Below are positions 1 to 64,000 of a stretch of 64,000 nt of DNA, one piece after another. The notes beneath the pieces were generated by a model. That model ran no database searches, was not told where the DNA came from, and saw only the letters and a program-made list of their open reading frames with translations. The stretch lies in the NCBI RefSeq assembly GCF_013391635.1, contig NZ_JACAWU010000002.1:620001-684000 (forward strand), in the 5' to 3' direction. The stretch comes from Natronomonas gomsonensis (GTDB taxonomy: Archaea; Halobacteriota; Halobacteria; Halobacteriales; Haloarculaceae). Made by a program: the position numbers and the translations under genes. The first letter of the stretch is position 1, and every line of letters begins with the position of its first letter.

Positions 1-777
1 GAACAGCACCGCCGCGAACAGCGCCGGGAGTCGGGGTTCGACCTCGTGGCGCTGGCGGGCTACACCAACGCCGGGAAATCGACGCTGTTGCGCCGACTCG
101 CGGCCGACCTCGACATCGACGAGAACGAGGGCCTTCATCCGGACCTCGATTCGACTGCCGAGTCGGAGAACCGACTGTTCACGACGCTGGGGACGACGAC
201 GCGGCGGGCGGAGTTCGACCGACGCGACGTGCTCGTCACCGACACGGTCGGCTTCATCTCCGATTTGCCACACTGGCTCGTCGAGTCGTTCAAATCGACG
301 CTCTCGGAGGTGTACCGGGCCGACCTCGTGTTGCTCGTCGTCGACGTGTCCGACCCCATCGAAGAGATACGGGAGAAACTGGTGACGTGTCACGACACCC
401 TCTACGAGCGCAACGAGGCGCCCATCGTCACCGTGTTGAACAAAATCGATGCGGTCGACGAGGAGGAACTCGAGCGCAAGAAGGAGGCGCTGTCAGCGCT
501 GGCGCCGACGCCGGTCGCCATCAGCGCCAAGGAGGGCGAGAACATCGACGAACTCCGGGAGCGTATCGACCGCGAACTGCCGGACTGGCGCCGTGAGCGG
601 CTCGTCGTCCCGATGACCGACGACACGATGAGCCTCGTTTCGTGGGTCCACGACCACGCCCACGTCGAGGACGTCGATTACGGCGACGAGGTAATCGTCG
701 ACTTCGAGGCGCGGCCGTCGATAATCGAGCAGGCCCGAGCGAAGGCCAGCGACCTCACGGCCGCACCGGTGGAGTAG
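1..777 (+). CDS. hflX: GTPase HflX, C-terminal part (5-prime end outside window)
   Basis: The reading frame is open from the first base, so the gene starts upstream; about 258 residues are visible. HflX is a ribosome-associated GTPase linked to rescue or splitting of stalled ribosomes. The P-loop GYTNAGKST lies at about residues 20-28 of the visible part, the switch II motif DTVGF with the HflX-typical DLPHWLVESF follows, and LNKID is the G4 guanine-specificity motif. The helical stretch before the P-loop (EQHRREQRRESG) fits the end of the HflX N-terminal domain. The C-terminal domain after G5 is short and ends at a TAG stop. The convergent moaC gene begins 28 bases later. Confidence 0.93.
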   Translation, partial: EQHRREQRRESGFDLVALAGYTNAGKSTLLRRLAADLDIDENEGLHPDLDSTAESENRLFTTLGTTTRRAEFDRRDVLVTDTVGFISDLPHWLVESFKSTLSEVYRADLVLLVVDVSDPIEEIREKLVTCHDTLYERNEAPIVTVLNKIDAVDEEELERKKEALSALAPTPVAISAKEGENIDELRERIDRELPDWRRERLVVPMTDDTMSLVSWVHDHAHVEDVDYGDEVIVDFEARPSIIEQARAKASDLTAAPVE

Positions 778-805
778 TCCCAGTCGTTACGGTTTTCGGT
801 GTTCG

Positions 806-1297
806 TTAGGTGTCTCCGAGCGTCCGTTTCTCCTTCGAAACCACCTCAACGTCCGAGATTCGCGTCCCGGGATACTGCCCGTCGGCGTCCTTTTCGGCAG
901 CCTTCACCATGTCCCAGACGACGTTGAGGCCCGTCGTGACGCCCTCCAGTGCCTCCATCTCACAGCCCGTTTTTCCGGTGGTCTCGACGGCCACCTCAAG
1001 CGTTACCCGGTCGTCGGCCACGTCGAATGACGTGTCGACGTTCGTAATCGGAATCTGGTGACACATCGGAATCGTCTCCCAGGTGTGTTTGACCGCCTGA
1101 ATGGCGCCGACGCGAGCGACGGCCAGTACGTCGCCCTTCGCGATGGCGTTCTCACGTATGGCGTCGACGGTCGATTCCTGAAGTCGAATGTGTCCGCGTG
1201 CGACCGCTCGACGCGCGGTGTCGGGCTTTTCGCCCACGTCGACCATCTGTGCGTCGCCGTCGTCGGTGACGTGCGTGAGGTCCGAATCGTCGCTCAT
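806..1297 (-). CDS. moaC: Cyclic pyranopterin monophosphate synthase MoaC
   Basis: MoaC converts 3-prime,8-cyclo-dihydro-GTP to cyclic pyranopterin monophosphate in molybdenum/tungsten cofactor biosynthesis. The 163 residues match the family length. Diagnostic motifs are MCHQIPIT (about residues 78-85), GCEMEALEGVTTG (about 112-124) and DMVKAAEKD with the catalytic-region lysine. The N-terminus is an acidic haloarchaeal extension (MSDDSDLTHV) before MVDVGEK. It lies 42 bases downstream of nnr on the same strand and no clear own TATA box is visible, so it is probably cotranscribed with nnr. Confidence 0.95.
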   Translation of the reverse strand: MSDDSDLTHVTDDGDAQMVDVGEKPDTARRAVARGHIRLQESTVDAIRENAIAKGDVLAVARVGAIQAVKHTWETIPMCHQIPITNVDTSFDVADDRVTLEVAVETTGKTGCEMEALEGVTTGLNVVWDMVKAAEKDADGQYPGTRISDVEVVSKEKRTLGDT

Positions 1298-1339
1298 ATC
1301 TGCTCTTCCAATCGGCAGGGCGAAGAACCCACCGACAAG

Positions 1340-2773
1340 TTAGGCGTCGGGCCACAGTGCTCGCGGGAGCGCGTTGAGCAGGTCCGTCGCCACGAGCCCG
1401 TACCCCTGTTCGTCGACGACGATATCGCCGGAGCGACCGTTGGCGTAGGCGCCGACTGCACCGGCCGACAGTGGGTCGAGAACACAGGCGAGTGCGCCCG
1501 TGACACCCGCGAGTACGTCGCCGGTCCCACCGACGGTCATGCCGGGGTTACCGGTACGGTTGACGCGCGTCGTCTCGCCGTCGGAGATGATGTCGTAGGC
1601 ACCCTTTACGAGCAGCGTGTGGCCGAGGTCAGCCCCGAAGGATTCGACGAGGTCGGCCCGTTCGCCCCAGTCGTCGGCCGTCTCTCCGCCCATCTTCCGA
1701 AGTTCGCCCTGATGTGGCGTACAGACGAGCGTAGCGTCGGTGTCGACTGACGGTACGACCTGCAGTGCATCGGCGTCGACGACTGCGGTTCCGGAGAAGG
1801 ATTCGAGGAACGATTCGACGGCCGAAAGCGTCTCGTCGTGACTCCCGAGGCCGGGACCGAAGACGACCGTGTCGTGTCCGTCCGCCTCCGCCAGCAGCGA
1901 GTCAACGTGCTTGGGCGCGAGATACTCGCCGTCGAAGGGGCGAACGATGAGGTTCTCGCTGTACCCCTGTATCTCGCGGGCGACGGCCGACGGACAGGCG
2001 ACGAAGGCGAGGTCGGCGCCGGCACGCAGCGCGGATTGGCCGGAGAGGGCCGGCGCGCCGGTGTAGGGTCCGCCACCGACGACGAGGACGCTCCCGAAGT
2101 CGCCCTTGTGGGCGGTTGGGTCCCGCGACAGGCGGAGGAGGTCACCGCGTTCGACGAACCGCTCGGCCGAATCGGGGATGCCGATGTCGGCAACGGTTAC
2201 ATCCGCGTCGACGTTCGACAGACCGGGTTTGTCGTCGTGGAAGGTGACGACGTGGTCGGCGTCGACTGCTGTGCCGACGGACTCGCCGGTGTCGGCGTCG
2301 ACGCCCGAGGGCACGTCGACGGCGACGACGGGGGCGTCAGCCTCGTTGATGTCCTCGGCGGCGGTCGCTTCGGGTTCGCGAAGCGCGCCGGTCACGCCCG
2401 TCCCGAGCATCGCGTCGACGATGACGTCCGGGGAGCCGAAGTCGAGGTCTGCGGAGTCACGAACCTCTTCTGTGTCGAGTTCGGCCCGCTGGAGAGCCGC
2501 CCAGTTCTCCGCGGCGATGTCGGTCGTAATCGTCTCCGCGCGGCCGAGCAAATGGACCGACACGTCGTAGTCGTCGAGGAACCGCGCGGCGACGAACGCG
2601 TCGCCTCCGTTGTTGCCTCGGCCGCAGACGAGAGCCACTTCGTCGCCGAGGGCGGCCACATTGCGGACGACGCGGGCGACAGCGTTGCCGGACGACTCCA
2701 TCAGCTGCTTTCGCGGGACGCCAAGCGCCTCGGCGTTCGCGTCGACGACGGCCATCTCCTCGCTCGTAATCAT
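1340..2773 (-). CDS. nnr: Bifunctional NAD(P)H-hydrate repair enzyme Nnr
   Basis: This enzyme repairs damaged NAD(P)HX: an N-terminal YjeF-type epimerase interconverts R and S hydrates and a C-terminal ADP-dependent dehydratase removes water. The 477-residue protein has the epimerase domain at about 1-200 (GRGNNGGDAFVAAR, DAMLGTGV) and the ribokinase-like dehydratase at about 215-477 (GDFGSVLVVGGG, FGPGLG, GNPGMTVGGTGDVLAG). The frame stays open 73 codons upstream, but ATG 2773 (MITSEEMAVVD) is chosen: it matches the family N-terminus and a weak TATA-like element lies around 2800. moaC follows on the same strand. Confidence 0.93.
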   Translation of the reverse strand: MITSEEMAVVDANAEALGVPRKQLMESSGNAVARVVRNVAALGDEVALVCGRGNNGGDAFVAARFLDDYDVSVHLLGRAETITTDIAAENWAALQRAELDTEEVRDSADLDFGSPDVIVDAMLGTGVTGALREPEATAAEDINEADAPVVAVDVPSGVDADTGESVGTAVDADHVVTFHDDKPGLSNVDADVTVADIGIPDSAERFVERGDLLRLSRDPTAHKGDFGSVLVVGGGPYTGAPALSGQSALRAGADLAFVACPSAVAREIQGYSENLIVRPFDGEYLAPKHVDSLLAEADGHDTVVFGPGLGSHDETLSAVESFLESFSGTAVVDADALQVVPSVDTDATLVCTPHQGELRKMGGETADDWGERADLVESFGADLGHTLLVKGAYDIISDGETTRVNRTGNPGMTVGGTGDVLAGVTGALACVLDPLSAGAVGAYANGRSGDIVVDEQGYGLVATDLLNALPRALWPDA

Positions 2774-2813
2774 GGTACCCGCTTCGACCGCTCCGGCGGT
2801 AACTGTTGTGGGG

Positions 2814-3092
2814 CTACCAGCGAACCTCGAAGTCCGTGAGCCCCTCGGGGTCCTCGTACTCGACCTCGAGGTCGTCGACACGGGCGCGCGGACTGCCCGT
2901 GTGACACCACTCGACCATCTCCTCGACGGCCGCCGTCTCGCCTTCGAAGACCGCTTCGACGCGGCCGTCCTCGAGATTGCGGACCCAGCCATCGACGCCG
3001 ACCTCCTTTGCGGTGTCGCGGGTGGTCGCCCGGTAGTAGACGCCCTGTACCTTTCCGGTGGCGAAGACGTGTGCTCGGGTACGGTCGCTCAT
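2814..3092 (-). CDS. acyP: Acylphosphatase
   Basis: Small enzyme (92 residues) that hydrolyses the carboxyl-phosphate bond of acylphosphates. The family pattern GKVQGVYYR contains the phosphate-binding arginine (Arg21), and GWVRNLEDG contains the catalytic asparagine (Asn39). I chose ATG 3092 (MSDRTRAHV) over an ATG nine codons upstream because a T-rich TATA-like element is centred near 3119, the leaderless spacing, and the longer form adds a tail atypical of the family. It ends 41 bases before nnr starts. Confidence 0.92.
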   Translation of the reverse strand: MSDRTRAHVFATGKVQGVYYRATTRDTAKEVGVDGWVRNLEDGRVEAVFEGETAAVEEMVEWCHTGSPRARVDDLEVEYEDPEGLTDFEVRW

Positions 3093-3128
3093 GGAGGACC
3101 GTTCGTGACCGACCGCCAAAAACGCTCA

Positions 3129-3470
3129 TCACGGTCGCCCCACGAGGAGGTCGTTCCGCCGGCCGATTCGGGATGGCTCGGTCGCGTCGAGACGGTCGGT
3201 TCTGTCGTCCCCCGAATCGGTGGCGGAGCCGGTGTCCGTCTGCCCCGTCGGATTCACGTACCGACAGACGAGATAGTTCGGCCCGCGGCCGAGCGCCTTC
3301 GTCGCACACAGCGGGGCGAGAGTCAGGTCGGTCGCTCCGAAGGAATCGGGGAGGTCACCGTCGAGGCAGACGACGACCGCGTCGTCGGCCGCAGGTGCGC
3401 GGTGAGTTCCGTCGAGGTCGCGTTCGACGGTCAGCGAAACCGGCCAACTGTCGTCGGGTTGAGCGTCCAT
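3129..3470 (-). CDS. Conserved-looking hypothetical protein
   Basis: I do not recognise this 113-residue protein. It looks soluble and has no signal or membrane segment. The first 80 residues look folded (a beta-rich VSLTVERDL start, then AVVVCLDGDLPDSF and a central CATKALGRGPNYLVCRYV stretch); the last 30 are polar and probably disordered. ATG 3470 is supported by a TATA-like TTTATGA near 3498-3504, the leaderless distance. It lies between an acylphosphatase and a DNA glycosylase on the same strand. The strong third-position GC typical of the surrounding genes favours real coding. No function is proposed. Confidence 0.68.
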   Translation of the reverse strand: MDAQPDDSWPVSLTVERDLDGTHRAPAADDAVVVCLDGDLPDSFGATDLTLAPLCATKALGRGPNYLVCRYVNPTGQTDTGSATDSGDDRTDRLDATEPSRIGRRNDLLVGRP

Positions 3471-3512
3471 CGAGTACGGTTGTCCGCGTTTCAGTTCATA
3501 AACCTTCGGCGA

Positions 3513-4430
3513 CTACTCTCCGCCAGCACGGAGGTAGTGGAACACGTAGGTTTGGGCGTATCCGGCGTACCGTTCGCCGAACTGTTCGCGGATGGCTCGG
3601 GAGGTGTCGGTGTAGTTGCCGCGCTCGCAGTCCGGGTAGTGGTCCTCGATGGCGGTTCGAATCCACGTGTCCAGCGGCACGGCTTCCAGATAGCCCAGCG
3701 AGAAGAGCAACACGCAGTCGGCGACCTTCTCTCCGACGCCGACGAACCGAGTGAGCGACTCGCGGGCGGACTCGTAGTCGAGTTCACGCGCCTCCTCTGG
3801 GTGAGCCTCGCCGTCGGCGACCATCTCGGCGGTACGCTGGACGTAGGGGGCGCGATACCCCAACGAGAGGTCCCGGAGTTCCGCTTCGGTCGCCGCCGCC
3901 AACTCCTCGGCGGTCGGGAAGGCGGCGTACGTCTCCCCATCGAAAGCTACCGTCTCGCCGTAGGTTTCGGCCAACGCCGTCTGCATGCCGTGAATACGGG
4001 CGACTCGCATCTGGGCCGAACAGATGAACGAGACGAGACACGCGAAGGAGGGGTCCCGGACGAGACGCATTCCGCGGTAGGCGTCGTAGGCGCGGTCGAC
4101 GAGGTCGTCTTCCGGCGTCGCCCCGATGATGGCGTCGAGGTCGTCGTCCAGTCGGAGGAGTTCTTCGAGGTGTCGGTAGGCGTTCGGCGTCGAAGCTTCC
4201 CACTCGAGTCGACCGTCGGTCTGTCGCGCGCGGAGGACTTCCGGCTCGTTCGTCTCGGTCTCCGTCGACGGAAGCACGGTGTAGTACCACGCCTCGCCAC
4301 CGTGGGCGTCCATTCGGTCGTACATCCGACCGTCCTCGCGTCGCCACAGGTACGACTGTCCGCTCTCGACGGTCGCCTGTAAATCGAAACCTCCGTCGAG
4401 TTCGTCGACGAAAATGTCCCCCGTGTCCAT
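3513..4430 (-). CDS. ogg: OGG1-type 8-oxoguanine DNA glycosylase/AP lyase
   Basis: Probable base-excision repair glycosylase of the HhH-GPD superfamily, 305 residues. The N-terminal domain has SGQSYLWRR, the equivalent of the OGG1 GQSFRW motif. The helix-hairpin-helix VGVGEKVADC carries the candidate Schiff-base lysine (about Lys235), and VPLDTWI carries the catalytic aspartate (about Asp254); the 19-residue spacing equals that between Lys249 and Asp268 of human OGG1. The start is ATG 4430 (MDTGDIFVDEL), because upstream in-frame residues do not resemble the family. An AlkA-like specificity is possible, but the K-to-D spacing favours bifunctional OGG. Confidence 0.88.
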   Translation of the reverse strand: MDTGDIFVDELDGGFDLQATVESGQSYLWRREDGRMYDRMDAHGGEAWYYTVLPSTETETNEPEVLRARQTDGRLEWEASTPNAYRHLEELLRLDDDLDAIIGATPEDDLVDRAYDAYRGMRLVRDPSFACLVSFICSAQMRVARIHGMQTALAETYGETVAFDGETYAAFPTAEELAAATEAELRDLSLGYRAPYVQRTAEMVADGEAHPEEARELDYESARESLTRFVGVGEKVADCVLLFSLGYLEAVPLDTWIRTAIEDHYPDCERGNYTDTSRAIREQFGERYAGYAQTYVFHYLRAGGE

Positions 4431-4540
4431 GTGTATTTCACGCGACGGGAGGGCTTCGGCCTTTCGAGTCGCGGCCGGTTCTCTCACCCGAATTCCGGTG
4501 TGGGCGAAGGTTCTTTGCGATGGGGGTGTAATACCATACC

Positions 4541-5032
4541 ATGGACTGTCGAGTCGTCGTCGAAGCCGCAGTGCCGGTGTACGACGTAGCCACGGCGGAC
4601 GAGGCGGTGCGAATCGCCATCTCGAAGACGGGGGCGATGTTGAATCCCGACCTCAACTACGTCGAAATCAACATGGGGAGTCGCTCCTGTCCGCACTGTG
4701 AGGAGTCACTCGAACCGGCGTTCATCGCGGCTGACGAGGGGCTAGTCGCCCTCGAATTGGAGATGACAGTCTTCAACGTCGAACGCAACCAACACGCCGC
4801 CCGCATCGCTCGCAAGGAAATCGGTCAACGGCTCGACAATATCCCACTGGAGGTACTCGAAGTCGAGGTCATCGAATCCGAGGACGAAGAGTCGAGTGGG
4901 GAAGACGAAAACGACGGCAGCGAGACGAGCGAGGCCGACGAGTCGCCAGAAACTGGCGATGTCGAAAGCAAAGCGGAGACGGACGAAGACGACGACGTAC
5001 TGCCGGAGTTCGAGGAGCTAATCGACGAGTAG
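4541..5032 (+). CDS. UPF0212 (DUF555) family protein
   Basis: Euryarchaeal conserved protein of unknown function, 163 residues. The core at about 1-108 matches the family: an N-terminal VVVEAAVPVYDVATADEAV segment, LNPDLNYVEINMG, and a CPHC pair (Cys50, Cys53) that could bind metal, followed by FIAADEGLVALELEM. After about residue 110 there is a very acidic, probably disordered tail of roughly 50 residues (runs of E, D and S), longer than in many relatives. A TATA-like TTCTTTGCG near 4507-4516 gives leaderless spacing to ATG 4541. Confidence 0.85.
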   Translation: MDCRVVVEAAVPVYDVATADEAVRIAISKTGAMLNPDLNYVEINMGSRSCPHCEESLEPAFIAADEGLVALELEMTVFNVERNQHAARIARKEIGQRLDNIPLEVLEVEVIESEDEESSGEDENDGSETSEADESPETGDVESKAETDEDDDVLPEFEELIDE

Positions 5033-5084
5033 CGCGGCCGCTTACCGGTCGCTGGATGTGAGAATCCGGGTTGTGTCGGCCGAA

Positions 5085-5321
5085 TTAATCCGCGGTCGCA
5101 GAAACGGGCTGTTCGGTTTCGCTCTCCATTTCTTCGGTGATGCCGTCCGCGAGCGCGAAGACGGCTGCTTTGTGGTCGGTTTTCGATTTGTGAATCGATG
5201 TCGGTCGGACACCGAGTTCGCTGTACTTGACGTGGTCGACTTCACACTCTACCATCTGCTCGTAGTGGTTACAAACCTCCGCAAGCAGGCCGTGGAGATG
5301 AATGAGCTCCTGCTTCTTCAT
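5085..5321 (-). CDS. UPF0058 family protein
   Basis: Small conserved archaeal protein of unknown function, 78 residues, starting MKKQELIHLHGLLAEV, which is characteristic of UPF0058. The sequence is mostly helical, with His and Cys residues (HLHG, VCNHYEQ, VECEVDHVKY) that might bind metal, and ends in an acidic tail. ATG 5321 is preferred over an ATG 19 codons upstream because it begins the family motif and a TATA-like CTATATGT lies 26-33 bases before it. It is divergent from the aIF2-beta gene. Confidence 0.85.
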   Translation of the reverse strand: MKKQELIHLHGLLAEVCNHYEQMVECEVDHVKYSELGVRPTSIHKSKTDHKAAVFALADGITEEMESETEQPVSATAD

Positions 5322-5346
5322 GGTCAATTGCGCGTAGCGACTCGGG

Positions 5347-5460
5347 ACATATAGAACTATCCTGACACAGGTTAACACACAACGCCGTTTCAGGCCCCGT
5401 GCGTAACGTTACCAATAGTTTCGGAATTTAGTGGAACTTGATTCCACCTGTAAGATTTTT
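5347..5460. promoter_or_regulatory. Divergent promoter region, UPF0058 gene and aIF2-beta gene
   Basis: The minus-strand TATA-like CTATATGT (5347-5354) is placed for leaderless transcription of the UPF0058 gene. The plus-strand TAAGATTTTT (5451-5460) is about 31 bases before the aIF2-beta ATG. Between them are the palindrome GTAACGTTAC (5402-5411) and an inverted repeat with arms GTGGAA (5431-5436) and TTCCAC (5442-5447) that abuts the second TATA element, where a regulator could bind. Confidence 0.55.
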
Positions 5461-5485
5461 CGGGCCGGGCGTCGTACCGTCCGGT

Positions 5486-5890
5486 ATGGATTACGAGAAG
5501 CAACTCGACCGAGCAATCGAGGAGACCCCCGACATCGAGGGAACGTCGAGTCGGTTCTCGCTGCCGGACCCGGAGATTCGACAGGAGGGTTCGGCAACCG
5601 TCTACGAGAACTTCCAGTCGACGCTGAACACGCTCGACCGCGAGGCCGACCACGTGATGAAGTACCTCCAAAACGAACTCGGGACGAGTGCGAACATCGA
5701 CGACCGCGGCCGGCTACGCCTCAAAGGGGAGTTCCGCCAGGAGCGCGTCCGGGAGGCGATGGAGGAGTACGCCGACGGCTACGTCCTCTGTTCGGAGTGC
5801 GGTCTCCCCGACACGCGCATCGAGAAGGAAAACGGCGCGGAGATCCTGCGGTGTGAAGCCTGCGGTGCCCGTTCGGCGACCGGGGAGTGA
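5486..5890 (+). CDS. eif2b: Translation initiation factor aIF2 subunit beta
   Basis: Subunit of the archaeal aIF2 heterotrimer, which carries initiator Met-tRNA to the small ribosomal subunit. The 134 residues match archaeal aIF2-beta. The central fold carries the conserved DHVMKYLQNELGTSA and LRLKGEFRQERV, and the C-terminal zinc ribbon has Cys102, Cys105, Cys123 and Cys126 (CSEC and CEAC). The start is ATG 5486, consistent with a TATA-like element 31 bases upstream; an in-frame ATG 16 codons earlier has no family support. Confidence 0.94.
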   Translation: MDYEKQLDRAIEETPDIEGTSSRFSLPDPEIRQEGSATVYENFQSTLNTLDREADHVMKYLQNELGTSANIDDRGRLRLKGEFRQERVREAMEEYADGYVLCSECGLPDTRIEKENGAEILRCEACGARSATGE

Positions 5891-5968
5891 CGCGGACGCT
5901 CCGGGCGGCGCTGCTATCGGGCCGTCCCGTCCACGCCACCTAAGAGCCCCGAGGCCGTACTGCCGTCC

Positions 5969-6427
5969 ATGAGCGAATGGCGCGATATGGTCGTCGGCGA
6001 CCGAATGAACGTCGACAGTGAGTTCGCACCCCGAATCGATAACTCCCCGTTCTCCCGACAGGAGTGGGGGCTCATCATGACGGCGACGTCCTTCGAAATC
6101 GAGAACGCCGACGACGAGGCGGCCGCCCGAATCGTCGCCGACACCTCCGACCTCCCGACGGTGATGCCGGAACTGGAGAACGTCGCGAACATGGGGCCGA
6201 TGGGCCAGCCGCCGAGCGACGACAGCGGTGGCGGACTCCTCGATTCGGTGTTCGACGCCATCGGTCTCGGTGGCGGAGGCGACGGCGGCGACGAAATCGA
6301 TGCCGAGAAACTGCAGGCTGCAGAGGAACTCGTCACAGCCTACGCCGAGGAACTGCAGGCTCACCTCGAAGCCGAAGGTCGGTGGGGAGAAGTCCGTGCC
6401 ACCGCGGCCACGGAACGGGCGGAGTAG
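5969..6427 (+). CDS. Haloarchaeal conserved protein (DUF5799-like)
   Basis: A 152-residue protein I recall as the haloarchaeal DUF5799 type, with no known function. The N-terminal half (MSEWRDMVVGDRM, SRQEWGLIMTATSFEIE, RIVADTSDLPTVMPELENV) looks like a compact domain. A glycine-rich linker (about residues 85-105) and a C-terminal amphipathic helix (EKLQAAEELVTAYAEELQAH) follow. No signal peptide or membrane segment. Its stop codon abuts the leuB stop on the other strand with no spacer, so transcripts must converge here. Confidence 0.8.
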   Translation: MSEWRDMVVGDRMNVDSEFAPRIDNSPFSRQEWGLIMTATSFEIENADDEAAARIVADTSDLPTVMPELENVANMGPMGQPPSDDSGGGLLDSVFDAIGLGGGGDGGDEIDAEKLQAAEELVTAYAEELQAHLEAEGRWGEVRATAATERAE

Positions 6428-7405
6428 TTACAGTTCGTCGACGATAGCTGCGGTCACGTCCTCGGTGGAGGCCGACCCGCCGAGGTCCGGCGTCCGCGGT
6501 CCCGACTCCAGAACGCTCTCGACGGCTGTACGAACCGACGTTGCTTCCTCACCGTAGCCGAGGTGTTCGAGCAGCATCGCGGCCGACAGAATCGTCGCTG
6601 CGGGGTTGGCGATACCCTCGCCGGCGATGTCCGGCGCCGAGCCGTGAACCGGCTCGAACAGCGCGTTGTCGTCGCCGACGTTGGCACTCGGCAGCAAGCC
6701 GAGGCCGCCGACGAGTCCAGCCGCGAGGTCCGACAGCATGTCGCCCGCGAGGTTCGGACAGATGACGACGCCGTACTCCTCGGGACGGAGCAGGAGGTGC
6801 ATCGCGAGAGCGTCCATCAGCGCGTCGTCGTAGTCGACCCCGCGGTCGTCGCCGACCGCGCGCGCCGCGTCGAGGAACTGCCCGTCGGTGACCCGCATCA
6901 CGTTCGCCTTGTGGGCGAGAGTCACGTCGTCGTAGCCGTTGGCTTCGGCGTACTCGAAGCCGTACTCGGCGATGCGGCGGGAGGCGTCTTCGGTGATGAC
7001 GCGGGTCAGCGTCGTCACACCGTCGGCGATTTCCGACTCGATGCCGGAGTAGACGCCCTCGGTGTTCTCCCGGACGAACACGAGGTCCGTCTCGGGCCGA
7101 AGCGCGTCGACGCCAGGATACGCACGGGCAGGGCGGATGTTGGCGAACGAGCCGACGGCCTCCCGTAGCGGGAGAATCACGTCGGCGGCTGACTCGCCTG
7201 CGGCGCCGAACAGTGTCGCGTCCGCGCCGGCTGCGAGGTCGTAGGTCTCCTCGGGGAGCGCCTCGCCGGTCGATTCGAGGACGTGGTCGCCGGCCTCGGC
7301 TTTGACGAACTCGAAGTCTGCGACTGCATCCAGCACATCGACGGCGGCGGGAACGACCTCCTGACCGATTCCGTCGCCAGGGATGACGACGATTTCCTCA
7401 GTCAT
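6428..7405 (-). CDS. leuB: 3-isopropylmalate dehydrogenase
   Basis: Oxidative decarboxylation of 3-isopropylmalate to 2-oxoisocaproate, third committed step of leucine synthesis. The 325-residue isocitrate/isopropylmalate dehydrogenase family protein starts with [19 protein letters not shown], carries ENTEGVYSG and the metal-binding [13 protein letters not shown], and has [11 protein letters not shown] near the C-terminus. It is the last gene of the ilvB-leuB operon and overlaps the leuD end by 8 bases. A homoisocitrate-type dehydrogenase would look similar, but adjacency to leuC and leuD settles the call. Confidence 0.95.
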
Positions 7406-8036
7406 CGGCCTGGCCCGTCCGGGGTTCGGGGTCCTCGACGTACGGCAGGGAGGCCGCGGTGTCCGCGATGGCCTGTGTGTTGGACTTCATCAGCGCCGTC
7501 GTGTCCCAGATGCCCTCGACGAGGGCTTTCCGCTGGGCATCGTCGACGGTCACCTCGACGACCCGGTCGTCGTAGGAGACTGTCTCCGCCTCGACGTCGA
7601 TTTCGATGTCGGCGTCGGGGTACTTCTCGACGTAGTCCTGCAGTTCCTCGATGGTCTCGGTGTCGGCAGTGACGGTCGGGACGCCCAACGCGAGGCAGTT
7701 CCCTGCGAAAATCTCGGCGAAGGACTCGCCGATGATGGCGTCGATTCCCCACCGCTGTAGGGCCTGCGGGGCGTGCTCGCGAGAGGAGCCACAGCCGAAG
7801 TTGGAGTTGACGACCAAGACGTTGGCGTCCTGGTACTGCTCCTCGTTGAACGGGTGGTCCTTCTCGTTGTCCTCGTCGTCGAAGCGCTGGTCGAAGAAGG
7901 CGAACTCGCCGAGGCCGTCGAAGGTGACGACCTTCATGAACCGCGCCGGGATGATTTGGTCAGTGTCGATGTCATTGCCGCGGACGGGGATGCCGGTCCC
8001 CTCGACGTAGTCGACGCTCGGAATCTCTTCGCTCAT
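7398..8036 (-). CDS. leuD: 3-isopropylmalate dehydratase small subunit
   Basis: Small (swivel-domain) subunit of isopropylmalate isomerase, which with LeuC isomerises 2- to 3-isopropylmalate through an aconitase-type mechanism. The 212 residues include [16 protein letters not shown] near the N-terminus and the substrate-binding signature [14 protein letters not shown]. The C-terminal 20 residues are a polar extension. It overlaps leuC by 4 bases and leuB by 8, so it is probably translationally coupled to both. Confidence 0.95.
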
Positions 8037-9457
8037 GCTTCCACCTCCGCTTTGGGCAGTTCACGCACGTCGGTCACTTCACCGGTGACCGCCGCCGCAG
8101 CGACCATCTCGGGACTCATCAGGACGGTCCGTCCGTCCTTCGAACCCTGTCGGCCGACGAAGTTCCGGTTCGAGGAGGAGGCACACGCCTCGTCACCCTC
8201 CAGTTGGTCATCGTTCATGCCGAGACACATCGAACAGCCGGCTTCACGCCAGTCGAAGCCGGCCTCTTTGAAGACCTCATCGAGGCCCTCGGCCTCGGCG
8301 GCGGCCTTCACGCGCTGGCTGCCGGGAACGACCATCCCACGGACGGAGTCGTCGACTTCTCGACCTTTGACGATTTCCGCCGCCGCACGCAGGTCGGGGA
8401 GTCGGGCGTTCGTACACGAGCCGAGGAAGGCCACGTCGATGTCGTAGCCTTCCATCGTCTGGCCGGGTTCGACGCGCATGTGCTCTTGGGCGCGTCGGGC
8501 GGTGTCCTGTTTGTCGGCGGGCAGGTCCTCGGGCGCGGGAATCTCCTCGGAGATGCCGATGCCCTGTCCGGGCGTGGTCCCCCACGTGACGACGGGCTCG
8601 ATCTCCGAGCCGTCGATAGTAACCACGTCGTCGTACTCGGCGTCGTCGTCGGATTTGATGGACTCCCAGTAGGGCTTCAGTTCCTCGAAGCGCTCGGGGT
8701 CGTCCTTGAACTCGTCCGTCTCCGCCAGCCACTCGTAGGTGGTCTCGTCGGGGTTGACGTAGCCCGCCCGAGCGCCGCCCTCGATGGACATGTTACAGAT
8801 GCTCATTCGACCCTCCATGCCGAGGCTCTCGATTGCCTCGCCGGCGTACTCGTAGACGTAGCCGACGCCGCCGTCGGTGCCGAGCCGTCGGATGATGGTC
8901 AGGATGATGTCCTTGGCGGTGACGCCCTCACCGAGTTCGCCGGTGACCTCGATTTTGCGGACCTTCTTCTTCTCCATGGCGACGGTCTGGGTCGCCAGCA
9001 CGTCCCGAATCTGGGAGGTGCCGATGCCGAACGCCAGAGCGCCGAATGCGCCGTGTGTGGAGGTGTGGCTGTCCCCACAGACGATGGTCTTGCCAGGTTG
9101 GGTGATACCCTGCTCCGGCCCGATGACGTGGACGATACCCTGATTGCCCGTCGTCGGGTCGTCGAGTTGGATGCCCGCCTCGCGGACGTTCTCTTCGAGT
9201 TCGGCCATCATCTCTTCTGCGGCCTCGTTGTCCAGCGGCCGCGATTGGTCGCCGGTCGGGACGATGTGGTCGACGGTGGCGTGGGTCAGGTCCGGACGGG
9301 CGACTTCGATGTCGCGCTCTCGGAGCATCCCGAACGCCTGCGGACTGGTCACCTCGTGGATGAGGTGCAGGCCGACGAACAGCTGGTCCTGTCCGTTCGG
9401 CAGGGTCGTCACCTTGTGTCGGTCCCAGACCTTGTCGTACAGCGTCCCGTCACTCAT
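8033..9457 (-). CDS. leuC: 3-isopropylmalate dehydratase large subunit
   Basis: Catalytic [4Fe-4S] subunit of isopropylmalate isomerase, 474 residues. Aconitase-fold motifs are [40 protein letters not shown] and the cluster-ligand cysteines in FLGSCTNAR and CSMCLGMN. The C-terminal [11 protein letters not shown] is the usual substrate-contact segment. Start [16 protein letters not shown] agrees with bacterial LeuC. It overlaps the upstream 81-residue ORF by 8 bases and leuD by 4. Confidence 0.95.
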
Positions 9458-9695
9458 CGTTTACACCACGGTCGTAGGCGCGTTGTGCGCCGTCGCTGTC
9501 GCCCGGCGGCGTGTGGCTCACGTCGCCCAGCGTTTCGGTTTTCTCGGGGACTGCCTCCGCGGCGCCGCCGTCGGCGGCAATGGTCTGCCCACGGCTGTAC
9601 GTCTGTGTGCTGCCGAACACCTCGCCTGTGATGGGGTTGGTGTGGCTCATCTCGCCCAGTGTGTCGTTGTCGTCTGTCATATCTCCGTCCGTCAT
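9450..9695 (-). CDS. Small repeat protein between ilvC and leuC, function unknown
   Basis: An 81-residue acidic protein inside the ilv-leu operon. Its ATG directly follows the ilvC TAA (TAAATG) and its end overlaps leuC, so it must be translated with them. It consists of two copies of one module: residues 11-36 ([11 protein letters not shown] ... TQTYSRG) and 54-77 ([11 protein letters not shown] ... QRAYDRG), sharing T-L-G-[ED]-[MV]-S-H-T and a closing [YA]-[SD]-R-G. A second in-frame ATG at 9680 may be the true start. I do not know a function; the location suggests a role with IlvC, LeuC or their regulation. Confidence 0.8.
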
Positions 9696-10691
9696 TTACT
9701 CCTCACCCCACGCGAACAGCGCGCGCAGGTCCTCGCCCACGTCTTCGATGTCGTGGTTCTTCTCGGCGGCCCGCAACTGCTTGTAACTCGGGCGGCCGGC
9801 CTGATTCTCGGTAATCCATTCTTTCGCGAAGGTGCCGTCCTGAACCTCCTCGAGGACTTCCTCCATCCGCTCGCGGGCGTGTTCGTCGACGACACGGTCG
9901 CCGCGGGTCAATCCGCCGTACTCGGCGGTGTCGGAGACGGAATCCCACATCTCGCTGTTGCCGCCCTCGTACATGAGGTCGACAATCAGTTTCAGTTCGT
10001 TGAGACACTCGAAGTACGCCATCTCCCGGGAGTAGCCGGCTTCGACCAGCGTCTCGTAGCCCTGCTTGACCAGCGAGGTGACGCCGCCACAGAGGACGGC
10101 CTGCTCGCCGAAGAGGTCCGTTTCGGTCTCCTCGCGGAAGGATGTCTCGACGACGCCCGCCCGCGTACAGCCGATGGCCTTCGCGTAGGCCAGTCCGATG
10201 TCGTGGGCTTCGTCGGTGGGGTCCTGATAGACCGCCAGCAGGCCGGGCGTCCCCTCGTCGTTCTCGTAGTTCCGCCGGACGAGGTGGCCGGGGGACTTCG
10301 GCGCGACCATGGTGACGTTGACCGACTCCTTCGGCTCGATTTGGCCGTAGTGGATGTTGAATCCGTGGGCGAACTGCAGCGTATCGCCGGGCGTCAGCAC
10401 GTCCTGTATCTCCTCGTAGACGGCCGGCTGGACCGTGTCGGGGACGAGGACCGAAACGAGGTCGGCTCGTTCGGCGGCCTGCCGTGGCGTCGCCACGTCG
10501 AGGCCGTCGGATTCGGCGGCGCTGCGGGAGGAAGAATCCTCACGGAGGCCGACCACCACGTCCACGCCGGACTCGTCGAGGTTCTGTGCGTGGGCGTGAC
10601 CCTGGCTGCCGTAGCCGAGGACGGCTACGGTCTTGTCGTCGAGTACTGTGCTGTCTGCGTCGTCGTCGTAGTAGATAGTTGCGTCAGTCAT
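9696..10691 (-). CDS. ilvC: Ketol-acid reductoisomerase
   Basis: Converts acetolactate or acetohydroxybutyrate to the dihydroxyacid with Mg2+ and NAD(P)H, in valine and isoleucine synthesis. The 331 residues fit the short class I enzyme: N-terminal Rossmann domain with [13 protein letters not shown] and the cofactor loop [10 protein letters not shown], then the knotted helical domain with the metal-binding [12 protein letters not shown] and [17 protein letters not shown]. Start is ATG 10691, inside the 4-base overlap with ilvN. Confidence 0.96.
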
Positions 10692-11320
10692 GTGTGGGTC
10701 TCGTCAACTCGTGCGGTTTCCTCTTCGCCTCGTGCCAGCGCCGCCTGTCCGGTCCGAGCGATTTCTCGGATGCCGAACTGCTCGTAGGCGTCGATAGCGT
10801 CGTCTATCTTTCCCTCGTCGCCGGTAATCTGGACCGTAATCGTCCGTGGGCCGGCGTCGAGCGTCTCGCCGCCGTACATCTCCGTGATAGCCTGAACCTT
10901 GTCCGGCTCGTCACCGTTGACCTTCAGGATGACCAACTCGCGGGCGACGGGTTCGGCGTCCAACTCCCGGACGTGGACGACCGGAAGCAGTTTGTTCAAC
11001 TGCTTTTTCGCCTGGTCGATGCCGGGGTCGGGTTCCTCGATGACCAGCGTGATGCGGGAGTAGCCCTCGTTTTGGGTCGGTCCGACGGTTAGCGACTCGA
11101 TGTTGAACTGTCGGCGGTGGAACAGTCCCGAGACGCGCGCGAGCACGCCGGGTTCGTCCTTGACGTACGCCGAGATGATGGTCCGGCGCGGTTCGTGTTC
11201 GGCCTCCACGTCGGGGTCGACGCGGATGCCCTGTTTGTTTCGTCGACCGACCGGTCGGGTGCGCTCTTCGGGGGCCGGGCCTTCCAACCCGTTCCGGTGG
11301 ACGTTCTGGTTGCGGCTCAT
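10688..11320 (-). CDS. ilvN: Acetolactate synthase small (regulatory) subunit
   Basis: Regulatory subunit of acetohydroxyacid synthase. After a haloarchaeal N-terminal extension (about 50 residues, charged), an ACT domain starts at [20 protein letters not shown], followed by [11 protein letters not shown], the loop where branched-chain feedback ligands bind in homologues. The second half ([38 protein letters not shown]) is the usual C-terminal domain. The 210 residues are slightly longer than bacterial IlvH because of the extension. It overlaps ilvB and ilvC by 4 bases each. Confidence 0.95.
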
Positions 11321-13062
11321 AGCTGGTCCTCCGAGAGTGCGAACTGCCCGTTGTCGCCGCCGCTGGGCACCATCGGGTAGACGTTCTCGCCGGGGTCGAT
11401 GTGGGCGTCGACGACGCTCGGCCCGTCGTAGGCCAGCGCCTCCTCGACGACCTCCTCGACCTCCTCGTAGGTGTCGATGCGGAAGCCGCGTGCGCCGAAG
11501 GCCTCAGCGAGCGTGTCGAAGTCCGGAATCCAGGGGTACTCCGAGGCCATGTGGCGTTCGCCGAAGAATGCGTCCTGCCACTGTCGGACCATCCCGATGG
11601 CCGCGTTGTTCAACACGACGATGGTGATGTCGAGGTTCTCACGCACCGCGACGGACAGTTCCTGACACGTCATCAGGAACGACCCGTCGCCGTCGAAACA
11701 GACCACGTCCTTGTCGGGCGCAGCCAGTTTCGCGCCGATGGTGGCGGGAACGCCGTAGCCCATCGCACCGAGGCCGTGAGACGACACCCACGTGCGGGGC
11801 TCCTTGTAGGTCCAGTACTGACAGGCCCACATCTGGTGTTGGCCGACGCCGGTGGTGACGATGGCATCGTCGTCGGTGGCGTTGTCGAAGGCCTCGACGA
11901 CGTACTGCGGTTTGACCGGGTCGTCTTCGGGCGCAGCGTAGTCCATCGGGTACTCGTCTTTCCACTGTTGGACCTGCTCGCGCCACTCGTCGCAGGCCGG
12001 CGAGCGCGGCATCGCCGTCGCCAGTTGTTTGGTGACGGCTTTGGCGTCGCCGATGAGCGGATAGTCGGCCTCGACGTTCTTCGAGACCTCCGCGGGGTCG
12101 ATTTCGACGTGGATGACCTCCGCGTCGGGCGCGAACGTCTCCAGCCCACCGGTCAGGCGGTCGTCGAAGCGCGTCCCGACTGCGAGCATGCAGTCGGTCA
12201 TCGTGATGGCCATGTTGGCGTAGCCGGTACCGTGCATTCCGGCCATCTCCAGGGAGAGTTCGTGGTCTTCGGGGAACGCGCCGATGCCGGGCATCGTCGT
12301 GACGACCGGAATCTCGTGTTCCTTCGCGAATTCCCGAATCTCCTCGGAGGCTTCGGCCTTGATGACGCCGCCGCCAGCGAGGATGACCGGTCGGTCCGCC
12401 TCGGCGAGCACGTCGGCGGCCTCGGCGACCGCTTCGGGTTCGGCCGTCTCCGGCGGGTTGTACGTGTCCGGCGTCTCTGGGGTGCCGGGGTCTTCGCTGG
12501 CGTCGCCTTTCGTCACGTCCTTCGGCAGGTCGACCAGGGTCGGTCCCTGCCGGCCGCGTTTGGCCAGCGCGAAGGCGGTGCCGACGTCGGTGCCGACCGT
12601 CTCCGAATCGTTGGCGAAGACGTTAGCCTTCGTGATGGGGCTGGTGACGCCGATGGTGTCGGTCTCCTGGAAGGCGTCGTTGCCGACGAACTCCGTGGGG
12701 ACCTGTCCGGTCAGCGCGATGAGGGGGTCCGAGTCCATGTTGGCGTCGGCGATGCCGGTGACGAGGTTCGTCGCCCCCGGCCCCGACGTGGCCATGCAGA
12801 CGCCCGGCTCGCCGGAGACGATGCCGTATGCGTCGGCGGCGTGGGCGGCGCCCTGTTCGTGGGCCATCGTGATGTGGTCCATCTCGGAGTGATACAGGGC
12901 GTCGTAGACGGGCATGATGGCCCCTCCCTGCACGCCGAATAGGTGTTCGACGCCGGCGTTCTCGAGTGCGCGGACGACCGCATCCGCGCCCGTCTCGATG
13001 TCACCGGTGGTCGTTTCGGACGTTTCGGCGTCCTGTGGTGCCTGTGCCTGTTCGCCGCTCAT
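11317..13062 (-). CDS. ilvB: Acetolactate synthase large (catalytic) subunit
   Basis: ThDP-dependent acetohydroxyacid synthase, first common step of valine, leucine and isoleucine synthesis. The 581 residues have the N-terminal pyrimidine-binding domain (HLFGVQGGAIMPVYDAL; glutamate in AHEQGAAHAADAYG), a central domain and the C-terminal pyrophosphate-binding motif running from GDGSFLMTCQEL to LNNAAIGMVRQWQ. Residues 1-25 are a polar tail. A strong ribosome-binding site GAGGTGA lies 6 bases upstream, consistent with a gene read from a long leader rather than leaderless. The leader region (13063-13285) carries a candidate attenuator. Confidence 0.96.
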   Translation of the reverse strand: MSGEQAQAPQDAETSETTTGDIETGADAVVRALENAGVEHLFGVQGGAIMPVYDALYHSEMDHITMAHEQGAAHAADAYGIVSGEPGVCMATSGPGATNLVTGIADANMDSDPLIALTGQVPTEFVGNDAFQETDTIGVTSPITKANVFANDSETVGTDVGTAFALAKRGRQGPTLVDLPKDVTKGDASEDPGTPETPDTYNPPETAEPEAVAEAADVLAEADRPVILAGGGVIKAEASEEIREFAKEHEIPVVTTMPGIGAFPEDHELSLEMAGMHGTGYANMAITMTDCMLAVGTRFDDRLTGGLETFAPDAEVIHVEIDPAEVSKNVEADYPLIGDAKAVTKQLATAMPRSPACDEWREQVQQWKDEYPMDYAAPEDDPVKPQYVVEAFDNATDDDAIVTTGVGQHQMWACQYWTYKEPRTWVSSHGLGAMGYGVPATIGAKLAAPDKDVVCFDGDGSFLMTCQELSVAVRENLDITIVVLNNAAIGMVRQWQDAFFGERHMASEYPWIPDFDTLAEAFGARGFRIDTYEEVEEVVEEALAYDGPSVVDAHIDPGENVYPMVPSGGDNGQFALSEDQL

Positions 13063-13112
13063 GAGGCGTCACCTCGCGTGCGATACCGTCGATTGCTGTG
13101 TCGTGTGTCCAT
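13059..13112 (-). CDS. Candidate 17-codon upstream ORF overlapping the ilvB start
   Basis: ATG at 13112 opens a 17-codon frame (MDTRHSNRRYRTRGDAS) whose TGA overlaps the ilvB ATG in ATGA, the same arrangement the structural genes of this operon use for coupling. The peptide is very basic, unlike the acidic proteome, and the ilvB ribosome-binding site lies inside the frame. Translation could clear or occupy that site. It may equally be a chance frame. Confidence 0.3.
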   Translation of the reverse strand: MDTRHSNRRYRTRGDAS

Positions 13113-13167
13113 TGTCCTGTCTGTAATCGGCTGAAAGCGATGCGAACCGCGTCGGAAAGAAGGGTGT

Positions 13168-13189
13168 GTAGGGGCTAGGCCGCCCCTAC
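13168..13189 (-). promoter_or_regulatory. Hairpin in the ilvB leader, candidate attenuator/terminator
   Basis: On the minus strand GTAGGGGC and GCCCCTAC form a perfect 8-bp stem with a 6-base loop. The stem begins in the last codons of the 24-codon leader ORF and the loop holds its stop codon. A second, earlier hairpin (arms CGCTGG and CCAGCG, 13203-13240) lies inside the ORF, and its GCCCC stretch (13209-13213 region) can pair with the GGGGC of the later stem, giving mutually exclusive folds. Only a weak pyrimidine run, CTTCTTTCC, follows; there is no long T tract. Confidence 0.5.
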
Positions 13190-13249
13190 AATAATCGTCG
13201 CGACGCTGGGGGCAAGCGCGAGCGTGCCGAGTCCAGCGGTCGCATTCAT
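13175..13249 (-). CDS. Candidate ilv operon leader peptide (24 aa)
   Basis: The frame reads MNATAGLGTLAL, then APSVATIIVGAA and TAG. Seven of 24 residues are Leu, Ile or Val, and it ends with consecutive Ile-Ile-Val encoded by ATT ATT GTA, codons that are uncommon in this GC-rich DNA. The ATG lies about 30 bases after a TATA-like CCTTATGT (13276-13283), so it would be at or near the transcript 5-prime end and be leaderless. The stop codon falls in the loop of the following hairpin. These are features of a branched-chain amino acid attenuation peptide; nothing here proves translation. Confidence 0.5.
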   Translation of the reverse strand: MNATAGLGTLALAPSVATIIVGAA

Positions 13250-13274
13250 TACAGTCGATGTTGTGCCGTGAACC

Positions 13275-13284
13275 GACATAAGGA
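13275..13284 (-). promoter_or_regulatory. Putative promoter of the ilvB operon leader
   Basis: CCTTATGT on the minus strand, a weak TATA-like element in the 126-base gap between the leuA stop and the leader ORF. It would start transcription at about 13250-13253, immediately before the leader ATG. Confidence 0.45.
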
Positions 13285-13375
13285 TTCCGTGTCGCGCGAG
13301 CGTTGCCCAACGGTTCGCCGGCGCGGCCGCTCACCGGTCGCTGCCACGGGGCGAAACCGTCCGCGGGGGGCATCC

Positions 13376-14591
13376 CTATGCGCGAACCTCCTCGCGTCGG
13401 ACGCCTACCTCCCGGGCCAACTCCTTGAGCGTCTCGAAGGTGACCTTCTCGTCGGCCGCGCCGCGGTCCTTGACCATCCGGGTCACTTCGCGGACCTCGG
13501 CGTCGCTCGGGTCGAACCCGGCTTCTTCCAGCCGTTGGCGGACGGAGTGAGTGCCGGTGTGTTTGCCGAGCACCAACTCGCGTGTCGCACCGACCATCTG
13601 CGGCGTCATCACGCCCGGCTCGAACGTGTCGGCGTTCTCGATGATGCCGGCGGCGTGGATGCCGGATTCGTGGGAGAAGGCGTTGTCGCCCACGATGGGC
13701 TTGTTCGCCGGGATGGCGATGTCGCTTTTGCCCTCCACGAGACGCGCCAGTTCCGTGATGCGCTCGGTTTTGATGCCGGTGTCGACGTCGTACAGCGACT
13801 CCAGCGCCATCACGACCTCTTCGTAGGCCGCGTTGCCGGCGCGTTCGCCGATGCCGTTGACCGACACCTGCGCCTGAGCGGCGCCGGCCTCGTAGCCGGA
13901 CAGCGCGTTGGCGGCCGCCAATCCGAAGTCGTCGTGGGTGTGGACGTCGATGTCGGCGTCCGTGTGCGCACAGACGGTCTCGACCATGTCGTAGAACCGC
14001 CGTGGCGTCGCAACCCCACAGGTGTCGGGAATGTTTATCCAGTCCGTCCCCGCGTCGGAGACGCCCTCGATGACATCAATCAGGAACGATTCGTCGGTAC
14101 GCGTGGCGTCCATCGGCGAGTACATGCAGGTGACACCGGCGTCCTTGACGCGCTCGACGGCCTCGATAGACCGTTCCAGCGCCTCCTCTCGGCTGGTGTG
14201 CATCGAATCCTGCAGTTGTACGTCACTCGTCGAACAGAACACGTGTACCATGCCGACGCCGGATTCCAGTGCGGCGTCGATGTCTTTGTCCACGACGCGG
14301 GCCAACCCGCAGACTGTGGACGACGTGGCTTCGGCGATGTCCCGTACCGCTTCGAACTCCGCATCGGAGTTCACGGGGAAGCCGGCCTCGATGACGTGGG
14401 TGCCCATGTCGTCGAGGACGGCAGCGATTTCGCGTTTGTCCTCGTAACTGAACGAGGTTCGCGGGGACTGTTCGCCGTCGCGCAGCGTCGTGTCGAAAAT
14501 TCGGGCCTCGCTTATCTCCGAGGTACTATCTAGCGTGCCCTGGAAGAACTCGATCCGCCGCCGAAGGCGACGTATCCTCGTGCTGTGTCAT
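13376..14591 (-). CDS. leuA: 2-isopropylmalate synthase LeuA (apparent 5-prime frameshift)
   Basis: DRE-TIM metallolyase that condenses acetyl-CoA with 2-oxoisovalerate. Motifs are DTTLRDGEQSPR (N-terminal), HTHDDFG, NGIGERAGNAAYEE and HESGIHAAG. At about 400 residues it lacks the C-terminal LeuA allosteric domain, the short LeuA/CimA-like form; operon context favours leucine. The leaderless ATG 14591, with TATTTAAAT at 14617-14625, opens a frame (MTQHEDTSPSAADRV) that stops at TAG 14526. The catalytic frame has no ATG, GTG or TTG before 14407, which would delete DTTLRDGEQ. Adding one copy of TCGAG near 14549-14553 joins the frames into AADRVEFFQGTL, the family sequence. So it is a real or sequencing frameshift. 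Confidence 0.85.
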
Positions 14592-14616
14592 AGCAACTGA
14601 TGGAGTGTCTTGCAGG

Positions 14617-14625
14617 TATTTAAAT
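14617..14625 (-). promoter_or_regulatory. leuA TATA element
   Basis: TATTTAAAT (palindromic core) centred about 30 bases before the ATG at 14591, the distance for leaderless transcription. It supports 14591 as the original leuA start even though the frame is broken soon after. Confidence 0.6.
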
Positions 14626-15075
14626 CTACCCTTGCGGCTGGCGATAGCCGGTGCGGGTCACCCATCCTCGCGAATCGCTCGAACCCCGAAACCACCGGAC
14701 GTAAACGCCTAATACGGGTTCATCCTGCCTTGCATCACTCGTCACCCAACCGTCCGAAACCGCCGTTTAAATAATCGTGAGAATGATATTTGCAGAGAAT
14801 ATTTTAGGAAACAACTAATTCGTCGGCTCGCGCGCGCCGTACAATCGGACAAACATCCACATCGACTCGGCGCCGACTCGCGTGGAGTCGGCCGACCGTA
14901 GAGAACGCTTCCTCGCCAATCGACTGTGGGTAGAGGCTGGTACAGCTATTTATCATATCACTAAATATGTGGGTTTAATCATGTTCTGTGTCTTGAGTAA
15001 ATCCCTTCTTAATTCGCCATACGGAGTTTTACTTCCTGTTTTAAGATACTTGCTCTCCTACACTTACCACATAGG
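14626..15075. other. AT-rich gene-free gap before the glycan island
   Basis: No convincing gene lies between the leuA promoter and the promoter at 15076. From about 14940 to 15090 the DNA is far richer in A and T than the flanks. A TTTAAATAAT box (14766-14775) could be a plus-strand promoter with no gene behind it, leaving room for an unannotated RNA. A 71-codon frame at 14882-15097 has AT-rich codons and a non-acidic product and is not called as a gene. Confidence 0.5.
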
Positions 15076-15085
15076 TTATATATTA
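15076..15085 (+). promoter_or_regulatory. TATA element of the LamG lipoprotein gene
   Basis: TTATATATTA, centre about 27 bases before ATG 15107, predicts a leaderless transcript. It is the strongest TATA box at the entry to the surface-glycan region. Confidence 0.65.
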
Positions 15086-15106
15086 ACAATTGCTTAACCG
15101 GACAGG

Positions 15107-16234
15107 ATGGCCGAAGAACCACCCAGCGATAGGCAGTCGGGGTCCGACCTGTCGAGGCGGGCGTACGTGAAGCTCACCGGGCTCGCAGCGACGGCCGTCG
15201 GGACGGCGGGTTGTGTCACCGACGACCTGTCGCTGCCCGGCAGGTCCACCGACACGATTCGATACGGGTACGGCGGCGTTCCAATGGTCGTCACCGTCGT
15301 CGAGGACGATTCCTCGCTGCCGCCGGCCGTGAGTCGGTGGACGTTCGACGAGGTTGACGGCACGACCGCACACGACGCCGTCGGCGGACTCGACGGCGAG
15401 ATTCGCGGCGACCCAGTTCTCGGCGCATCAGGCATCAGAGGCGCGGGCGCGTTCGACTTTCGCGACAGCACCGGCAACTACGTCGTCGTCGCCGACGACG
15501 CTGCACTTCGACCCCGACAGCAGATGAGCTTCGGCGGGTGGTACAGAACCGAAAGCGGCGCGACGAGTCAGACTGTCCTCCAGAAGGCGGATTCGCTAAC
15601 CGGCGATGTCGGCTACACCGTCGACGTGCAAACCGAAAACAGCCTGCGAACTCACCTCGGCGTCGACAGCGGGACCGCCCGACTCAACCCCTGGGGCGTC
15701 GCGACCCACGACGGCGAGTGGCACCACATCATGCTGACGTGGGATGGTGACGCCTTCATCTGCTATCTCGATGGCGAAGAAATCGCCCGCGACGAATCAC
15801 AGTCGGGGGAGATTCAGCACTCGACGAACCCGCTGTACGTCGCCCGCGGCGACAACGGCTGGAGTTCCACCTACGAGATGGCCGGAGGTATCGACGACGT
15901 TCGCGTGTACGCGACGGCACTGACCGCCGAGGAGGTCGCGGCCCTCTACGACGGCACTGCCGACGCCGACGAGGCAACGCCAACCCCGACGACGGAGCCG
16001 ACCGCAACGCCAACGCCCACACCCGAACCGACCGCGACGCCAACTCCGACGCCGGAGCCGACCGCGACACCGACTGCAACCGCCACACCCGAACCGACGC
16101 CGACAGCGACGCAAACACCCACCGAAACTGCGACACCCGAACCAACGCCGACCCCGACACCAACCCCAGCCGACGACAGCGAGTACGGCCGACTGGGCTA
16201 CGGCGAAGGCGGCTACGGCGGTACGAACAACTAA
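15107..16234 (+). CDS. Tat-exported LamG-domain lipoprotein with Pro/Thr-rich linker
   Basis: Predicted surface protein, 375 residues. The N-terminus has a twin-arginine region ([11 protein letters not shown]) and a lipobox ending TAGC at about Cys37, so export by Tat and lipid anchoring are likely. A LamG/concanavalin A-like domain spans about 80-285 ([49 protein letters not shown]), probably binding carbohydrate. A TPTPEP-rich linker of about 65 residues follows, and the protein ends [14 protein letters not shown] related RYGYGG motif occurs just after the lipobox. It begins the island; the next gene starts 7 bases after its stop. Confidence 0.85.
15976..16170 (+). repeat. Low-complexity Pro/Thr-coding tandem repeat
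   Basis: Imperfect repeats of short units encoding TPTP, EPTA and related steps inside the LamG lipoprotein gene. Such segments act as extended, often O-glycosylated spacers in surface proteins and change length readily by slippage. Confidence 0.8.
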
Positions 16235-16241
16235 CACTCTC

Positions 16242-17558
16242 ATGACCGAAAACCACGACTACGACACACCGCAGGAAGGTACCCTAGACTGGCACGTTCC
16301 CCTCAACGAGAACTTCGAGCGCATCGACACCGACGTCGAGGTTCGAGACGTACAGGCGAACAGGGACGACTACACGCCGAAGCAGGGAGCGAAGTTCCTC
16401 GCGACCGATACCGGCCGCGTCTATCTCGGCGACGGAACCGACTGGAACGAACTCGGTGCCTTCGGCAGTGCCGTCGACAGCAGCATCACCGAAGCGCTCA
16501 TCAGCGGCTTCGTCGTCGCCCTCGCCAGCGACGCCTCGACGCCACAGTTCGTCGACCCCGACGACACGTCGACGCCCGTCGGTGACGCGATGGAGATACT
16601 CGGTGATGGCGGAGGTGGCGAGATTCGGCTTCCGCCGAACCCGGTCTCGGAGAGTGAAACCATCTACCCGTATCCGGATACGGCGATTACGGGATTCGGC
16701 CCGACCGTCTCCGAAATCTCGATAACCGAACCCGGAATCGACGGCATCAGGTTCGAGTCTTCTAGCGGCGTCAGCCGCGTGAAACTCGACGGGTTCGGGC
16801 TGAACGGTCCCGGATTGAACACCGAATCCGGCGCCGCCATCCGACACAGCGGCGGCGACACACAGGACCTCTTCGTCGGTCGGATGGTGTTTTGGGGCTG
16901 GAACAACGCCGTCTACCGCGTCGACGAAGGCGTCGGTCCCTTCCAGTGTCGCCACGACCTGTTGACCATCTACGAGTGCGACGCGGGCAACGAGGCCGGC
17001 CTCTTCGAGTTCAACTCCTGGTACGGCCCGGCCAACTGGTTCGGCACCATCGCCGCCTACCCGACCTCGCAGTTCTCCGGGGCGAACTCGACGGTGTTTT
17101 TCACCCGGGGTGGCACCCAGACGGTCGATTACCTCACGATGGGCGGCACCTCCGGGACGGCAATCCACCAGACGTGGGACGCCCAGGTCCGGTTCGGGAA
17201 CGTCCACTGGGAGCCCATCGGGCTGGAGTCGACGCCCCAACGGGTCGTGCTGCTGGAGGGCCACGGCCCCGCCGAAATCGGGAGCGTCAAACACGTCACC
17301 GGCGTCGCGGAGTACGTCTACGAACTGGCCTACGACTCGTTCAACGCCAACGCTCCGGCCCGAAAGTGGCTCGGCCCCTACTACGAGCGCGGTGCGGAGG
17401 CCGACATCTCCGAAAACGTCGTCAACCTCTCGTCTGCGAACGACCCCGGGATGCAGTCGTTCTACCTCGGCGACCCCGACGACGTGACCGTCACCCACTC
17501 CGACACCGACACCGGCGGCCTCCGTGCGCTCGGGACCGCCGGAACCGCGATGGGATAG
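16242..17558 (+). CDS. Beta-helix-like surface protein with tail-fibre-like N-terminus
   Basis: A 438-residue protein without a signal peptide. Residues 1-75 (DWHVPLNENFERIDTDVEV, GAKFLATDTGRVYLGDG) form a module I associate with haloarchaeal and viral tail or surface proteins. From about residue 85 the body has short repeating strand-turn units (SEISITEPGIDGIRFESSSG, RVKLDGFGLNGPG, AIRHSGGDTQDLFVGRM) suggesting a right-handed beta-helix like pectate-lyase superfamily proteins. The body is a close paralogue of the next gene, which instead carries a Tat lipoprotein signal. No catalytic residues can be assigned. It lies 7 bases after the LamG gene and is probably cotranscribed. Confidence 0.78.
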   Translation: MTENHDYDTPQEGTLDWHVPLNENFERIDTDVEVRDVQANRDDYTPKQGAKFLATDTGRVYLGDGTDWNELGAFGSAVDSSITEALISGFVVALASDASTPQFVDPDDTSTPVGDAMEILGDGGGGEIRLPPNPVSESETIYPYPDTAITGFGPTVSEISITEPGIDGIRFESSSGVSRVKLDGFGLNGPGLNTESGAAIRHSGGDTQDLFVGRMVFWGWNNAVYRVDEGVGPFQCRHDLLTIYECDAGNEAGLFEFNSWYGPANWFGTIAAYPTSQFSGANSTVFFTRGGTQTVDYLTMGGTSGTAIHQTWDAQVRFGNVHWEPIGLESTPQRVVLLEGHGPAEIGSVKHVTGVAEYVYELAYDSFNANAPARKWLGPYYERGAEADISENVVNLSSANDPGMQSFYLGDPDDVTVTHSDTDTGGLRALGTAGTAMG

Positions 17559-17599
17559 CGGACTGGACGGGTCTTCTGCGACCCACCCGTACGCGACGA

Positions 17600-17610
17600 C
17601 TATCTATATC
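17600..17610 (+). promoter_or_regulatory. TATA element of second beta-helix gene
   Basis: CTATCTATATC, centre about 28 bases before ATG 17634, gives the second paralogue its own leaderless promoter. Confidence 0.5.
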
Positions 17611-17633
17611 CGCTCTGCAGTTCTTTCATAATT

Positions 17634-18896
17634 ATGACTCACCCCTCCACGGACGGTGGTACGCCGACGTTCTCTCGCCGTTCGTATCTCACCACCGGCG
17701 CCGCAGCGCTGTCGGCCACAGCCGGCTGTCTCGATTCACTTTGGGTGACCAACAGTGACGACACCAGTCAGAACGGCGACGGAAACGGTGGTGGCGCTGC
17801 CGTCGAGCGCGTCGACAACGTCGATTCAGCACTGCTCGATGGGAAGATAGTCGTCCTCGCCAGGGAATCGGCGACACCCGGTGGGATCGACCCCGAGTCG
17901 ACGAACACGCCAATTCAAAACGGCCTCGATTTTCTCGGAGCCAACCGCGGTGGGGAGCTTCGGCTCCCACCCTCCTCCGTCTTCGAACGTGGGGCGATTC
18001 GGCCGTACTCCGACACCGCAATCGTCGGCTTCGGCTCCGGCGTCTCGGAGGTTGGCGTCCCACCGAACACCGACGGGGTGCTCTTCGACCGCGAGGCTGG
18101 TGTCAACCGGGTTCGACTCGACGGCTTCGCACTGAACGGCCCCGGCCAGGGCGAGCCGTCGGGCGTGGCGATACGCCACAGCGGCGGCGATACACAGGAC
18201 CTTTCAGTCGGTCGACTGCTGCTGTGGGGCTGGAACGACAGCGTCTATCGCGTCGAGGCCGGGACGGGTCCGTTCCAGTGTCGCCACGACCACCTGACGA
18301 TTTACGACTGTGACGCCGGGGACGCAGATGGCCTCTTCGAGTTTCGGTCGTCGTTCGGTCCGGCCAACTGGTTCGGCACCATCGCCGCCTACCCGACGGC
18401 GACCGAGAGCGGCCGGGACACGACTGCGGTTTTCACCCGTGGCGGCACCCAGCACATCGACCAACTGACGCTCGGTGGTACAGTCGGCCCAGCGGTCCGC
18501 CAGACCGGCGGCAGTCAGTTCCACGCGGAGGGTATACATTGGGAACCCGTCGACCAGCAGGCCGTTCCGGCAGCCATCGTTGAACTCCTCGGTCGAGGCC
18601 CGGCGACCATCGGGAACGTCAAGCAAGCCACCGGGACGACACGCTACGTCTACGAAGTGGGTACCGACCCCGAACGCGGGACTCCCCCCGCGAGGAAACG
18701 TCTCGGGTCGTACTACCGGGTCGGCACCGAGGCACGGCTTTCGGAGAACGTGGTAAACCTCGCTGCGCCGAACGACCTCGACATGCCGTCGTTTTACGAC
18801 GGGCCGGCCGCGGACGTGACCGTCACCCACGAGCGCCCGGGAACTGGTGGGTTCCGAGCGCTCGGCGACGCCGGCACCGGCGTCGATACGCCCTGA
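17634..18896 (+). CDS. Tat lipoprotein paralogue of the preceding beta-helix protein
   Basis: 420 residues, with a twin-arginine signal (FSRRSYLTTGAAALS) and lipobox TAGC at about Cys32, so a lipid-anchored extracellular form. After a Gly/Asn-rich linker the body aligns along its length with the previous gene: GGELRLPPSSVF, DTAIVGFGSGVSEV, RVRLDGFALNGPGQG, AIRHSGGDTQDLSVGR, GPANWFGTIAAYPT and FTRGGTQHIDQLTLGG. The best guess is a right-handed beta-helix that binds or processes surface polysaccharide. The tandem copies have diverged by point changes while their N-termini differ completely, so the pair shares a core but is delivered differently. Confidence 0.8.
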   Translation: MTHPSTDGGTPTFSRRSYLTTGAAALSATAGCLDSLWVTNSDDTSQNGDGNGGGAAVERVDNVDSALLDGKIVVLARESATPGGIDPESTNTPIQNGLDFLGANRGGELRLPPSSVFERGAIRPYSDTAIVGFGSGVSEVGVPPNTDGVLFDREAGVNRVRLDGFALNGPGQGEPSGVAIRHSGGDTQDLSVGRLLLWGWNDSVYRVEAGTGPFQCRHDHLTIYDCDAGDADGLFEFRSSFGPANWFGTIAAYPTATESGRDTTAVFTRGGTQHIDQLTLGGTVGPAVRQTGGSQFHAEGIHWEPVDQQAVPAAIVELLGRGPATIGNVKQATGTTRYVYEVGTDPERGTPPARKRLGSYYRVGTEARLSENVVNLAAPNDLDMPSFYDGPAADVTVTHERPGTGGFRALGDAGTGVDTP

Positions 18897-19004
18897 ACGT
18901 CGCGCACAGCCGCCTGCCCGGAAGACATAAACAGCCAGTAGGAGTTGTCGAAAGAAGAGCAGTGTCGAATCTCACGTTCACCAAACAGACAGCGCCCGTG
19001 TTCG

Positions 19005-20108
19005 ATGGCTACTGAACCGCCGTCGCTGGCGTTCGTCTTCGGCACCCGTCCAGAGATTATCAAGTGTGCACCGCTGATTCGGGAGGCAGAGCGCCGCGGG
19101 ATGCCGTTCACACTCGTCCACACCGGCCAGCACTACTCCCGGGAACTCGACGGCGTGTTCTTCGAGGGACTCGGGCTTCCGGTTCCGGACTACGAACTCC
19201 GCGTCGGGTCCGACACCCCCGGACGGCAGACCGGCGCGATGGTGTCCGAACTCGACCCCGTCGTGGCCGAGGTCGCACCCGACGTCGTCGTCGTCCACGG
19301 TGACACGAACTCGACGCTCGCGGGAGCGATTACGACCTGCAAACTCGACCCGGAACTGGCCCACGTCGAGGCGGGCCTTCGGAGCTTCGACCGGTCGATG
19401 CCCGAAGAGCACAATCGCGTGCTGACCGACCACGCCGCCGATTACCTGTTCGCACCGACCGAGCGGGCACGGCGACAGCTCGCCGAGGAGGGCATCGAAG
19501 CCGGCGTCTGGGTCACTGGCAACACCGTCGTCGACGCGGTTCGACAGCACGTCGACATCGCCGCCCGGGACAGCGATGTCCTCGACCGACTCGGCCTCGC
19601 CGACCGCGGGTTCCTCCTCTTGACGACCCACCGCGCCGAGAACGTCGACGACGAAACCCGGTTCCGGAACGTCCTCGAAGGCGTCGCGACGGCCGCCGCG
19701 GACAACGACCTCGACTGCGTGTTTCCGGCCCACCCCCGGAGCGTCGGCCGAATACGCGAGTTCCACATCGACGTTCCGGCGCCGATTCGAGTGGTCGAAC
19801 CCGAGGACTTCCTGAGTTTTCTGTTGCTCGAAGACCGGGCGGCGGCCGTCGTCACCGACTCCGGCGGCGTCCAGGAGGAGGCGGCCGTCCTCGGGACGCC
19901 GTGTGTGACCGTCCGGGACAACACCGAACGCCAGGAGACGGTCGAAATCGGCGCAAATCGGCTGGCTGGAACCGACCCCGACGCCATCGTACAATCGGTC
20001 GCCGAGGCTCTCTCGGCGCCGACCGACTGGGAAGCACCCTACGGCGACGGCCACGCCGCCGAGCGAATCCTCGACGTACTACAGGAGGTGGACGATGGCG
20101 ACGACTGA
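19005..20108 (+). CDS. wecB: UDP-N-acetylglucosamine 2-epimerase (non-hydrolysing)
   Basis: Interconverts UDP-GlcNAc and UDP-ManNAc, supplying amino sugars for surface glycans. The 367-residue protein has FGTRPEIIKCAPLI at the N-terminus, HTGQHYS, HVEAGLRSFDRSMPEEHNR and the C-terminal UDP-binding TDSGGVQEEAAVLGTPCVTV. The start is ATG 19005 (MATEPPSLAFVFG); upstream in-frame codons are not family-like. The last 14 bases overlap the next glycosyltransferase, so these genes form an operon (wecB, GT4, GT4, GT2, GT2). Confidence 0.93.
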   Translation: MATEPPSLAFVFGTRPEIIKCAPLIREAERRGMPFTLVHTGQHYSRELDGVFFEGLGLPVPDYELRVGSDTPGRQTGAMVSELDPVVAEVAPDVVVVHGDTNSTLAGAITTCKLDPELAHVEAGLRSFDRSMPEEHNRVLTDHAADYLFAPTERARRQLAEEGIEAGVWVTGNTVVDAVRQHVDIAARDSDVLDRLGLADRGFLLLTTHRAENVDDETRFRNVLEGVATAAADNDLDCVFPAHPRSVGRIREFHIDVPAPIRVVEPEDFLSFLLLEDRAAAVVTDSGGVQEEAAVLGTPCVTVRDNTERQETVEIGANRLAGTDPDAIVQSVAEALSAPTDWEAPYGDGHAAERILDVLQEVDDGDD

Positions 20109-21330
20109 CGACAGCCGTGGCCACATCGCTGTCGTCAGCCAACAGTACCCCCCGGAACTCGGCGGCAACGCCACCCGCGTCGGTGACAGCGCCCGAGAAC
20201 TGGCTCGGGTGGGGTGGGACGTGTCCGTTCTCGCGCCGCCGCGGTCGTACCCACCGGAGAACTACCCGCGGACCTGGCAGCGACACGAACACGCCGTCGA
20301 GGACGGCGTCGACGTGCACCGACTGTGGAGTTGGCAGCCGACCCGGTCCGACCCGAACGCCCTCGAACGATTGGCCTACTACCTCGTCTTCGCCATCCAC
20401 GCGACGCTGTGGCTGTTGTACCACCGAAACCGGTTCGACGCCTACCTCTGTACGACGCCGCCGCCGTTCACGTCGCTTCCGGGACTACTTGCCAGCGAAC
20501 TCACCCGAAAGCCGTTCGTCGTCGACGTGGGCGACCTCTGGATAGACGCGGCGACGAGTCTCGGGTTCATCCGCGAGGCTAGTCTGTCGACGCGACTCAC
20601 TCGACGGTACGAACACCTCGTCCTGTTGCGCGCCGACCGCGTGCTGACGACGACCGACGAGATGAGCCGACTGCTCGAACGCGGCCACGGCCCGGCAATC
20701 GCCCGCCGATTGGTCGTGATTCCGAACGCCGTCGACGTTCGCCGGTTCACGCCCGACGCAGGCGACGGCGACGACGGCCGGAGCATCGTCTACACGGGCA
20801 ACTTCGGCCACGCCCAGGACCTCGAAGCCTGCGTGCGTGCGATGCAGTACGTCGAGAGCGACGCCCGCCTCCGACTCGTCGGCGACGGCGACCTCCGGGA
20901 CAGACTCGAATCGCTCATCGAGGAACTCGAAGTGGACGACCGCGTCTCCATCGAGAAGCCGGTTCCACGCTCGGAGATACCGCCGCTTTTGGCGGCGGCG
21001 GCCGTCGGCATCGCGACGCTCAAAGACAGCGAGGGACTTCGGTACGCCGTCCCCTCGAAGACCTACGAGTACATGGCCTGCGGCCTCCCCGTCGTCGGGA
21101 CCGACATCGGCGCGCTGGCGGAACTGCTGGAGGAGTCCGGCGGCGGCCTCGCAGTCGACTCCGACCCCGAAGCGCTGGCGGCTGCCTTCGACCGACTCCT
21201 CTCGGATTCGGACCTCCGGGAGCGGATGGGCGAACGGGGGAGAGAACACGTCGAGGCTCGCTACGACCGGCGCGCAGTCGGCGAGAAACTCGATTCGACG
21301 CTCACCGAACTCATCGATTCACAGCTATGA
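20095..21330 (+). CDS. Glycosyltransferase family 4, WcaI-like
   Basis: Cytoplasmic or membrane-associated GT-B glycosyltransferase, 411 residues, transferring a nucleotide-activated sugar to a glycan acceptor. The N-terminal Rossmann domain begins HIAVVSQQYPPELGGNATRV. A hydrophobic segment at about 92-110 (YLVFAIHATLWLLYH) may be a membrane-contact helix. The donor domain carries IVYTGNFGHAQDLEACVRAM, KTYEYMACGLPVVGTDIG and an E-x7-E-like region. It overlaps wecB by 14 bases and the next gene by 4. Donor and acceptor cannot be read from sequence. Confidence 0.88.
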   Translation: MATTDDSRGHIAVVSQQYPPELGGNATRVGDSARELARVGWDVSVLAPPRSYPPENYPRTWQRHEHAVEDGVDVHRLWSWQPTRSDPNALERLAYYLVFAIHATLWLLYHRNRFDAYLCTTPPPFTSLPGLLASELTRKPFVVDVGDLWIDAATSLGFIREASLSTRLTRRYEHLVLLRADRVLTTTDEMSRLLERGHGPAIARRLVVIPNAVDVRRFTPDAGDGDDGRSIVYTGNFGHAQDLEACVRAMQYVESDARLRLVGDGDLRDRLESLIEELEVDDRVSIEKPVPRSEIPPLLAAAAVGIATLKDSEGLRYAVPSKTYEYMACGLPVVGTDIGALAELLEESGGGLAVDSDPEALAAAFDRLLSDSDLRERMGERGREHVEARYDRRAVGEKLDSTLTELIDSQL

Positions 21331-22562
21331 CGGATTCGAACCACCCGACAGACGAGCGGAGGACCGACCGCGAGGGCGACCCCTACCGGGTGCTCGCCTG
21401 TGCGACCCACCACCAGAGCCACGTCTTCCAAGTTCGGGCGCCGTTCAACCACCGTTCGTTGGACGCCATCAACCGAACCGACGCGGACCTCGACGTGGTG
21501 GTGCCGACGCCCTTTGCACCGCCGGTCGGCCCACACTCGGAGTACAGCGACGTGCCACAGACCGAACGCTGGGGCACCTACACCGCCCACTACCCCCGAT
21601 TCCTCTACATGCTGCCGAAAAAGCAGTTCTACCACGTCTCCGGGGACTCGATGCAGAAGCGCGTCTCGAACTACGTCGAGCGGGCCTTCGAGACGCCACA
21701 CGACATCGTCCACGCCTGCGACATCTACATGGACGGGTACGGGATGTTGCCGTACTGCCGGAAACACGACGTCCCGCTCGTAGTCACCAGCCACGCCGGC
21801 GACTTGAAGAACTACGACCGGTTCAACGAGAAGGCACAGGCGCGCCTCCGAGAGACCGTCGAGTACGCCTCCCGCGTGATTACGGTCAGCGAGGAACTCG
21901 CCGAGGTCGCCCGCGAGTTGGCCGACCCCGCGAAAGTCGAGACGGTGCCCATCGGCGAGGACCCCAAGAAGTTCCCCACCGACCAACGCGAGGCGATTCG
22001 CTACGAACTTGGCGTCGACCCCGATACGAAACTCCTGCTGTTCGTCGGCGCCTACGTCGAACAGAAAGGCATCGAGGACCTCGTCGAAGCCATGGGGCTG
22101 CTGGACCGCGACGACGTGTATCTCGCCACGGTCGGCCACGAGGGCGACCTCCGGTGGTGGCTACTCAACAGTCTCGGCGAACTCCCGCATCCCGCCCACT
22201 CGTTTTGGCGCCTCGACCCCGTCGCGCTCCGACGGTGGCAGATCGCCGCCGACCTGCTGGTCCACCCCAGTTGGGTCGAAGCCCGGCCGACGGTCATCTA
22301 CGAGGCGATGGCCGCGAAGACGCCAGTGTTGGCCTCGAACGTCGGCGGCATCCCGGAGATGGTCGCGGACGGCGAGACGGGCGAACTCCTCGAACCGAAA
22401 GACCCCGATGCGCTGGCGGCAGCCATCGACCGGCTGCTGGACGACCCCGAACGCCTCCGAGAGATGGGGTCGGCCGGCCACGAGCGCCTGCTCGAACAGG
22501 GCTGGACGTGGCAACAGCACGCCGAGCAGGTGACGGACATCCACCGCGACGTGATGGAGTGA
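21327..22562 (+). CDS. Glycosyltransferase family 4
   Basis: Second GT-B enzyme of the cluster, 411 residues. The N-terminal domain has VLACATHHQSHVFQVRAPFN and LVVTSHAGDLKNYDRF. The donor domain has LLLFVGAYVEQKGIEDLVEA, the hallmark HPSWVEARPTVIYEAMAAKT and PVLASNVGGIPEMV. The last 25 residues (GWTWQQHAEQVTDIHRDV) are the typical closing helix. It overlaps the upstream gene by 4 bases and shares only fold-level similarity with it, so the two probably add different sugars. Confidence 0.88.
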   Translation: MTDSNHPTDERRTDREGDPYRVLACATHHQSHVFQVRAPFNHRSLDAINRTDADLDVVVPTPFAPPVGPHSEYSDVPQTERWGTYTAHYPRFLYMLPKKQFYHVSGDSMQKRVSNYVERAFETPHDIVHACDIYMDGYGMLPYCRKHDVPLVVTSHAGDLKNYDRFNEKAQARLRETVEYASRVITVSEELAEVARELADPAKVETVPIGEDPKKFPTDQREAIRYELGVDPDTKLLLFVGAYVEQKGIEDLVEAMGLLDRDDVYLATVGHEGDLRWWLLNSLGELPHPAHSFWRLDPVALRRWQIAADLLVHPSWVEARPTVIYEAMAAKTPVLASNVGGIPEMVADGETGELLEPKDPDALAAAIDRLLDDPERLREMGSAGHERLLEQGWTWQQHAEQVTDIHRDVME

Positions 22563-22569
22563 CGCTGAC

Positions 22570-23517
22570 GTGACCGACACCGAAACCACCGACGACGCTC
22601 CGCTCGTTTCTGTGATAATTCCGGTCTACAACCGCGCTGGTGTACTCCGCCGAGCCATCGACAGCGCCCTGGCACAGACCGTCGAGGACATCGAGGTGCT
22701 CGTCGTCGACGACGGGTCGACCGACGACACTGCCGCTGTCGTCGGCGACTACGACGACCGGGTCCGGTACCTCCCCCACGACCGCAACCGTGGACGAAGT
22801 GCCGCCAGAAACACCGGCATCGACGCCGCGACCGGCGAGTACGTCGCCTTCCTCGATTCGGACGACCGCTGGCTTCCCCACAAACTCGAACGGCAACTCG
22901 ACCGTCTGCCCCGGTGTTCGACGGAGTGGGTCGGCGTCTACTGTGAGTTCCTCACGCCTGCTCCCTCGCGGTTCGGTGAGGCACTCGATTGGCTCTCACG
23001 GCACGTCTTCGCGGACCCGGTGGTCCGAGAGGGCGGTCGCGAACTGGCGCGGGAAATCCTGACGATGAACGTCCTGATGGGGCCGGGGTCGACGCTGCTC
23101 GTCCGCCGGGAGGCGCTGGAAGGACTCCGGTTCGACGAGGGACTCGTCGACCACGAGGACTGGGACTTCGTGCTTCGGTTGCTCGACCGCGGAAAGATAG
23201 CCCACGTCGACGAACCGCTCGTGGTGGTGCCCGAATCGGGCGGGGACCCACCTGCCGAGACGCTCGCCGACGCAAAGCGCAGGTTCCTCGACCGCCACGC
23301 CGACCGCATCGACGGCTTCGAGGCCGAAGGAACCGACGTTCGGTCGATACATCGCGTCTCCGTCGCCGGGGTGTTCCTCCGGGAGGGGCGACTCCTCGAT
23401 GCGAGGCGGTATCTCGGCTGGGAGACGCTCCGTGACCCCCGCAACTGGCTCCGAGTGCCGTGGTGGACGCTTACGGGGTTGCGGGGTCGATTCGGAAACG
23501 GAGGCGTGACTCGATGA
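22570..23517 (+). CDS. Glycosyltransferase family 2
   Basis: GT-A enzyme, 315 residues, starting with GTG 22570 eight bases after the previous stop. SVIIPVYNRAGVLRRAIDSA and VLVVDDGSTDDTAAV are the nucleotide-binding segments, and FLDSDDRW is the DxD metal site (about residues 95-102). MGPGSTLLVRREALEGLRF and HEDWDFVLRLLDRG form the acceptor-side ED motif expected of inverting GT2 enzymes. The C-terminal 70 residues are helical with no membrane segment. It shares 4 bases with the next GT2 gene. Confidence 0.88.
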   Translation: MTDTETTDDAPLVSVIIPVYNRAGVLRRAIDSALAQTVEDIEVLVVDDGSTDDTAAVVGDYDDRVRYLPHDRNRGRSAARNTGIDAATGEYVAFLDSDDRWLPHKLERQLDRLPRCSTEWVGVYCEFLTPAPSRFGEALDWLSRHVFADPVVREGGRELAREILTMNVLMGPGSTLLVRREALEGLRFDEGLVDHEDWDFVLRLLDRGKIAHVDEPLVVVPESGGDPPAETLADAKRRFLDRHADRIDGFEAEGTDVRSIHRVSVAGVFLREGRLLDARRYLGWETLRDPRNWLRVPWWTLTGLRGRFGNGGVTR

Positions 23518-24287
23518 CCTCGCATCCGACCGTCTCGGTCGTGATACCGTACAGCCCGAAGTACACGCCGGAATCGATGCTCGAAGAGGCCAAAGAGACC
23601 GTGGCCGCCCAGACCGTTCCGACCGAGTTGGTCGTCGTCGACGACGACGGCGGTGCGGGGCCGGCGGTGGCTCGAAACCTCGGCCTCGATCGGGCCGACA
23701 CCCGGTACGTCGCCTTCCTCGACGCCGACGACCTCTGGGAACCCGACAAGCTCGAACGCCAACTCGACCGGCTGGCTGAGACGGGTGCAGGCATCTGCGT
23801 GCAGGGCGACCCAATGGCGACCGACGAGTTCGTCTATCGCGCCTTCGTCGGCGATTTGACGGCGGTGATGTCGTCGGTACTGGTCGACACCGACTCCGTG
23901 GACGCCCGCTTCGAGGCCGGACTGGAGCGCGGCGAGGACCTGTTGTACGTCCTCGAGGCGGCATCGGAGTCGGGCGTCTGTCTCTGTCCGGAGTTGTTCA
24001 CCCGTCGACTCCACGAGGGAAGCGTCATGGCCAGCGGAATCTCCGCCGAAGCGTTCCTGGAACACGACAAGCGGTTCGCGTATCTCGTCAGCCAGCGCGT
24101 TCCGGAGGCCCAGCCGTATCTGTACACCTACTACGTCCAGACGTTCACGCAGGCCGGTACCCTCGCCCACGAGGAGGGCGATTACGACCGCGCCGTCGAC
24201 TACTACCTCCGGGCGCTCCGCATCTCGCCGCACCCGATGACGGTGTGGCATCTCCTCCGGAGTGCCGTTCGTCGCACCGTCGCCTGA
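23514..24287 (+). CDS. Glycosyltransferase family 2
   Basis: Second GT2 protein, 257 residues. SVVIPYSPKYTPESMLEEA and VVVDDDGGAGPAVARNLGL give the nucleotide-binding fold, and FLDADDLW holds the DxD site. The middle (RFEAGLERGEDLLYVLEA) carries the acidic acceptor motif. The start ATG 23514 overlaps the previous TGA (ATGA). It is the last plus-strand gene of the wecB operon and converges directly on the GINT1-like gene, which ends at the next base. Confidence 0.86.
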   Translation: MTSHPTVSVVIPYSPKYTPESMLEEAKETVAAQTVPTELVVVDDDGGAGPAVARNLGLDRADTRYVAFLDADDLWEPDKLERQLDRLAETGAGICVQGDPMATDEFVYRAFVGDLTAVMSSVLVDTDSVDARFEAGLERGEDLLYVLEAASESGVCLCPELFTRRLHEGSVMASGISAEAFLEHDKRFAYLVSQRVPEAQPYLYTYYVQTFTQAGTLAHEEGDYDRAVDYYLRALRISPHPMTVWHLLRSAVRRTVA

Positions 24288-25943
24288 CTACGTTCGACGC
24301 CTGGGGAGGCGTCCGAGCGCCGCCCGAGCGGCGAGTTGCAATCGACGACGGGCGTGGTAGGTATCCAGGACGCTCCAGTTACCGTCGATGACCGTCACGT
24401 CCTCGTACCCCGAGAGCGTGTGGAGGCCGTCCGGGTACGGCCCTTCGGGGTCTGGTGCGAGTTCGCCGACGCGGCGCTCGGCGAACGCCGTCGACGTCAG
24501 CGTCTGAATGCGGTTGACGACGACCTTCTTGCCGTATCCGTCAGCGCAGTACTGCGAGGGCCGGTACAGCGTTCCGTCGTCGACCCACGGCGTTCCGGCG
24601 GGCCGGGCCGACCGAACGTCGGTTTTCACCGGGTTGTTCGCGTGGGGGACCCACTCGCCGGTCGGGTGGGGCGCGTGATACACGTAGAGGTTCGTCTGGG
24701 GCAAGTCGTCGAGGCGCGTACAGAACAGCCACCAGCGGTCGCCATACTTGACTATCGTCGGGTCGATACCGCGGTTACCAGCCACCAGCGTCGTGACTCG
24801 CTCCCACTCGTCTGGGGCGTGCAGTTCGTACATCGTGACGTCGCTGCTTTCTGCCATCTCCGGAACGACGTAGGTCCGGCCCTCGTGGACGACCGGATAG
24901 GGGTACGAGAGGTGATACGGCGTCTCGAAGGCGGGTCGGATGCGGTCGGCCCGGCGGTCACCGTCCAGCGGGAGATACGAGATGGTTCCCTTGCCGTCAT
25001 CGTACCTGAGGTCCTCGAAGAAGAGATACGGGTTCCCGTCGACGGGGGCGACGAAGGGGTCTGCGACGATTCGGTTCCGTTCCGACAACTGGAGCCACTC
25101 GACCTCTATGCCGTCGGGATCGGCGGCGACCTCCGCTATCGGGGCGTCGACGACGCCGACCGTCCAGTTGGCGGCCCCTTGGAGTGCGATGTCGGCGAGT
25201 GCCTTCGTCTGTTTGCCGAACGCGAGGGCGACGCGTCCGGCCGTCGGCGTTCGGTCACCGCCCCACTCGACGGGAATCGGGTCGGCGTCGACGTACTCGC
25301 CGTGGCCGTTCTGGACGTCCGTCACGACCTGTGCCGGCCACCGCGCCGTCCCGAATCGGACCTGGTCGGCCGTCACTCGAAGCGAGTGTTCGACCGTCGC
25401 GAAGTGCCCGCGTCTGAGCGGAACCGCTTCGCCATCGGGAGCGAGCCGCCACAGTTCGGCTGTCGTGACGGGGTCGCCGGCCAGGAGTTCGTCAAATCCG
25501 GGCGGTGGACTCCCTGCTCCGTCGTGACAGAACGTCCAGACGCCGAGCGGGGGCGCGGCCAACACGCTATCGGACGCACGGTCGACCGCGAAGGCGAGCA
25601 GGGCGTCGATGTCGGCCTCCGATACGACCGCGTCATCGATGTCGTCGAGGCGTCGACGGCCGTCGCCGGTCCGTATCGAACAACCGAACTGCTCGATGTC
25701 GCGCAGTCCTTCGGCGGTGTCGACGGGGCTCATCGACTGACAGGGGGCGTCCAGCAGCCGACGCCAGAGGCTTCCCGAGCGCCGGGTGCCTGAACCATTC
25801 GAGTCCGCGGGGCTATCGTCGACGACGAGACACGCCAGCCGCGTGTCCGCCGTCGCCTCGAGACGACGGAGACACTCCGCCTGCCAGGCCGGCATCGTGG
25901 GTCCCGAGCAGACGACGCCCAATCGGAGCGTGTCGGCGCTCAC
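24288..25943 (-). CDS. Formyltransferase-like domain fused to GINT1-type beta-propeller
   Basis: 551 residues. The N-terminal third (LRLGVVCSGPTMPAWQAEC, GVWTFCHDGAGSPPPGFDEL, PLRRGHFATVEHSL) resembles a formyltransferase-type Rossmann domain. The C-terminal part from about 225 looks like a five-bladed propeller of the GH32/43-like kind seen at the N-terminus of plant glucosamine inositolphosphorylceramide transferases: VADPFVAPVDGNPYLFFEDL, HLSYPYPVVHEGRTYVVPEM, IDPTIVKYGDRWWLFCT. A role in amino-sugar modification or transfer to a lipid-linked glycan is plausible but inferred. It overlaps the upstream membrane-protein gene by 4 bases. Confidence 0.75.
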   Translation of the reverse strand: MSADTLRLGVVCSGPTMPAWQAECLRRLEATADTRLACLVVDDSPADSNGSGTRRSGSLWRRLLDAPCQSMSPVDTAEGLRDIEQFGCSIRTGDGRRRLDDIDDAVVSEADIDALLAFAVDRASDSVLAAPPLGVWTFCHDGAGSPPPGFDELLAGDPVTTAELWRLAPDGEAVPLRRGHFATVEHSLRVTADQVRFGTARWPAQVVTDVQNGHGEYVDADPIPVEWGGDRTPTAGRVALAFGKQTKALADIALQGAANWTVGVVDAPIAEVAADPDGIEVEWLQLSERNRIVADPFVAPVDGNPYLFFEDLRYDDGKGTISYLPLDGDRRADRIRPAFETPYHLSYPYPVVHEGRTYVVPEMAESSDVTMYELHAPDEWERVTTLVAGNRGIDPTIVKYGDRWWLFCTRLDDLPQTNLYVYHAPHPTGEWVPHANNPVKTDVRSARPAGTPWVDDGTLYRPSQYCADGYGKKVVVNRIQTLTSTAFAERRVGELAPDPEGPYPDGLHTLSGYEDVTVIDGNWSVLDTYHARRRLQLAARAALGRLPRRRT

Positions 25944-27931
25944 GACTGGCCCCCTCTATCGTCGAAGACGCCCTCGTAGCCGTCGTCGTCGTACAGCACG
26001 TACGTCTCGTCGGTCGCGTGGACGACGTTCCTGTCGGCGAGTTCGGAATCGAGCCGGTTCTGAGAGACCGAGAACCACGTCTCTCGCGTTTCGAGCAGTC
26101 CGTCGCCGGTGATTACCGGGACAGTGTGGTCGGCCCACGACGACCGGACGACCAGATAGCCGGGTGGTGCGCTCAGGCCGTCGGCTTCGGTCCGGAGGCC
26201 GTCGTTCATCGGCGAGGGGAACGTCGCCGACTCGACGCTCCGGCGGGTGACGTAATCCGAGGTGGCGGGTGCCCGTCCGTGCCTCTCGAGGAACGCTGCG
26301 GTGTCGACGACGGCACCGTACTCCCCGTCGGTCATCTCCGATTGGGTGTCACGTTCCTCGAGGTACACCGCCCCGATGTCGTCGGCCGTCAGTTGGGTGA
26401 ACGCACCGGTCGTCCCCAGCGTGGCGACGAGGACGAGGCCGACGACCGCATACCGGCGGTGGCTCTGTGAGGTCCGGAGCGTGCGCGCGATGCCGATACC
26501 CAGCGGGAACAACACGAACGCCGTCAGCGTGAACACGAGCCGTTCGAGTTGCGGCACCTCGACGGGCAGCGGGAAGAAAAGCGGGACGGCGACGAAGGAG
26601 ACGACGAGGACTCCGGCGTAGCGGGCGTAGCGGTCAAGCGACGACAGACACTCGTACAGGCCGGCCAGCAGGACGCCGCCGAGGACGGAGTAGTAGATGC
26701 CGGTCGGCGTGACGAGCCACGTCAGCCCGCGGGCGACGCTGTCTGCGATGGGTACCGCGCCGTAGAAGAACGCCGACACGCCGTCCCCGACGGCGACCAA
26801 GCCGGTCGTCAGCGCGTAGGCGAAGCCGGCGATGCCGAAGAGGATGAGACTCGGCGAGTAGACGAGGTACGCCACGAGGACGGCGGCGCCGAACACCGCC
26901 GGGAACGCCCACCGAAGGCGGACGCGAACGTCGGCGAGGTCGGCCAGTTGGGGTACGTCGAGTCGACCGGCGACCGAGGCACCGGCTCGCGAGACGACCG
27001 CCACGCCGGCCAGCGGGACGAGCAACAGGACGTACGTGAGGTGGTGTATCGAGACGAGAACGAACACCATGCCGACCGAATACGTCACGTACCGTCGGAA
27101 GCGTCGCGTCGTCGTCGCGCCGGGTAGCGACACCATCGCGTACCCGACGACGACGACGAGGACGAACGCCAGCGCCTGCGGGAAGAAGTACAGCGCGTGG
27201 TAGGCGACGTACTCGAAGACGGTGACGCCGACCGCGGCCGCGAGTCCGAGTCGGCTGTCACCGAAGACGCGAGTGACGAGCAGATATGCGACCGGAACCA
27301 ACACCGCGAGAACGGCGATGCCGGTCAGGACGATTGCGTCGTAGGGAGCGAGGTCGCCGAACAGCGACACCGCCCCGACGAAGAAGTGAAAACCGGGGAA
27401 GTAGTCGTAGCCGTGCGGGAGCGCGGAGCCGTAACCAACCGAGAGCAGTCGATTGAGTCCGTCGACGTGGGCGAAGGTGTCGGTGCCGCCGAAGTAAAAG
27501 CCCGTAGTCAGATACTTCGTGTAGACGGGGACGACGAACAGCGTCGCCGCCGAAACGAGCGTCGGGCCAACGCCCCCGTCGCGACGAATCTGTTCGGCGA
27601 CGAGCAGGTATCCGAGGGGGAGAAATGCGAGAAGCGGAAGGAGGCGCTCGCCCGTCCAGGCGGTCGCGGCGATGGCGAGTGCCCCGCCGGCGACGACGAG
27701 TTTCGCCGTCCGATGTGAAGAAACAGCGGGTGTGCCGACTGGGTCTTCGGGGTCGACGCCGCGAGTGCCGAGGTAGACGCCGAGTCCGATGGCGGCGGCG
27801 GCGACGGCGAATCCAGTCCGAATCGCCGTCGGTAGGGCGATGACACCGAGGTAGCTCACGGCAGCGATGGCGGCCACGACCGCGACGAACAGGCCGACCG
27901 CAGCGAGGAGTACTCGGTCTCTGCCCGTCAT
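25940..27931 (-). CDS. Polytopic membrane protein, possible GT-C type glycosyltransferase
   Basis: About 663 residues with a dozen or more predicted membrane helices in the first 500 and a roughly 130-residue outer C-terminal domain. The first large loop carries YFGGTDTFAHVDGLNRLLS and HGYDYFPGFHFFVG; acidic residues there recall the catalytic loop of GT-C enzymes such as oligosaccharyl or mannosyl transferases, but I see no diagnostic WWDYG-type motif. The C-terminal part ends in strand-rich sequence (NRLDSELADRNVVHATDETY). The start is uncertain: ATG 27931 (MTGRDRVLLA) leads straight into the first helix; ATG 27964 would add 11 residues. Coupled to the GINT1-like gene by a 4-base overlap. 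Confidence 0.78.
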   Translation of the reverse strand: MTGRDRVLLAAVGLFVAVVAAIAAVSYLGVIALPTAIRTGFAVAAAAIGLGVYLGTRGVDPEDPVGTPAVSSHRTAKLVVAGGALAIAATAWTGERLLPLLAFLPLGYLLVAEQIRRDGGVGPTLVSAATLFVVPVYTKYLTTGFYFGGTDTFAHVDGLNRLLSVGYGSALPHGYDYFPGFHFFVGAVSLFGDLAPYDAIVLTGIAVLAVLVPVAYLLVTRVFGDSRLGLAAAVGVTVFEYVAYHALYFFPQALAFVLVVVVGYAMVSLPGATTTRRFRRYVTYSVGMVFVLVSIHHLTYVLLLVPLAGVAVVSRAGASVAGRLDVPQLADLADVRVRLRWAFPAVFGAAVLVAYLVYSPSLILFGIAGFAYALTTGLVAVGDGVSAFFYGAVPIADSVARGLTWLVTPTGIYYSVLGGVLLAGLYECLSSLDRYARYAGVLVVSFVAVPLFFPLPVEVPQLERLVFTLTAFVLFPLGIGIARTLRTSQSHRRYAVVGLVLVATLGTTGAFTQLTADDIGAVYLEERDTQSEMTDGEYGAVVDTAAFLERHGRAPATSDYVTRRSVESATFPSPMNDGLRTEADGLSAPPGYLVVRSSWADHTVPVITGDGLLETRETWFSVSQNRLDSELADRNVVHATDETYVLYDDDGYEGVFDDRGGQS

Positions 27932-28060
27932 CGACCAGCCGCAGTCGTGTCCGGTGGATGCCATCCGGCGTCGAGTGTGTTCGTCCTCACGGTTGACCGA
28001 AGCATGAACTGTCCGTCACAGGGCACCGCCAAAACACTACTGGAGGGCCGCGCCGACGGC

Positions 28061-28070
28061 GATTTTATAC
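28061..28070 (+). promoter_or_regulatory. TATA element of halocyanin gene
   Basis: GATTTTATAC centred 27 bases before ATG 28093, a leaderless promoter in the divergent gap with the polytopic membrane-protein gene. Confidence 0.6.
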
Positions 28071-28092
28071 GCTTGCCACGACATCGGAACGT

Positions 28093-28548
28093 ATGAACCG
28101 TTCACGCCGACGGCTGCTCCGTCGTCTCGGCGGGCTGTGTACCGTCGGCGCAGCAGCCGGAATCGCGGGATGTTCGAGTGACGATGGCGACGGCGCGACG
28201 CCCGACGGCGACGACCTCCCGACTGCGGTAACCGTCGACATGACCGACGACCTCAAGTTCGTCCCCGAAACCGTCGAAATCGCCGTCGATGGGACCGTCA
28301 CGTGGGAGAACGTCGGCGTCGTCGCCCACAGCGTGACGGCCTACGCCGACCGCATCCCCGCCGAGGCCGACTACTTCGCCAGCGGCGGCTTCGACGACGA
28401 GGCAGAGGCGAACCGGGCCTACCCCGAAGAGGGCAGTATCGGGCGCGAGGAATCCTACGCGTACACCTTCGAGACCTCGGGAACCTACGAGTACTACTGC
28501 ATCCCCCACGAATCGGGGAACATGGTCGGGACCGTCGTCGTCGAGTAA
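28093..28548 (+). CDS. Halocyanin-like blue copper lipoprotein
   Basis: Small type 1 copper protein of the plastocyanin fold acting as a membrane-attached electron carrier outside the cell. The 151 residues start with a twin-arginine signal (SRRRLLRRLGGL) and lipobox IAGC near Cys27. The copper ligands are visible: His in VAHSVTAY, then Cys, His and Met in YYCIPHESGNMVG. An acidic, Asp-rich linker follows the lipobox. A convergent hydrolase-like membrane protein ends 2 bases downstream. Its position in the glycan island does not explain an electron-transfer role. Confidence 0.9.
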   Translation: MNRSRRRLLRRLGGLCTVGAAAGIAGCSSDDGDGATPDGDDLPTAVTVDMTDDLKFVPETVEIAVDGTVTWENVGVVAHSVTAYADRIPAEADYFASGGFDDEAEANRAYPEEGSIGREESYAYTFETSGTYEYYCIPHESGNMVGTVVVE

Positions 28549-28549
28549 C

Positions 28550-29071
28550 TCACCACTCCGCCCGGAAGACGAAGTGATACGCACAGAGGAGTCCGAACCC
28601 AGCGGCGACGGCTACCTCCGCGAGGAACATCGGCGAGAATTCCGGATTGCCGAACACGGCGAGGGCATCGAGGATGCCGGTCGGTTCGTCGTACTCCGGT
28701 GCCGGGAGCAACGGCCACAGCAGGTAACTCAACTCGCCGTAGGAGCCCTCGTATATCGGGACCAACCCGTCGCCGACGAGATGCGTAACGTAGCCGATTG
28801 GGAAGGCGATACCTGCCTCTCGTCGGTCGTACTCGACGGCGACAACCCAGACGACCGCCGAGACGATGACGAGTGCGAACACCGAGTGTGCGAGCGACCG
28901 CCCGGAGGGGAGGACGGCCAGGCCCCACGCGAGCGGTTTGTCGACCAAATCCGGAAACTGGGAGCCGAAAAGCGCCGCAAGAATCGCCACCCGGTCAGCA
29001 CGCCGTATCGCCCACGGCCGGACGAGCAAGTATCCGACGTACCCTAACGCGAGATGTCCCCACGGCCACAT
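28550..29071 (-). CDS. YdjM/DUF457-type membrane-bound metal-dependent hydrolase family protein
   Basis: 173 residues with about four membrane helices. Family motifs are GHLALGYVGYLLV at the N-terminus, FGSQFPDLVDKPLAW, RSLAHSVFALV and YVTHLVGDGLVPI, giving conserved His and Asp residues arranged as in the LexA-regulated YdjM-like putative hydrolases. Substrate is unknown. A TATA-like GTTTTATCGA (29090-29099 region) is at leaderless distance from ATG 29071, and it is divergent from the next small membrane-protein gene. Confidence 0.85.
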   Translation of the reverse strand: MWPWGHLALGYVGYLLVRPWAIRRADRVAILAALFGSQFPDLVDKPLAWGLAVLPSGRSLAHSVFALVIVSAVVWVVAVEYDRREAGIAFPIGYVTHLVGDGLVPIYEGSYGELSYLLWPLLPAPEYDEPTGILDALAVFGNPEFSPMFLAEVAVAAGFGLLCAYHFVFRAEW

Positions 29072-29164
29072 TACCGTCCGTACACCGGGTGTCGATAAAA
29101 CCTCGTCGTCGCCGGCATCTCGACCGCGGGAGGATTTATCGGGGCCGGCGACGAACGCCGGTTC

Positions 29165-29434
29165 GTGGCAACCTACGCACAGCGCCGGACGCTCCGATTG
29201 CTCGTCGGGTGGCTGTTGGTGTCGGTCGCCGGACTCGCGGCCGTAGACGCCTTCACGGTGTCACACTGGGTCGTCGTCTCGGTGCTCGGGGCACTCGTCG
29301 TCGTCCAGTGGACGGCACCGCTCTCGGTGCTTCCGGCGTGGCGTCGCCGACTCCGGTTGCCGCTCGTTTTCGCGTTCCTCGCGTTCCTCGCGGCAGTCGG
29401 CTACGACCTCTCCACCCAGGTCGGAACGCTGTAG
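29165..29434 (+). CDS. Small membrane protein, unknown function
   Basis: 89 residues starting at GTG 29165. GAGGATTTATCGG at 29130-29142 puts a TATA element 27 bases upstream, which supports both the gene and this start. Hydrophobic segments occur at about 12-28 (LLVGWLLVSVAGLAAV), 33-52 (VVVSVLGALVVVQWTAPL) and 65-80 (LVFAFLAFLAAVG), so three membrane helices are likely. I do not recognise the family. It converges on the following minus-strand gene with a 7-base gap. Confidence 0.65.
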   Translation: MATYAQRRTLRLLVGWLLVSVAGLAAVDAFTVSHWVVVSVLGALVVVQWTAPLSVLPAWRRRLRLPLVFAFLAFLAAVGYDLSTQVGTL

Positions 29435-29441
29435 AGCGGCT

Positions 29442-30224
29442 TTACCACCGCAACTCGACGGCACCCGAGCTGTCGGTGTTAGAGCGGACGGAATCGACGA
29501 CGACCGGGCGACCGAATTCGCGAGCGAAACCGACGGCCAGAAACGACGGAACTGGGTGGTCGATACGGTCGGCGTCCGGGAGGACACACGCCTCGAAGGA
29601 CACTGCCGCCTCGCCATCCTCGGCAGTGACCGCCACGCCGTCGACGAGTTCGAACCCGTTGTCGAGGGCGTCACCGAGACGTGACAGCGTCCGCTCGGGG
29701 TCGGTGGCGTCGGCAGGGGTCCGCGTTCGCCGGAAGCTACGGTAGAGGGGTTCGCCGGTCGGGGTGAACACGGCGTCGTCGGGGCCGACCGCGTCGTTGG
29801 CTTCCCAGTCCCGCTGTAACGGGTCGGCGCTGGTGGCTGGCACGACGAGACGGGCCGACGAGCGCCCGCTCGCAGGAATATACACCCGGTGTTCCGAGAG
29901 TCCGCGTTCGGCGACGACGTTCTCTGCGGCCGATGCGAAGGCCGTGTAGACGCTCTCGGTCACGGCCGGCGGGAGTTCCCGGCCGGAGACGAGCAGGTGA
30001 TTCAACAGGCCGGCGACGAGGACAGTTCCGGCCAGTGTCGCGAGGGTCGCCGTGAACCCGGCCGCGGCGACTGGGGCAGTGAACGACGCGGCGACGCCGG
30101 CGGCTCCGAGGCCAACGAGCAGCGCCGTCGGCACAGAAGGGCGGCGGACGACGCCGGGCGTGCCGAGCGCGTGACTCGACGCCTCGGCCCGACGGCGCCG
30201 GGGGGACGAGTCACCGCCGCTCAT
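29442..30224 (-). CDS. Haloarchaeal membrane-anchored protein, unknown function
   Basis: About 260 residues. After a short Arg-rich N-terminus two hydrophobic segments (ALLVGLGAAGVAASF and LATLAGTVLVAGLLNHLLV) form a helical hairpin. The remaining 170 residues are soluble, starting PPAVTESVYTAFASAAENVV and containing HRVYIPASGRSSARLVVPA. I recall similar haloarchaeal proteins but no function. The start is uncertain: ATG 30224 (MSGGDSS) is used, while the frame remains open with a GTG at 30317 whose extra residues are low complexity. It is divergent from the DUF1616 gene. Confidence 0.65.
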   Translation of the reverse strand: MSGGDSSPRRRRAEASSHALGTPGVVRRPSVPTALLVGLGAAGVAASFTAPVAAAGFTATLATLAGTVLVAGLLNHLLVSGRELPPAVTESVYTAFASAAENVVAERGLSEHRVYIPASGRSSARLVVPATSADPLQRDWEANDAVGPDDAVFTPTGEPLYRSFRRTRTPADATDPERTLSRLGDALDNGFELVDGVAVTAEDGEAAVSFEACVLPDADRIDHPVPSFLAVGFAREFGRPVVVDSVRSNTDSSGAVELRW

Positions 30225-30370
30225 AGGTTGACCCGCTCCGACGACGCTACTCGGCCCATGGCGGGACACCGGGCACGAATGCGGTCTGTGAGGCGCATCT
30301 GTCAGGGAAACCGACACCGGCCGGCGTCTTAACCTTGGCCGTCGGGTCGCAGTCCCGTCGGTCCCACCAG

Positions 30371-30381
30371 CGTGTTTTTGT
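30371..30381 (+). promoter_or_regulatory. TATA-like element of DUF1616 gene
   Basis: CGTGTTTTTGT centred about 27 bases before GTG 30405. It favours that GTG over an in-frame ATG at 30372, which lies inside the element. Confidence 0.5.
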
Positions 30382-30404
30382 ACTGCGGCGGAGAACCCGA
30401 CACC

Positions 30405-31352
30405 GTGTCACGTCCAGAGGGGACTCACAGGGACGGAACGGGCGGGAACGCAGACCTCGCCGCGGTCGTCGTCGCAGTCGCCGTCCTAGACCTGCTCGTC
30501 GCGCTTCAGGCCACTCCCGGGATAGTTCGAGCGGCTGTCGCGATTCCGATCCTCCTATTCGTACCCGGCTACGCCGTCGTCGCGGCACTGTTCCCCGAAG
30601 ACGACGGCCACGCCGACGACCGCCGTCACCTCGGGCTTCTCGGGCGACTCGTTCTCGCCGTCGGCGCGAGCGTCGGCGTCGTCGTAACAGTCGGTGTCGC
30701 CCTCGAATTTACTGTGTACGGCTTTCGGGCAGTTCCTGCTCTCGTCGGCATCAACGCGGTGACGGTACTCGCCCTCGGCGCCGCGTGGCGCCGACGACGG
30801 GCCACCGACGGTCGACAGTTCGGCGTTGCCGCCCCGGCAGCGTTCAGCCGAGTTCGCTCGATTCTCGTCGGCGACGGTCGAGTCGACGCTGCACTGTCGG
30901 TCGTCGTGGTGCTGTGTGTCCTCACGGCCGCCGGGGCGGTGTACGCCGCCCCCGGTTCGGTTGACGGGGGAAGCGAGGCGTATCTGTTGACCGAATCCGA
31001 CGGCGACCTCGTCGCCGACGACTACCCCCGCGAGTTGATAGTCGACGAACCGACGACGCTCCACCTCGCCGTCTCCGGGCCGGACGGGGCGTCGGAAGCC
31101 ACCGTCGTCGTCGCGTTACACGATGTCGACACGACCGGCGACGGAGCGACCGTAACGTCGTCGACGGAACTCGACCGATTCACAGTTTCGCTCGACGGCG
31201 ACACGACGGTTACCGAACACGAAGTCGTCCCGACCGTCGCCGGGGAGTTGCGGCTCACCTATCTGGTGTATTTCGGCTCGGCAGCCGCTGACCCACGGCC
31301 GGAGAACGCGGACAGGCAGGTACACCTGCAGGTGCGGGTCAGCGACGCCTGA
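30405..31352 (+). CDS. DUF1616 domain membrane protein
   Basis: 315 residues from GTG 30405. The first 150 residues hold four membrane helices, with PILLFVPGYAVVAALFPEDD, the segment I associate with DUF1616 proteins common in archaeal surface-glycan clusters. A fifth hydrophobic stretch (ALSVVVVLCVLTAAGAVY) precedes an extracellular beta-sandwich-like domain (ELIVDEPTTLHLAVSGPDG, STELDRFTVSLDGDTTVTEHE). The topology places the sandwich outside the cell. The gene faces the GT2 fusion gene, whose end is 1 base away. A role in glycan assembly or protein sorting is inferred from context only. Confidence 0.83.
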   Translation: MSRPEGTHRDGTGGNADLAAVVVAVAVLDLLVALQATPGIVRAAVAIPILLFVPGYAVVAALFPEDDGHADDRRHLGLLGRLVLAVGASVGVVVTVGVALEFTVYGFRAVPALVGINAVTVLALGAAWRRRRATDGRQFGVAAPAAFSRVRSILVGDGRVDAALSVVVVLCVLTAAGAVYAAPGSVDGGSEAYLLTESDGDLVADDYPRELIVDEPTTLHLAVSGPDGASEATVVVALHDVDTTGDGATVTSSTELDRFTVSLDGDTTVTEHEVVPTVAGELRLTYLVYFGSAAADPRPENADRQVHLQVRVSDA

Positions 31353-31353
31353 C

Positions 31354-33207
31354 CTATTCGCGTCGGTCCTGCCATCGTTCGTCGTCGAAGAAGGGGTGTG
31401 TGTTCAACACGTGCAGCAGCACCGACAGCGTCAACATGACGGCACCGACCGCAATCGAGATGCTCGCCACGACGACGAGGGGGATCGAGAGCTCCCCGGA
31501 GAGTTGGAGCTGCAACGACCACGCCGCCAGCAACGCACCGAGGAGGACCACCATCACCCCGGGGGCGCCGACCAACAGGATGGGATGGGACCGCTGGACG
31601 AAGTCGACGATGTTGTGGACCAGCCCGACACCGTGGGTCGCCGCACCCTCGGTGCTGCCGTGTTCGACGTCGTAGCGAATCGTCGTCCCGATTTCGTGGA
31701 AATCGAATCCCGCCTCGTTGACCGAATACAGGATGTCTGTACTCGCCCACATCCCGTTGCCGATGTCGGTCGAATCGACGACCGTTTCGACGGCGTCGGC
31801 GGTGTAGGAACGGAACCCGCTCTGTGTGTCTTGGACCTGTCGTGAGCGGCGCCATCGTCCCATCGTCACGTTCGTCAGCAGGTTGACGACGGCGAGGCCG
31901 ACAGACCGCACGAACGGAATGTCGGTGTCGCTGTCGGTCCCGTAGCGACTCGCAATGACGACGCCCGCACCGCTGTCGTCCTGGGTGGCGACCAGCCGTG
32001 GAATGTCGCCGGGGTCGTGTTGACCGTCGGCGTCGATGGTGACGAGGTGGGCCGCACCCCTGCGGTGGGCTTCCCGGAATATCGTCTTGAGGGCCCCGCC
32101 GTAGCCGCGGTTCCGGGGGTGGACGACGACGGCCGCACCGGCCTCGCGGGCGCGGTCGGCCGTCCCGTCGGTACTGCCGTCGTCGACGACGACCACCTCG
32201 TCGGCGAACCGTCTCGCCTCACTCACCACCGATCCGATACTTCCAGCCGCGTTGTACGCCGGTATGGCGACGAGGACGTGGGGTCTCCCCGGTGTGATGT
32301 CTGGGCGTTCCGGCACCGCATGAATCTCGAAGCCGTCCTCGGCGAACGCAGCAAGCGTCCGGTCGTAATCGATACGCGGACAGCCCTCGGGTTGGAAGAC
32401 GATTCCGGGATGGCCTGCCTCCCGGGCCGCCGCCGACAGCGCCGACTGGAGTGTCCGCCAACCGCTGTCCTCCTCGGGCGGGTCGACGACTCGAACGCCG
32501 AGCGTGTCGGCGATTTCCACCAGTTCCTCGGTCCCATAGCCGAACGGGGCGAGAAAGACGCCGAATCCACGCTTCCGTGCCTCCAGTATCGTCCGGTAGA
32601 CGCCGTCGTCGTCCTCGGCGCGGGCGATGATACCGATGGCCGGACGGTCGGTATCGGCGACAGCATCGAGACGGTCTGACTCCCCCGACGAGGAGATGTC
32701 GATTACTCGGATACCGTCCACGGAAGCCTGCGATGGGAGGGAGTGGCCATCCGACACCGTGACCGAAAGCGGCATGCGCTCTCCCGAGGGTGCTCGCCAC
32801 TCTGCACGCGTCTCGACTGTGGTCGACGACTGCGGTTCGACCGGTGTGACTTCGACGATTCGCGGCAACGACGGCTCGTCGTCACTGAGAAACGACACCG
32901 TCTCCTCCGGTACCGAAACGAGGTAGGTCACTGCTACCTCACCGTCGTCGGTGAGAGCGAGTGTTCCGTCGATGTGGCCGCCGCGGAACGCCGAACCGTC
33001 GGTGTTTCGTCCGTCTCCCTCACCGGCGCCAGCGGGGCGTCCGTCGGTCGGGAGTTCGTCCTCGAATCTGACGACGACCGGTTCCTCACGCTCCGAGCGG
33101 AACTCGAGTGTCACCGCTAGCTCGTTCTCACGCTTCGAATGGGTCTTCTCGACTCGGACGCCGTCGGTGGTAACCGTCCCGTACTTCGAGACACGGCTCA
33201 CTGGCAC
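31354..33207 (-). CDS. Membrane glycosyltransferase family 2 with extra N-terminal domains
   Basis: 617 residues from GTG 33207. Residues about 310-520 are a polyprenyl-phosphate sugar synthase-like GT2 domain: VLVAIPAYNAAGSIGSVVSE, VVVDDGSTDGTADRAREAG, RNRGYGGALKTIF and the catalytic TIDADGQHDP. Two C-terminal membrane helices (about 545-600) follow. Before the GT2 lies a beta-rich domain (about 1-130) and an alpha/beta domain (about 165-300; RPAIGIIARAEDDDGVYRTI, GFGVFLAPFGYG). These 300 residues are not part of ordinary dolichol-phosphate glucose or mannose synthases. The probable role is charging a lipid carrier with a sugar for the island's glycan. Confidence 0.85.
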   Translation of the reverse strand: MPVSRVSKYGTVTTDGVRVEKTHSKRENELAVTLEFRSEREEPVVVRFEDELPTDGRPAGAGEGDGRNTDGSAFRGGHIDGTLALTDDGEVAVTYLVSVPEETVSFLSDDEPSLPRIVEVTPVEPQSSTTVETRAEWRAPSGERMPLSVTVSDGHSLPSQASVDGIRVIDISSSGESDRLDAVADTDRPAIGIIARAEDDDGVYRTILEARKRGFGVFLAPFGYGTEELVEIADTLGVRVVDPPEEDSGWRTLQSALSAAAREAGHPGIVFQPEGCPRIDYDRTLAAFAEDGFEIHAVPERPDITPGRPHVLVAIPAYNAAGSIGSVVSEARRFADEVVVVDDGSTDGTADRAREAGAAVVVHPRNRGYGGALKTIFREAHRRGAAHLVTIDADGQHDPGDIPRLVATQDDSGAGVVIASRYGTDSDTDIPFVRSVGLAVVNLLTNVTMGRWRRSRQVQDTQSGFRSYTADAVETVVDSTDIGNGMWASTDILYSVNEAGFDFHEIGTTIRYDVEHGSTEGAATHGVGLVHNIVDFVQRSHPILLVGAPGVMVVLLGALLAAWSLQLQLSGELSIPLVVVASISIAVGAVMLTLSVLLHVLNTHPFFDDERWQDRRE

Positions 33208-33404
33208 TCACCGTGTCCGAAGGTCGAATATCCGACGGACGAACGTGTCTCGCTCATTTATTAACATCTCCATAACCACACTATCCCGAAGACGGCCTCG
33301 CCTCGGAGTTCCCCGCGCGTATCCCGTATTACTGGATAATGGGTATATACTGATAAAAGCATGTCGGAAATGTGTCCTTAATATGCCATGATTTGGACGA
33401 GCGG

Positions 33405-34127
33405 TCACTCCGTATCGACCACCCCGTGTCGGTCGCTGTCGTGGACTTCGAAGAACGTCGGATGGACCAGATACAGCGCACCGAAGGCGAACAGGGCCAT
33501 GCCGAGCGGTTCGTAGTGCATCGGAATCAGTTGCCGTGGCCGAAGGAACGACAGAACCGTCGGAACGGCGGGCAGAGCGGTGGTCCCGACGAGGAGCGCG
33601 AGTCCGTTCGTCGAGCGCTCGGTTCGGGCGAACAGTTCGTACAGCCAGTAGAATCCGACCCCGGCGAGGGCGTACGCCAACGCGAGGAAACCCCAGTACA
33701 ACACGCCCGGTTCGACGATGAGGTATCGGAGCGGCTCCGTCGCCAGCCGCGTGTCGACGTACGCCCCGTGAATCGGTTGGGTGAGCTTTATGGTCGTGAC
33801 GACGGCGTACGTCGACAGTCCGGCCAGCCAGTAGCGTGATTGTCGATGGAGGCTCCGACCCGTGTACGCCGAACAGAAGTACAGCCACGCGCCGACACTC
33901 GCGAATCCGACCGCTTGCCCGACGAGATACAGCGGGAGCATCAACGACTCCGACGGGGCGAGGAGAACGAGGGTCTGGACGACGGACCAGAGCCCCGTGG
34001 TCACCAGAAGCGCGCGAAGACCGATGGACGCTTCGTCGGTCGCGAGCCATCCGGCACGGTACACCGCGGCGAAACAGGCTGTCGCCGCGGCGCCGAAGGC
34101 GACCACGTATGTAGGGTGTGTAATCAC
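33405..34127 (-). CDS. Stand-alone 7TM sensor domain (histidine kinase N-terminus, kinase missing)
   Basis: 240 residues from GTG 34127, with seven membrane helices in the pattern of the N-terminal 7TM domain of haloarchaeal histidine kinases (TGLWSVVQTLVLLAPSESL, LPLYLVGQAVGFASVGAWLY, LGMALFAFGALYLVHPTFFE). In full-length relatives PAS and HisKA/HATPase domains follow; here a stop codon comes 15 residues after the last helix and the downstream 190 bases are AT-rich with no kinase. It is either a truncated kinase remnant or a sensor that works through a partner. TATTAAATA at 34154-34162 supports the start. Confidence 0.72.
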   Translation of the reverse strand: MITHPTYVVAFGAAATACFAAVYRAGWLATDEASIGLRALLVTTGLWSVVQTLVLLAPSESLMLPLYLVGQAVGFASVGAWLYFCSAYTGRSLHRQSRYWLAGLSTYAVVTTIKLTQPIHGAYVDTRLATEPLRYLIVEPGVLYWGFLALAYALAGVGFYWLYELFARTERSTNGLALLVGTTALPAVPTVLSFLRPRQLIPMHYEPLGMALFAFGALYLVHPTFFEVHDSDRHGVVDTE

Positions 34128-34152
34128 GTTCGTTACTAATATTAAAGCAGTT

Positions 34153-34248
34153 GTATTTAATAATATGGGCCATCACGCCCTCGGCATAATCGCGCGCCGG
34201 GACAGACCGCCGTCAGCGGAGGCCGCCGCCTCGCAGGGGTTTATACGG
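34153..34248. promoter_or_regulatory. Divergent promoters, 7TM gene and Gfo/Idh gene
   Basis: The minus-strand TATTAAATA (34154-34162) and plus-strand TTTATACGG (34240-34248) are each about 27-30 bases before their start codons (GTG 34127 and ATG 34270), so both genes are probably leaderless. Confidence 0.6.
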
Positions 34249-34269
34249 TCTACCGACGACCACCCCCCA

Positions 34270-35271
34270 ATGAGCGGTTACAGCGTCGGCGTCGTCGGGG
34301 CGGGGTGGATGGCGACCGACTACCACATCCCGGCGTATCGCGACCACGGGTCGACCCGCGTGGTTGCCGTCGCCGAACTGAACGAGTCCCGACGCAACGA
34401 GACGGCATCGCGGTTCGGGCTGCAAGGCTACGACTCGGTCGAATCGATGCTCGACGCCGAGTCCCTCGACGTGGTGAGTATCTGTACGCCGCCGTCGACA
34501 CACCGAGCGGTCTTCCTCGCGGCCGTCGAGGCCGACTGTCACGTCTTCTGTGAGAAACCCCTGACTATCGACGCCGACAGCGCCCGCGAGATGCAACGGG
34601 CGGCCGAATCCGCCGGTGTCATCACACAGGTCGGCTACCTCACCCGCTACTACGAGAACGCCAAGAAGGCGATGTCGATGCTCCGAAACGATCTGCTCGG
34701 CGAACTCGTCGAGGTGCGGACGACCCATCACTCGACGCCGCCGACACAGGGGTGGTACTACGACCGCTCGGTTTCCGGCGGCGGAGTGATGCGGGATTTG
34801 CTGCCGCACAGCCTCGATATGTACCTCGACCTCTTCGGTGCGGCCACCGTCGATGACTGCCGGCTTCGCGACACCCGAAACCGCGGCGTCGAGGACGTGG
34901 CCGAAATCGCCATCGCGTTCCCGGCCCGTGACCTCACCGTCGATTTCACGGTGGGATGGACGCAACCGGACGTGTTCATGCGTCACGTCGCTGTCGGCAC
35001 CGAGGGGTGGCTGGAGTTCGACGGCGACACGCTGTCAGGGGCGATTCACGGCCGGCCCTTCGAGTTCCGCCACGGGGAGACGCCCATCGTCGACATCGGA
35101 TTGACGCAGTTGTACGGCGCGACGACCGACGACGCCAACACCGAACGCCTGACGGATTTCGTCGACCACGTCGTTTTGGGCGACCGAAACACGTCGGCAC
35201 CGGTCGAACGCGGCGTCGCCGTCGCCGAGGTAATCGACAGGGCCTACGAACTCGCGGAGGGTGAGCGATGA
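34270..35271 (+). CDS. Gfo/Idh/MocA family NAD(P)-dependent oxidoreductase
   Basis: 333 residues. The N-terminal Rossmann domain begins VGVVGAGWMATDYHIPAY, and SICTPPSTHRAVFLAA leads to the family signature CEKPLT with the catalytic lysine. GYLTRYYENAKKAM and SGGGVMRDLLPHSLDMYLD are in the substrate-binding domain. Members oxidise or reduce sugars, often UDP-sugars in surface-glycan pathways. The frame is open far upstream, but ATG 34270 starts the family sequence and has a TATA box 27 bases before it. It overlaps the next epimerase gene by 4 bases. Confidence 0.92.
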   Translation: MSGYSVGVVGAGWMATDYHIPAYRDHGSTRVVAVAELNESRRNETASRFGLQGYDSVESMLDAESLDVVSICTPPSTHRAVFLAAVEADCHVFCEKPLTIDADSAREMQRAAESAGVITQVGYLTRYYENAKKAMSMLRNDLLGELVEVRTTHHSTPPTQGWYYDRSVSGGGVMRDLLPHSLDMYLDLFGAATVDDCRLRDTRNRGVEDVAEIAIAFPARDLTVDFTVGWTQPDVFMRHVAVGTEGWLEFDGDTLSGAIHGRPFEFRHGETPIVDIGLTQLYGATTDDANTERLTDFVDHVVLGDRNTSAPVERGVAVAEVIDRAYELAEGER

Positions 35272-36191
35272 GAGTCCTCGTCACCGGTGCGACCGGATTC
35301 GTCGGCCTCAACGTCGTCCACTCGCTCGTCGACGGCGAGTACGACCCCGTCGCGCTGCTCCGGCCGGGCACCTCGGAGCGCCGACTGCCCGAGGGCGTCG
35401 AGACGGTCGCCGGCGACATCCGAGACCCCGACAGCCTGCCGTCCGCCATGGTGGGCGTCGATTCCGTCGTCCATCTCGCAGCCGCGGTGTATCCGGGACA
35501 GGACATGACCGGTATCAACGTCGAGGGGACGGCGAACCTCCTCGAGGCCGCCGACGAATCCGGCGTCGAGAACGTCGTCTTCGCCAGCACTATCGGTGCC
35601 CACCCAGAGGTTCCCATCAACCCCGACTCGACGTACCAGACATCCAAGGCCCGCGCCGAGGAACTGTTCGTCGACGGCGAGTTCGGTTTCGAGTACAGTA
35701 TCGTCTATCCGACCTACATCCTCGGCCAGCGGGACTATCGACTCGCACGGTACGATATGTTCCGGCCCGTCGCCGCCAACCGCGTGCTCGTCCCGCCGCT
35801 GTACACCTACGACGACTACAACATCGTCCACGTCGACGACGTGGCCGGGACCGTCGAACACGCCCTGACCGTCGGCGGCCAGCGCCGCTATCTCGTTTCG
35901 GGGCCGAACGTCGACAGCGTCGAAGTCATGCGAACCGTCGCCGATTCGGTCGGCGGGGACTGCCGAGTCGTGAACGTCCCGTACCCGCTGACGAAGTACG
36001 GTATCGTCCCCGCAATCGATTTCCTCCACCGACTCGGCGTCTCGCCGGTCGGCGGGTCGAGCTTCGCCGACCGCGGCGACTTCGGCACCCTTCGGAACGG
36101 ACTCACCGAACGCGCCCCGGTCGAACAGCGCGGCTGGCGGGCAGCAATCGAGGACACCGCCGCGTGGTACCGGGAGGTAGGCCTCCTGTAG
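35268..36191 (+). CDS. NAD-dependent epimerase/dehydratase (extended SDR)
   Basis: 307-residue sugar-nucleotide-modifying SDR enzyme. The dinucleotide motif is VTGATGFVGLNVVHSL at the N-terminus, VVHLAAAVYPGQDM follows, and the catalytic Tyr-x3-Lys is in TYQTSKARAEELF. ERAPVEQRGWRAAIEDTAAW near the C-terminus is the usual substrate-domain helix. It probably acts on the product of the neighbouring Gfo/Idh enzyme, with which it overlaps by 4 bases; the flippase starts 7 bases later. Exact substrate unknown; a dihydroflavonol-reductase-like member is an alternative. Confidence 0.88.
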   Translation: MRVLVTGATGFVGLNVVHSLVDGEYDPVALLRPGTSERRLPEGVETVAGDIRDPDSLPSAMVGVDSVVHLAAAVYPGQDMTGINVEGTANLLEAADESGVENVVFASTIGAHPEVPINPDSTYQTSKARAEELFVDGEFGFEYSIVYPTYILGQRDYRLARYDMFRPVAANRVLVPPLYTYDDYNIVHVDDVAGTVEHALTVGGQRRYLVSGPNVDSVEVMRTVADSVGGDCRVVNVPYPLTKYGIVPAIDFLHRLGVSPVGGSSFADRGDFGTLRNGLTERAPVEQRGWRAAIEDTAAWYREVGLL

Positions 36192-36198
36192 CCGCCCG

Positions 36199-37680
36199 AT
36201 GGACGAGAAAACTCGCGGCGTCGACCCGGTTCGACCCGTCGCTCGACCGACGGTCCCCCGACAGCTGAACTTCGCCCGCGCCGGCGGACTGCTGTTGGGC
36301 ATCGAAGTGCTTGGAGCGGTCATCGGCTTCGCCGCGACGGTGTACTTCGCGGCGGCGCTGGGTGCCACCCGACTCGGCGTGTTCTTCCTCTTCGAGGCGG
36401 CGCTCGCGACGCTAGCGACGTTCTCGGATTTCGGGCTCAGAGGGGCGGTGGAGAAACGAATCAGCGAGGGCAGCGAGGTCGGCGAGATGCTGGCGGCCAC
36501 GCTGCTCTTGAAACTGGCGCTGCTCGGTGTGTTGGCTGTCGTCGTCATCGTCTTTCGCGAGCCGATAAACGACTACGTCGGCGCCGAGGTAGCCGCGCTG
36601 CTCGTCGTGGCCGCCCTGCTGTACGAGCTGTCGGTACTTTCGATTCACGTCCTCCGGGGAGAGCTACGAACTGAGCAGACGGCGCTTTTGTACTTCGTTC
36701 GGCTCGTGGCGTACGTCGCCGTCTCGGTCGTCCTGATTCAGTTCGGCTACGGCGCGGAGGCGCTCATCTACGGACTCATCGCGAGCTATCTCCTCATGCT
36801 GGCCGGCGGCGCGGCCCGCATCTCGACGCGCCTCGCCCGACCGTCACGTCGACACTTCCGGTCGCTCGTCGACTACGCGAAGTACAACGGCATCTGGGCG
36901 CTCGGCGGTCACGTCTACAACACGATGGACCTGCTCGTCATCGGCTACTTCTTGACGCAGGCCCACGTCGCCGGCTACGAAATCGCGTGGCGACTCACGC
37001 TGATGGCGGGCCTCGTCGGCGGCATCGTCGGCAACACCGTCTTCGCCCAACTGAGTGCGTGGCGCACGAGGGGCGAGTTCGGGCGAATCGAGGGAACCGT
37101 TCGAGAGTCGCTGACCGCCTCGCTGTTCCTCGTCGTGCCGGCGTTCTTCGGCGTGCTGTTGCTCTCGGAGAACCTCCTCGGCGTCGTCTTCGGACCGGAG
37201 TACGTCCTCGCGGCCGGCGCGTTGGTCGTACTGATGGGCGAGAAAATCGTCGCCGCGGTGAACGTCGTCTTCGACGCGACGATACGCGCCTTCGACCGCC
37301 CGGACATCGGCGCCTACGCGACGGGCGTCTCGCTGACGGTGAACATCGTTCTCAACGTCGTGTTAGTCCCCCAGTACGGACTGCTCGGCGCGGCGGCGGC
37401 GACCGGCCTCGCGATGGCGCTCAACACGGCCGTTCTGGGTGTCTCCCTCGGCAGACTGCATCCGGTCTCCTTCGCGCTTCGGGACATCGGCTGGTGTGTC
37501 GGTGCCGGCGCTGTCATGGCCCTCGCCCTCGCCGGACTCACCACGATTGTTCCGCCGACGACCGCGCCGGCGCTGGTCGGTCACGTCTTACTCGGCGGAG
37601 TGGTGTACTTCCTCGTCGTCCTGAGTTCGTCGTCTCTCAGAGGGAAACTGCGCGCGAACGTCGCGAACTTCGCCGGGTAG
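36199..37680 (+). CDS. Wzx/MATE-type polysaccharide flippase
   Basis: 493-residue integral membrane protein with about 12-14 helices, of the polysaccharide-transporter branch of the MATE superfamily. FARAGGLLLGIEVLGAVIGF begins the first helix; FSDFGLRGAVEKRISEG, DYAKYNGIWALGGHVYNTMD and GLLGAAAATGLAMALNT are typical. Such proteins flip lipid-linked oligosaccharides across the membrane, here probably the product of the surrounding glycosyltransferases. It follows the epimerase in the same operon and converges on the sugar dehydrogenase gene. Confidence 0.9.
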   Translation: MDEKTRGVDPVRPVARPTVPRQLNFARAGGLLLGIEVLGAVIGFAATVYFAAALGATRLGVFFLFEAALATLATFSDFGLRGAVEKRISEGSEVGEMLAATLLLKLALLGVLAVVVIVFREPINDYVGAEVAALLVVAALLYELSVLSIHVLRGELRTEQTALLYFVRLVAYVAVSVVLIQFGYGAEALIYGLIASYLLMLAGGAARISTRLARPSRRHFRSLVDYAKYNGIWALGGHVYNTMDLLVIGYFLTQAHVAGYEIAWRLTLMAGLVGGIVGNTVFAQLSAWRTRGEFGRIEGTVRESLTASLFLVVPAFFGVLLLSENLLGVVFGPEYVLAAGALVVLMGEKIVAAVNVVFDATIRAFDRPDIGAYATGVSLTVNIVLNVVLVPQYGLLGAAAATGLAMALNTAVLGVSLGRLHPVSFALRDIGWCVGAGAVMALALAGLTTIVPPTTAPALVGHVLLGGVVYFLVVLSSSSLRGKLRANVANFAG

Positions 37681-37696
37681 TGGCCCCGTCGGACGA

Positions 37697-39139
37697 CTAC
37701 TCGGCGTCGACGATGCGGTAGACGGTGCCGCCCTGTTGGCTCTCTATCCCCTCGCTGACGGCGGCGGCCGTCCCGAGGACGTACACCTCGCCGTCGTTGT
37801 CCTGGCCGATAGAGAGGACGTTGAGGTTTATTTCGCCGTTGTCGCTGTCGGCGAAGTTGAGTTCCCGCGTCGGCCAAGAGTCGCCCTCAGGCGTCGCGGC
37901 GATGATTCGTCCCGAGGGGGCGGTGAACGAACGGGTGTAGATGCCGAAGAGGTACTCGCCGTCGAGTTGCGGGACGGCCTCGCCGCGGTAGACGTGACCA
38001 CCGATGACGGCGAAGCCGACCGCCCGGTCGCCGTCGAAGTGGGGGAATTCGACGACCGGGTCGACGAGGGGTTCGCCGCGCTCGGAGGTGTCCGGACAGT
38101 CGGCTGGAGGGACCCCCGGCTGTGTGGGGTCGTGACAACTGCTCCCCTCCTTAATCGGCCAGCCGTAGTTGCCGCCGCGCTCTGCGACGTTGATTTCCTC
38201 GAACAACTCCTGTCCGACGTCGCCGACGATGAGCGTCTCACCGTCGAAGGCCATCTTCCAGGGGTTGCGAAAGCCCCACGCGAAGTACTCGTCCCGTCCC
38301 TCGCGACCGACGAGTGGGTTCTCCGGCGGAATTCCGTAGGGTTTCTCGCCGTCTCGCTCGTCGACGTCCAACCGGAGGATACTCCCTCTGAAGTTGTCCA
38401 GCAGGTTTTGCCCGTGGGAGGGGTTGAGTCCGTCACCGAAGGCCGCATACAGGTAGCCGTCGGGTCCGAACGCCAGTGTTCCGGCCTGATGGATGGGTCG
38501 CTGCCAAGGTAAATCGAGGATGATTCGTTCGGAGTCGGGGTCGGCGGCGCCGTCGGTGGCGCTGAACTCCGAGAGGATTTCGCGGTGGTCGATTCCGTCC
38601 TCGTCGGTCGGGGCGCTGTAGCGGACGTAGAACAGGCCGTTATCCGCGAAGTCCGGGTGAAACGCCAACCCGAGGAAGCCGCGCTCGTCGGCAGCGACCC
38701 AACTCGGCAGGTCACTCCCGAGTTCGATTACGCGGTCGCGCAAATCGAGGAACGGCTCCTCGCGGAGCGAGCCGTTCTCGTGGACGTACACCACGCCGGT
38801 CTGGTCGGCGATGAACAGCCTGTCGTCGTCGGGGGCGACCGCGAGGACGTTCGGCAACACCAATCCTTCAGCGACCGTCTCGACGCCGACGGTCGGGCCC
38901 GGTTCGAAGTACGGCTCCGGCTCTGGGGTGTCGGAGGTCGGGGTTTGGTTCGAGGCCGGGGTCGATGTCGGTGTGCCCCCCGGCTCACCACCGCCGCGTT
39001 CGAACGAACAGCCGGCCAGTCCGGCCATCGTGGCGCTCGCTGCCGTCGCTGCGAGCAGTCGACGGCGGGTGAGTCCGCCGAGTCGGTCGTGTTCGGATGG
39101 TGTTTCGCTCTCCTCGTCGTGCGGGCCTGAATTGTACAT
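37697..39139 (-). CDS. PQQ-type glucose/sorbosone dehydrogenase family lipoprotein
   Basis: 480 residues with a twin-arginine signal (LTRRRLLAATAASATMAGL) and lipobox LAGC near Cys44, then a Pro/Thr linker (TPTSTPASNQTPTSDTPEP). The body is a six-bladed propeller of soluble aldose dehydrogenases: VLAVAPDDDRLFIADQTG, GFLGLAFHPDFADNGLFYVR, EIINVAERGGNYGWP-like EINVAERGGNYGWPIKEG, and AVIGGHVYRGEAVPQLDGEY. It should oxidise extracellular aldoses with PQQ if the cofactor is available; no PQQ synthesis genes are in view. A TATA-like AATCATACC (39160-39168) supports ATG 39139. Confidence 0.9.
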   Translation of the reverse strand: MYNSGPHDEESETPSEHDRLGGLTRRRLLAATAASATMAGLAGCSFERGGGEPGGTPTSTPASNQTPTSDTPEPEPYFEPGPTVGVETVAEGLVLPNVLAVAPDDDRLFIADQTGVVYVHENGSLREEPFLDLRDRVIELGSDLPSWVAADERGFLGLAFHPDFADNGLFYVRYSAPTDEDGIDHREILSEFSATDGAADPDSERIILDLPWQRPIHQAGTLAFGPDGYLYAAFGDGLNPSHGQNLLDNFRGSILRLDVDERDGEKPYGIPPENPLVGREGRDEYFAWGFRNPWKMAFDGETLIVGDVGQELFEEINVAERGGNYGWPIKEGSSCHDPTQPGVPPADCPDTSERGEPLVDPVVEFPHFDGDRAVGFAVIGGHVYRGEAVPQLDGEYLFGIYTRSFTAPSGRIIAATPEGDSWPTRELNFADSDNGEINLNVLSIGQDNDGEVYVLGTAAAVSEGIESQQGGTVYRIVDAE

Positions 39140-39259
39140 CGATAGTTAGTCCTCGGCGGGTATGATTTCCCTAACCGATACCACAGAGAGGACCGGAGAC
39201 GACTAAAGCCTGTCCCGCCGGAAGCGTACGTTTAACTCGCCGCCCGCGGACCATCGGGT

Positions 39260-39757
39260 ATGCTACGCAGTTTCGACGGGATGGAACCCGACATCCACGA
39301 CAGCGCCTACGTTGACCCCGCCGCGGTCGTCATCGGTGACGTGACTATCGAGGCCGAAGCGAGCGTCTGGCCGAACGTGACGTTGCGCGGCGACCACGGA
39401 AATATCACCCTCCGGGAAGGCGCAAACGTCCAGGACAACGCGGTCCTCCACGAGGGCGCGGAAATCGGGCCGTACGCGACGGTCGGCCACACCGCCATCG
39501 TCCACAACTCGACGGTCGGCGAACGCGCACTCGTCGGGATGGCTGCGACGGTTCTCGACCGCTCGACGGTCGGCGAACGGGCGATGGTCGGCGCGAACAG
39601 CCTCGTCACCGAGGACACCGACATCGAGCCGAACACGCTGTACGCCGGCACGCCAGCCGAGAAAATCAAAGAGGTCGAAGACTCGCCGTGGGCCTACGCC
39701 GGCGACCGCTACGTCGAACTCTCCCGCGAGCACATGGAAAGCGAGATTCTGGATTAA
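39260..39757 (+). CDS. Gamma-class carbonic anhydrase family protein
   Basis: 165-residue left-handed beta-helix (hexapeptide-repeat) protein, starting MLRSFDGMEPDIHDSAYVD like bacterial YrdA/CaiE relatives. The metal-binding histidines are in AVLHEGAEIG, VGHTAIVH and IVHNST. Turn repeats (TVGERALVG, TVGERAMVG) are regular, and a C-terminal helix (YVELSREHMESEI) closes the trimer. Many family members lack measured carbonic anhydrase activity, so the catalytic role is likely rather than sure. Its TAA and the stop of the opposite gene share the sequence TTAA. Confidence 0.9.
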   Translation: MLRSFDGMEPDIHDSAYVDPAAVVIGDVTIEAEASVWPNVTLRGDHGNITLREGANVQDNAVLHEGAEIGPYATVGHTAIVHNSTVGERALVGMAATVLDRSTVGERAMVGANSLVTEDTDIEPNTLYAGTPAEKIKEVEDSPWAYAGDRYVELSREHMESEILD

Positions 39758-40623
39758 TCCCGGAAGTAGCGTCGCGTTCGCCACTTCCCCTGTACGATGA
39801 ACTTCAGCCGGTCCCACAGCGTCTCGTTGCGCATCGAAAACGAACTCGCCGGGTCGAACACCACGCGGTCACCCTCGGTTCGACACTGCCCACGGTACAG
39901 CCGCTGGCTGAGCTTGTCCAACCCCGAGGAATGCCAGTGACACAGCAGACACGCCGGACTGCCGTCGTCGACGGACAGCGGCACGTCGACGAGCGCCACG
40001 TCGTCTCGAATCTCGACGCCCTCGACCGTCCGGGTCGTCGGCCAGCCGTCCTCGTCGACGACGGTGAACGCCAGTCGGTCGTAGGACTCCGCCTCGCCCC
40101 TGTCGAGGTCGGTTGCGGGCCACGGCGGAAACTCGCCGACTTCGATTCCGACCGGTTCGATGCGGACCGGCTCGATTTCGACGACGATGCGGAGGGCGTA
40201 CCACCCGAGCAGGAACCGGCCGATTCGTGACTCCAACACGTCAGTCGTCTTCGAGAACCCCTCCCGCTTCGGTGACGGCGGTTCGTCCTCGATGAGTTTG
40301 CGGACGTACTCGGCGTTGGCTTCGAGGTCGTCGTCGCGGACCGTCCCGCGACCGTAGAGGATGAACGGCTCCTCGGCGTCGTAGAACAGCAGCGAGAGCT
40401 TCGGGTTCTCTTGGACTGCATCGACCTTTCCAGAGAATGCTGGCGGAGAGGTGACGACGACCGACTCGGTCGTCTCGTCGTAGAACGGACTCAGCGGAAA
40501 CGTCTGAGGGCGGTCGCCGTTGGCAGTCGCGACTTCCGCGGCTGCCGAATCGTGGACGGCCTGCCGGATACGCTCCTTCTCCGACGAGGTGACGGGCGTG
40601 GTAGTCGTCGATGTATCGGCCAT
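39754..40623 (-). CDS. Pyridoxamine 5-phosphate oxidase-like FMN-binding protein
   Basis: 289 residues with a split-barrel flavin-binding fold at about 15-180: AEVATANGDRPQTFPLSPFY, VVVTSPPAFSGKVDAVQENP and LLFYDAEEPFILYGRGTVRD. The second half (DEDGWPTTRTVEGVEIRD, VPLSVDDGSPACLLCHWHSS) repeats a barrel-like pattern and includes a CLLCHWH cluster that could bind metal or heme. Exact substrate unknown; F420- or heme-related activities occur in this superfamily. ATG 40623 is favoured by a TATA-like ATTTAATTG about 27 bases upstream. Its stop overlaps the carbonic anhydrase stop. Confidence 0.8.
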   Translation of the reverse strand: MADTSTTTTPVTSSEKERIRQAVHDSAAAEVATANGDRPQTFPLSPFYDETTESVVVTSPPAFSGKVDAVQENPKLSLLFYDAEEPFILYGRGTVRDDDLEANAEYVRKLIEDEPPSPKREGFSKTTDVLESRIGRFLLGWYALRIVVEIEPVRIEPVGIEVGEFPPWPATDLDRGEAESYDRLAFTVVDEDGWPTTRTVEGVEIRDDVALVDVPLSVDDGSPACLLCHWHSSGLDKLSQRLYRGQCRTEGDRVVFDPASSFSMRNETLWDRLKFIVQGKWRTRRYFRD

Positions 40624-40666
40624 ACTGCAGGAACTGCCGTGAAGCAATTAAATCATCGCCCGAGCG

Positions 40667-41626
40667 TCAGTAGTCGTCGGGGTCCTTCGGGGTGTAATCG
40701 TCGCAGTCTTGGCCGTTTATCGTCGAATTCGTGCAGTCGAAGTCGCTGTCGTCAACGTAGACGTGACCGTCGACGGTGGCGTCCTCGAGTTTGACCTGCC
40801 CGGATTCGCTGACAGCATCACCCTGCAGAGTGCTCCCGTCTTGGACCTTCACGTCCTTCGTTTCGCTGACAGCGTCGCCTTCGACGGTGGTATCTGACTG
40901 CAACTCGACGACCTTCTCGGCGGTCACGTCTCCATCAACAAAGGCATCGCCGAGTTTCACGTCGGCCGTCTCCGACTCGACCGAGCCTGTCACGTTTCCG
41001 TCCTGGAGATTGAAGACCTTCTCGGCGTCGACATCGCCGTAGAATTCGGCGTTGTCGGCGTCTACGTCCTTGCCCCCGCTAACCGTCGCTCCGATGACGA
41101 CGCCCCCATCCTGTACCTGGATAGTTTCTACTGTTTCGACATCGCAGTTCACCACGGTCTCGACTTTCACTGACTCCGTCCCACAGTCCGATTCGTCGTC
41201 GACCCACTCACAGCCCTTCTCGGGCCCGGGAACCGTGTCGTCGGGATTGACCTCGAACTCCTTGAGGACGTAACTGGCACCGTTGTCGCCGAACCAGACG
41301 ACTTCGATGGACTCTTCGACCGGATACACCGATTCCGTCTCGCCAGCGGTGAGTTCCCGTCCCTTGAGGGTAGTCGGGTCGGCCGCACCCCGGAGTTCGA
41401 CCTTCTCGCCGTCTAAAGCGTCACCTGTGCCGTGTCTGAGGGCGTACTGGGCTGGGCCGTCGTCGGTTTCCAGCGAGAGCGACACCTCGGGGGCGGGGTC
41501 CCGTTCCTCGGTGAGTCCCAAGAACAGAACCGCGGAGACGGCTACCAGCGCGACAACGATACCGACCAGTAACACGACGCCGATGACCGGCGAGAGTCCC
41601 CGCTCGTCAGTTTGCCCCCGGTTCAC
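40667..41626 (-). CDS. Type IV pilin-like protein with bactofilin-like repeat stalk
   Basis: 319 residues. The N-terminus is an archaeal type IV pilin signal: RGLSPVIGVVLLVGIVVALV with cleavage expected before the hydrophobic stretch by prepilin peptidase. A beta-rich region (about 45-125) follows, then from about 190 to 300 imperfect 18-20-residue repeats (VKLGDAFVDGDVTAEKV, VELQSDTTVEGDAVSETKD, VKVQDGSTLQGDAVSESGQ, VKLEDATVDGHVYV) resembling bactofilin or polymer-forming beta-helices. Cysteines occur in GCEWVDDESDCG and the C-terminal DFDCTNSTINGQDC. It may make a surface fibre subunit with a long beta-helical shaft. It stands alone between PNPOx-like and thiC genes. Confidence 0.82.
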   Translation of the reverse strand: MNRGQTDERGLSPVIGVVLLVGIVVALVAVSAVLFLGLTEERDPAPEVSLSLETDDGPAQYALRHGTGDALDGEKVELRGAADPTTLKGRELTAGETESVYPVEESIEVVWFGDNGASYVLKEFEVNPDDTVPGPEKGCEWVDDESDCGTESVKVETVVNCDVETVETIQVQDGGVVIGATVSGGKDVDADNAEFYGDVDAEKVFNLQDGNVTGSVESETADVKLGDAFVDGDVTAEKVVELQSDTTVEGDAVSETKDVKVQDGSTLQGDAVSESGQVKLEDATVDGHVYVDDSDFDCTNSTINGQDCDDYTPKDPDDY

Positions 41627-41667
41627 AGTAGCGTCGAATACGCAGTCCCGACGCTTATCGTAGTGGA

Positions 41668-41688
41668 GCGTTTCGGCGCTCGAAACGC
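41668..41688. promoter_or_regulatory. Perfect inverted repeat between thiC and the pilin gene
   Basis: Arms GCGTTTCG (41668-41675) and CGAAACGC (41681-41688) with a 5-base loop. It lies 8 bases past the thiC stop, as a terminator would, but no T tract follows on the minus strand. It also lies just upstream of the expected pilin promoter region (about 41650-41660), so it could be a pilin operator. Confidence 0.45.
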
Positions 41689-41695
41689 GGAGCGG

Positions 41696-43123
41696 TCAGT
41701 CGTCGTCCGCGGCCGTCCCCTCGGGAGCGGGCACGTCAACAAGGGCGTCCGCATCGTGGGTGCCAGTCGGCGGCAGGTTCACCTCGGCGGCCGGTGAGGA
41801 TTCGAGGTCGGTCTCGCCATCGATTTTCCCCATTTCGCCGTCGGCGTCGCGTGCGTCCTGGTCGATGCGCATCGAACAGAACTCGACGCCACACATCGAG
41901 CAGAACCGTGCTTCCTTGTAGTTGTCTCCGGGAAGCGTCTTGTCGTGATACGACTGTGCGCGTTCGGGGTCCAAGGCGAGGTCGAACTGCCGGCGCCAAT
42001 CGAAGTCGTACCGGGCCTCCGAGAGCGCGTCGTCCCAGTCGCGGGCGCCCGGCAATCCGTTGGCCACGTCCGCTGAGTGAGCGGCGATGCGATACGCCGC
42101 GAGTCCATCGCGGACGTCTTCGGCCTCCGGAAGGCCGAGGTGTTCCTTGGGCGTAACGTAACACAACATCGCGGCGCCGTGGCGGGCGGCCTCCGTCGCA
42201 CCGATGGCGCTCGTGATGTGGTCGTACCCCGGTGCGATGTCGGTGACGAGCGGCCCCAACACGTAGAACGGCGCGCCGTCGCAGACCTCCTGTTGGCGCT
42301 CGACATTGGCCTCGATTTCGTCCAACGGGACGTGTCCGGGCCCTTCGACCATCACTTGGACGCCGTGGTCCCACGCCAGCCGTGTCAGTTCGCCGAGCGT
42401 GTCGAGTTCGGCGAACTGCGCATCGTCGGAGGCGTCCGCCAGCGACCCCGGCCGGAGGCCGTCGCCGAGGCTGAACGTCACGTCGTGTTGGGCGAATATC
42501 TCACAGATGTCCTCGAAGTGCGTGAAAAGCGGGTTCTGTTCGCCGTTCTCCTCCATCCACTGGGCGAGAATCGACCCGCCGCGGGAGACGATGCCCGTCG
42601 TCCGGCCGTCGGTCAGCGGCAGGTGGTCGGCGAGGACGCCGGCGTGAATCGTCATGTAGTCGACGCCCTGTTCGGCCTGTTTCTCGATGACCGAGAGCAG
42701 CAGTTCCGGCGTCAACTCGGCCACGTCGTCTACCTTCGTGACAGCCTCGTAGATGGGAACGGTTCCGATGGGAACCGGGGAGTAGCCGACGTTCGCCGCC
42801 CGTATCTCGTCGAGGTTCGCGCCCGTCGAGAGGTCCATCACGGTGTCGGCGCCGTAGTGGACCGCAGTGTGGAGCTTCTCCAACTCCTCGTCGAGACCGC
42901 TCGTCGTCTCGCTGTTGCCGATGTTGGCGTTGACCTTCGTGGCGAATTCCCGGCCGATTACCATCGGGTCGAGACTCTCGTGGGCGCGATTGTTCGGGAT
43001 GACGGCCTGTCCCTCGGCGACCTGGTGACGGACGAACTCGGCGTCTCGGTTCTCCCGCTCTGCGACCCGCTCCATCGCCGGCGTTATCTCTCCGCTCCGC
43101 GCACGCTGTAGCTGTGTCGGCAT
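41696..43123 (-). CDS. thiC: Phosphomethylpyrimidine synthase ThiC
   Basis: Radical-SAM enzyme converting aminoimidazole ribotide to HMP phosphate in thiamine synthesis. The 475 residues carry [39 protein letters not shown]-equivalent [27 protein letters not shown] and [15 protein letters not shown]. The C-terminal cluster motif CSMCGVEFC supplies the [4Fe-4S] ligands. The last 45 residues are an acidic haloarchaeal tail. ATG 43123 is leaderless with a TATA element at 43146-43156, leaving no room for a TPP riboswitch. Confidence 0.95.
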
Positions 43124-43145
43124 GTATAATCTAGTAATACAATCC

Positions 43146-43179
43146 AGTAATAAACATTCCGCCGCCGGTCAGTATTTGT
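43146..43179. promoter_or_regulatory. Divergent thiC/glpK promoters
   Basis: The minus-strand TGTTTATTACT (43146-43156) and plus-strand AGTATTTGT (43171-43179) lie about 27 bases before ATG 43123 and ATG 43202. The elements are only 15 bases apart, so the two promoters could compete. Confidence 0.55.
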
Positions 43180-43201
43180 CCCCAGCGGTCGGGGGGTCCG
43201 C

Positions 43202-44719
43202 ATGGAGTACGTCGCGGCCATCGACCAGGGGACGACGGGCACCCGGAGCATGGTGTTCGACCGCGAGGGCCGGGTCCACGGCGCGGCCTACGGGACCCAC
43301 GAACAGTACTACCCCGAACCCGGGTGGGTCGAACACGACCCCGAGGAGCTATGGCGAAACGCGAGACGGACGCTTCGGGAGGCGCTCTCCGGCGCCGATA
43401 TCGAGGCGAGCGACCTCGTCGCCGTCGGTGTGACGAACCAACGGGAGACGACGGTGCTGTGGGACGCAGAAACCGGCGAACCGGTCCACAATGCCATCGT
43501 CTGGCAGGACCGCCGAACCACGGACCGAGTCGAACGGCTGGAAGCCGAGGGGAAAGCCGCCGAAATCCGCCGGAAGACGGGTCTGCAACCCGACGCGTAC
43601 TTTTCGGCGACGAAATTGGAGTGGCTGCTCGACAACGCCGACCCCATCGCACCGGACCGCGGGGGTGGCGGCGACGTACGGGAACGCGCGGAAGCGGGCG
43701 AGTTACGGTTCGGAACCGTCGACTCGTGGCTCGTCTGGAACCTCACCGAATCCCACGTCACCGACGTGACCAACGCCTCCCGGACGCTCTTGTTCGACAT
43801 CCACGACCTCGCGTGGGACGACGAGCTACTCGCGGAGTTCTCGATTCCGCGGGCCATCCTCCCGGAGGTTCGCCCCTCCAGCGACGCCGACGTGTACGGC
43901 TACACCGACGCCGAAACCCTGGGTGCCGAAGTCCCGGTCGCGGGCGCGCTGGGCGACCAGCAGGCCGCGCTGTTCGGACAGACCTGCTTCGATGCGGGCG
44001 ACGCGAAGAACACCTACGGCACCGGGTCGTTTCTGCTTCTCAACACCGGTCCGGAGGCGGTCGACTCCGACCACGGCCTGTTGACCACGGTGGGGTTCCA
44101 GCGCTCCGGGGAACCACCGCAGTACGCACTCGAGGGCTCGATTTTCGCCACCGGCGCCGCCATCGAGTGGCTCTCGGCCGTCGACCTCATCGACGACGCC
44201 GCCGACACCGAGCGCCTCGCCCGCGGCGTCGACTCGACCGACGGCGTCTACTTCGTCCCCGCCTTCACCGGGTTGGGCGCACCCCACTGGGACCAGCGCG
44301 CCCGCGGGACCCTTCTCGGAGTGACCCGCGGCACCCGCAAGGAACACGTCGTCCGGGCGACGCTGGAGGCCATCGCCTTCCAGACGCGGGACGTCGTCGA
44401 GGCGATGGTCGAGGACAGCGGCCTCGAGTTACAGAGCCTCCGCGTCGACGGCGGCGCGGTCAAGAACAACTTCCTCTGTGGCCTGCAGGCGGACATCCTC
44501 GGCACCGAAATCGTCCGCCCGGAGGTCGACGAGACGACCGCCCTCGGCGCCGCCTACGCCGCCGGACTCGCCGTCGGCTACTGGGACTCGCTTTCGGAAC
44601 TCCGGGAAAACTGGCGTATCGACCGCGAGTTCGAACCGGACGCCGACGCGGACGTCGCGACGCGATACGACCGGTGGGGCGAGGCCGTCGAACGGTCGCT
44701 GGACTGGGCCACGGAGTAG
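43202..44719 (+). CDS. glpK: Glycerol kinase
   Basis: Phosphorylates glycerol, a major carbon source for haloarchaea, to glycerol 3-phosphate. The 505-residue FGGY-family protein has AIDQGTTGTRSMVFDREG at the N-terminus, AVGVTNQRETTVLWD, KTGLQPDAYFSATKLEWLL, GALGDQQAALFGQ and the C-terminal LRVDGGAVKNNFLCGLQADI. Length and motif order are standard. No glpABC dehydrogenase genes follow, which is unusual because they are often adjacent to glpK in haloarchaea. Confidence 0.96.
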   Translation: MEYVAAIDQGTTGTRSMVFDREGRVHGAAYGTHEQYYPEPGWVEHDPEELWRNARRTLREALSGADIEASDLVAVGVTNQRETTVLWDAETGEPVHNAIVWQDRRTTDRVERLEAEGKAAEIRRKTGLQPDAYFSATKLEWLLDNADPIAPDRGGGGDVRERAEAGELRFGTVDSWLVWNLTESHVTDVTNASRTLLFDIHDLAWDDELLAEFSIPRAILPEVRPSSDADVYGYTDAETLGAEVPVAGALGDQQAALFGQTCFDAGDAKNTYGTGSFLLLNTGPEAVDSDHGLLTTVGFQRSGEPPQYALEGSIFATGAAIEWLSAVDLIDDAADTERLARGVDSTDGVYFVPAFTGLGAPHWDQRARGTLLGVTRGTRKEHVVRATLEAIAFQTRDVVEAMVEDSGLELQSLRVDGGAVKNNFLCGLQADILGTEIVRPEVDETTALGAAYAAGLAVGYWDSLSELRENWRIDREFEPDADADVATRYDRWGEAVERSLDWATE

Positions 44720-44742
44720 TCATACGACCGTTGGAGTCCGTC

Positions 44743-45396
44743 TCAGTCGCCCGACGCCGCCGGAACGCCGTCGGCTATCGCCGACCGCGTCGACTCCGTC
44801 AGCGTCGTCACGACCGCTTCGCCGGTCCGCTCGCGGTCGACGAAGCCGCGGTCTTCGAGCGCCGAAAGGTGATACGACACCGTCGACGGCGCACGGTCGG
44901 TCGCCTCGGCGACGGCCGTCACCGATGCCGGTTCGTTCGCGGCGACGGCGGTGAGTACCGCCCCCGTTCCGTCGGCACCGAGGACGCCAGCGAGTTCGGC
45001 GTCCACCTCCGCAGGGGCGAACCGCAACGACCCTGCGACGTCGGCGGCGTCGACTAGGCCCGCCTCCCGAAGGACGCCGACGTGATACCGAACGGTCGAC
45101 TTCGTGACGCCGACGCTCGCGGCGATGCTTCCGAGGTCGGTCCCCGGCGCGGCTTCGATGGCACCGTAGACAGCCGACCGCGTCGGTTGCTCGAGGACGC
45201 CGTCGGTATCGGCGCGGCTGAGGCCGCTCGAACTCGCAGCCGGGCGCAGGCGGTCGAGTACCGGCGCGTCGACACCGTCACCCACGGAGAGCGTCGTACC
45301 GTCGGCCGCCGGTGGCGCCGTTCCCACCGCTCCCGGCGCTACCAATCCGACGAACAGCGTGGCGACCAGAACCGTCGCGAGAACCCGACGAACCAT
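44743..45396 (-). CDS. Membrane-anchored protein with two winged-helix domains
   Basis: 217 residues. The first 27 (RRVLATVLVATLFVGLVAPGAVG) form a signal peptide or signal anchor with AVG-TA as a possible cleavage site. Two winged-helix modules follow: about 68-125 (LGSIAASVGVTKSTVRYHVG, LREAGLVDA) and about 135-200 (VTAVAEATDRAPSTVSYHLS, ALEDRGFVDRERTGEAVV). Both keep the ArsR/MarR recognition pattern S-T-V-x-Y-H. A DNA-binding protein with an export signal is odd; an uncleaved anchor with the wings in the cytoplasm is the likely reading. TATA-like GATATACAC near 45418-45427 supports the start. Confidence 0.82.
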   Translation of the reverse strand: MVRRVLATVLVATLFVGLVAPGAVGTAPPAADGTTLSVGDGVDAPVLDRLRPAASSSGLSRADTDGVLEQPTRSAVYGAIEAAPGTDLGSIAASVGVTKSTVRYHVGVLREAGLVDAADVAGSLRFAPAEVDAELAGVLGADGTGAVLTAVAANEPASVTAVAEATDRAPSTVSYHLSALEDRGFVDRERTGEAVVTTLTESTRSAIADGVPAASGD

Positions 45397-45450
45397 ACCG
45401 GGAGTCGGCCTGCCCGATGTGTATATCTTCTGGCGAGCGCGTCGAAGGGG

Positions 45451-46485
45451 TTAATCGTCGAAGAAGCCCTCGACGCCGTCGAGGTCGAGGACGAACTCGG
45501 GGGTGAACGCCGCCGCTGGCGTTTCGAAGCCCGAGAGGTCGTCCTCCATCGCGCGTTCGGCGGCCGTCGTCGCGGCATCGACGGTCAGCGCGTACGTCTC
45601 GGGCGTCTTCAGCCGCGAGGTCACCGTCGTCTCGCCGTCGGTCGCCTCACCCCACACGTAACAGGCCCCCTCCTCGCGTTGACGCTCGCTCGGCCCGGTC
45701 ATCGTCGCGCGAACGAGCGTCTGCAGCGACCGCTTGACAGGGGGGAACCCGAGAACCGGCGTGGCGAAGCGGCCGACCTTCATCGCAGTTCCTGCCATCG
45801 GCGGCACCGCGGTGTACACCTCGATGTTCTCGATGCCGGTCGTGTAGTAGGCGGTCGAGACGTCGCCCCACGGGATGGTGACGGCGTTGCGCGACCCTCG
45901 TCCGAAGTCGATACGTCTGCTGGCGTGGGCCGGCGGCACGTCGACAACGTCGCCGTCCCGTCGCACCTTCCCGCCCTCGTCGAGGTGTTCGATGACGGAG
46001 GCGAGCGTCCCGCGGGAGATGGTTCCCGAGGGGTCGAACCCGAGTCGGAGTTCGTTCGCTTCGGGAAGGCGGTCGTGGAGGTGGCCGGCCAGACAGTCCG
46101 TCGGCACCACGTCGAAGCCCACGCCGGGAAGCAGACAGATACCCGCCTTCTCGGCTTCCCGGTCGCGTTCGGCGATGGCCTCGAAGACGGACAACTCGCC
46201 GGTGATGTCGAGGTAGTCCGTTTCGGTCTCTAGACACGCCTCCACGAGCGGTTCGAAGGTGTCGACGAACGGGCCGGCGCAGTTGAGCAGCACGTCGACA
46301 TCATCGAGATACGCCTCGGCGGTGTCGGCGCCAAAGGACCGTCCTTCACAGCCCAACCGGACCGCGAGGTGGTCGGTCTTGACCCCGTTACGACCGGCGA
46401 CGACGGTGTCGATGCCGCGGTCGACGGCTTCCTCGGCGATGAGTTCCCCCGTGTAGCCGTACGCACCGTAGATGAGCAGCGTCAT
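45451..46485 (-). CDS. Saccharopine dehydrogenase-like reductase (trans-acting enoyl reductase type)
   Basis: 344 residues. The N-terminal Rossmann domain has LLIYGAYGYTGELIAEEA and VLLNCAGPFVDTFEPLVEAC, and YLDITGELSVFEAIAERD is typical of this family, which includes mycobacterial trans-acting enoyl reductases and eukaryotic SCCPDH. PGVGFDVVPTDCLAGHLHDR begins the second domain. It may reduce a lipid double bond, perhaps in isoprenoid metabolism, but no substrate is visible. The start ATG 46485 is chosen because a T-rich TATA element (46509-46517) lies 27 bases before it. Divergent from the F420 oxidoreductase gene. Confidence 0.85.
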   Translation of the reverse strand: MTLLIYGAYGYTGELIAEEAVDRGIDTVVAGRNGVKTDHLAVRLGCEGRSFGADTAEAYLDDVDVLLNCAGPFVDTFEPLVEACLETETDYLDITGELSVFEAIAERDREAEKAGICLLPGVGFDVVPTDCLAGHLHDRLPEANELRLGFDPSGTISRGTLASVIEHLDEGGKVRRDGDVVDVPPAHASRRIDFGRGSRNAVTIPWGDVSTAYYTTGIENIEVYTAVPPMAGTAMKVGRFATPVLGFPPVKRSLQTLVRATMTGPSERQREEGACYVWGEATDGETTVTSRLKTPETYALTVDAATTAAERAMEDDLSGFETPAAAFTPEFVLDLDGVEGFFDD

Positions 46486-46576
46486 ATCAACCGAGACGAC
46501 GGGCGAACCCAAAAATCCCGACCACGCCGGAGCAGACGCCGCAGGCTACAAGCCCTCCGCCGACGCAGCGACCAAC

Positions 46577-47572
46577 ATGACACGCGACATCGTGCTGCCG
46601 GGCGGACTGGACTCGATAGACGACACCGTTGAGGTAGCGACCCACGCCGAACAGCGCGGCTACGACCGCATCTCCCTGCCGGAGGTGACCGGACGCGACG
46701 GCGTGACGCTCTTGGCGACACTGGCCGAACGCACCGACGACATCGGGCTCTCGAACGACGTGTTCTCGCCGTACGGTCGCTCACCCGCGCTGCTCGGTCA
46801 GACCGGCGTCACGCTACAGGAAGCCAGCGACGGCCGCTACCGGATGGGTCTCAGCACCTCCTCACCGGACCTCACCGAGAAGTGGCACCTCGAACCCTAC
46901 GAGCGCCCCCTCCGACGGCTGCGAGAGACCATCGATATCGTCAAACAGGTCTCCCGCGGCGACCGGGTCGATTACGACGGCGAGTTCTTCGAGGGCGGCG
47001 GGCTGAAGTTGCGCGGCGTCGAACCCGCCGAAGTTCCCATCGACGTGGCGGCACTCGGCCCGAAAGCCGTCGAGTTGGCGGGCCGGTTCGGCGACGGCTG
47101 GGTGCCGCAGCTGTTCACGACCGACGCCCTCGAAGCGCGGATGGATGACCTCCGACGCGGTGCCGACCTCGGCGACCGCGACCCCGGCGACATCCGCGTG
47201 TCGGTGACCGTCCGGTCGTGTGCCCTCGACGACGGCGACCGAGCACGCGACATCGCCGCTCGACAACTCGCGTTCATGATCGGTGCCTACGGACCCTACT
47301 ACCGGAAGTCGATTGCCCGGCAGGGCTTCGACGCCGAAACCGACGCGGTACACGAAAAGTGGACGGACGGCGACCGCGAGGCGGCGGTCGGCGCGGTCAC
47401 CGACGAGATGGTCGAGGAGTTGGTCGCCGCCGGCACGCCCGAGGAGGTCCGAGAGATGGTCACGCGCTTCGAGGCCGTCGACGGCGTCGACGCGGTTCGA
47501 GTCGGCTTCTTCGGTGAGATGACGCCCGAACAGCGCCGGCGAACCGTCGACGTGTTGGCACCGTCGACATGA
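46577..47572 (+). CDS. F420-dependent LLM-class oxidoreductase
   Basis: 331-residue luciferase-like TIM-barrel protein. RDIVLPGGLDSIDDTVEVA is the N-terminal strand-helix, GYDRISLPEVTGRDGVTLLA and DIGLSNDVFSPYGRSPALLG follow, and RYRMGLSTSSPDLTEKWH and FGDGWVPQLFTTDALEARMD are characteristic. I recall a haloarchaeal F420-type subfamily first named from Natronomonas that this resembles. Substrate unknown. ATG 46577 begins the family sequence; upstream in-frame residues are not conserved-looking and would run into the divergent promoter. Confidence 0.88.
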   Translation: MTRDIVLPGGLDSIDDTVEVATHAEQRGYDRISLPEVTGRDGVTLLATLAERTDDIGLSNDVFSPYGRSPALLGQTGVTLQEASDGRYRMGLSTSSPDLTEKWHLEPYERPLRRLRETIDIVKQVSRGDRVDYDGEFFEGGGLKLRGVEPAEVPIDVAALGPKAVELAGRFGDGWVPQLFTTDALEARMDDLRRGADLGDRDPGDIRVSVTVRSCALDDGDRARDIAARQLAFMIGAYGPYYRKSIARQGFDAETDAVHEKWTDGDREAAVGAVTDEMVEELVAAGTPEEVREMVTRFEAVDGVDAVRVGFFGEMTPEQRRRTVDVLAPST

Positions 47573-47581
47573 TCGGCCGTT

Positions 47582-47857
47582 TCAGCGACCGTCGCTGTCG
47601 TCGGCCAAATCGGAAGCGAGGGTCCGTGCGCACTCCAGGTGTTCGTCCGCTTCCGAGTGGCCCGTCTCCTCGATCTTTTCGAGTAGTTCGACGACTACCG
47701 CCGCACGTTGGCGTTGTACTGCCGGTTCGCAGTCCCGTAGGTCGTCGGCGACGGCCTCTGCTTCGCCGAGAAGTCGGCTGGCGCTTCGGTCGACGGGGAG
47801 TTCCGCCGTGGCGGCGAGGTGTTCGTACAGCGCCGTGGGGTCGGTAGTGTCGCTCAC
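47582..47857 (-). CDS. Small helical protein coupled to nucleotidyltransferase, unknown function
   Basis: 91 residues beginning at GTG 47857, which overlaps the TGA of the upstream nucleotidyltransferase gene (GTGA). The sequence is acidic and mostly helical (ALYEHLAATAELPVDRSASR, AVVVELLEKIEETGHSEADE), without motifs I can name. The coupling implies production in fixed proportion with the nucleotidyltransferase, possibly as a partner. Not recognised as a known family. Confidence 0.68.
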   Translation of the reverse strand: MSDTTDPTALYEHLAATAELPVDRSASRLLGEAEAVADDLRDCEPAVQRQRAAVVVELLEKIEETGHSEADEHLECARTLASDLADDSDGR

Positions 47858-48552
47858 AGGGACGCCTCCGCTCGTTCGATGTTCTCGGCCGTATTGACGT
47901 TGACGCGCCAGCCGTCGAGACGGACGGTTTCGACGCGACTGCCGTAGTCCAGTAGCCACTCGATGGCGTCGGCGAGTTCGAACTCGCCTCGCTCCGACGG
48001 CTCGATTGCGCGACAGGCGTCGAAAACGCGCTCGGAAAACGCGAAACACCCGGTCGTCGCGAGCCACGACGGCGGGTCGTCCGGTTTTTCGACGATACCG
48101 ACCAGTTCGTCGTCTTCGAGTTCGAGTACGCCGCCGCGACGCGCTCTGTCAGGAGAAACGCGGTCGACGAGCAACGTTGCGTCCGCTTTCGTCTCACGAT
48201 GCCGTCGGGCGACATCGCCGACGTTGCCGCGAAGCACGTTGTCGCCGTTCAACTGGAGAAACGGGCCATCGACCGCCGGTTCGGCCCGCAGAACCGCGTC
48301 GGCGAGGCCGTCCCGTTCCGGTTGGTCGACGTACGTTATCGGCGTTCCGCGATACCCCGAACCGTAGTGCTCCCGAATCCGGTCGCCGAGGTAGCCGACG
48401 ACGACCACGAACTCATCGACGTGCGGGGCCAACGTCTCGAAACCGTGTGCGAGTAGGGGTTTTCCACCCACATCGACGAGCGCCTTGGGTCGGTCGTCGG
48501 TGTGCGGACGGAGCCGCGTGCCGCGGCCGGCGGCGGGGACGACGCCTTGCAT
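47854..48552 (-). CDS. Sugar-1-phosphate nucleotidyltransferase (RmlA/AglF-like)
   Basis: 232 residues of the nucleotidyl transferase family that activates sugar phosphates as UDP- or dTDP-sugars. The signature GVVPAAGRGTRLRPHTDDRP and KALVDVGGKPLLAH form the nucleotide-binding loop, LQLNGDNVLRGN has the metal-binding Asp, and GIVEKPDDPP is the substrate loop. The short form lacks the C-terminal beta-helix of GlmU, so there is no acetyltransferase. A TATA-like CTTTTTTCGG (about 48573-48583) supports ATG 48552. It may feed the epimerase encoded 330 bases away on the other strand. Confidence 0.88.
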   Translation of the reverse strand: MQGVVPAAGRGTRLRPHTDDRPKALVDVGGKPLLAHGFETLAPHVDEFVVVVGYLGDRIREHYGSGYRGTPITYVDQPERDGLADAVLRAEPAVDGPFLQLNGDNVLRGNVGDVARRHRETKADATLLVDRVSPDRARRGGVLELEDDELVGIVEKPDDPPSWLATTGCFAFSERVFDACRAIEPSERGEFELADAIEWLLDYGSRVETVRLDGWRVNVNTAENIERAEASL

Positions 48553-48586
48553 ACTGGCCGTTGGGTCCCCGCCGAAAAAAGCCCGT

Positions 48587-48745
48587 CTACCGTTCGGCGA
48601 CGAGGAACGTCCGACCGCCCTTCCGTTCGAAGTACACGTCGTCGGCCTCGCGGGCGTACCGCTGGACCCGCGTCGCCGACAGGTCGCTGACCTCCAAGAC
48701 GCCGTTGTGAGTCGCTTCGGTCGTCGTCTGGGTGTTCGTGGACAT
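48587..48745 (-). CDS. Small haloarchaeal protein, unknown function
   Basis: 52 residues: a Thr/Asn-rich start (MSTNTQTTTEATHNG) and a short folded-looking part (VLEVSDLSATRVQRYAREAD, DVYFERKGGRTFLVAER) that could be a ribbon-helix-like or small alpha/beta unit. CCTTTATTG at about 48766-48774 is at leaderless distance from ATG 48745, which supports a real gene. Family not recognised. Confidence 0.62.
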   Translation of the reverse strand: MSTNTQTTTEATHNGVLEVSDLSATRVQRYAREADDVYFERKGGRTFLVAER

Positions 48746-48880
48746 ACCGATTCCTACCGGCGATAGCAATAAAGGGGCCAGCCTAGTCCGGAGTGAAAGT
48801 GAAAGTGTGGGACGGCGTCGCGATGCCGTCGTCGACACCACCGGTCGTATTAACACCTCGGACGCCGTTCATTTCGGACG

Positions 48881-49777
48881 ATGGAAGACAAATCGGTTCT
48901 CGTCACTGGCGGGTCGGGGTTCATCGGCGGCCACATCGTCGATGCGCTGTCGGCAGACAACGACGTGGCGGTTCTCGACACCGTCGCAGGCGACCACCCC
49001 AACGGGGTGACAGCTATCCAGGGGGACATCCGCGACGAAGCGACCGTCGAGGACGCCGTCGAAGGCGTCGATGTGGTGTTCCACGAGGCCGCACTCGTCA
49101 GCGTCGCCGAATCGGTCGAACGGCCGACGGAGAGCCACGCCATCAACGCGACGGGGACGCTCAACGTCTTGGAGGCCGCCCGAAAGCACGACGCGCGGGT
49201 CGTCATCGCCTCCAGCGCCGCGGTGTACGGCGACCCCGAGGAGACCCCGGTCGACGAAGGGCAGCGGCTCGAACCGACCTCTCCGTACGGCCTCGACAAA
49301 GTCGCTTCCGACCAGTACGCCCGACTGTACGAGGACCTCTACGGCCTCGATACCGTTGCACTCCGGTACTTCAACGTCTACGGCCCGGGACAGACCGGCG
49401 GCGACTACGCCGGCGTGATTACCGTGTTCCTCCGGCAGGCCCGCAACGGCGAGCCGATTACGGTCAACGGCGACGGCACTCAAACCCGGGATTTCGTTCA
49501 CGTCGACGACGTTGTTCGTGCGAACCTGCTGGCCGCCGAAACCGACGCAGTCGGCCGGGCTTACAACGTCGGCACCGGGGAGTCGGTCACGATTCGTGAA
49601 CTCGCCGAACTGGTTCGCGACGCCGTCGGCAGCGACTCCGAAATCGTCCACACCGACCCGCGTCCCGGCGACATCCAACACAGCTGTGCCGACATCGAGC
49701 GTGCGCGTTCGGCACTCGACTACGAACCGACCGTGGACCTCGAAGCGGGCCTCCGTACGCTCGTCGACGAGAGCTAA
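48881..49777 (+). CDS. NAD-dependent sugar epimerase (UDP-glucose 4-epimerase-like)
   Basis: 298-residue extended SDR enzyme. VLVTGGSGFIGGHIVDAL is the NAD-binding motif; FHEAALVSVAESVERP, the serine-rich VIASSAAVYGDPEETPV, the catalytic Tyr and Lys in SPYGLDKVASDQYA, and RYFNVYGPGQ follow the GalE/WbpP order. RDFVHVDDVVRANLLA binds the nucleotide-sugar. A TATA-like GTATTAACACC (48847-48857) places ATG 48881 at the transcript start. It is probably a C4 epimerase for UDP-Glc or UDP-GlcNAc; substrate is not provable here. Confidence 0.9.
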   Translation: MEDKSVLVTGGSGFIGGHIVDALSADNDVAVLDTVAGDHPNGVTAIQGDIRDEATVEDAVEGVDVVFHEAALVSVAESVERPTESHAINATGTLNVLEAARKHDARVVIASSAAVYGDPEETPVDEGQRLEPTSPYGLDKVASDQYARLYEDLYGLDTVALRYFNVYGPGQTGGDYAGVITVFLRQARNGEPITVNGDGTQTRDFVHVDDVVRANLLAAETDAVGRAYNVGTGESVTIRELAELVRDAVGSDSEIVHTDPRPGDIQHSCADIERARSALDYEPTVDLEAGLRTLVDES

Positions 49778-49851
49778 TCGCCAGTTCGACTCCCAATACG
49801 GACCCAATCGGTTTAGGCCAGCGCTTTTTCAGCGGGTGAAAACGCTAATCC

Positions 49852-49862
49852 CCAATTATACT
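49852..49862 (+). promoter_or_regulatory. TATA element upstream of the PadR-like gene
   Basis: CCAATTATACT predicts transcription from about 49884, exactly where a 9-codon ORF begins, and 26 bases before the regulator start. Confidence 0.55.
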
Positions 49863-49883
49863 ACTAGCCGGATTACCGGAAGT

Positions 49884-49913
49884 ATGGTCATCCTACCCAA
49901 GGTGAGACGATGA
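49884..49913 (+). CDS. Candidate 9-codon upstream ORF coupled to the PadR-like gene
   Basis: ATG 49884 lies 27 bases after the TATA element, the position of a leaderless start. The frame reads MVILPKVRR and ends in TGA at 49911-49913, overlapping the regulator ATG at 49910. The regulator's ribosome-binding site AAGGTGAG (49899-49906) lies inside the small ORF, so leaderless initiation could feed translation of the downstream gene. Confidence 0.4.
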   Translation: MVILPKVRR

Positions 49914-50374
49914 GTGCGAACGGCCAGCAAGGCGTCTCCGTCGAACAACTGTACCGTGAATTGACGGATGCCGACCCAGCCGCCGAGACCTCGGGGAGTC
50001 AATCGGGAGAGGTCGTCGATGCGGTGACCGACCAACTGTTCCCGGGGCAGTCGTTCAGGTTCGAGGAGCAGCTCATCAAGAACTCCCTCGACGAACTCCT
50101 CCTCGTGTTGGTGGCGCTGCGCGACGGGGACACCCACGGCAAAGGGCTGATGGAGGACCTCTCGCAGGTCTTCGACGCACGACTGAGTCCGGGGACCGTC
50201 TACCCGCGGCTCCACGACCTCGAAGACGACGACCTCCTCGAGATGCACGAACTGGTTCGAACCAAGGAGTACCGCCTCTCGGACGACGGCGACGCGCGCT
50301 CGCGCATCGAAACCGCGATGCGACAGCACCTCGCGCTCGGGTTCGTGTTCTACTCGGCGCTCGACGAACTGTAA
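49910..50374 (+). CDS. PadR-family winged-helix regulator next to the archaellum locus
   Basis: 154 residues. An N-terminal polar region of about 50 residues is followed by a PadR-type winged helix: FEEQLIKNSLDELLLVLVAL, HGKGLMEDLSQVFDARLSPG, TVYPRLHDLEDDDLLEMHEL and a wing KEYRLSDDGDAR. PadR proteins bind DNA as dimers. Proximity to the archaellins and arl genes suggests it controls motility; this is inference. AAGGTGAG four bases before the ATG is a good ribosome-binding site, unlike the mostly leaderless neighbours. Confidence 0.87.
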   Translation: MSANGQQGVSVEQLYRELTDADPAAETSGSQSGEVVDAVTDQLFPGQSFRFEEQLIKNSLDELLLVLVALRDGDTHGKGLMEDLSQVFDARLSPGTVYPRLHDLEDDDLLEMHELVRTKEYRLSDDGDARSRIETAMRQHLALGFVFYSALDEL

Positions 50375-50403
50375 CTCGACTCTTTCTGTCCGTGGGTGGG
50401 CGC

Positions 50404-50844
50404 TTAGTCGAGCGACAGCGACGACTCTCTCACCAGAACCGACAGCGCTTCATCCGGGTCGGCGTTCGGGGCCATCCCCTCGACGTACCACACCAACAGT
50501 TCATCGAACAGCTCCCGAATGTCGTTCGTCGACACCTGCGTCGCCCGAGTACCTTCCGGTGTCCGCATCGTCACCGCCGCGGCGTAGGCGCCACTCGGTA
50601 GTGACGCTTCGTCCGTATCGTCGCTCTCGGTCGCGGCGGCCGTGTCTTCATCAGCCACGTGCGGCGAGGACTCGCCGTCGGGAGCGACTACGAACCGGTT
50701 TTCCGCCAACTCCGTTACCTCGTCGGGCGGCCCCAACTCGGTAGGGCTGAGAACGCCTTCCGGAGTCTCGTCGGGGCGGGCACTCATCGGGCTGTCGTCC
50801 GGTTCTCGCTCCGGGTCGTCGGTGTCGTTCAAGTCCTGTGACAT
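50404..50844 (-). CDS. Acidic haloarchaeal protein, unknown function
   Basis: 146 residues. The first 85 are very acidic and probably disordered, with short motifs such as VLSPTELGPPDEVTELAENR. The last 60 look folded (GAYAAAVTMRTPEGTRATQV, DIRELFDELLVWYVEGMAP). It lies between the PadR-like regulator (convergent, 29-base gap) and the archaellins (same strand, downstream of them past a terminator), so a link to motility is possible but untested. Family not named with confidence. Confidence 0.72.
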   Translation of the reverse strand: MSQDLNDTDDPEREPDDSPMSARPDETPEGVLSPTELGPPDEVTELAENRFVVAPDGESSPHVADEDTAAATESDDTDEASLPSGAYAAAVTMRTPEGTRATQVSTNDIRELFDELLVWYVEGMAPNADPDEALSVLVRESSLSLD

Positions 50845-50900
50845 TTATCTAGTAATTCCAGGTGTTCTGTCTGAGTTTGTACGAGTGATGATGTCGTTCG

Positions 50901-50936
50901 ATAAAAAATCGGACCGCAATTCGTTTAAAAAGAAAT
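50901..50936 (-). terminator. T-rich terminator after the archaellin pair
   Basis: On the minus strand, beginning 14 bases past the second archaellin stop, come two T runs (TTTCTTTTTAAA and GATTTTTTATC). Archaeal RNA polymerase stops at such T tracts without needing a strong hairpin. It would separate the highly expressed archaellins from the acidic ORF downstream. Confidence 0.6.
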
Positions 50937-50949
50937 CGGGTCGTGACCG

Positions 50950-51528
50950 TTAGACCGAGACGTAGTCTCGATCGCCGAGTGAGTCGGGGACGTTGACGCC
51001 GTAAATCGTCGTCGCACCGGACTGGTCGACGATTCGGAGCGTCGCCTCGTCACCCGCAACGATACCATCATTGCCTTCGATAGCGGCAGCATCAACCGTA
51101 ATCTTGATTCTCCCGCCAGTGTTCGTCATCACGGTTTTGGATGACGCAGAGATGTTCGTCGTGCTGAAGTTCCCAGCATCGGCACTCCCGTTGTAGGTCA
51201 ACGTCTCTGCAGCACCTGCACTGGTGTATTCGATTGTCGCATCTTCGAGGTCAATCGGGTCCGACCCTGCCGACTTCTTCACCGTCAGGTTAACTGTACT
51301 GACACTATCACTCGTCACTGCCCCCGTCGCACTCACGACGGAAATCTGGTTGCCGACTTCGGACTGTGCGTCCTCCCCCGTGCTCTCGGCCTGGGACTGC
51401 AAGAGCCCGGAGGTCTGTACGAGCACGCCCGCCGCGACTGCCGCCACGAGGACGAGCGCGATGAAGATTATCAGTGTCCCGATACCGACTTGACCACGGT
51501 CGTCGTCCGTTGATAGTTCCTCGAACAT
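50950..51528 (-). CDS. arlB: Archaellin (archaellum filament protein), second copy
   Basis: 192 residues. The pre-archaellin N-terminus [20 protein letters not shown] is cut by prepilin peptidase after the Gly of RGQ-VG, leaving a hydrophobic helix that packs in the filament core. The first 75 and last 40 residues are nearly identical to the preceding archaellin, while the centre (about 95-150; ETLTYNGSADAGNFSTTNIS) differs and contains N-x-S/T glycosylation sequons (NGS, NFS, NIS). Its ATG lies 3 bases after the first archaellin's stop, so the two are cotranscribed. Confidence 0.93.
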   Translation of the reverse strand: MFEELSTDDDRGQVGIGTLIIFIALVLVAAVAAGVLVQTSGLLQSQAESTGEDAQSEVGNQISVVSATGAVTSDSVSTVNLTVKKSAGSDPIDLEDATIEYTSAGAAETLTYNGSADAGNFSTTNISASSKTVMTNTGGRIKITVDAAAIEGNDGIVAGDEATLRIVDQSGATTIYGVNVPDSLGDRDYVSV

Positions 51529-51531
51529 GGA

Positions 51532-52125
51532 TTAGACGCTCACGTAATCTCGCTCACCGAGTGAGTCGGGGACGTTGACGCCGTAAATCGTCGTCGCACC
51601 GGACTGGTCGACGATTCGAAGCGTCGCCTCGTCACCCGCAACGATGCCGCCGGAAGAAGCGGAGCCATCTTCAAGCGATGAAGTGTTAATCGTAATCTGA
51701 ACGCGTCCACCGGAGTTAGTCATCACCGTACTCGAACTAGCGGAAATGTTTGTCGTAGCGAAGTTCGTTGCGTTGGAAGTATCTCCGTATATCAGCGTCT
51801 CGGAGGCGCCAGCGCTCGTGTATTCGATTGTCGCGTCTTCGAGGTCAATCGGGTCCGACCCTGCCGACTTCTTCACCGTCAGGTTGACTTCCTCAACCGC
51901 TTCGTTAGCACTGTCGACCGAGCCCGTCGCACTCACAATCGAAATCTGGTTGCCGACTTCGGATTGCGCGTCTTCCCCAGTGCTCTCAGCCTGTGACTGC
52001 AAGAGCCCGGAGGTCTGTACGAGCACGCCCGCCGCGACTGCCGCCACGAGGACGAGCGCGATGAATATAATCAATGTCCCGATACCGACCTGACCGCGGT
52101 CGTCGTCCGTTGGTTTTGGTATCAT
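51532..52125 (-). CDS. arlB: Archaellin (archaellum filament protein), first copy
   Basis: 197 residues starting [20 protein letters not shown]. The same processing site and hydrophobic helix as its neighbour, the same [20 protein letters not shown] stretch and the same C-terminal [16 protein letters not shown]. Sequons NLT, NAT, NIS and NTS indicate possible N-glycosylation, which would link the filament to the cell's glycosylation genes. The frame is open far upstream but ATG 52125 begins the archaellin sequence; AGGAG lies about 9 bases before it. A promoter with a 63-base leader lies at 52211-52220. Confidence 0.94.
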
Positions 52126-52143
52126 TTGTTGTCTCCTGTGTCC

Positions 52144-52220
52144 CGACCCGTTGCCGGCCGTCCCGACACGGGTCGAACGGGGCACAACCCCTACTGCCTC
52201 GGAAGACCCAATATAAAAAA
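52144..52220 (-). promoter_or_regulatory. Archaellin promoter and structured 5-prime leader
   Basis: TTTTTTATAT (52211-52220, minus strand) predicts transcription from about 52188, leaving a leader of about 63 bases, unlike most genes here. The leader holds an inverted repeat with arms CGACCCG (52144-52150) and CGGGTCG (52169-52175), which could stabilise the mRNA or regulate translation. Confidence 0.55.
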
Positions 52221-52284
52221 GAGGTCGGCAACGATTCACAGGGCGTTTCGACCCGCGTTTCGAGACTCGATACACCCGTCGTAA

Positions 52285-52372
52285 CGCCGTCCGATAGCGA
52301 ACGGCGGGTAAAGGGGGTCGATGAAGTAGTCCTTCGCGTGCCACGAACATGCGCGGGTCACCCGCGGGTGAC
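52285..52372 (+). promoter_or_regulatory. Upstream region of arlCE with a 16-bp perfect palindrome
   Basis: GTCACCCGCGGGTGAC at 52357-52372 is a perfect palindrome ending 12 bases before the arlCE ATG. Another inverted repeat, arms CGCCGT (52285-52290) and ACGGCG (52301-52306), lies further up. No good TATA box is visible, so the transcription start is unclear. The palindrome is a candidate operator, or an mRNA hairpin next to the ribosome-binding site GGGAG. Confidence 0.5.
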
Positions 52373-52384
52373 GGGAGACGAATC

Positions 52385-53272
52385 ATGGACATCTTCGAAC
52401 AGCTGTTCGGCGGAGGGGAACAGAGTATGAGCGACGCCGAACCCGAGGAGTCGGCTATCGACACCGACCCACCCGAGCCGGACGCCGAGACCGATGACGA
52501 CGACGAGCGAGCACTTCGTGACCTCGACGTCCGGGTCGGCGATTTGGAGTCGAGCCTCGAACAGACGGAGTCGTCGCTGAAGGCGATTCGGAGCCAACAG
52601 TCCGAACTCTCTGAAGATATCGAGGAGGTCAACGACACCGTCCGGCAGTTGCTCGGGGTGTACGACCAGTTGACCGCCGAATCGAACCCCTTCGAGGACG
52701 GAACCGCCGGAAGCGGGTTCGGGGTCGTCGAGTCGCCCGAGAACGATGTCGAAGATACCGAACCCATCGAGCCCACCGAGGACTCACACACCGACGACGA
52801 AGAGGTCGTGACCTTCGAGGACCTGACAGACGGCGAAACCGACGCCAACGTCGACCCCGTCGACGACGAGGAGTTCCTGTGGGACGAGGAGCAGTCGGCC
52901 GTCGACGACCTCGACCCCAAGGAACACACCGAGGGACGAATTTCCGAGGAACGGACGTCGGTCCCAGCGGAGGCCGCCGCGGAACTCACCGAAATCGAGG
53001 GCGGGTATGCCGCAGACCTGCTGGTCTTCGAGTGGCTCTCGGAACTCGTGTGTGCGTCCGGCCCCGCGAGCACGCTGAAAGCGCTTGATTACTACGAGTC
53101 CGTCGGCTGGATTTCCCCGTCGGTCCGACGTGAGCTCGAAGCGGTTCTCAGTGGGCCGTATCTTGACGCCCACGTCGACCCCGGAGAGCCCTCCGAACTC
53201 TCGGCAGGTAATCACGCCGACAGTCACGGCTACGTCAGACGACTCGGGGCGTTAGCGTCAATGGACATCTAA
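52385..53272 (+). CDS. arlCE: Archaellum accessory protein ArlCE (FlaC/FlaE fusion)
   Basis: 295 residues. In Euryarchaeota ArlC, D and E form part of the cytosolic motor or switch complex that links the archaellum to chemotaxis. The N-terminus [10 protein letters not shown] is ArlC-like; a coiled coil (about 45-95; [20 protein letters not shown]) and a long acidic linker follow, and the C-terminal ArlD/E domain spans about 205-295 ([40 protein letters not shown]). ATG 52385 is chosen for the motif and the GGGAG ribosome-binding site. The TAA overlaps the arlF ATG by one base. Confidence 0.9.
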
Positions 53273-53715
53273 TGGGATTCAGTGCGAGCGGCGCGACGGC
53301 GGTGATATTCATCGGGCTGTTGGTGAGCGCCGCGACGCTCGTACCGGCGGTACAGGACGCAGGCGAGGCACAGCACGAGGGACTGACGGAACGAGACGAC
53401 AGGATGCTCGAACAACGCAACACCGAAATCGAGGTCGTGGACGCCGTGTACAACGACACCGAAGACAGACTCGTCGTCCGCCTCGACAATACGGGGACGA
53501 CGACGCTCGACGCCGAAGAAACTGACCTCTTGGTCGACGGCGAGTACGTCGACCCGGCGTTCACCGTTGACAGCGACGACACGCGGTCGCTGTGGTCTCC
53601 CGGCACGCGACTCGTCTTCACCCACGATACGACCACGGCGCCGGACCGCGTCCACGTTGCGACTCGGCCGGGCGTCCAGGTCGCAACGAACGTGACCGTG
53701 ACGGGGGTGAACTGA
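53272..53715 (+). CDS. arlF: Archaellum stator protein ArlF
   Basis: 147 residues. ArlF anchors the motor to the S-layer through an extracellular immunoglobulin-like beta-sandwich. The N-terminal helix (GATAVIFIGLLVSAATLVPA) spans the membrane, and the rest is beta-rich (EVVDAVYNDTEDRLVVRLDN, TDLLVDGEYVDPAFTVDSDD). The gene overlaps arlCE by one base and is immediately followed by arlG (TGAATG). Confidence 0.92.
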   Translation: MGFSASGATAVIFIGLLVSAATLVPAVQDAGEAQHEGLTERDDRMLEQRNTEIEVVDAVYNDTEDRLVVRLDNTGTTTLDAEETDLLVDGEYVDPAFTVDSDDTRSLWSPGTRLVFTHDTTTAPDRVHVATRPGVQVATNVTVTGVN

Positions 53716-54180
53716 ATGGCGAGTCTCTCCGCATCTAGTCTCATCCTGTTCATCGCGGCAATCGGCATCGCCGCTGGCGTCTCCGGCGTCATGGTCGACA
53801 GCGTCGGGGGCATCTCCGAGTCGATAACCACCCACGGCGACTCCGTCGAGGAGCAACTCGACACGGACATTACGATTATCAGCGACACCGGGAGCGACGC
53901 GATTTACGACGACACCGACGGCACGGTCACCGTCCTCGTGAAAAACACCGGCGACCGGTCGTTACCGACGGACCCCGACCTCGTGGACGTGGTGTTCGAC
54001 GGCGAGTACGTCGTGCCGTCGTCGACGGCCATCACCGTCGTGAGCGACGGTGGGAAGACGTGGAAGGAGGGCGAGGTAATCGAACTCGTCATCGACCTCG
54101 ACGGGAGCCTCTACGCCGGCGAACACCGGGCGACGGTCATCGTCGACGGCGACGAGGAGGTGTTGCGCTTCTACGTATGA
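53716..54180 (+). CDS. arlG: Archaellum stator protein ArlG
   Basis: 154 residues, the partner of ArlF. One N-terminal membrane helix (SSLILFIAAIGIAAGVSGVM) precedes a beta-sandwich (TVLVKNTGDRSLPTDPDLVD, VVFDGEYVVPSSTAITVVSD). The usual ArlG length and position between arlF and arlH. It ends with a 4-base overlap with arlH. Confidence 0.92.
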   Translation: MASLSASSLILFIAAIGIAAGVSGVMVDSVGGISESITTHGDSVEEQLDTDITIISDTGSDAIYDDTDGTVTVLVKNTGDRSLPTDPDLVDVVFDGEYVVPSSTAITVVSDGGKTWKEGEVIELVIDLDGSLYAGEHRATVIVDGDEEVLRFYV

Positions 54181-54917
54181 GTCACTACTCCATCGGACTG
54201 ACCGACCGCGACCGGGTGAACCACGCCATCGGCGGCGGGCTTCCCTCGGGGTCGGTGTGTCTCCTCGAAGGCCGCGACGGCGCCGGCAAGAGCGTCCTCA
54301 CGCAACGAATCGCCTACGGACTCATCGAGGAGGGCACTTCGACCGCCGTCGTCTCGACGGAACTCACGGCGCGTGAGTACATCGACCAGATGAACTCGCT
54401 GTCCTACGACGTGGTCGACCATCTGCTCGCCGACCGCCTGCTGTTTTTCCACGCGAACGTCGACACCCACGTCGAGGCCGGCGGCCGCGAACGTGGCACG
54501 CGCAGACTCATCTCGCGACTGTTCTCGCCGAGTCCCATCTGGCGCGGCGACGTTCTCGTCGTCGACGGCTTCGATGCGATGTTGCGAAACGACCCGCGCT
54601 TCGACGCCGTCACCGAACGCGGCGAGGAGGACCACGCGATGCAGCGCATCGTCAGCGCGCTCCGCCAGCGGACCGCCGACGACCGGACGGTCGTGTTGAC
54701 GGTCAATCCCGCGACGGTCACGGACCGTGCTCTCCAACCACTCCGGGATGTCTCGGACGTGTACCTCCAACTCGAAACGTCGACAGTCGGACAGGAAATC
54801 AGACAGAAAGCCGTCGTTCGACGGTTCGCCGGCATGAAAAACCCCGTCGACGACACCATCGGCTTCGCGGTTCAGCAGGGCCGCGGCGTCGTCATCGAAT
54901 CGAGGACCATCGCATGA
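54177..54917 (+). CDS. arlH: Archaellum regulatory ATPase ArlH
   Basis: 246-residue RecA/KaiC-like ATP-binding protein that docks on the ArlI motor ATPase at the cytoplasmic face. Walker A is GRDGAGKS at residues 32-39; Walker B is in VLVVDGFDAML. STELTAREYIDQMNSLSYDV and TVVLTVNPATVTDRALQPLR are typical of the family. ATG 54177 lies in the 4-base overlap with arlG; the frame upstream is open but unrelated. It overlaps arlI by 4 bases. Confidence 0.94.
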   Translation: MSHYSIGLTDRDRVNHAIGGGLPSGSVCLLEGRDGAGKSVLTQRIAYGLIEEGTSTAVVSTELTAREYIDQMNSLSYDVVDHLLADRLLFFHANVDTHVEAGGRERGTRRLISRLFSPSPIWRGDVLVVDGFDAMLRNDPRFDAVTERGEEDHAMQRIVSALRQRTADDRTVVLTVNPATVTDRALQPLRDVSDVYLQLETSTVGQEIRQKAVVRRFAGMKNPVDDTIGFAVQQGRGVVIESRTIA

Positions 54918-56599
54918 GCGACCACGGAACACTCCGGATGGGCGACGAACTGCAAGCGTACGCAGCGGAGTACCCACACCTCGCCGACCATCTGGAAGCG
55001 TTCAACGACCGCACCGGCGAGTATCCGCTGCTCGTCGAGGAACCGGACGACGAACACGACACCCAGCGCCCGAACATCATCTACGCCACCGAGCCACCGG
55101 TGTTCGCCCACGTCTACGGCGACACCGGCGTCGAGACGATGTATTACTGCATCGAACCGGCGCTGGACGGCGAGGCCGACGAGCGCCGCTACGAGCGGCT
55201 TCGAAGCCGAGTGTTGGACCTCTCGGTGACCCGACAGGCACCGTCGACGGACGCCGAGTTTACCGAGTTCCTCGATTCGCTCATCGAGGAGACGCTGGTC
55301 GTCGACGGCGACGCGACGGCGCTGACGGGACTCCGCGAGCAGTTCGTCGGCGACCGCATGACCGTCGACGAGGGGACGTACGACCGACTCCGCTATCGCC
55401 TCCAGCGGGACATCGCGGGACTTGGACCCCTCGATCCCGTGATGACCGACCCCGAAAACGAGGACATCCACGTCATCGGTCCCTCGAACTGCTACGTCGA
55501 CCACGGCACCTTCGGCATGCTGGAGACCACCGTCGACTTCGGGACGCCGCGGGAGTTCGAGTCGTGGATTCGCAACATGGGCGAGCGGATGAACCACCCC
55601 GTCTCCGACTCCCAGCCGATCATCGACTCGACGCTGCCCAACGGCTCGCGCATCAACATCATCTACTCCGACGACGTCTCCATCAAGGGCCCCTCCCTGA
55701 CCATCCGACAGGGCGAGGAGGTGCCGCTGTCCATCCTCCAGATTACGAAGTGGGGGACGCTCTCGCCGGAACTCGCGGCGTATCTGTGGCTCTGCATGGA
55801 GAACGAACAAACCGTCTTCGTCGTCGGCGAGACGGCCTCCGGGAAGACGACGACGCTGAACTCGATGTTCTCGTTCATCCCGCGTGACCACAAAATCTAC
55901 ACCGCCGAGGACACCGCCGAAGTAAAACCGCCACACGAGAACTGGCAGCAACTGTTGACCCGGGAAGGACAGGGCGACGGCTCCGCGGACGTGGACATGT
56001 TCGATTTGGTGGCGGCCGCACTGCGGTCCCGACCCGACTACATCTGTGTCGGGGAGGTCCGTGGTGCGGAGGCGCAGATGGCGTTTCAGGCCGCTCAGAC
56101 CGGCCACCCCGTCCTCATCACGTTCCACGCCTCCGACATCGTCTCGATGATTCAGCGCTTCACCTCGAACCCCATCAACGTCCCCGAGACGTTCATGGAC
56201 AACTGCGACGTGGCGCTGTTCCAGAACCGAGTCAAGCAGGGCGACGACATCCTCCGGCGGGTCACTTCGGTCCAAGAAATAGAGGGGTACTCCGACCACG
56301 AAGGCGGCGTCGTCACACGGGAAGCATTCGGTTGGGACCCACGGGACGACGAGGTGGTGTTCAAGGGCCAGAACAACTCCTACGTCCTCGAAGAGCAGAT
56401 TGCGACGCTGCTGGGCTACCGCGACACGAGGAAGATTTACGACGAACTGGAGCGCCGTGCGGAGGTCCTCCGCCGACTCATCGACGCCGATATCCTCGGC
56501 TACCACGAGGTCAACGACGCCATCGAGACGTTCCAGCGCGACGGCGTCGAGGCACTGCCCATCGACATCGCTGGGCTATCCGAGGAGGCGAGACCCTGA
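54914..56599 (+). CDS. arlI: Archaellum motor ATPase ArlI
   Basis: 561-residue type II/IV secretion hexameric ATPase that powers assembly and rotation of the archaellum. The N-terminal domain (about 1-230) precedes the RecA-like core: Walker A GETASGKT at 305-312, an Asp-box with YTAEDTAEVKPPHENW, Walker B SRPDYICVGEVRGAEA and the His-box TGHPVLITFHASD. Length is typical for haloarchaeal ArlI. A 19-base gap precedes arlJ. Confidence 0.95.
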   Translation: MSDHGTLRMGDELQAYAAEYPHLADHLEAFNDRTGEYPLLVEEPDDEHDTQRPNIIYATEPPVFAHVYGDTGVETMYYCIEPALDGEADERRYERLRSRVLDLSVTRQAPSTDAEFTEFLDSLIEETLVVDGDATALTGLREQFVGDRMTVDEGTYDRLRYRLQRDIAGLGPLDPVMTDPENEDIHVIGPSNCYVDHGTFGMLETTVDFGTPREFESWIRNMGERMNHPVSDSQPIIDSTLPNGSRINIIYSDDVSIKGPSLTIRQGEEVPLSILQITKWGTLSPELAAYLWLCMENEQTVFVVGETASGKTTTLNSMFSFIPRDHKIYTAEDTAEVKPPHENWQQLLTREGQGDGSADVDMFDLVAAALRSRPDYICVGEVRGAEAQMAFQAAQTGHPVLITFHASDIVSMIQRFTSNPINVPETFMDNCDVALFQNRVKQGDDILRRVTSVQEIEGYSDHEGGVVTREAFGWDPRDDEVVFKGQNNSYVLEEQIATLLGYRDTRKIYDELERRAEVLRRLIDADILGYHEVNDAIETFQRDGVEALPIDIAGLSEEARP

Positions 56600-56617
56600 T
56601 GTGGGAGGTGAACGGCG

Positions 56618-58339
56618 ATGGCAACCGCTGACGACGAGGCCTCCTTCGAGGTCGATTTGCGCGATGCCGTCCTCTCGGTAGCGGACTCCTACCGGTACAT
56701 GGAGATGTCGCTGGAGCGGTATGCGCTGTTGGTGTTGCTTCCGGCGACGGTGCTGGCAGTTGGCCTCCCAATCGGGGCGACTGTCGCCGGCGCGCCACTC
56801 GCTATTTCGTTTCCGCTGTCGCTGCTCGGTGCGCTGTCGTTTCTCGGCGCCGTCGCCTACCCGAAGGTCGTCCAAGACCGCAAGCGCAAGCAGATTCGCG
56901 AGCGATTCCACCTGTTTCTGACACACATCACGGTGCTTTCGATGACGAACATCGACCGCGTGGAGGTGTTCCGCCGACTCTCACACGTCGAGGAGTACGG
57001 CGCCCTCGCCGAGGAGATGGGCCGTGTCGTCGCGTTGGTCGATACGTGGAATCAGAGCCTCGACGACGCCTGCCGCCGGCGTTCGAAGCAGGTCCCCTCG
57101 GAACTGCTGGAGGACTTCTTCGAACGGTTGGCCTACACCGTCGGCGCCGGACAGAACATGAGCGAGTTCCTCGTCGACGAACAGGACAGCATCATCCAGC
57201 AGTTCGTCATCCGATACGAATCGGATCTCCAGAAACTCGACGTGCTGAAGGAGTTGTACCTCTCGATGATGCTGTCGACGACGTTCGTCCTCGTCTTCGC
57301 GACGGTGCTACCGTTGCTTATCGCCGTGCCACCGACGCTTCTGGTCGGCGGCGTCATCGTCATGTTCGTCTTCGTCCAAGGGGCGTTCCTCTTCATCATC
57401 CACACCGTCGCCCCACAGGATCCGATTTGGTTCCACGCCGCCGAAGGGCGCTCGCCGATACGTCGAACGTGGCCGTATCTCGGCGTTGGCTTCCTGTTAA
57501 CTGGAATCGCACTCGCCGTGGCGTTGCTCTCCTCGATTGGATACGGCCCGCTTGCTGGCGATACCGTACCGCTGGCGATTTGGATGGGTGTCTGTGTTAC
57601 CCCGCTTGCGGTTCCGGGCCTTGCGATGCGTCGGGAAGAACAGCGCGTGAAGGACCGCGACCAGGGGTTTCCCTCCTTCATCCGTGCGCTCGGCAGCGTC
57701 GAGAGCGTCAAGCAGTCCTCGACTGCGTCGGTGCTCCGGACGCTCCGGAACAAGGACTTCGGCGCGCTCACGCCGAACGTCGACGCCCTCTACAAGCGGC
57801 TGAACACCCGCATCGACACCGCCCGGTCGTGGCGCCTGTTCGCCGTCGAGTCAGGGTCGTATCTCATCCAGAAGTTCGGCGACATGTACGTCGTCGGCCG
57901 ACGGATGGGCGGCGACCCGAAACAGCTCGGCCAGGTCATCTCGAAGAACTTCAACGAGGTGTTGCGGGTTCGCGAACAGCGCGAACAAGCGACGACGACG
58001 TTCATCGGCGTCGTCTACGGCATCACCGCAGCAGCCATCTTCTCGGCATTCATCGGACTGGAAATCGCCGGACAGATGCTCACCATCGCGGAGGGACTGG
58101 CCGAAAGCGACAGTCAAATCGCGACGATGCTGTTCAACCCCGATCTCTACGACATCGACCTCATCGAGTTCCTGCTGTTGTTCGTCATCCTCCTGAACGC
58201 CTTGCTGTCGTCGCTGATGGTTCGGCTGATGGACCGCGGCCACCCCGTCTCCGGGTTCCTCCACTTCGTGTTGCTGACGTGGGTCGGGGCACTGGTCAGC
58301 GTTCTCACCGAGTACGTCGTCGGCGGTCTCATCGCGTAA
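56618..58339 (+). CDS. arlJ: Archaellum membrane platform protein ArlJ
   Basis: 573-residue polytopic protein of the type II secretion F superfamily, the membrane base on which ArlI acts. Two T2SSF domains (about 80-250, starting RERFHLFLTHITVLSMTNID, and about 345-500, RDQGFPSFIRALGSVESVKQ) are separated and followed by membrane helices, including DLIEFLLLFVILLNALLSSL near the C-terminus. ATG 56618 has GAGGTGAA upstream. The arlD gene follows after 63 bases with its own promoter. Confidence 0.94.
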   Translation: MATADDEASFEVDLRDAVLSVADSYRYMEMSLERYALLVLLPATVLAVGLPIGATVAGAPLAISFPLSLLGALSFLGAVAYPKVVQDRKRKQIRERFHLFLTHITVLSMTNIDRVEVFRRLSHVEEYGALAEEMGRVVALVDTWNQSLDDACRRRSKQVPSELLEDFFERLAYTVGAGQNMSEFLVDEQDSIIQQFVIRYESDLQKLDVLKELYLSMMLSTTFVLVFATVLPLLIAVPPTLLVGGVIVMFVFVQGAFLFIIHTVAPQDPIWFHAAEGRSPIRRTWPYLGVGFLLTGIALAVALLSSIGYGPLAGDTVPLAIWMGVCVTPLAVPGLAMRREEQRVKDRDQGFPSFIRALGSVESVKQSSTASVLRTLRNKDFGALTPNVDALYKRLNTRIDTARSWRLFAVESGSYLIQKFGDMYVVGRRMGGDPKQLGQVISKNFNEVLRVREQREQATTTFIGVVYGITAAAIFSAFIGLEIAGQMLTIAEGLAESDSQIATMLFNPDLYDIDLIEFLLLFVILLNALLSSLMVRLMDRGHPVSGFLHFVLLTWVGALVSVLTEYVVGGLIA

Positions 58340-58368
58340 GCCGAGAACTCACTCTTCGAAACCGTATC

Positions 58369-58380
58369 CTCTTTAAAGCT
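58369..58380 (+). promoter_or_regulatory. TATA element of arlD
   Basis: CTCTTTAAAGCT centred about 28 bases before ATG 58403 gives arlD a separate leaderless promoter after the arlCE-J operon. Confidence 0.55.
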
Positions 58381-58402
58381 AATCCGACGCGTACGCCGGG
58401 TC

Positions 58403-58897
58403 ATGAGCCCACAGAAACCGTACCTCGAAACCGTCGACCCCGACTCCGGCCGGGTGAAAGCGGTCATCGAGTGGATGGAGTACCTCGGGACCACCTTCGG
58501 CACCTCGGGTGCGCTCAACGCCTTAGAGTACTACGAACGACTCGGATGGATAACGCCGCATGCTCGCGAGGGCCTGCTGGAGTACCTCCGAGGCCTCGGA
58601 ATGGACGAACTCCACAACAAGAAGTACGACGAGCCCGGCACTCTCGAGGGGCCGCTGTCGTCGCTGTCCGGGACGCCGTTCGGCGCTCACGCTCGGTCGC
58701 TGGAGTACGTCGCTGCCATCGCTGGCGACGACCTCGAAGCCGAACTCCTGTTGGCGTCGATGGCCGAACAGCGCGCGAAACCCGACGGCCAGTCGGGGTG
58801 GCAACCCAGTTCGGCACACACCGATGCGGTGGCCGACGGCGGCAACACCGAACGGCGCGTCCCGTTCGACGACTCCATGTTCGACGGCGAAAAATAG
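58403..58897 (+). CDS. arlD: Archaellum accessory protein ArlD (FlaD/E domain)
   Basis: 164 residues. The ArlD/E domain covers about 8-130: PYLETVDPDSGRVKAVIEWM, LGTTFGTSGALNALEYYERL, GWITPHAREGLLEYLRG, closing with HARSLEYVAAIAGDDLEAEL. It matches the C-terminal domain of ArlCE in pattern (W-[IM]-x-[FY]-L then LE/DYYE-x-[LV]-GWI). The C-terminal 35 residues are disordered. With ArlCE it would complete the switch complex that receives CheF or CheY signals. Confidence 0.87.
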   Translation: MSPQKPYLETVDPDSGRVKAVIEWMEYLGTTFGTSGALNALEYYERLGWITPHAREGLLEYLRGLGMDELHNKKYDEPGTLEGPLSSLSGTPFGAHARSLEYVAAIAGDDLEAELLLASMAEQRAKPDGQSGWQPSSAHTDAVADGGNTERRVPFDDSMFDGEK

Positions 58898-58920
58898 CGT
58901 CTGAAATGCCGACTGTCAGT

Positions 58921-61173
<2,253 letters not shown>

Positions 61174-61485
61174 TTATTTTTCCGAACCGACGCTCTCGGC
61201 GACCCACTCGCCGAACGAGGGCCGGACGGCTTCCTCGTCGAACCGCTCGATGCAGGGAACGTCGTATGGGTGTAACTCCTCGGTTCGTGACTCCAATGCG
61301 GTGTATTGTTCGTCGGTCGTCTTCGCGAGAAGGATGACTTCCTCATCGGAGACGACATCTCCGTCCCAGCGATACGTCGAGCAGCAGTCGAGTCGGTTGA
61401 CACACGCCGCGAGGCGCTCCTCGACGAGCGTCTCGGCCAGTTCGGTGGCGGCCTCCGGTGGAGCCGTGATGTAAACCGTCGGCAT
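61174..61485 (-). CDS. cutA: CutA1 divalent-cation tolerance family protein
   Basis: 103-residue trimeric ferredoxin-like protein related to copper tolerance in bacteria; the function in archaea is unclear. PTVYITAPPEAATELAETLV, RLAACVNRLDCCSTYRWDGD, EEVILLAKTTDEQYTALESR and the C-terminal VRPSFGEWVAESV match the family. The start ATG 61485 overlaps the stop of the HEWD-family gene by one base, so the two are cotranscribed. The frame open upstream is a shadow of that gene. Confidence 0.93.
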   Translation of the reverse strand: MPTVYITAPPEAATELAETLVEERLAACVNRLDCCSTYRWDGDVVSDEEVILLAKTTDEQYTALESRTEELHPYDVPCIERFDEEAVRPSFGEWVAESVGSEK

Positions 61486-61691
61486 CAGGCGTCGGCGTCG
61501 ACGTTCGGCTTGCCCTCGACGGGGTTGTACCGACCGTTGATGTCCCACTCGTGGATGCAGTGTTTGTTGCCGACCTGTCGCTCGCCGTCCTCGACGGCGA
61601 TGACCCAGTTCTGTGTGTCGGCGTCCCAACGGTCGGTCCGACCGCACAACTCACAGCGGCGCTCCGTCGGGGGAACGATTTCGTCTGCCAT
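61485..61691 (-). CDS. HEWD family protein
   Basis: 68 residues named for the conserved His-Glu-Trp-Asp, here in NKHCIHEWDINGRYNP. Four cysteines and histidines (RRCELCGRTD and HCIHEW) form a probable zinc knuckle. The function is unknown. ATG 61691 has a TATA-like CTTGATTATG (61713-61722) at leaderless distance. It is followed by cutA with a one-base overlap. Confidence 0.85.
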   Translation of the reverse strand: MADEIVPPTERRCELCGRTDRWDADTQNWVIAVEDGERQVGNKHCIHEWDINGRYNPVEGKPNVDADA

Positions 61692-61789
61692 ACCCGAAGG
61701 GAGGAGGCCCTACATAATCAAGGGACCGCTCGAACGATGTGACGAATCCGTCCCGGTGGGGTCATTAACGCCGAGCACGAAGGGCGGGT

Positions 61790-62347
61790 ATGCGACGGCG
61801 CGAGTTACTGGCGGGGCTTCCGGCAGTCGGGCTTTCGGCGGTTGCCGGCTGTACCGTCGGTGGCGAACCGCTCGAACCGGACGACCTGACGCTGTCCGCC
61901 CCGGCCTTCGAGGACGGCCGGATTCCCGAGCGGTTCACTTGCGATGGCAAGGGCATCTCGCCGCCGCTGGTCGTCGAGGGCGTCCCCGACGGCCCGGAAT
62001 CACTCGCCATCGTCGGTGAGTGGCTCCGGAGTTACGGGTCCGCCACCATCTGGTTGCTGTGGAACCTCCCGGCAGAGGGTCGTCTGGAACTCCCGGCGGA
62101 CATCCCAAACGATGCTCACGTCGAGTCGGTCGAGGGGGCGAGACAGGGAACTAACGACGAGGGGTTCGTCGGCTACCGCTCGCCGTGTCACGAGACGCCG
62201 GGACGAAACGAGTACCGGTTCAACGTCTACGCCCTGGAGTCACCGCTATCCATCGAGGGCGGTGCCGACCGCGACGTCTTCGACGAGGCCCTCGAAGGGA
62301 GGGTCCGCTCCAGTACGACCCTCACCGCGGTTTACGAGCGGTTCTAG
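61790..62347 (+). CDS. YbhB/YbcL (PEBP) family lipoprotein
   Basis: 185 residues. The twin-arginine start MRRRELLAGLPAVGLSAVAG ends in lipobox VAGC at Cys21, so a lipid-anchored extracellular protein. The PEBP fold follows: LSAPAFEDGRIPERFTCDGK, GISPPLVVEGVPDGPESLAI, IWLLWNLPAEG and YRSPCHETPGRNEYRFNVYA with the ligand-binding pocket residues. The role of archaeal members is unknown. Its TAG stop is within a CTAG shared with the opposite gene. Confidence 0.88.
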   Translation: MRRRELLAGLPAVGLSAVAGCTVGGEPLEPDDLTLSAPAFEDGRIPERFTCDGKGISPPLVVEGVPDGPESLAIVGEWLRSYGSATIWLLWNLPAEGRLELPADIPNDAHVESVEGARQGTNDEGFVGYRSPCHETPGRNEYRFNVYALESPLSIEGGADRDVFDEALEGRVRSSTTLTAVYERF

Positions 62348-62796
62348 AAGTCCGGAAGGTCGTCGGGAGCTTCGTATTCGGCCTCCCAGTCGATGTATTC
62401 CTCTTTCAGCGTCCGGCTGACCGTGTCGCCGAACTCGGCCAGCGCCGCGTTGATACCGGACACCGTCTCCCAGGAGTTCAATTCGGGGTGGAGTTCCCGC
62501 TCGCGCCAGTCCTCCGGGATGCCGGGGGCGTGGTAGCCAACCCGGTCGGCGAAGTCGTCCCAGAAGAAATCGAACTCGGCGAATAGGCCGAGCTCCTTGG
62601 CGACGGCGAACTCCTCGGCGTCGAGGTCGGTGTGTGCCGCCCACTCATCGAAGGCATCGTCCCAGGCGCCGTCGGCGAGTAACTCCTCCAGTTCCTCGCG
62701 GCGGTACTCTGTCCCCTGTACGTCCACGTCGTCGTACTCGCCGGTGTCGACCTCCGGCAGTTCGGGCGGTGCGGGCGCGTCGACGTTCAGTCCCAT
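62344..62796 (-). CDS. Acidic haloarchaeal protein, unknown function
   Basis: 150 residues, rich in Trp, Asp and Glu, soluble. Visible segments are LPEVDTGEYDDVDVQGTEYR, REELEELLADGAWDDAFDEW and EFAVAKELGLFAEFDFFWDD; these look helical with acidic surfaces. It has no signal or cysteine motif and I do not recognise the family. ATG 62796 is used because the upstream in-frame extension is Arg-rich and atypical of the proteome. Its stop overlaps the PEBP gene stop at CTAG. Confidence 0.72.
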   Translation of the reverse strand: MGLNVDAPAPPELPEVDTGEYDDVDVQGTEYRREELEELLADGAWDDAFDEWAAHTDLDAEEFAVAKELGLFAEFDFFWDDFADRVGYHAPGIPEDWRERELHPELNSWETVSGINAALAEFGDTVSRTLKEEYIDWEAEYEAPDDLPDF

Positions 62797-62900
62797 ACCG
62801 GCCGTACGTCGGGGAGGATGAAACCACCTCCGACGAACCCCGACGTGGAACACGGCACGGCTCACCCACGTTTAACACCGGTGACGGAGTACCTCCGGAC

Positions 62901-63320
62901 ATGCGTATCCTAGTTCCGTACGACGGCGCCGAGCAGGCCCGAAAGGCGCTCGACCACGCGGTCGAGCGCTACGGCGACGGCGAAATCGTCCTCCTGTACG
63001 TTCAGGACTTAGTCGCGGCGGGGTACGAGGCCTCCCCCGGGGCGGCACTGCCGGGGTACTGGAAGGAGTGGTACGAGGAGGCTCAAACCGAGGCCGAACA
63101 GTTGTTCGAGGAAGCACAAGCGCGCGTCGATGTGGACCTCGAGACCGAATCCGTCGTCGGCCGCCCGGAACGGGCAATCGTCGAGTACGTCGATGACAAC
63201 CCGGTCGACGCCGTCGTCATCGGGAGCCACGGCCGCAGCGGCGTCTCCCGGATTCTCCTCGGCAGCGTCGCGGAGACGGTCGTCCGCCGGTCGCCGGTTC
63301 CCGTTACCGTCGTCCGCTAG
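62901..63320 (+). CDS. Universal stress protein UspA family
   Basis: 139-residue nucleotide-binding alpha/beta protein. MRILVPYDGAEQARKALDHA begins the fold, EIVLLYVQDLV follows, and the ATP-binding signature G-2x-G-9x-G-[ST] is present in GSHGRSGVSRILLGSVAE. VVRRSPVPVTVVR is the final strand. ATG 62901 has a TATA-like CGTTTAACAC (62868-62877) 27 bases before it, although the frame is open upstream. It shares a CTAG with the convergent thioesterase stop. Confidence 0.93.
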   Translation: MRILVPYDGAEQARKALDHAVERYGDGEIVLLYVQDLVAAGYEASPGAALPGYWKEWYEEAQTEAEQLFEEAQARVDVDLETESVVGRPERAIVEYVDDNPVDAVVIGSHGRSGVSRILLGSVAETVVRRSPVPVTVVR

Positions 63321-63757
63321 CGCGGCGCGTCGTCGAGCGCCTCCTCCAGAAGCTCTTCGCCCCGCTCCGAGGAGACGGTCAGTTCGGGCACCGTCGTCGT
63401 CGTTCGGTCGTCGTCTATCGCCACGAACACCATGTAGGACTCGGTTGTGAGCTGTGTCTCCTCTCGCCCGGGGTTCTCCCGATACACACGCGTCCTGATG
63501 TGGATGCTGCTCGTTCCGGCGCGGAAGACGTAGGACTTGACGAGGGCGACGTCGCCGACCTCGATGGGGCGCTTGAAGTTCACCTCGTCCATGTGGGCCG
63601 TCACGCAGGTCTCCCCGGAGAAGTGCATCGCGCTCATCGCACCGGCTTCGTCCATCCACTTCATCACGTTCCCCCCGTGGGCGGTGTCGAGGTTGTTCGC
63701 GTGGTTCGGTTGGACGATCCACCTGTTCTCGATGAGCGTGTCCAGTAGGTCCGTCAT
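63317..63757 (-). CDS. Acyl-CoA thioesterase (hotdog fold)
   Basis: 146 residues of the YciA/acyl-CoA hydrolase branch. VQPNHANNLDTAHGGNVMKW, MDEAGAMSAMHFSGETCVTA and VNFKRPIEVGDVALVKSYVF carry the hotdog helix and the catalytic Asp/Asn region. It hydrolyses acyl-CoA esters; chain-length preference is unknown. ATG 63757 is chosen because the upstream in-frame stretch lacks family features and a weak TATA-like CTTTTCACG is near 63784. Confidence 0.88.
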   Translation of the reverse strand: MTDLLDTLIENRWIVQPNHANNLDTAHGGNVMKWMDEAGAMSAMHFSGETCVTAHMDEVNFKRPIEVGDVALVKSYVFRAGTSSIHIRTRVYRENPGREETQLTTESYMVFVAIDDDRTTTTVPELTVSSERGEELLEEALDDAPR

Positions 63758-63877
63758 CGCCGGTGTATCGGACGGCCGGCGTGAAAAGACCAGTCGGTTC
63801 CCTAGGGTCCCAATCGGGAGCCACCCCTCCGAGTTCGTCCCGACACACGTAAGCCGCTCGCCCGACTGAACCCGACA

Positions 63878-64000
63878 ATGAGCGAAGACGTCGAGGAGGG
63901 CTCCGTCCAGGTCGTCGGGACGGCGCACGTCTCCGAGGCGAGTGTCGAAGAGGTCGAGGACGTCATCGACGAGGAACGACCGGACGTGGTCGCCATCGAA
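63878..64000 (+). CDS. TraB-like family protein, N-terminal fragment (continues past window)
   Basis: The window ends inside this gene; 41 residues are visible. GSVQVVGTAHVSEASVEEVE and RPDVVAIE match the start of archaeal TraB/GumN-like proteins, membrane-linked putative peptidases named after the enterococcal pheromone-shutdown protein; the GTAH motif holds a likely metal-binding His. A TATA-like ACGTAAGCC lies about 27 bases upstream of ATG 63878. Confidence 0.8.
   Translation, partial: MSEDVEEGSVQVVGTAHVSEASVEEVEDVIDEERPDVVAIE

Follow-up and report, generated by a model that had tools for sequence, protein, structure and literature searches.

The haloarchaeal ilvB operon is preceded by a conserved leader that we interpret with good confidence as a ribosome-mediated attenuator, and the sensing of branched-chain aminoacyl-tRNAs, put forward in an earlier note on this DNA, stands as the best explanation of its sequence. 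Comparison of related leaders establishes a leaderless promoter, a short ORF (ORF1) whose frame, terminal codons and stop are kept, two covarying hairpins, a G-poor and U-enriched tract, and sister leaders whose codons match the pathway of the gene that follows. All coordinates are positions in the window, the 64,000-nt stretch of Natronomonas gomsonensis DNA that was analysed, and the leader elements all lie on its minus strand (Table 1).

Table 1. Features of the ilvB leader region, in window coordinates
Feature	Positions	Strand	Remarks
leuA-like gene	end at 13376	minus	upstream of the leader
TATA-like box TTAT	13278..13281	minus	spacing to the ORF1 ATG 32 nt; leaderless promoter
ORF1, leader peptide MNATAGLGTLALAPSVATIIVGAA	13175..13249	minus	24 codons + TAG; ATG 13249-13247, TAG 13177-13175
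Hairpin 1 within ORF1, candidate pause hairpin	13200..13243	minus	core CGCTGG 13238-13233 / CCAGCG 13209-13204; extended in the fold
Regulatory codons ATT ATT GTA (Ile-Ile-Val)	13187..13195	minus	end of ORF1
Hairpin 2, TGTAGGGGC 13190-13182 / GCCCCTACA 13175-13167	13167..13190	minus	fold and covariation; stop codon inside
G-free pyrimidine-rich tract CCCCTACACACCCTTCTTTCC	13154..13174	minus	after hairpin 2; U-enriched 11-14 nt past CCCC
ORF2, second leader ORF MDTRHSNRRYRTRGDAS	13059..13112	minus	stop TGA overlaps the ilvB ATG (ATGA)
ilvB, acetolactate synthase large subunit	11317..13062	minus	NCBIfam TIGR00118, 712.8 bits over cut-off

Distribution of the leader in haloarchaea

The IlvB protein of the window is 99% identical to that of Natronomonas sp. 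CBA1123 (genome L002), and its gene is followed by ilvN (TIGR00119), ilvC (TIGR00465) and leuC (TIGR00170), each over the NCBIfam cut-off. The fold of the 94-nt leader was beaten by only 1 of 200 dinucleotide shuffles (z -4.5). A strict pattern, GGGGY(n)RCCCC followed by a G-poor tract, has a single match in the whole genome, which is the ilvB leader, and two strict hairpin-plus-tract patterns matched this genome at ilvB and argG only; the broad pattern GTAGGGGY(n)CCCC was dropped as a search motif, being far too common.

The earlier note had called for an alignment of haloarchaeal ilvB upstream regions, and loss of the ORF and stems in relatives would have spoken against its reading. Among the relatives, the short ORF is conserved and both hairpins show compensatory pairing, and a covariance model covering 75 nt of the leader's 3′ portion gave matches (E ≤ 0.01) in 108 of 117 haloarchaeal genomes, spanning 42 of 45 genera. 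All primary matches whose flank was examined lie upstream of ilvB, and the same leader stands at nearly every ilvB locus with enough flank (80 named genomes and other species of the genus). When 295 genomes were drawn from across the phylum and searched at E ≤ 1e-4 with strict filters, all 38 matches fell within the haloarchaeal order and none in the approximately 242 non-haloarchaeal genomes. The leader matched no Rfam family, including the Trp, His, Leu and Thr leader families, at the gathering score or at E ≤ 1. Given its single strict-pattern match in the genome and its recurrence upstream of haloarchaeal ilvB, the leader is not a chance feature of the sequence. As the sequences are related, the p values given below are too small, and the thinned sets correct for kinship only in part.

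Some Natrialbaceae (L018, L024, L033, L040, L042 and L049) have the hairpin GGGGCG/CGCCCC, with the leader stop after the hairpin and not inside it. Conserved-looking matches in two small genomes (L269 and L270) were set aside; they lie just past a gene end, and no Ile, Val or Arg leader was seen there.

Reading frame, hairpins and a candidate coupling ORF

The 32-nt spacing between the TATA-like box and the ATG points to a leaderless start of ORF1, as in most relatives: the spacing is 32 nt in 82 of 131 leaders and 33 nt in another 28 (110/131 together). With the ATG picked solely by its distance from the TATA-like box, ATG and GTA share one frame in 124 of 131 leaders, where one third would be expected (p ~5e-50, inflated by relatedness). 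The codon at the base of the hairpin is GTA in all 137 leaders, although this is partly imposed by the search pattern for the later-collected loci. In the ilvB genes at those 137 loci, GTA accounts for 0.7% of Val codons. ATT is the preceding codon in 119/137 leaders, compared to 6% of Ile codons, and a stop follows 9 or 12 nt after GTA in 130/137. The leaderless-looking 24-codon ORF ending in ATT ATT GTA codons, as first described, is thus present in the sequence and kept in frame among relatives. By its conserved frame, promoter-defined start and stop, it is the short leader ORF that an attenuator has upstream of its operon.

Neither ORF1 nor ORF2 shows a third-position excess, and the interior amino acids of ORF1 are not under purifying selection. 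Peptide conservation was therefore rejected as evidence of coding, and translation of ORF1 is deduced from its frame, start and stop; a peptide free to drift is what would be expected of an attenuator leader. The same DNA can be read in another frame from the ATG at 13245, and this frame does end in Leu-Leu-stop as had been claimed, but it is not conserved and was rejected. In two leaders (L002 and L083), a 1-nt insertion in the C-run of ORF1 (C5 to C6) shifts the frame, and the IIVGAA frame is restored by another ATG, which lies 4 nt beyond the first and is equivalent to that at 13245.

Both hairpins described in the earlier note are present and conserved. Hairpin 2 has a perfect 8-bp core, GTAGGGGC (13189-13182) with GCCCCTAC (13175-13168), extended to 9 bp in the MFE fold, with the ORF1 stop codon at the border of its loop and 3′ arm. 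A naive count of covarying columns on a MAFFT alignment found nothing; since GTAGGGG is nearly invariant, we used arm-swap tests, in which the pairing of arms within a leader is compared with that between leaders in sets thinned for relatedness. In the thinned ilvB sets, the earlier hairpin (CGCTGG/CCAGCG in the window) covaries at z 3.3-3.5 and hairpin 2 at z 4.5-4.9 (z 3.5 and 4.9, respectively, at 72 dissimilar leaders). The argG leaders described below (n = 18) gave z 6.9 for hairpin 1 (range 5.5-6.9) and 5.1 for hairpin 2. Hairpin 2 overlaps both the regulatory codons and the stop, a geometry from which its dependence on the ribosome would follow.

It had also been proposed that TTGCCCC in hairpin 1 pairs with GGGGCGG of the later stem, giving four segments with exclusive pairing. 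The two can pair in this sequence, but the exclusive switch is not conserved: pairing of the upstream CCCC with the 5′ arm GTAGGGGC (2:3) was no better than in arm swaps of the thinned sets (z 0.9-1.7), so that the classical series of exclusive 1:2, 2:3 and 3:4 pairings was not found, and the upstream GCCCC is the best partner of the 5′ arm in only 5 of 137 leaders. Likewise, no conserved pairing was detected between the 3′ arm of hairpin 2 and the region down to ilvB (z -0.4), and both kinds of pairing were rejected. Over most of the 17 positions that follow the CCCC in the 137 leaders, G is at 0-3%, the exceptions being +8 (27%, mostly one family) and +15 (18%), and T reaches 35-56% at +11 to +14. 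A U run directly after the hairpin, as in bacterial Rho-independent terminators, was not found; the U enrichment is confined to +11 to +14.

Our analysis added a second small ORF, absent from the earlier note, between the tract and ilvB. The set compared comprised 91 distinct ilvB loci. In 79 of 84 cases, the first ATG past the spacer leads in frame to the TGA that overlaps ilvB (p 9e-32), and ORF2 is complete in 77/91, with a length of 8 to 36 codons. Ile, Leu and Val together account for 2.3% of its codons, whereas the two alternative frames of this DNA have 13.9% and 8.4% and IlvB has 18%. The ORF1 stop and the ORF2 start are approximately 60 nt apart. As termination-reinitiation in Haloferax requires overlap or very short gaps (PMC10666635), ORF2 could hand ribosomes to ilvB, whereas ORF1 could not hand them to ORF2.

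Sister leaders at argG, valS and an ilvB paralogue

Leaders whose codons match the amino acid of the pathway concerned were found at ilvB, an ilvB paralogue, valS and argG, and none at trpC; other operons were sampled through pattern matches and through the argG, valS and trpC searches only. The argG, valS and paralogue leaders are additions to the earlier note. A stray pattern match led to the leader of a gene that we take, from its sequence, to be argG. In this genome it encodes MTQTHRSGASVLTGGYSILRRPRPGR followed by a stop, has two hairpins (G000:C1 ~703520-703600, L267) and is conserved across haloarchaea. The argG leader ORFs, leaderless and chosen without regard to their Arg content, contain Arg at 37% of their final 12 codons and at 9.6% of the others, and they carry a stop-bearing hairpin of other sequence (GGGCC/GGCCC, GGGGTC/GACCCC or CGGGC/GCCCG).

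Secondary matches of the covariance model precede the valine--tRNA ligase gene valS (NCBIfam TIGR00422), with leader endings VFVGAP-stop, VRVGAS-stop or VVGA. The leader of a second valS type, to which the valS of this genome belongs, is a leaderless ORF of 6-12 codons with GTA GTA in 15 of 16 loci and SVVR or VVR kept in 15/16; here it reads MSASQSVVRGL and stop, with the rare GTA GTA, upstream of valS at G000:C1 532168 (L268, L340). Read from the sequences, a basic ORF comparable to ORF2 overlaps valS in the valS leaders, but it contains Val. In Natrialbaceae-type valS leaders (L145-L153, L183), a conserved block of about 50 nt, CCGTTTCGACGGATGTATTGTCGCCGACC, follows the hairpin; it opens with a possible UUCG hairpin and is present even in L183, where the attenuator hairpin was not detected.

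Two ilvB paralogues have leaders ending in GIIGIIGIIGA and SIIGA, with the same hairpin and with ATT replacing GTA. In 11 genomes, GGGGC(n)TAGCCCC in the context of a leader ORF occurred only at ilvB, at valS and once at argG. No leader was found at 30 trpC loci of the same genomes, and trpC was rejected as a further attenuated operon. Taken together, the argG, valS and paralogue leaders, with none at trpC, indicate that the regulatory codon changes with the pathway but the layout is retained, and we regard them as the strongest evidence in the sequences that the regulatory codons matter. The haloarchaeal trpC promoters (L310-L339) carry a palindrome-like block, GTACnnnnnnGTAC, between TATA and ATG; it is operator-like and a candidate site for a repressor.

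Proposed mechanism, alternatives and known systems

In haloarchaea, transcription and translation are coupled (PMC8576121). We propose that the first ribosome loads at the leaderless 5′ end while hairpin 1, which precedes the regulatory codons and thus occupies the place for a pause hairpin, would pause RNA polymerase. With an ample supply of charged tRNA-Ile and tRNA-Val, the ribosome would reach the stop codon and leave, hairpin 2 would fold and ilvB expression would be cut off. Under tRNA shortage, it would stall at the ATT and GTA codons and cover the 5′ arm of hairpin 2, which would then be blocked, and the operon would be read. Because the regulatory codons abut hairpin 2 and the stop lies inside it, the geometry points to a stalled ribosome directly occluding the hairpin, and not to a 1:2/2:3/3:4 switch. 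Release at the stop would have to be fast, since a ribosome on the stop codon would itself block hairpin 2. ORF2, nearly free of Ile, Leu and Val codons, could carry ribosomes into ilvB even in starved cells. The stall, the termination and the amino-acid response are what we infer from this arrangement of elements.

The likeliest output, and a probable one, is that transcription ends early at the U/pyrimidine tract, whether RNA polymerase stops unaided or through aCPSF1/FttA, since terminators of the T-stretch type are known from Haloferax volcanii, where hairpins also lie immediately ahead of 503 termination sites (PMC7237163). Against intrinsic termination, the U tract is short (the earlier note had pointed to the shortness of the pyrimidine run) and lies 10 nt beyond the hairpin, unlike that of a textbook intrinsic terminator. 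The weak tract would suit a different output of the same sensor, in which hairpin 2 or stalling alters ORF2/ilvB translation or mRNA decay (translational attenuation). The conserved ORF2 overlapping ilvB would also fit this, as would the sequence GAGG(TGACG)CCTC in the window, which could mask the ilvB ribosome site, and a GC hairpin at the valS start in valS leaders. We nevertheless consider such an output unlikely: the 3′ arm of hairpin 2 has no conserved partner down to ilvB, the ORF1 stop is too far from the ORF2 start for Haloferax-type reinitiation, and a G-free, U-enriched tract past the hairpin is what a terminator requires.

It is improbable that the nascent peptide (IVGA or VFVGA) acts as an arrest peptide, stalling the ribosome on a free metabolite and not on uncharged tRNA. 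VGA does precede the stop in both ilvB and valS leaders, but it is imposed by the GTAGGGGC of the hairpin; argG leaders end in RPGL or RRAF, the interior of ORF1 drifts, and what is fixed is the rare GTA and ATT codons rather than the amino acids. Still less probable is a DNA operator, the palindrome GTAGGGGC-n-GCCCCTAC bound by a repressor with the ORF incidental. Its position downstream of the promoter and the near-invariance of GTAGGGG in ilvB leaders would agree with an operator; however, the conserved ORF1 frame, the covariation of the arms, the different palindromes in the same layout at argG, and the codons ahead of the hairpin, which follow the pathway, all argue against it. An ordinary conserved promoter with a translated upstream ORF and no amino-acid-responsive regulation would leave unexplained the pathway-matched codons at three gene families as well as the fixed rare codons and covarying hairpins, and we give it the least credence of all.

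Ribosome-mediated attenuation is a textbook bacterial mechanism. In the enterobacterial trp, his and ilv attenuators (Yanofsky type), a leader peptide with codons for the operon's own amino acid and hairpins precede the structural genes. The haloarchaeal leader shares with them the codons of the controlled amino acid, a pause-like hairpin 1 and a hairpin before the structural genes, but lacks a conserved 2:3 antiterminator, and its regulatory codons, placed past hairpin 1, adjoin the 5′ arm of hairpin 2. Mycobacterial polycysteine sORFs, reportedly described by Canestrari et al. in 2020 as leaderless and rich in codons for the amino-acid product of the operon they precede, resemble it by that description, although they are bacterial and concern cysteine. 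Archaeal DNA-binding proteins of the TrpY/Lrp type control amino-acid biosynthesis operons, the class on which this leader would act. The trpC genes of the same genomes, with an operator-like promoter palindrome and no leader, suggest that two regulatory logics coexist.

Closest in layout are the ilvB(NC) leaders of the actinobacteria Corynebacterium, Mycobacterium and Streptomyces, in which a short ORF with Ile, Val and Leu codons likewise overlaps a terminator hairpin upstream of ilvB (PMC1262725, PMC11857589, PMC13236596). In contrast to the haloarchaeal leader, these are bacterial and carry Rho-independent terminators with poly-U behind them, and that of M. tuberculosis has a leadered transcript and a proposed separate antiterminator. 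The haloarchaeal leader differs in starting leaderless, in placing rare ATT and GTA codons at the base of a hairpin that also holds the stop, in having a G-poor tract whose U patch lies some way off, and in ORF2. According to an archaeal transcriptome paper of 2014, neither attenuators nor riboswitches had direct experimental support in Archaea (PMC4247193), and we found no archaeal case of ribosome-mediated attenuation in the open-access literature. The kind of mechanism is known from bacteria, and the proposed archaeal case is new as far as that literature shows.

We think it quite likely that a general haloarchaeal system exists, of leaderless ribosome-occlusion attenuators (ilvB, argG and valS, all in this genome). 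They would respond to tRNA charging and work through the archaeal termination machinery, and a coupling ORF free of branched-chain codons would leave ilvB translatable during starvation. If so, it would be the first ribosome-mediated attenuation in the domain Archaea, transcription-translation coupling would serve regulation where the polymerase resembles RNA polymerase II and the terminators are archaeal, and Haloferax volcanii would offer an easy genetic test of the interplay between the ribosome and archaeal termination.

A separate observation concerns the leuA-like gene. Its ATG, which has a good TATA box (window 14570-14500, minus strand), is out of frame with the leuA body, in which the segment IEFFQGTLDST lies in +1 and lacks an ATG, GTG or TTG start; the sequence is identical in L002. 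The cause may be a genuine frameshift, an atypical start or a programmed event.
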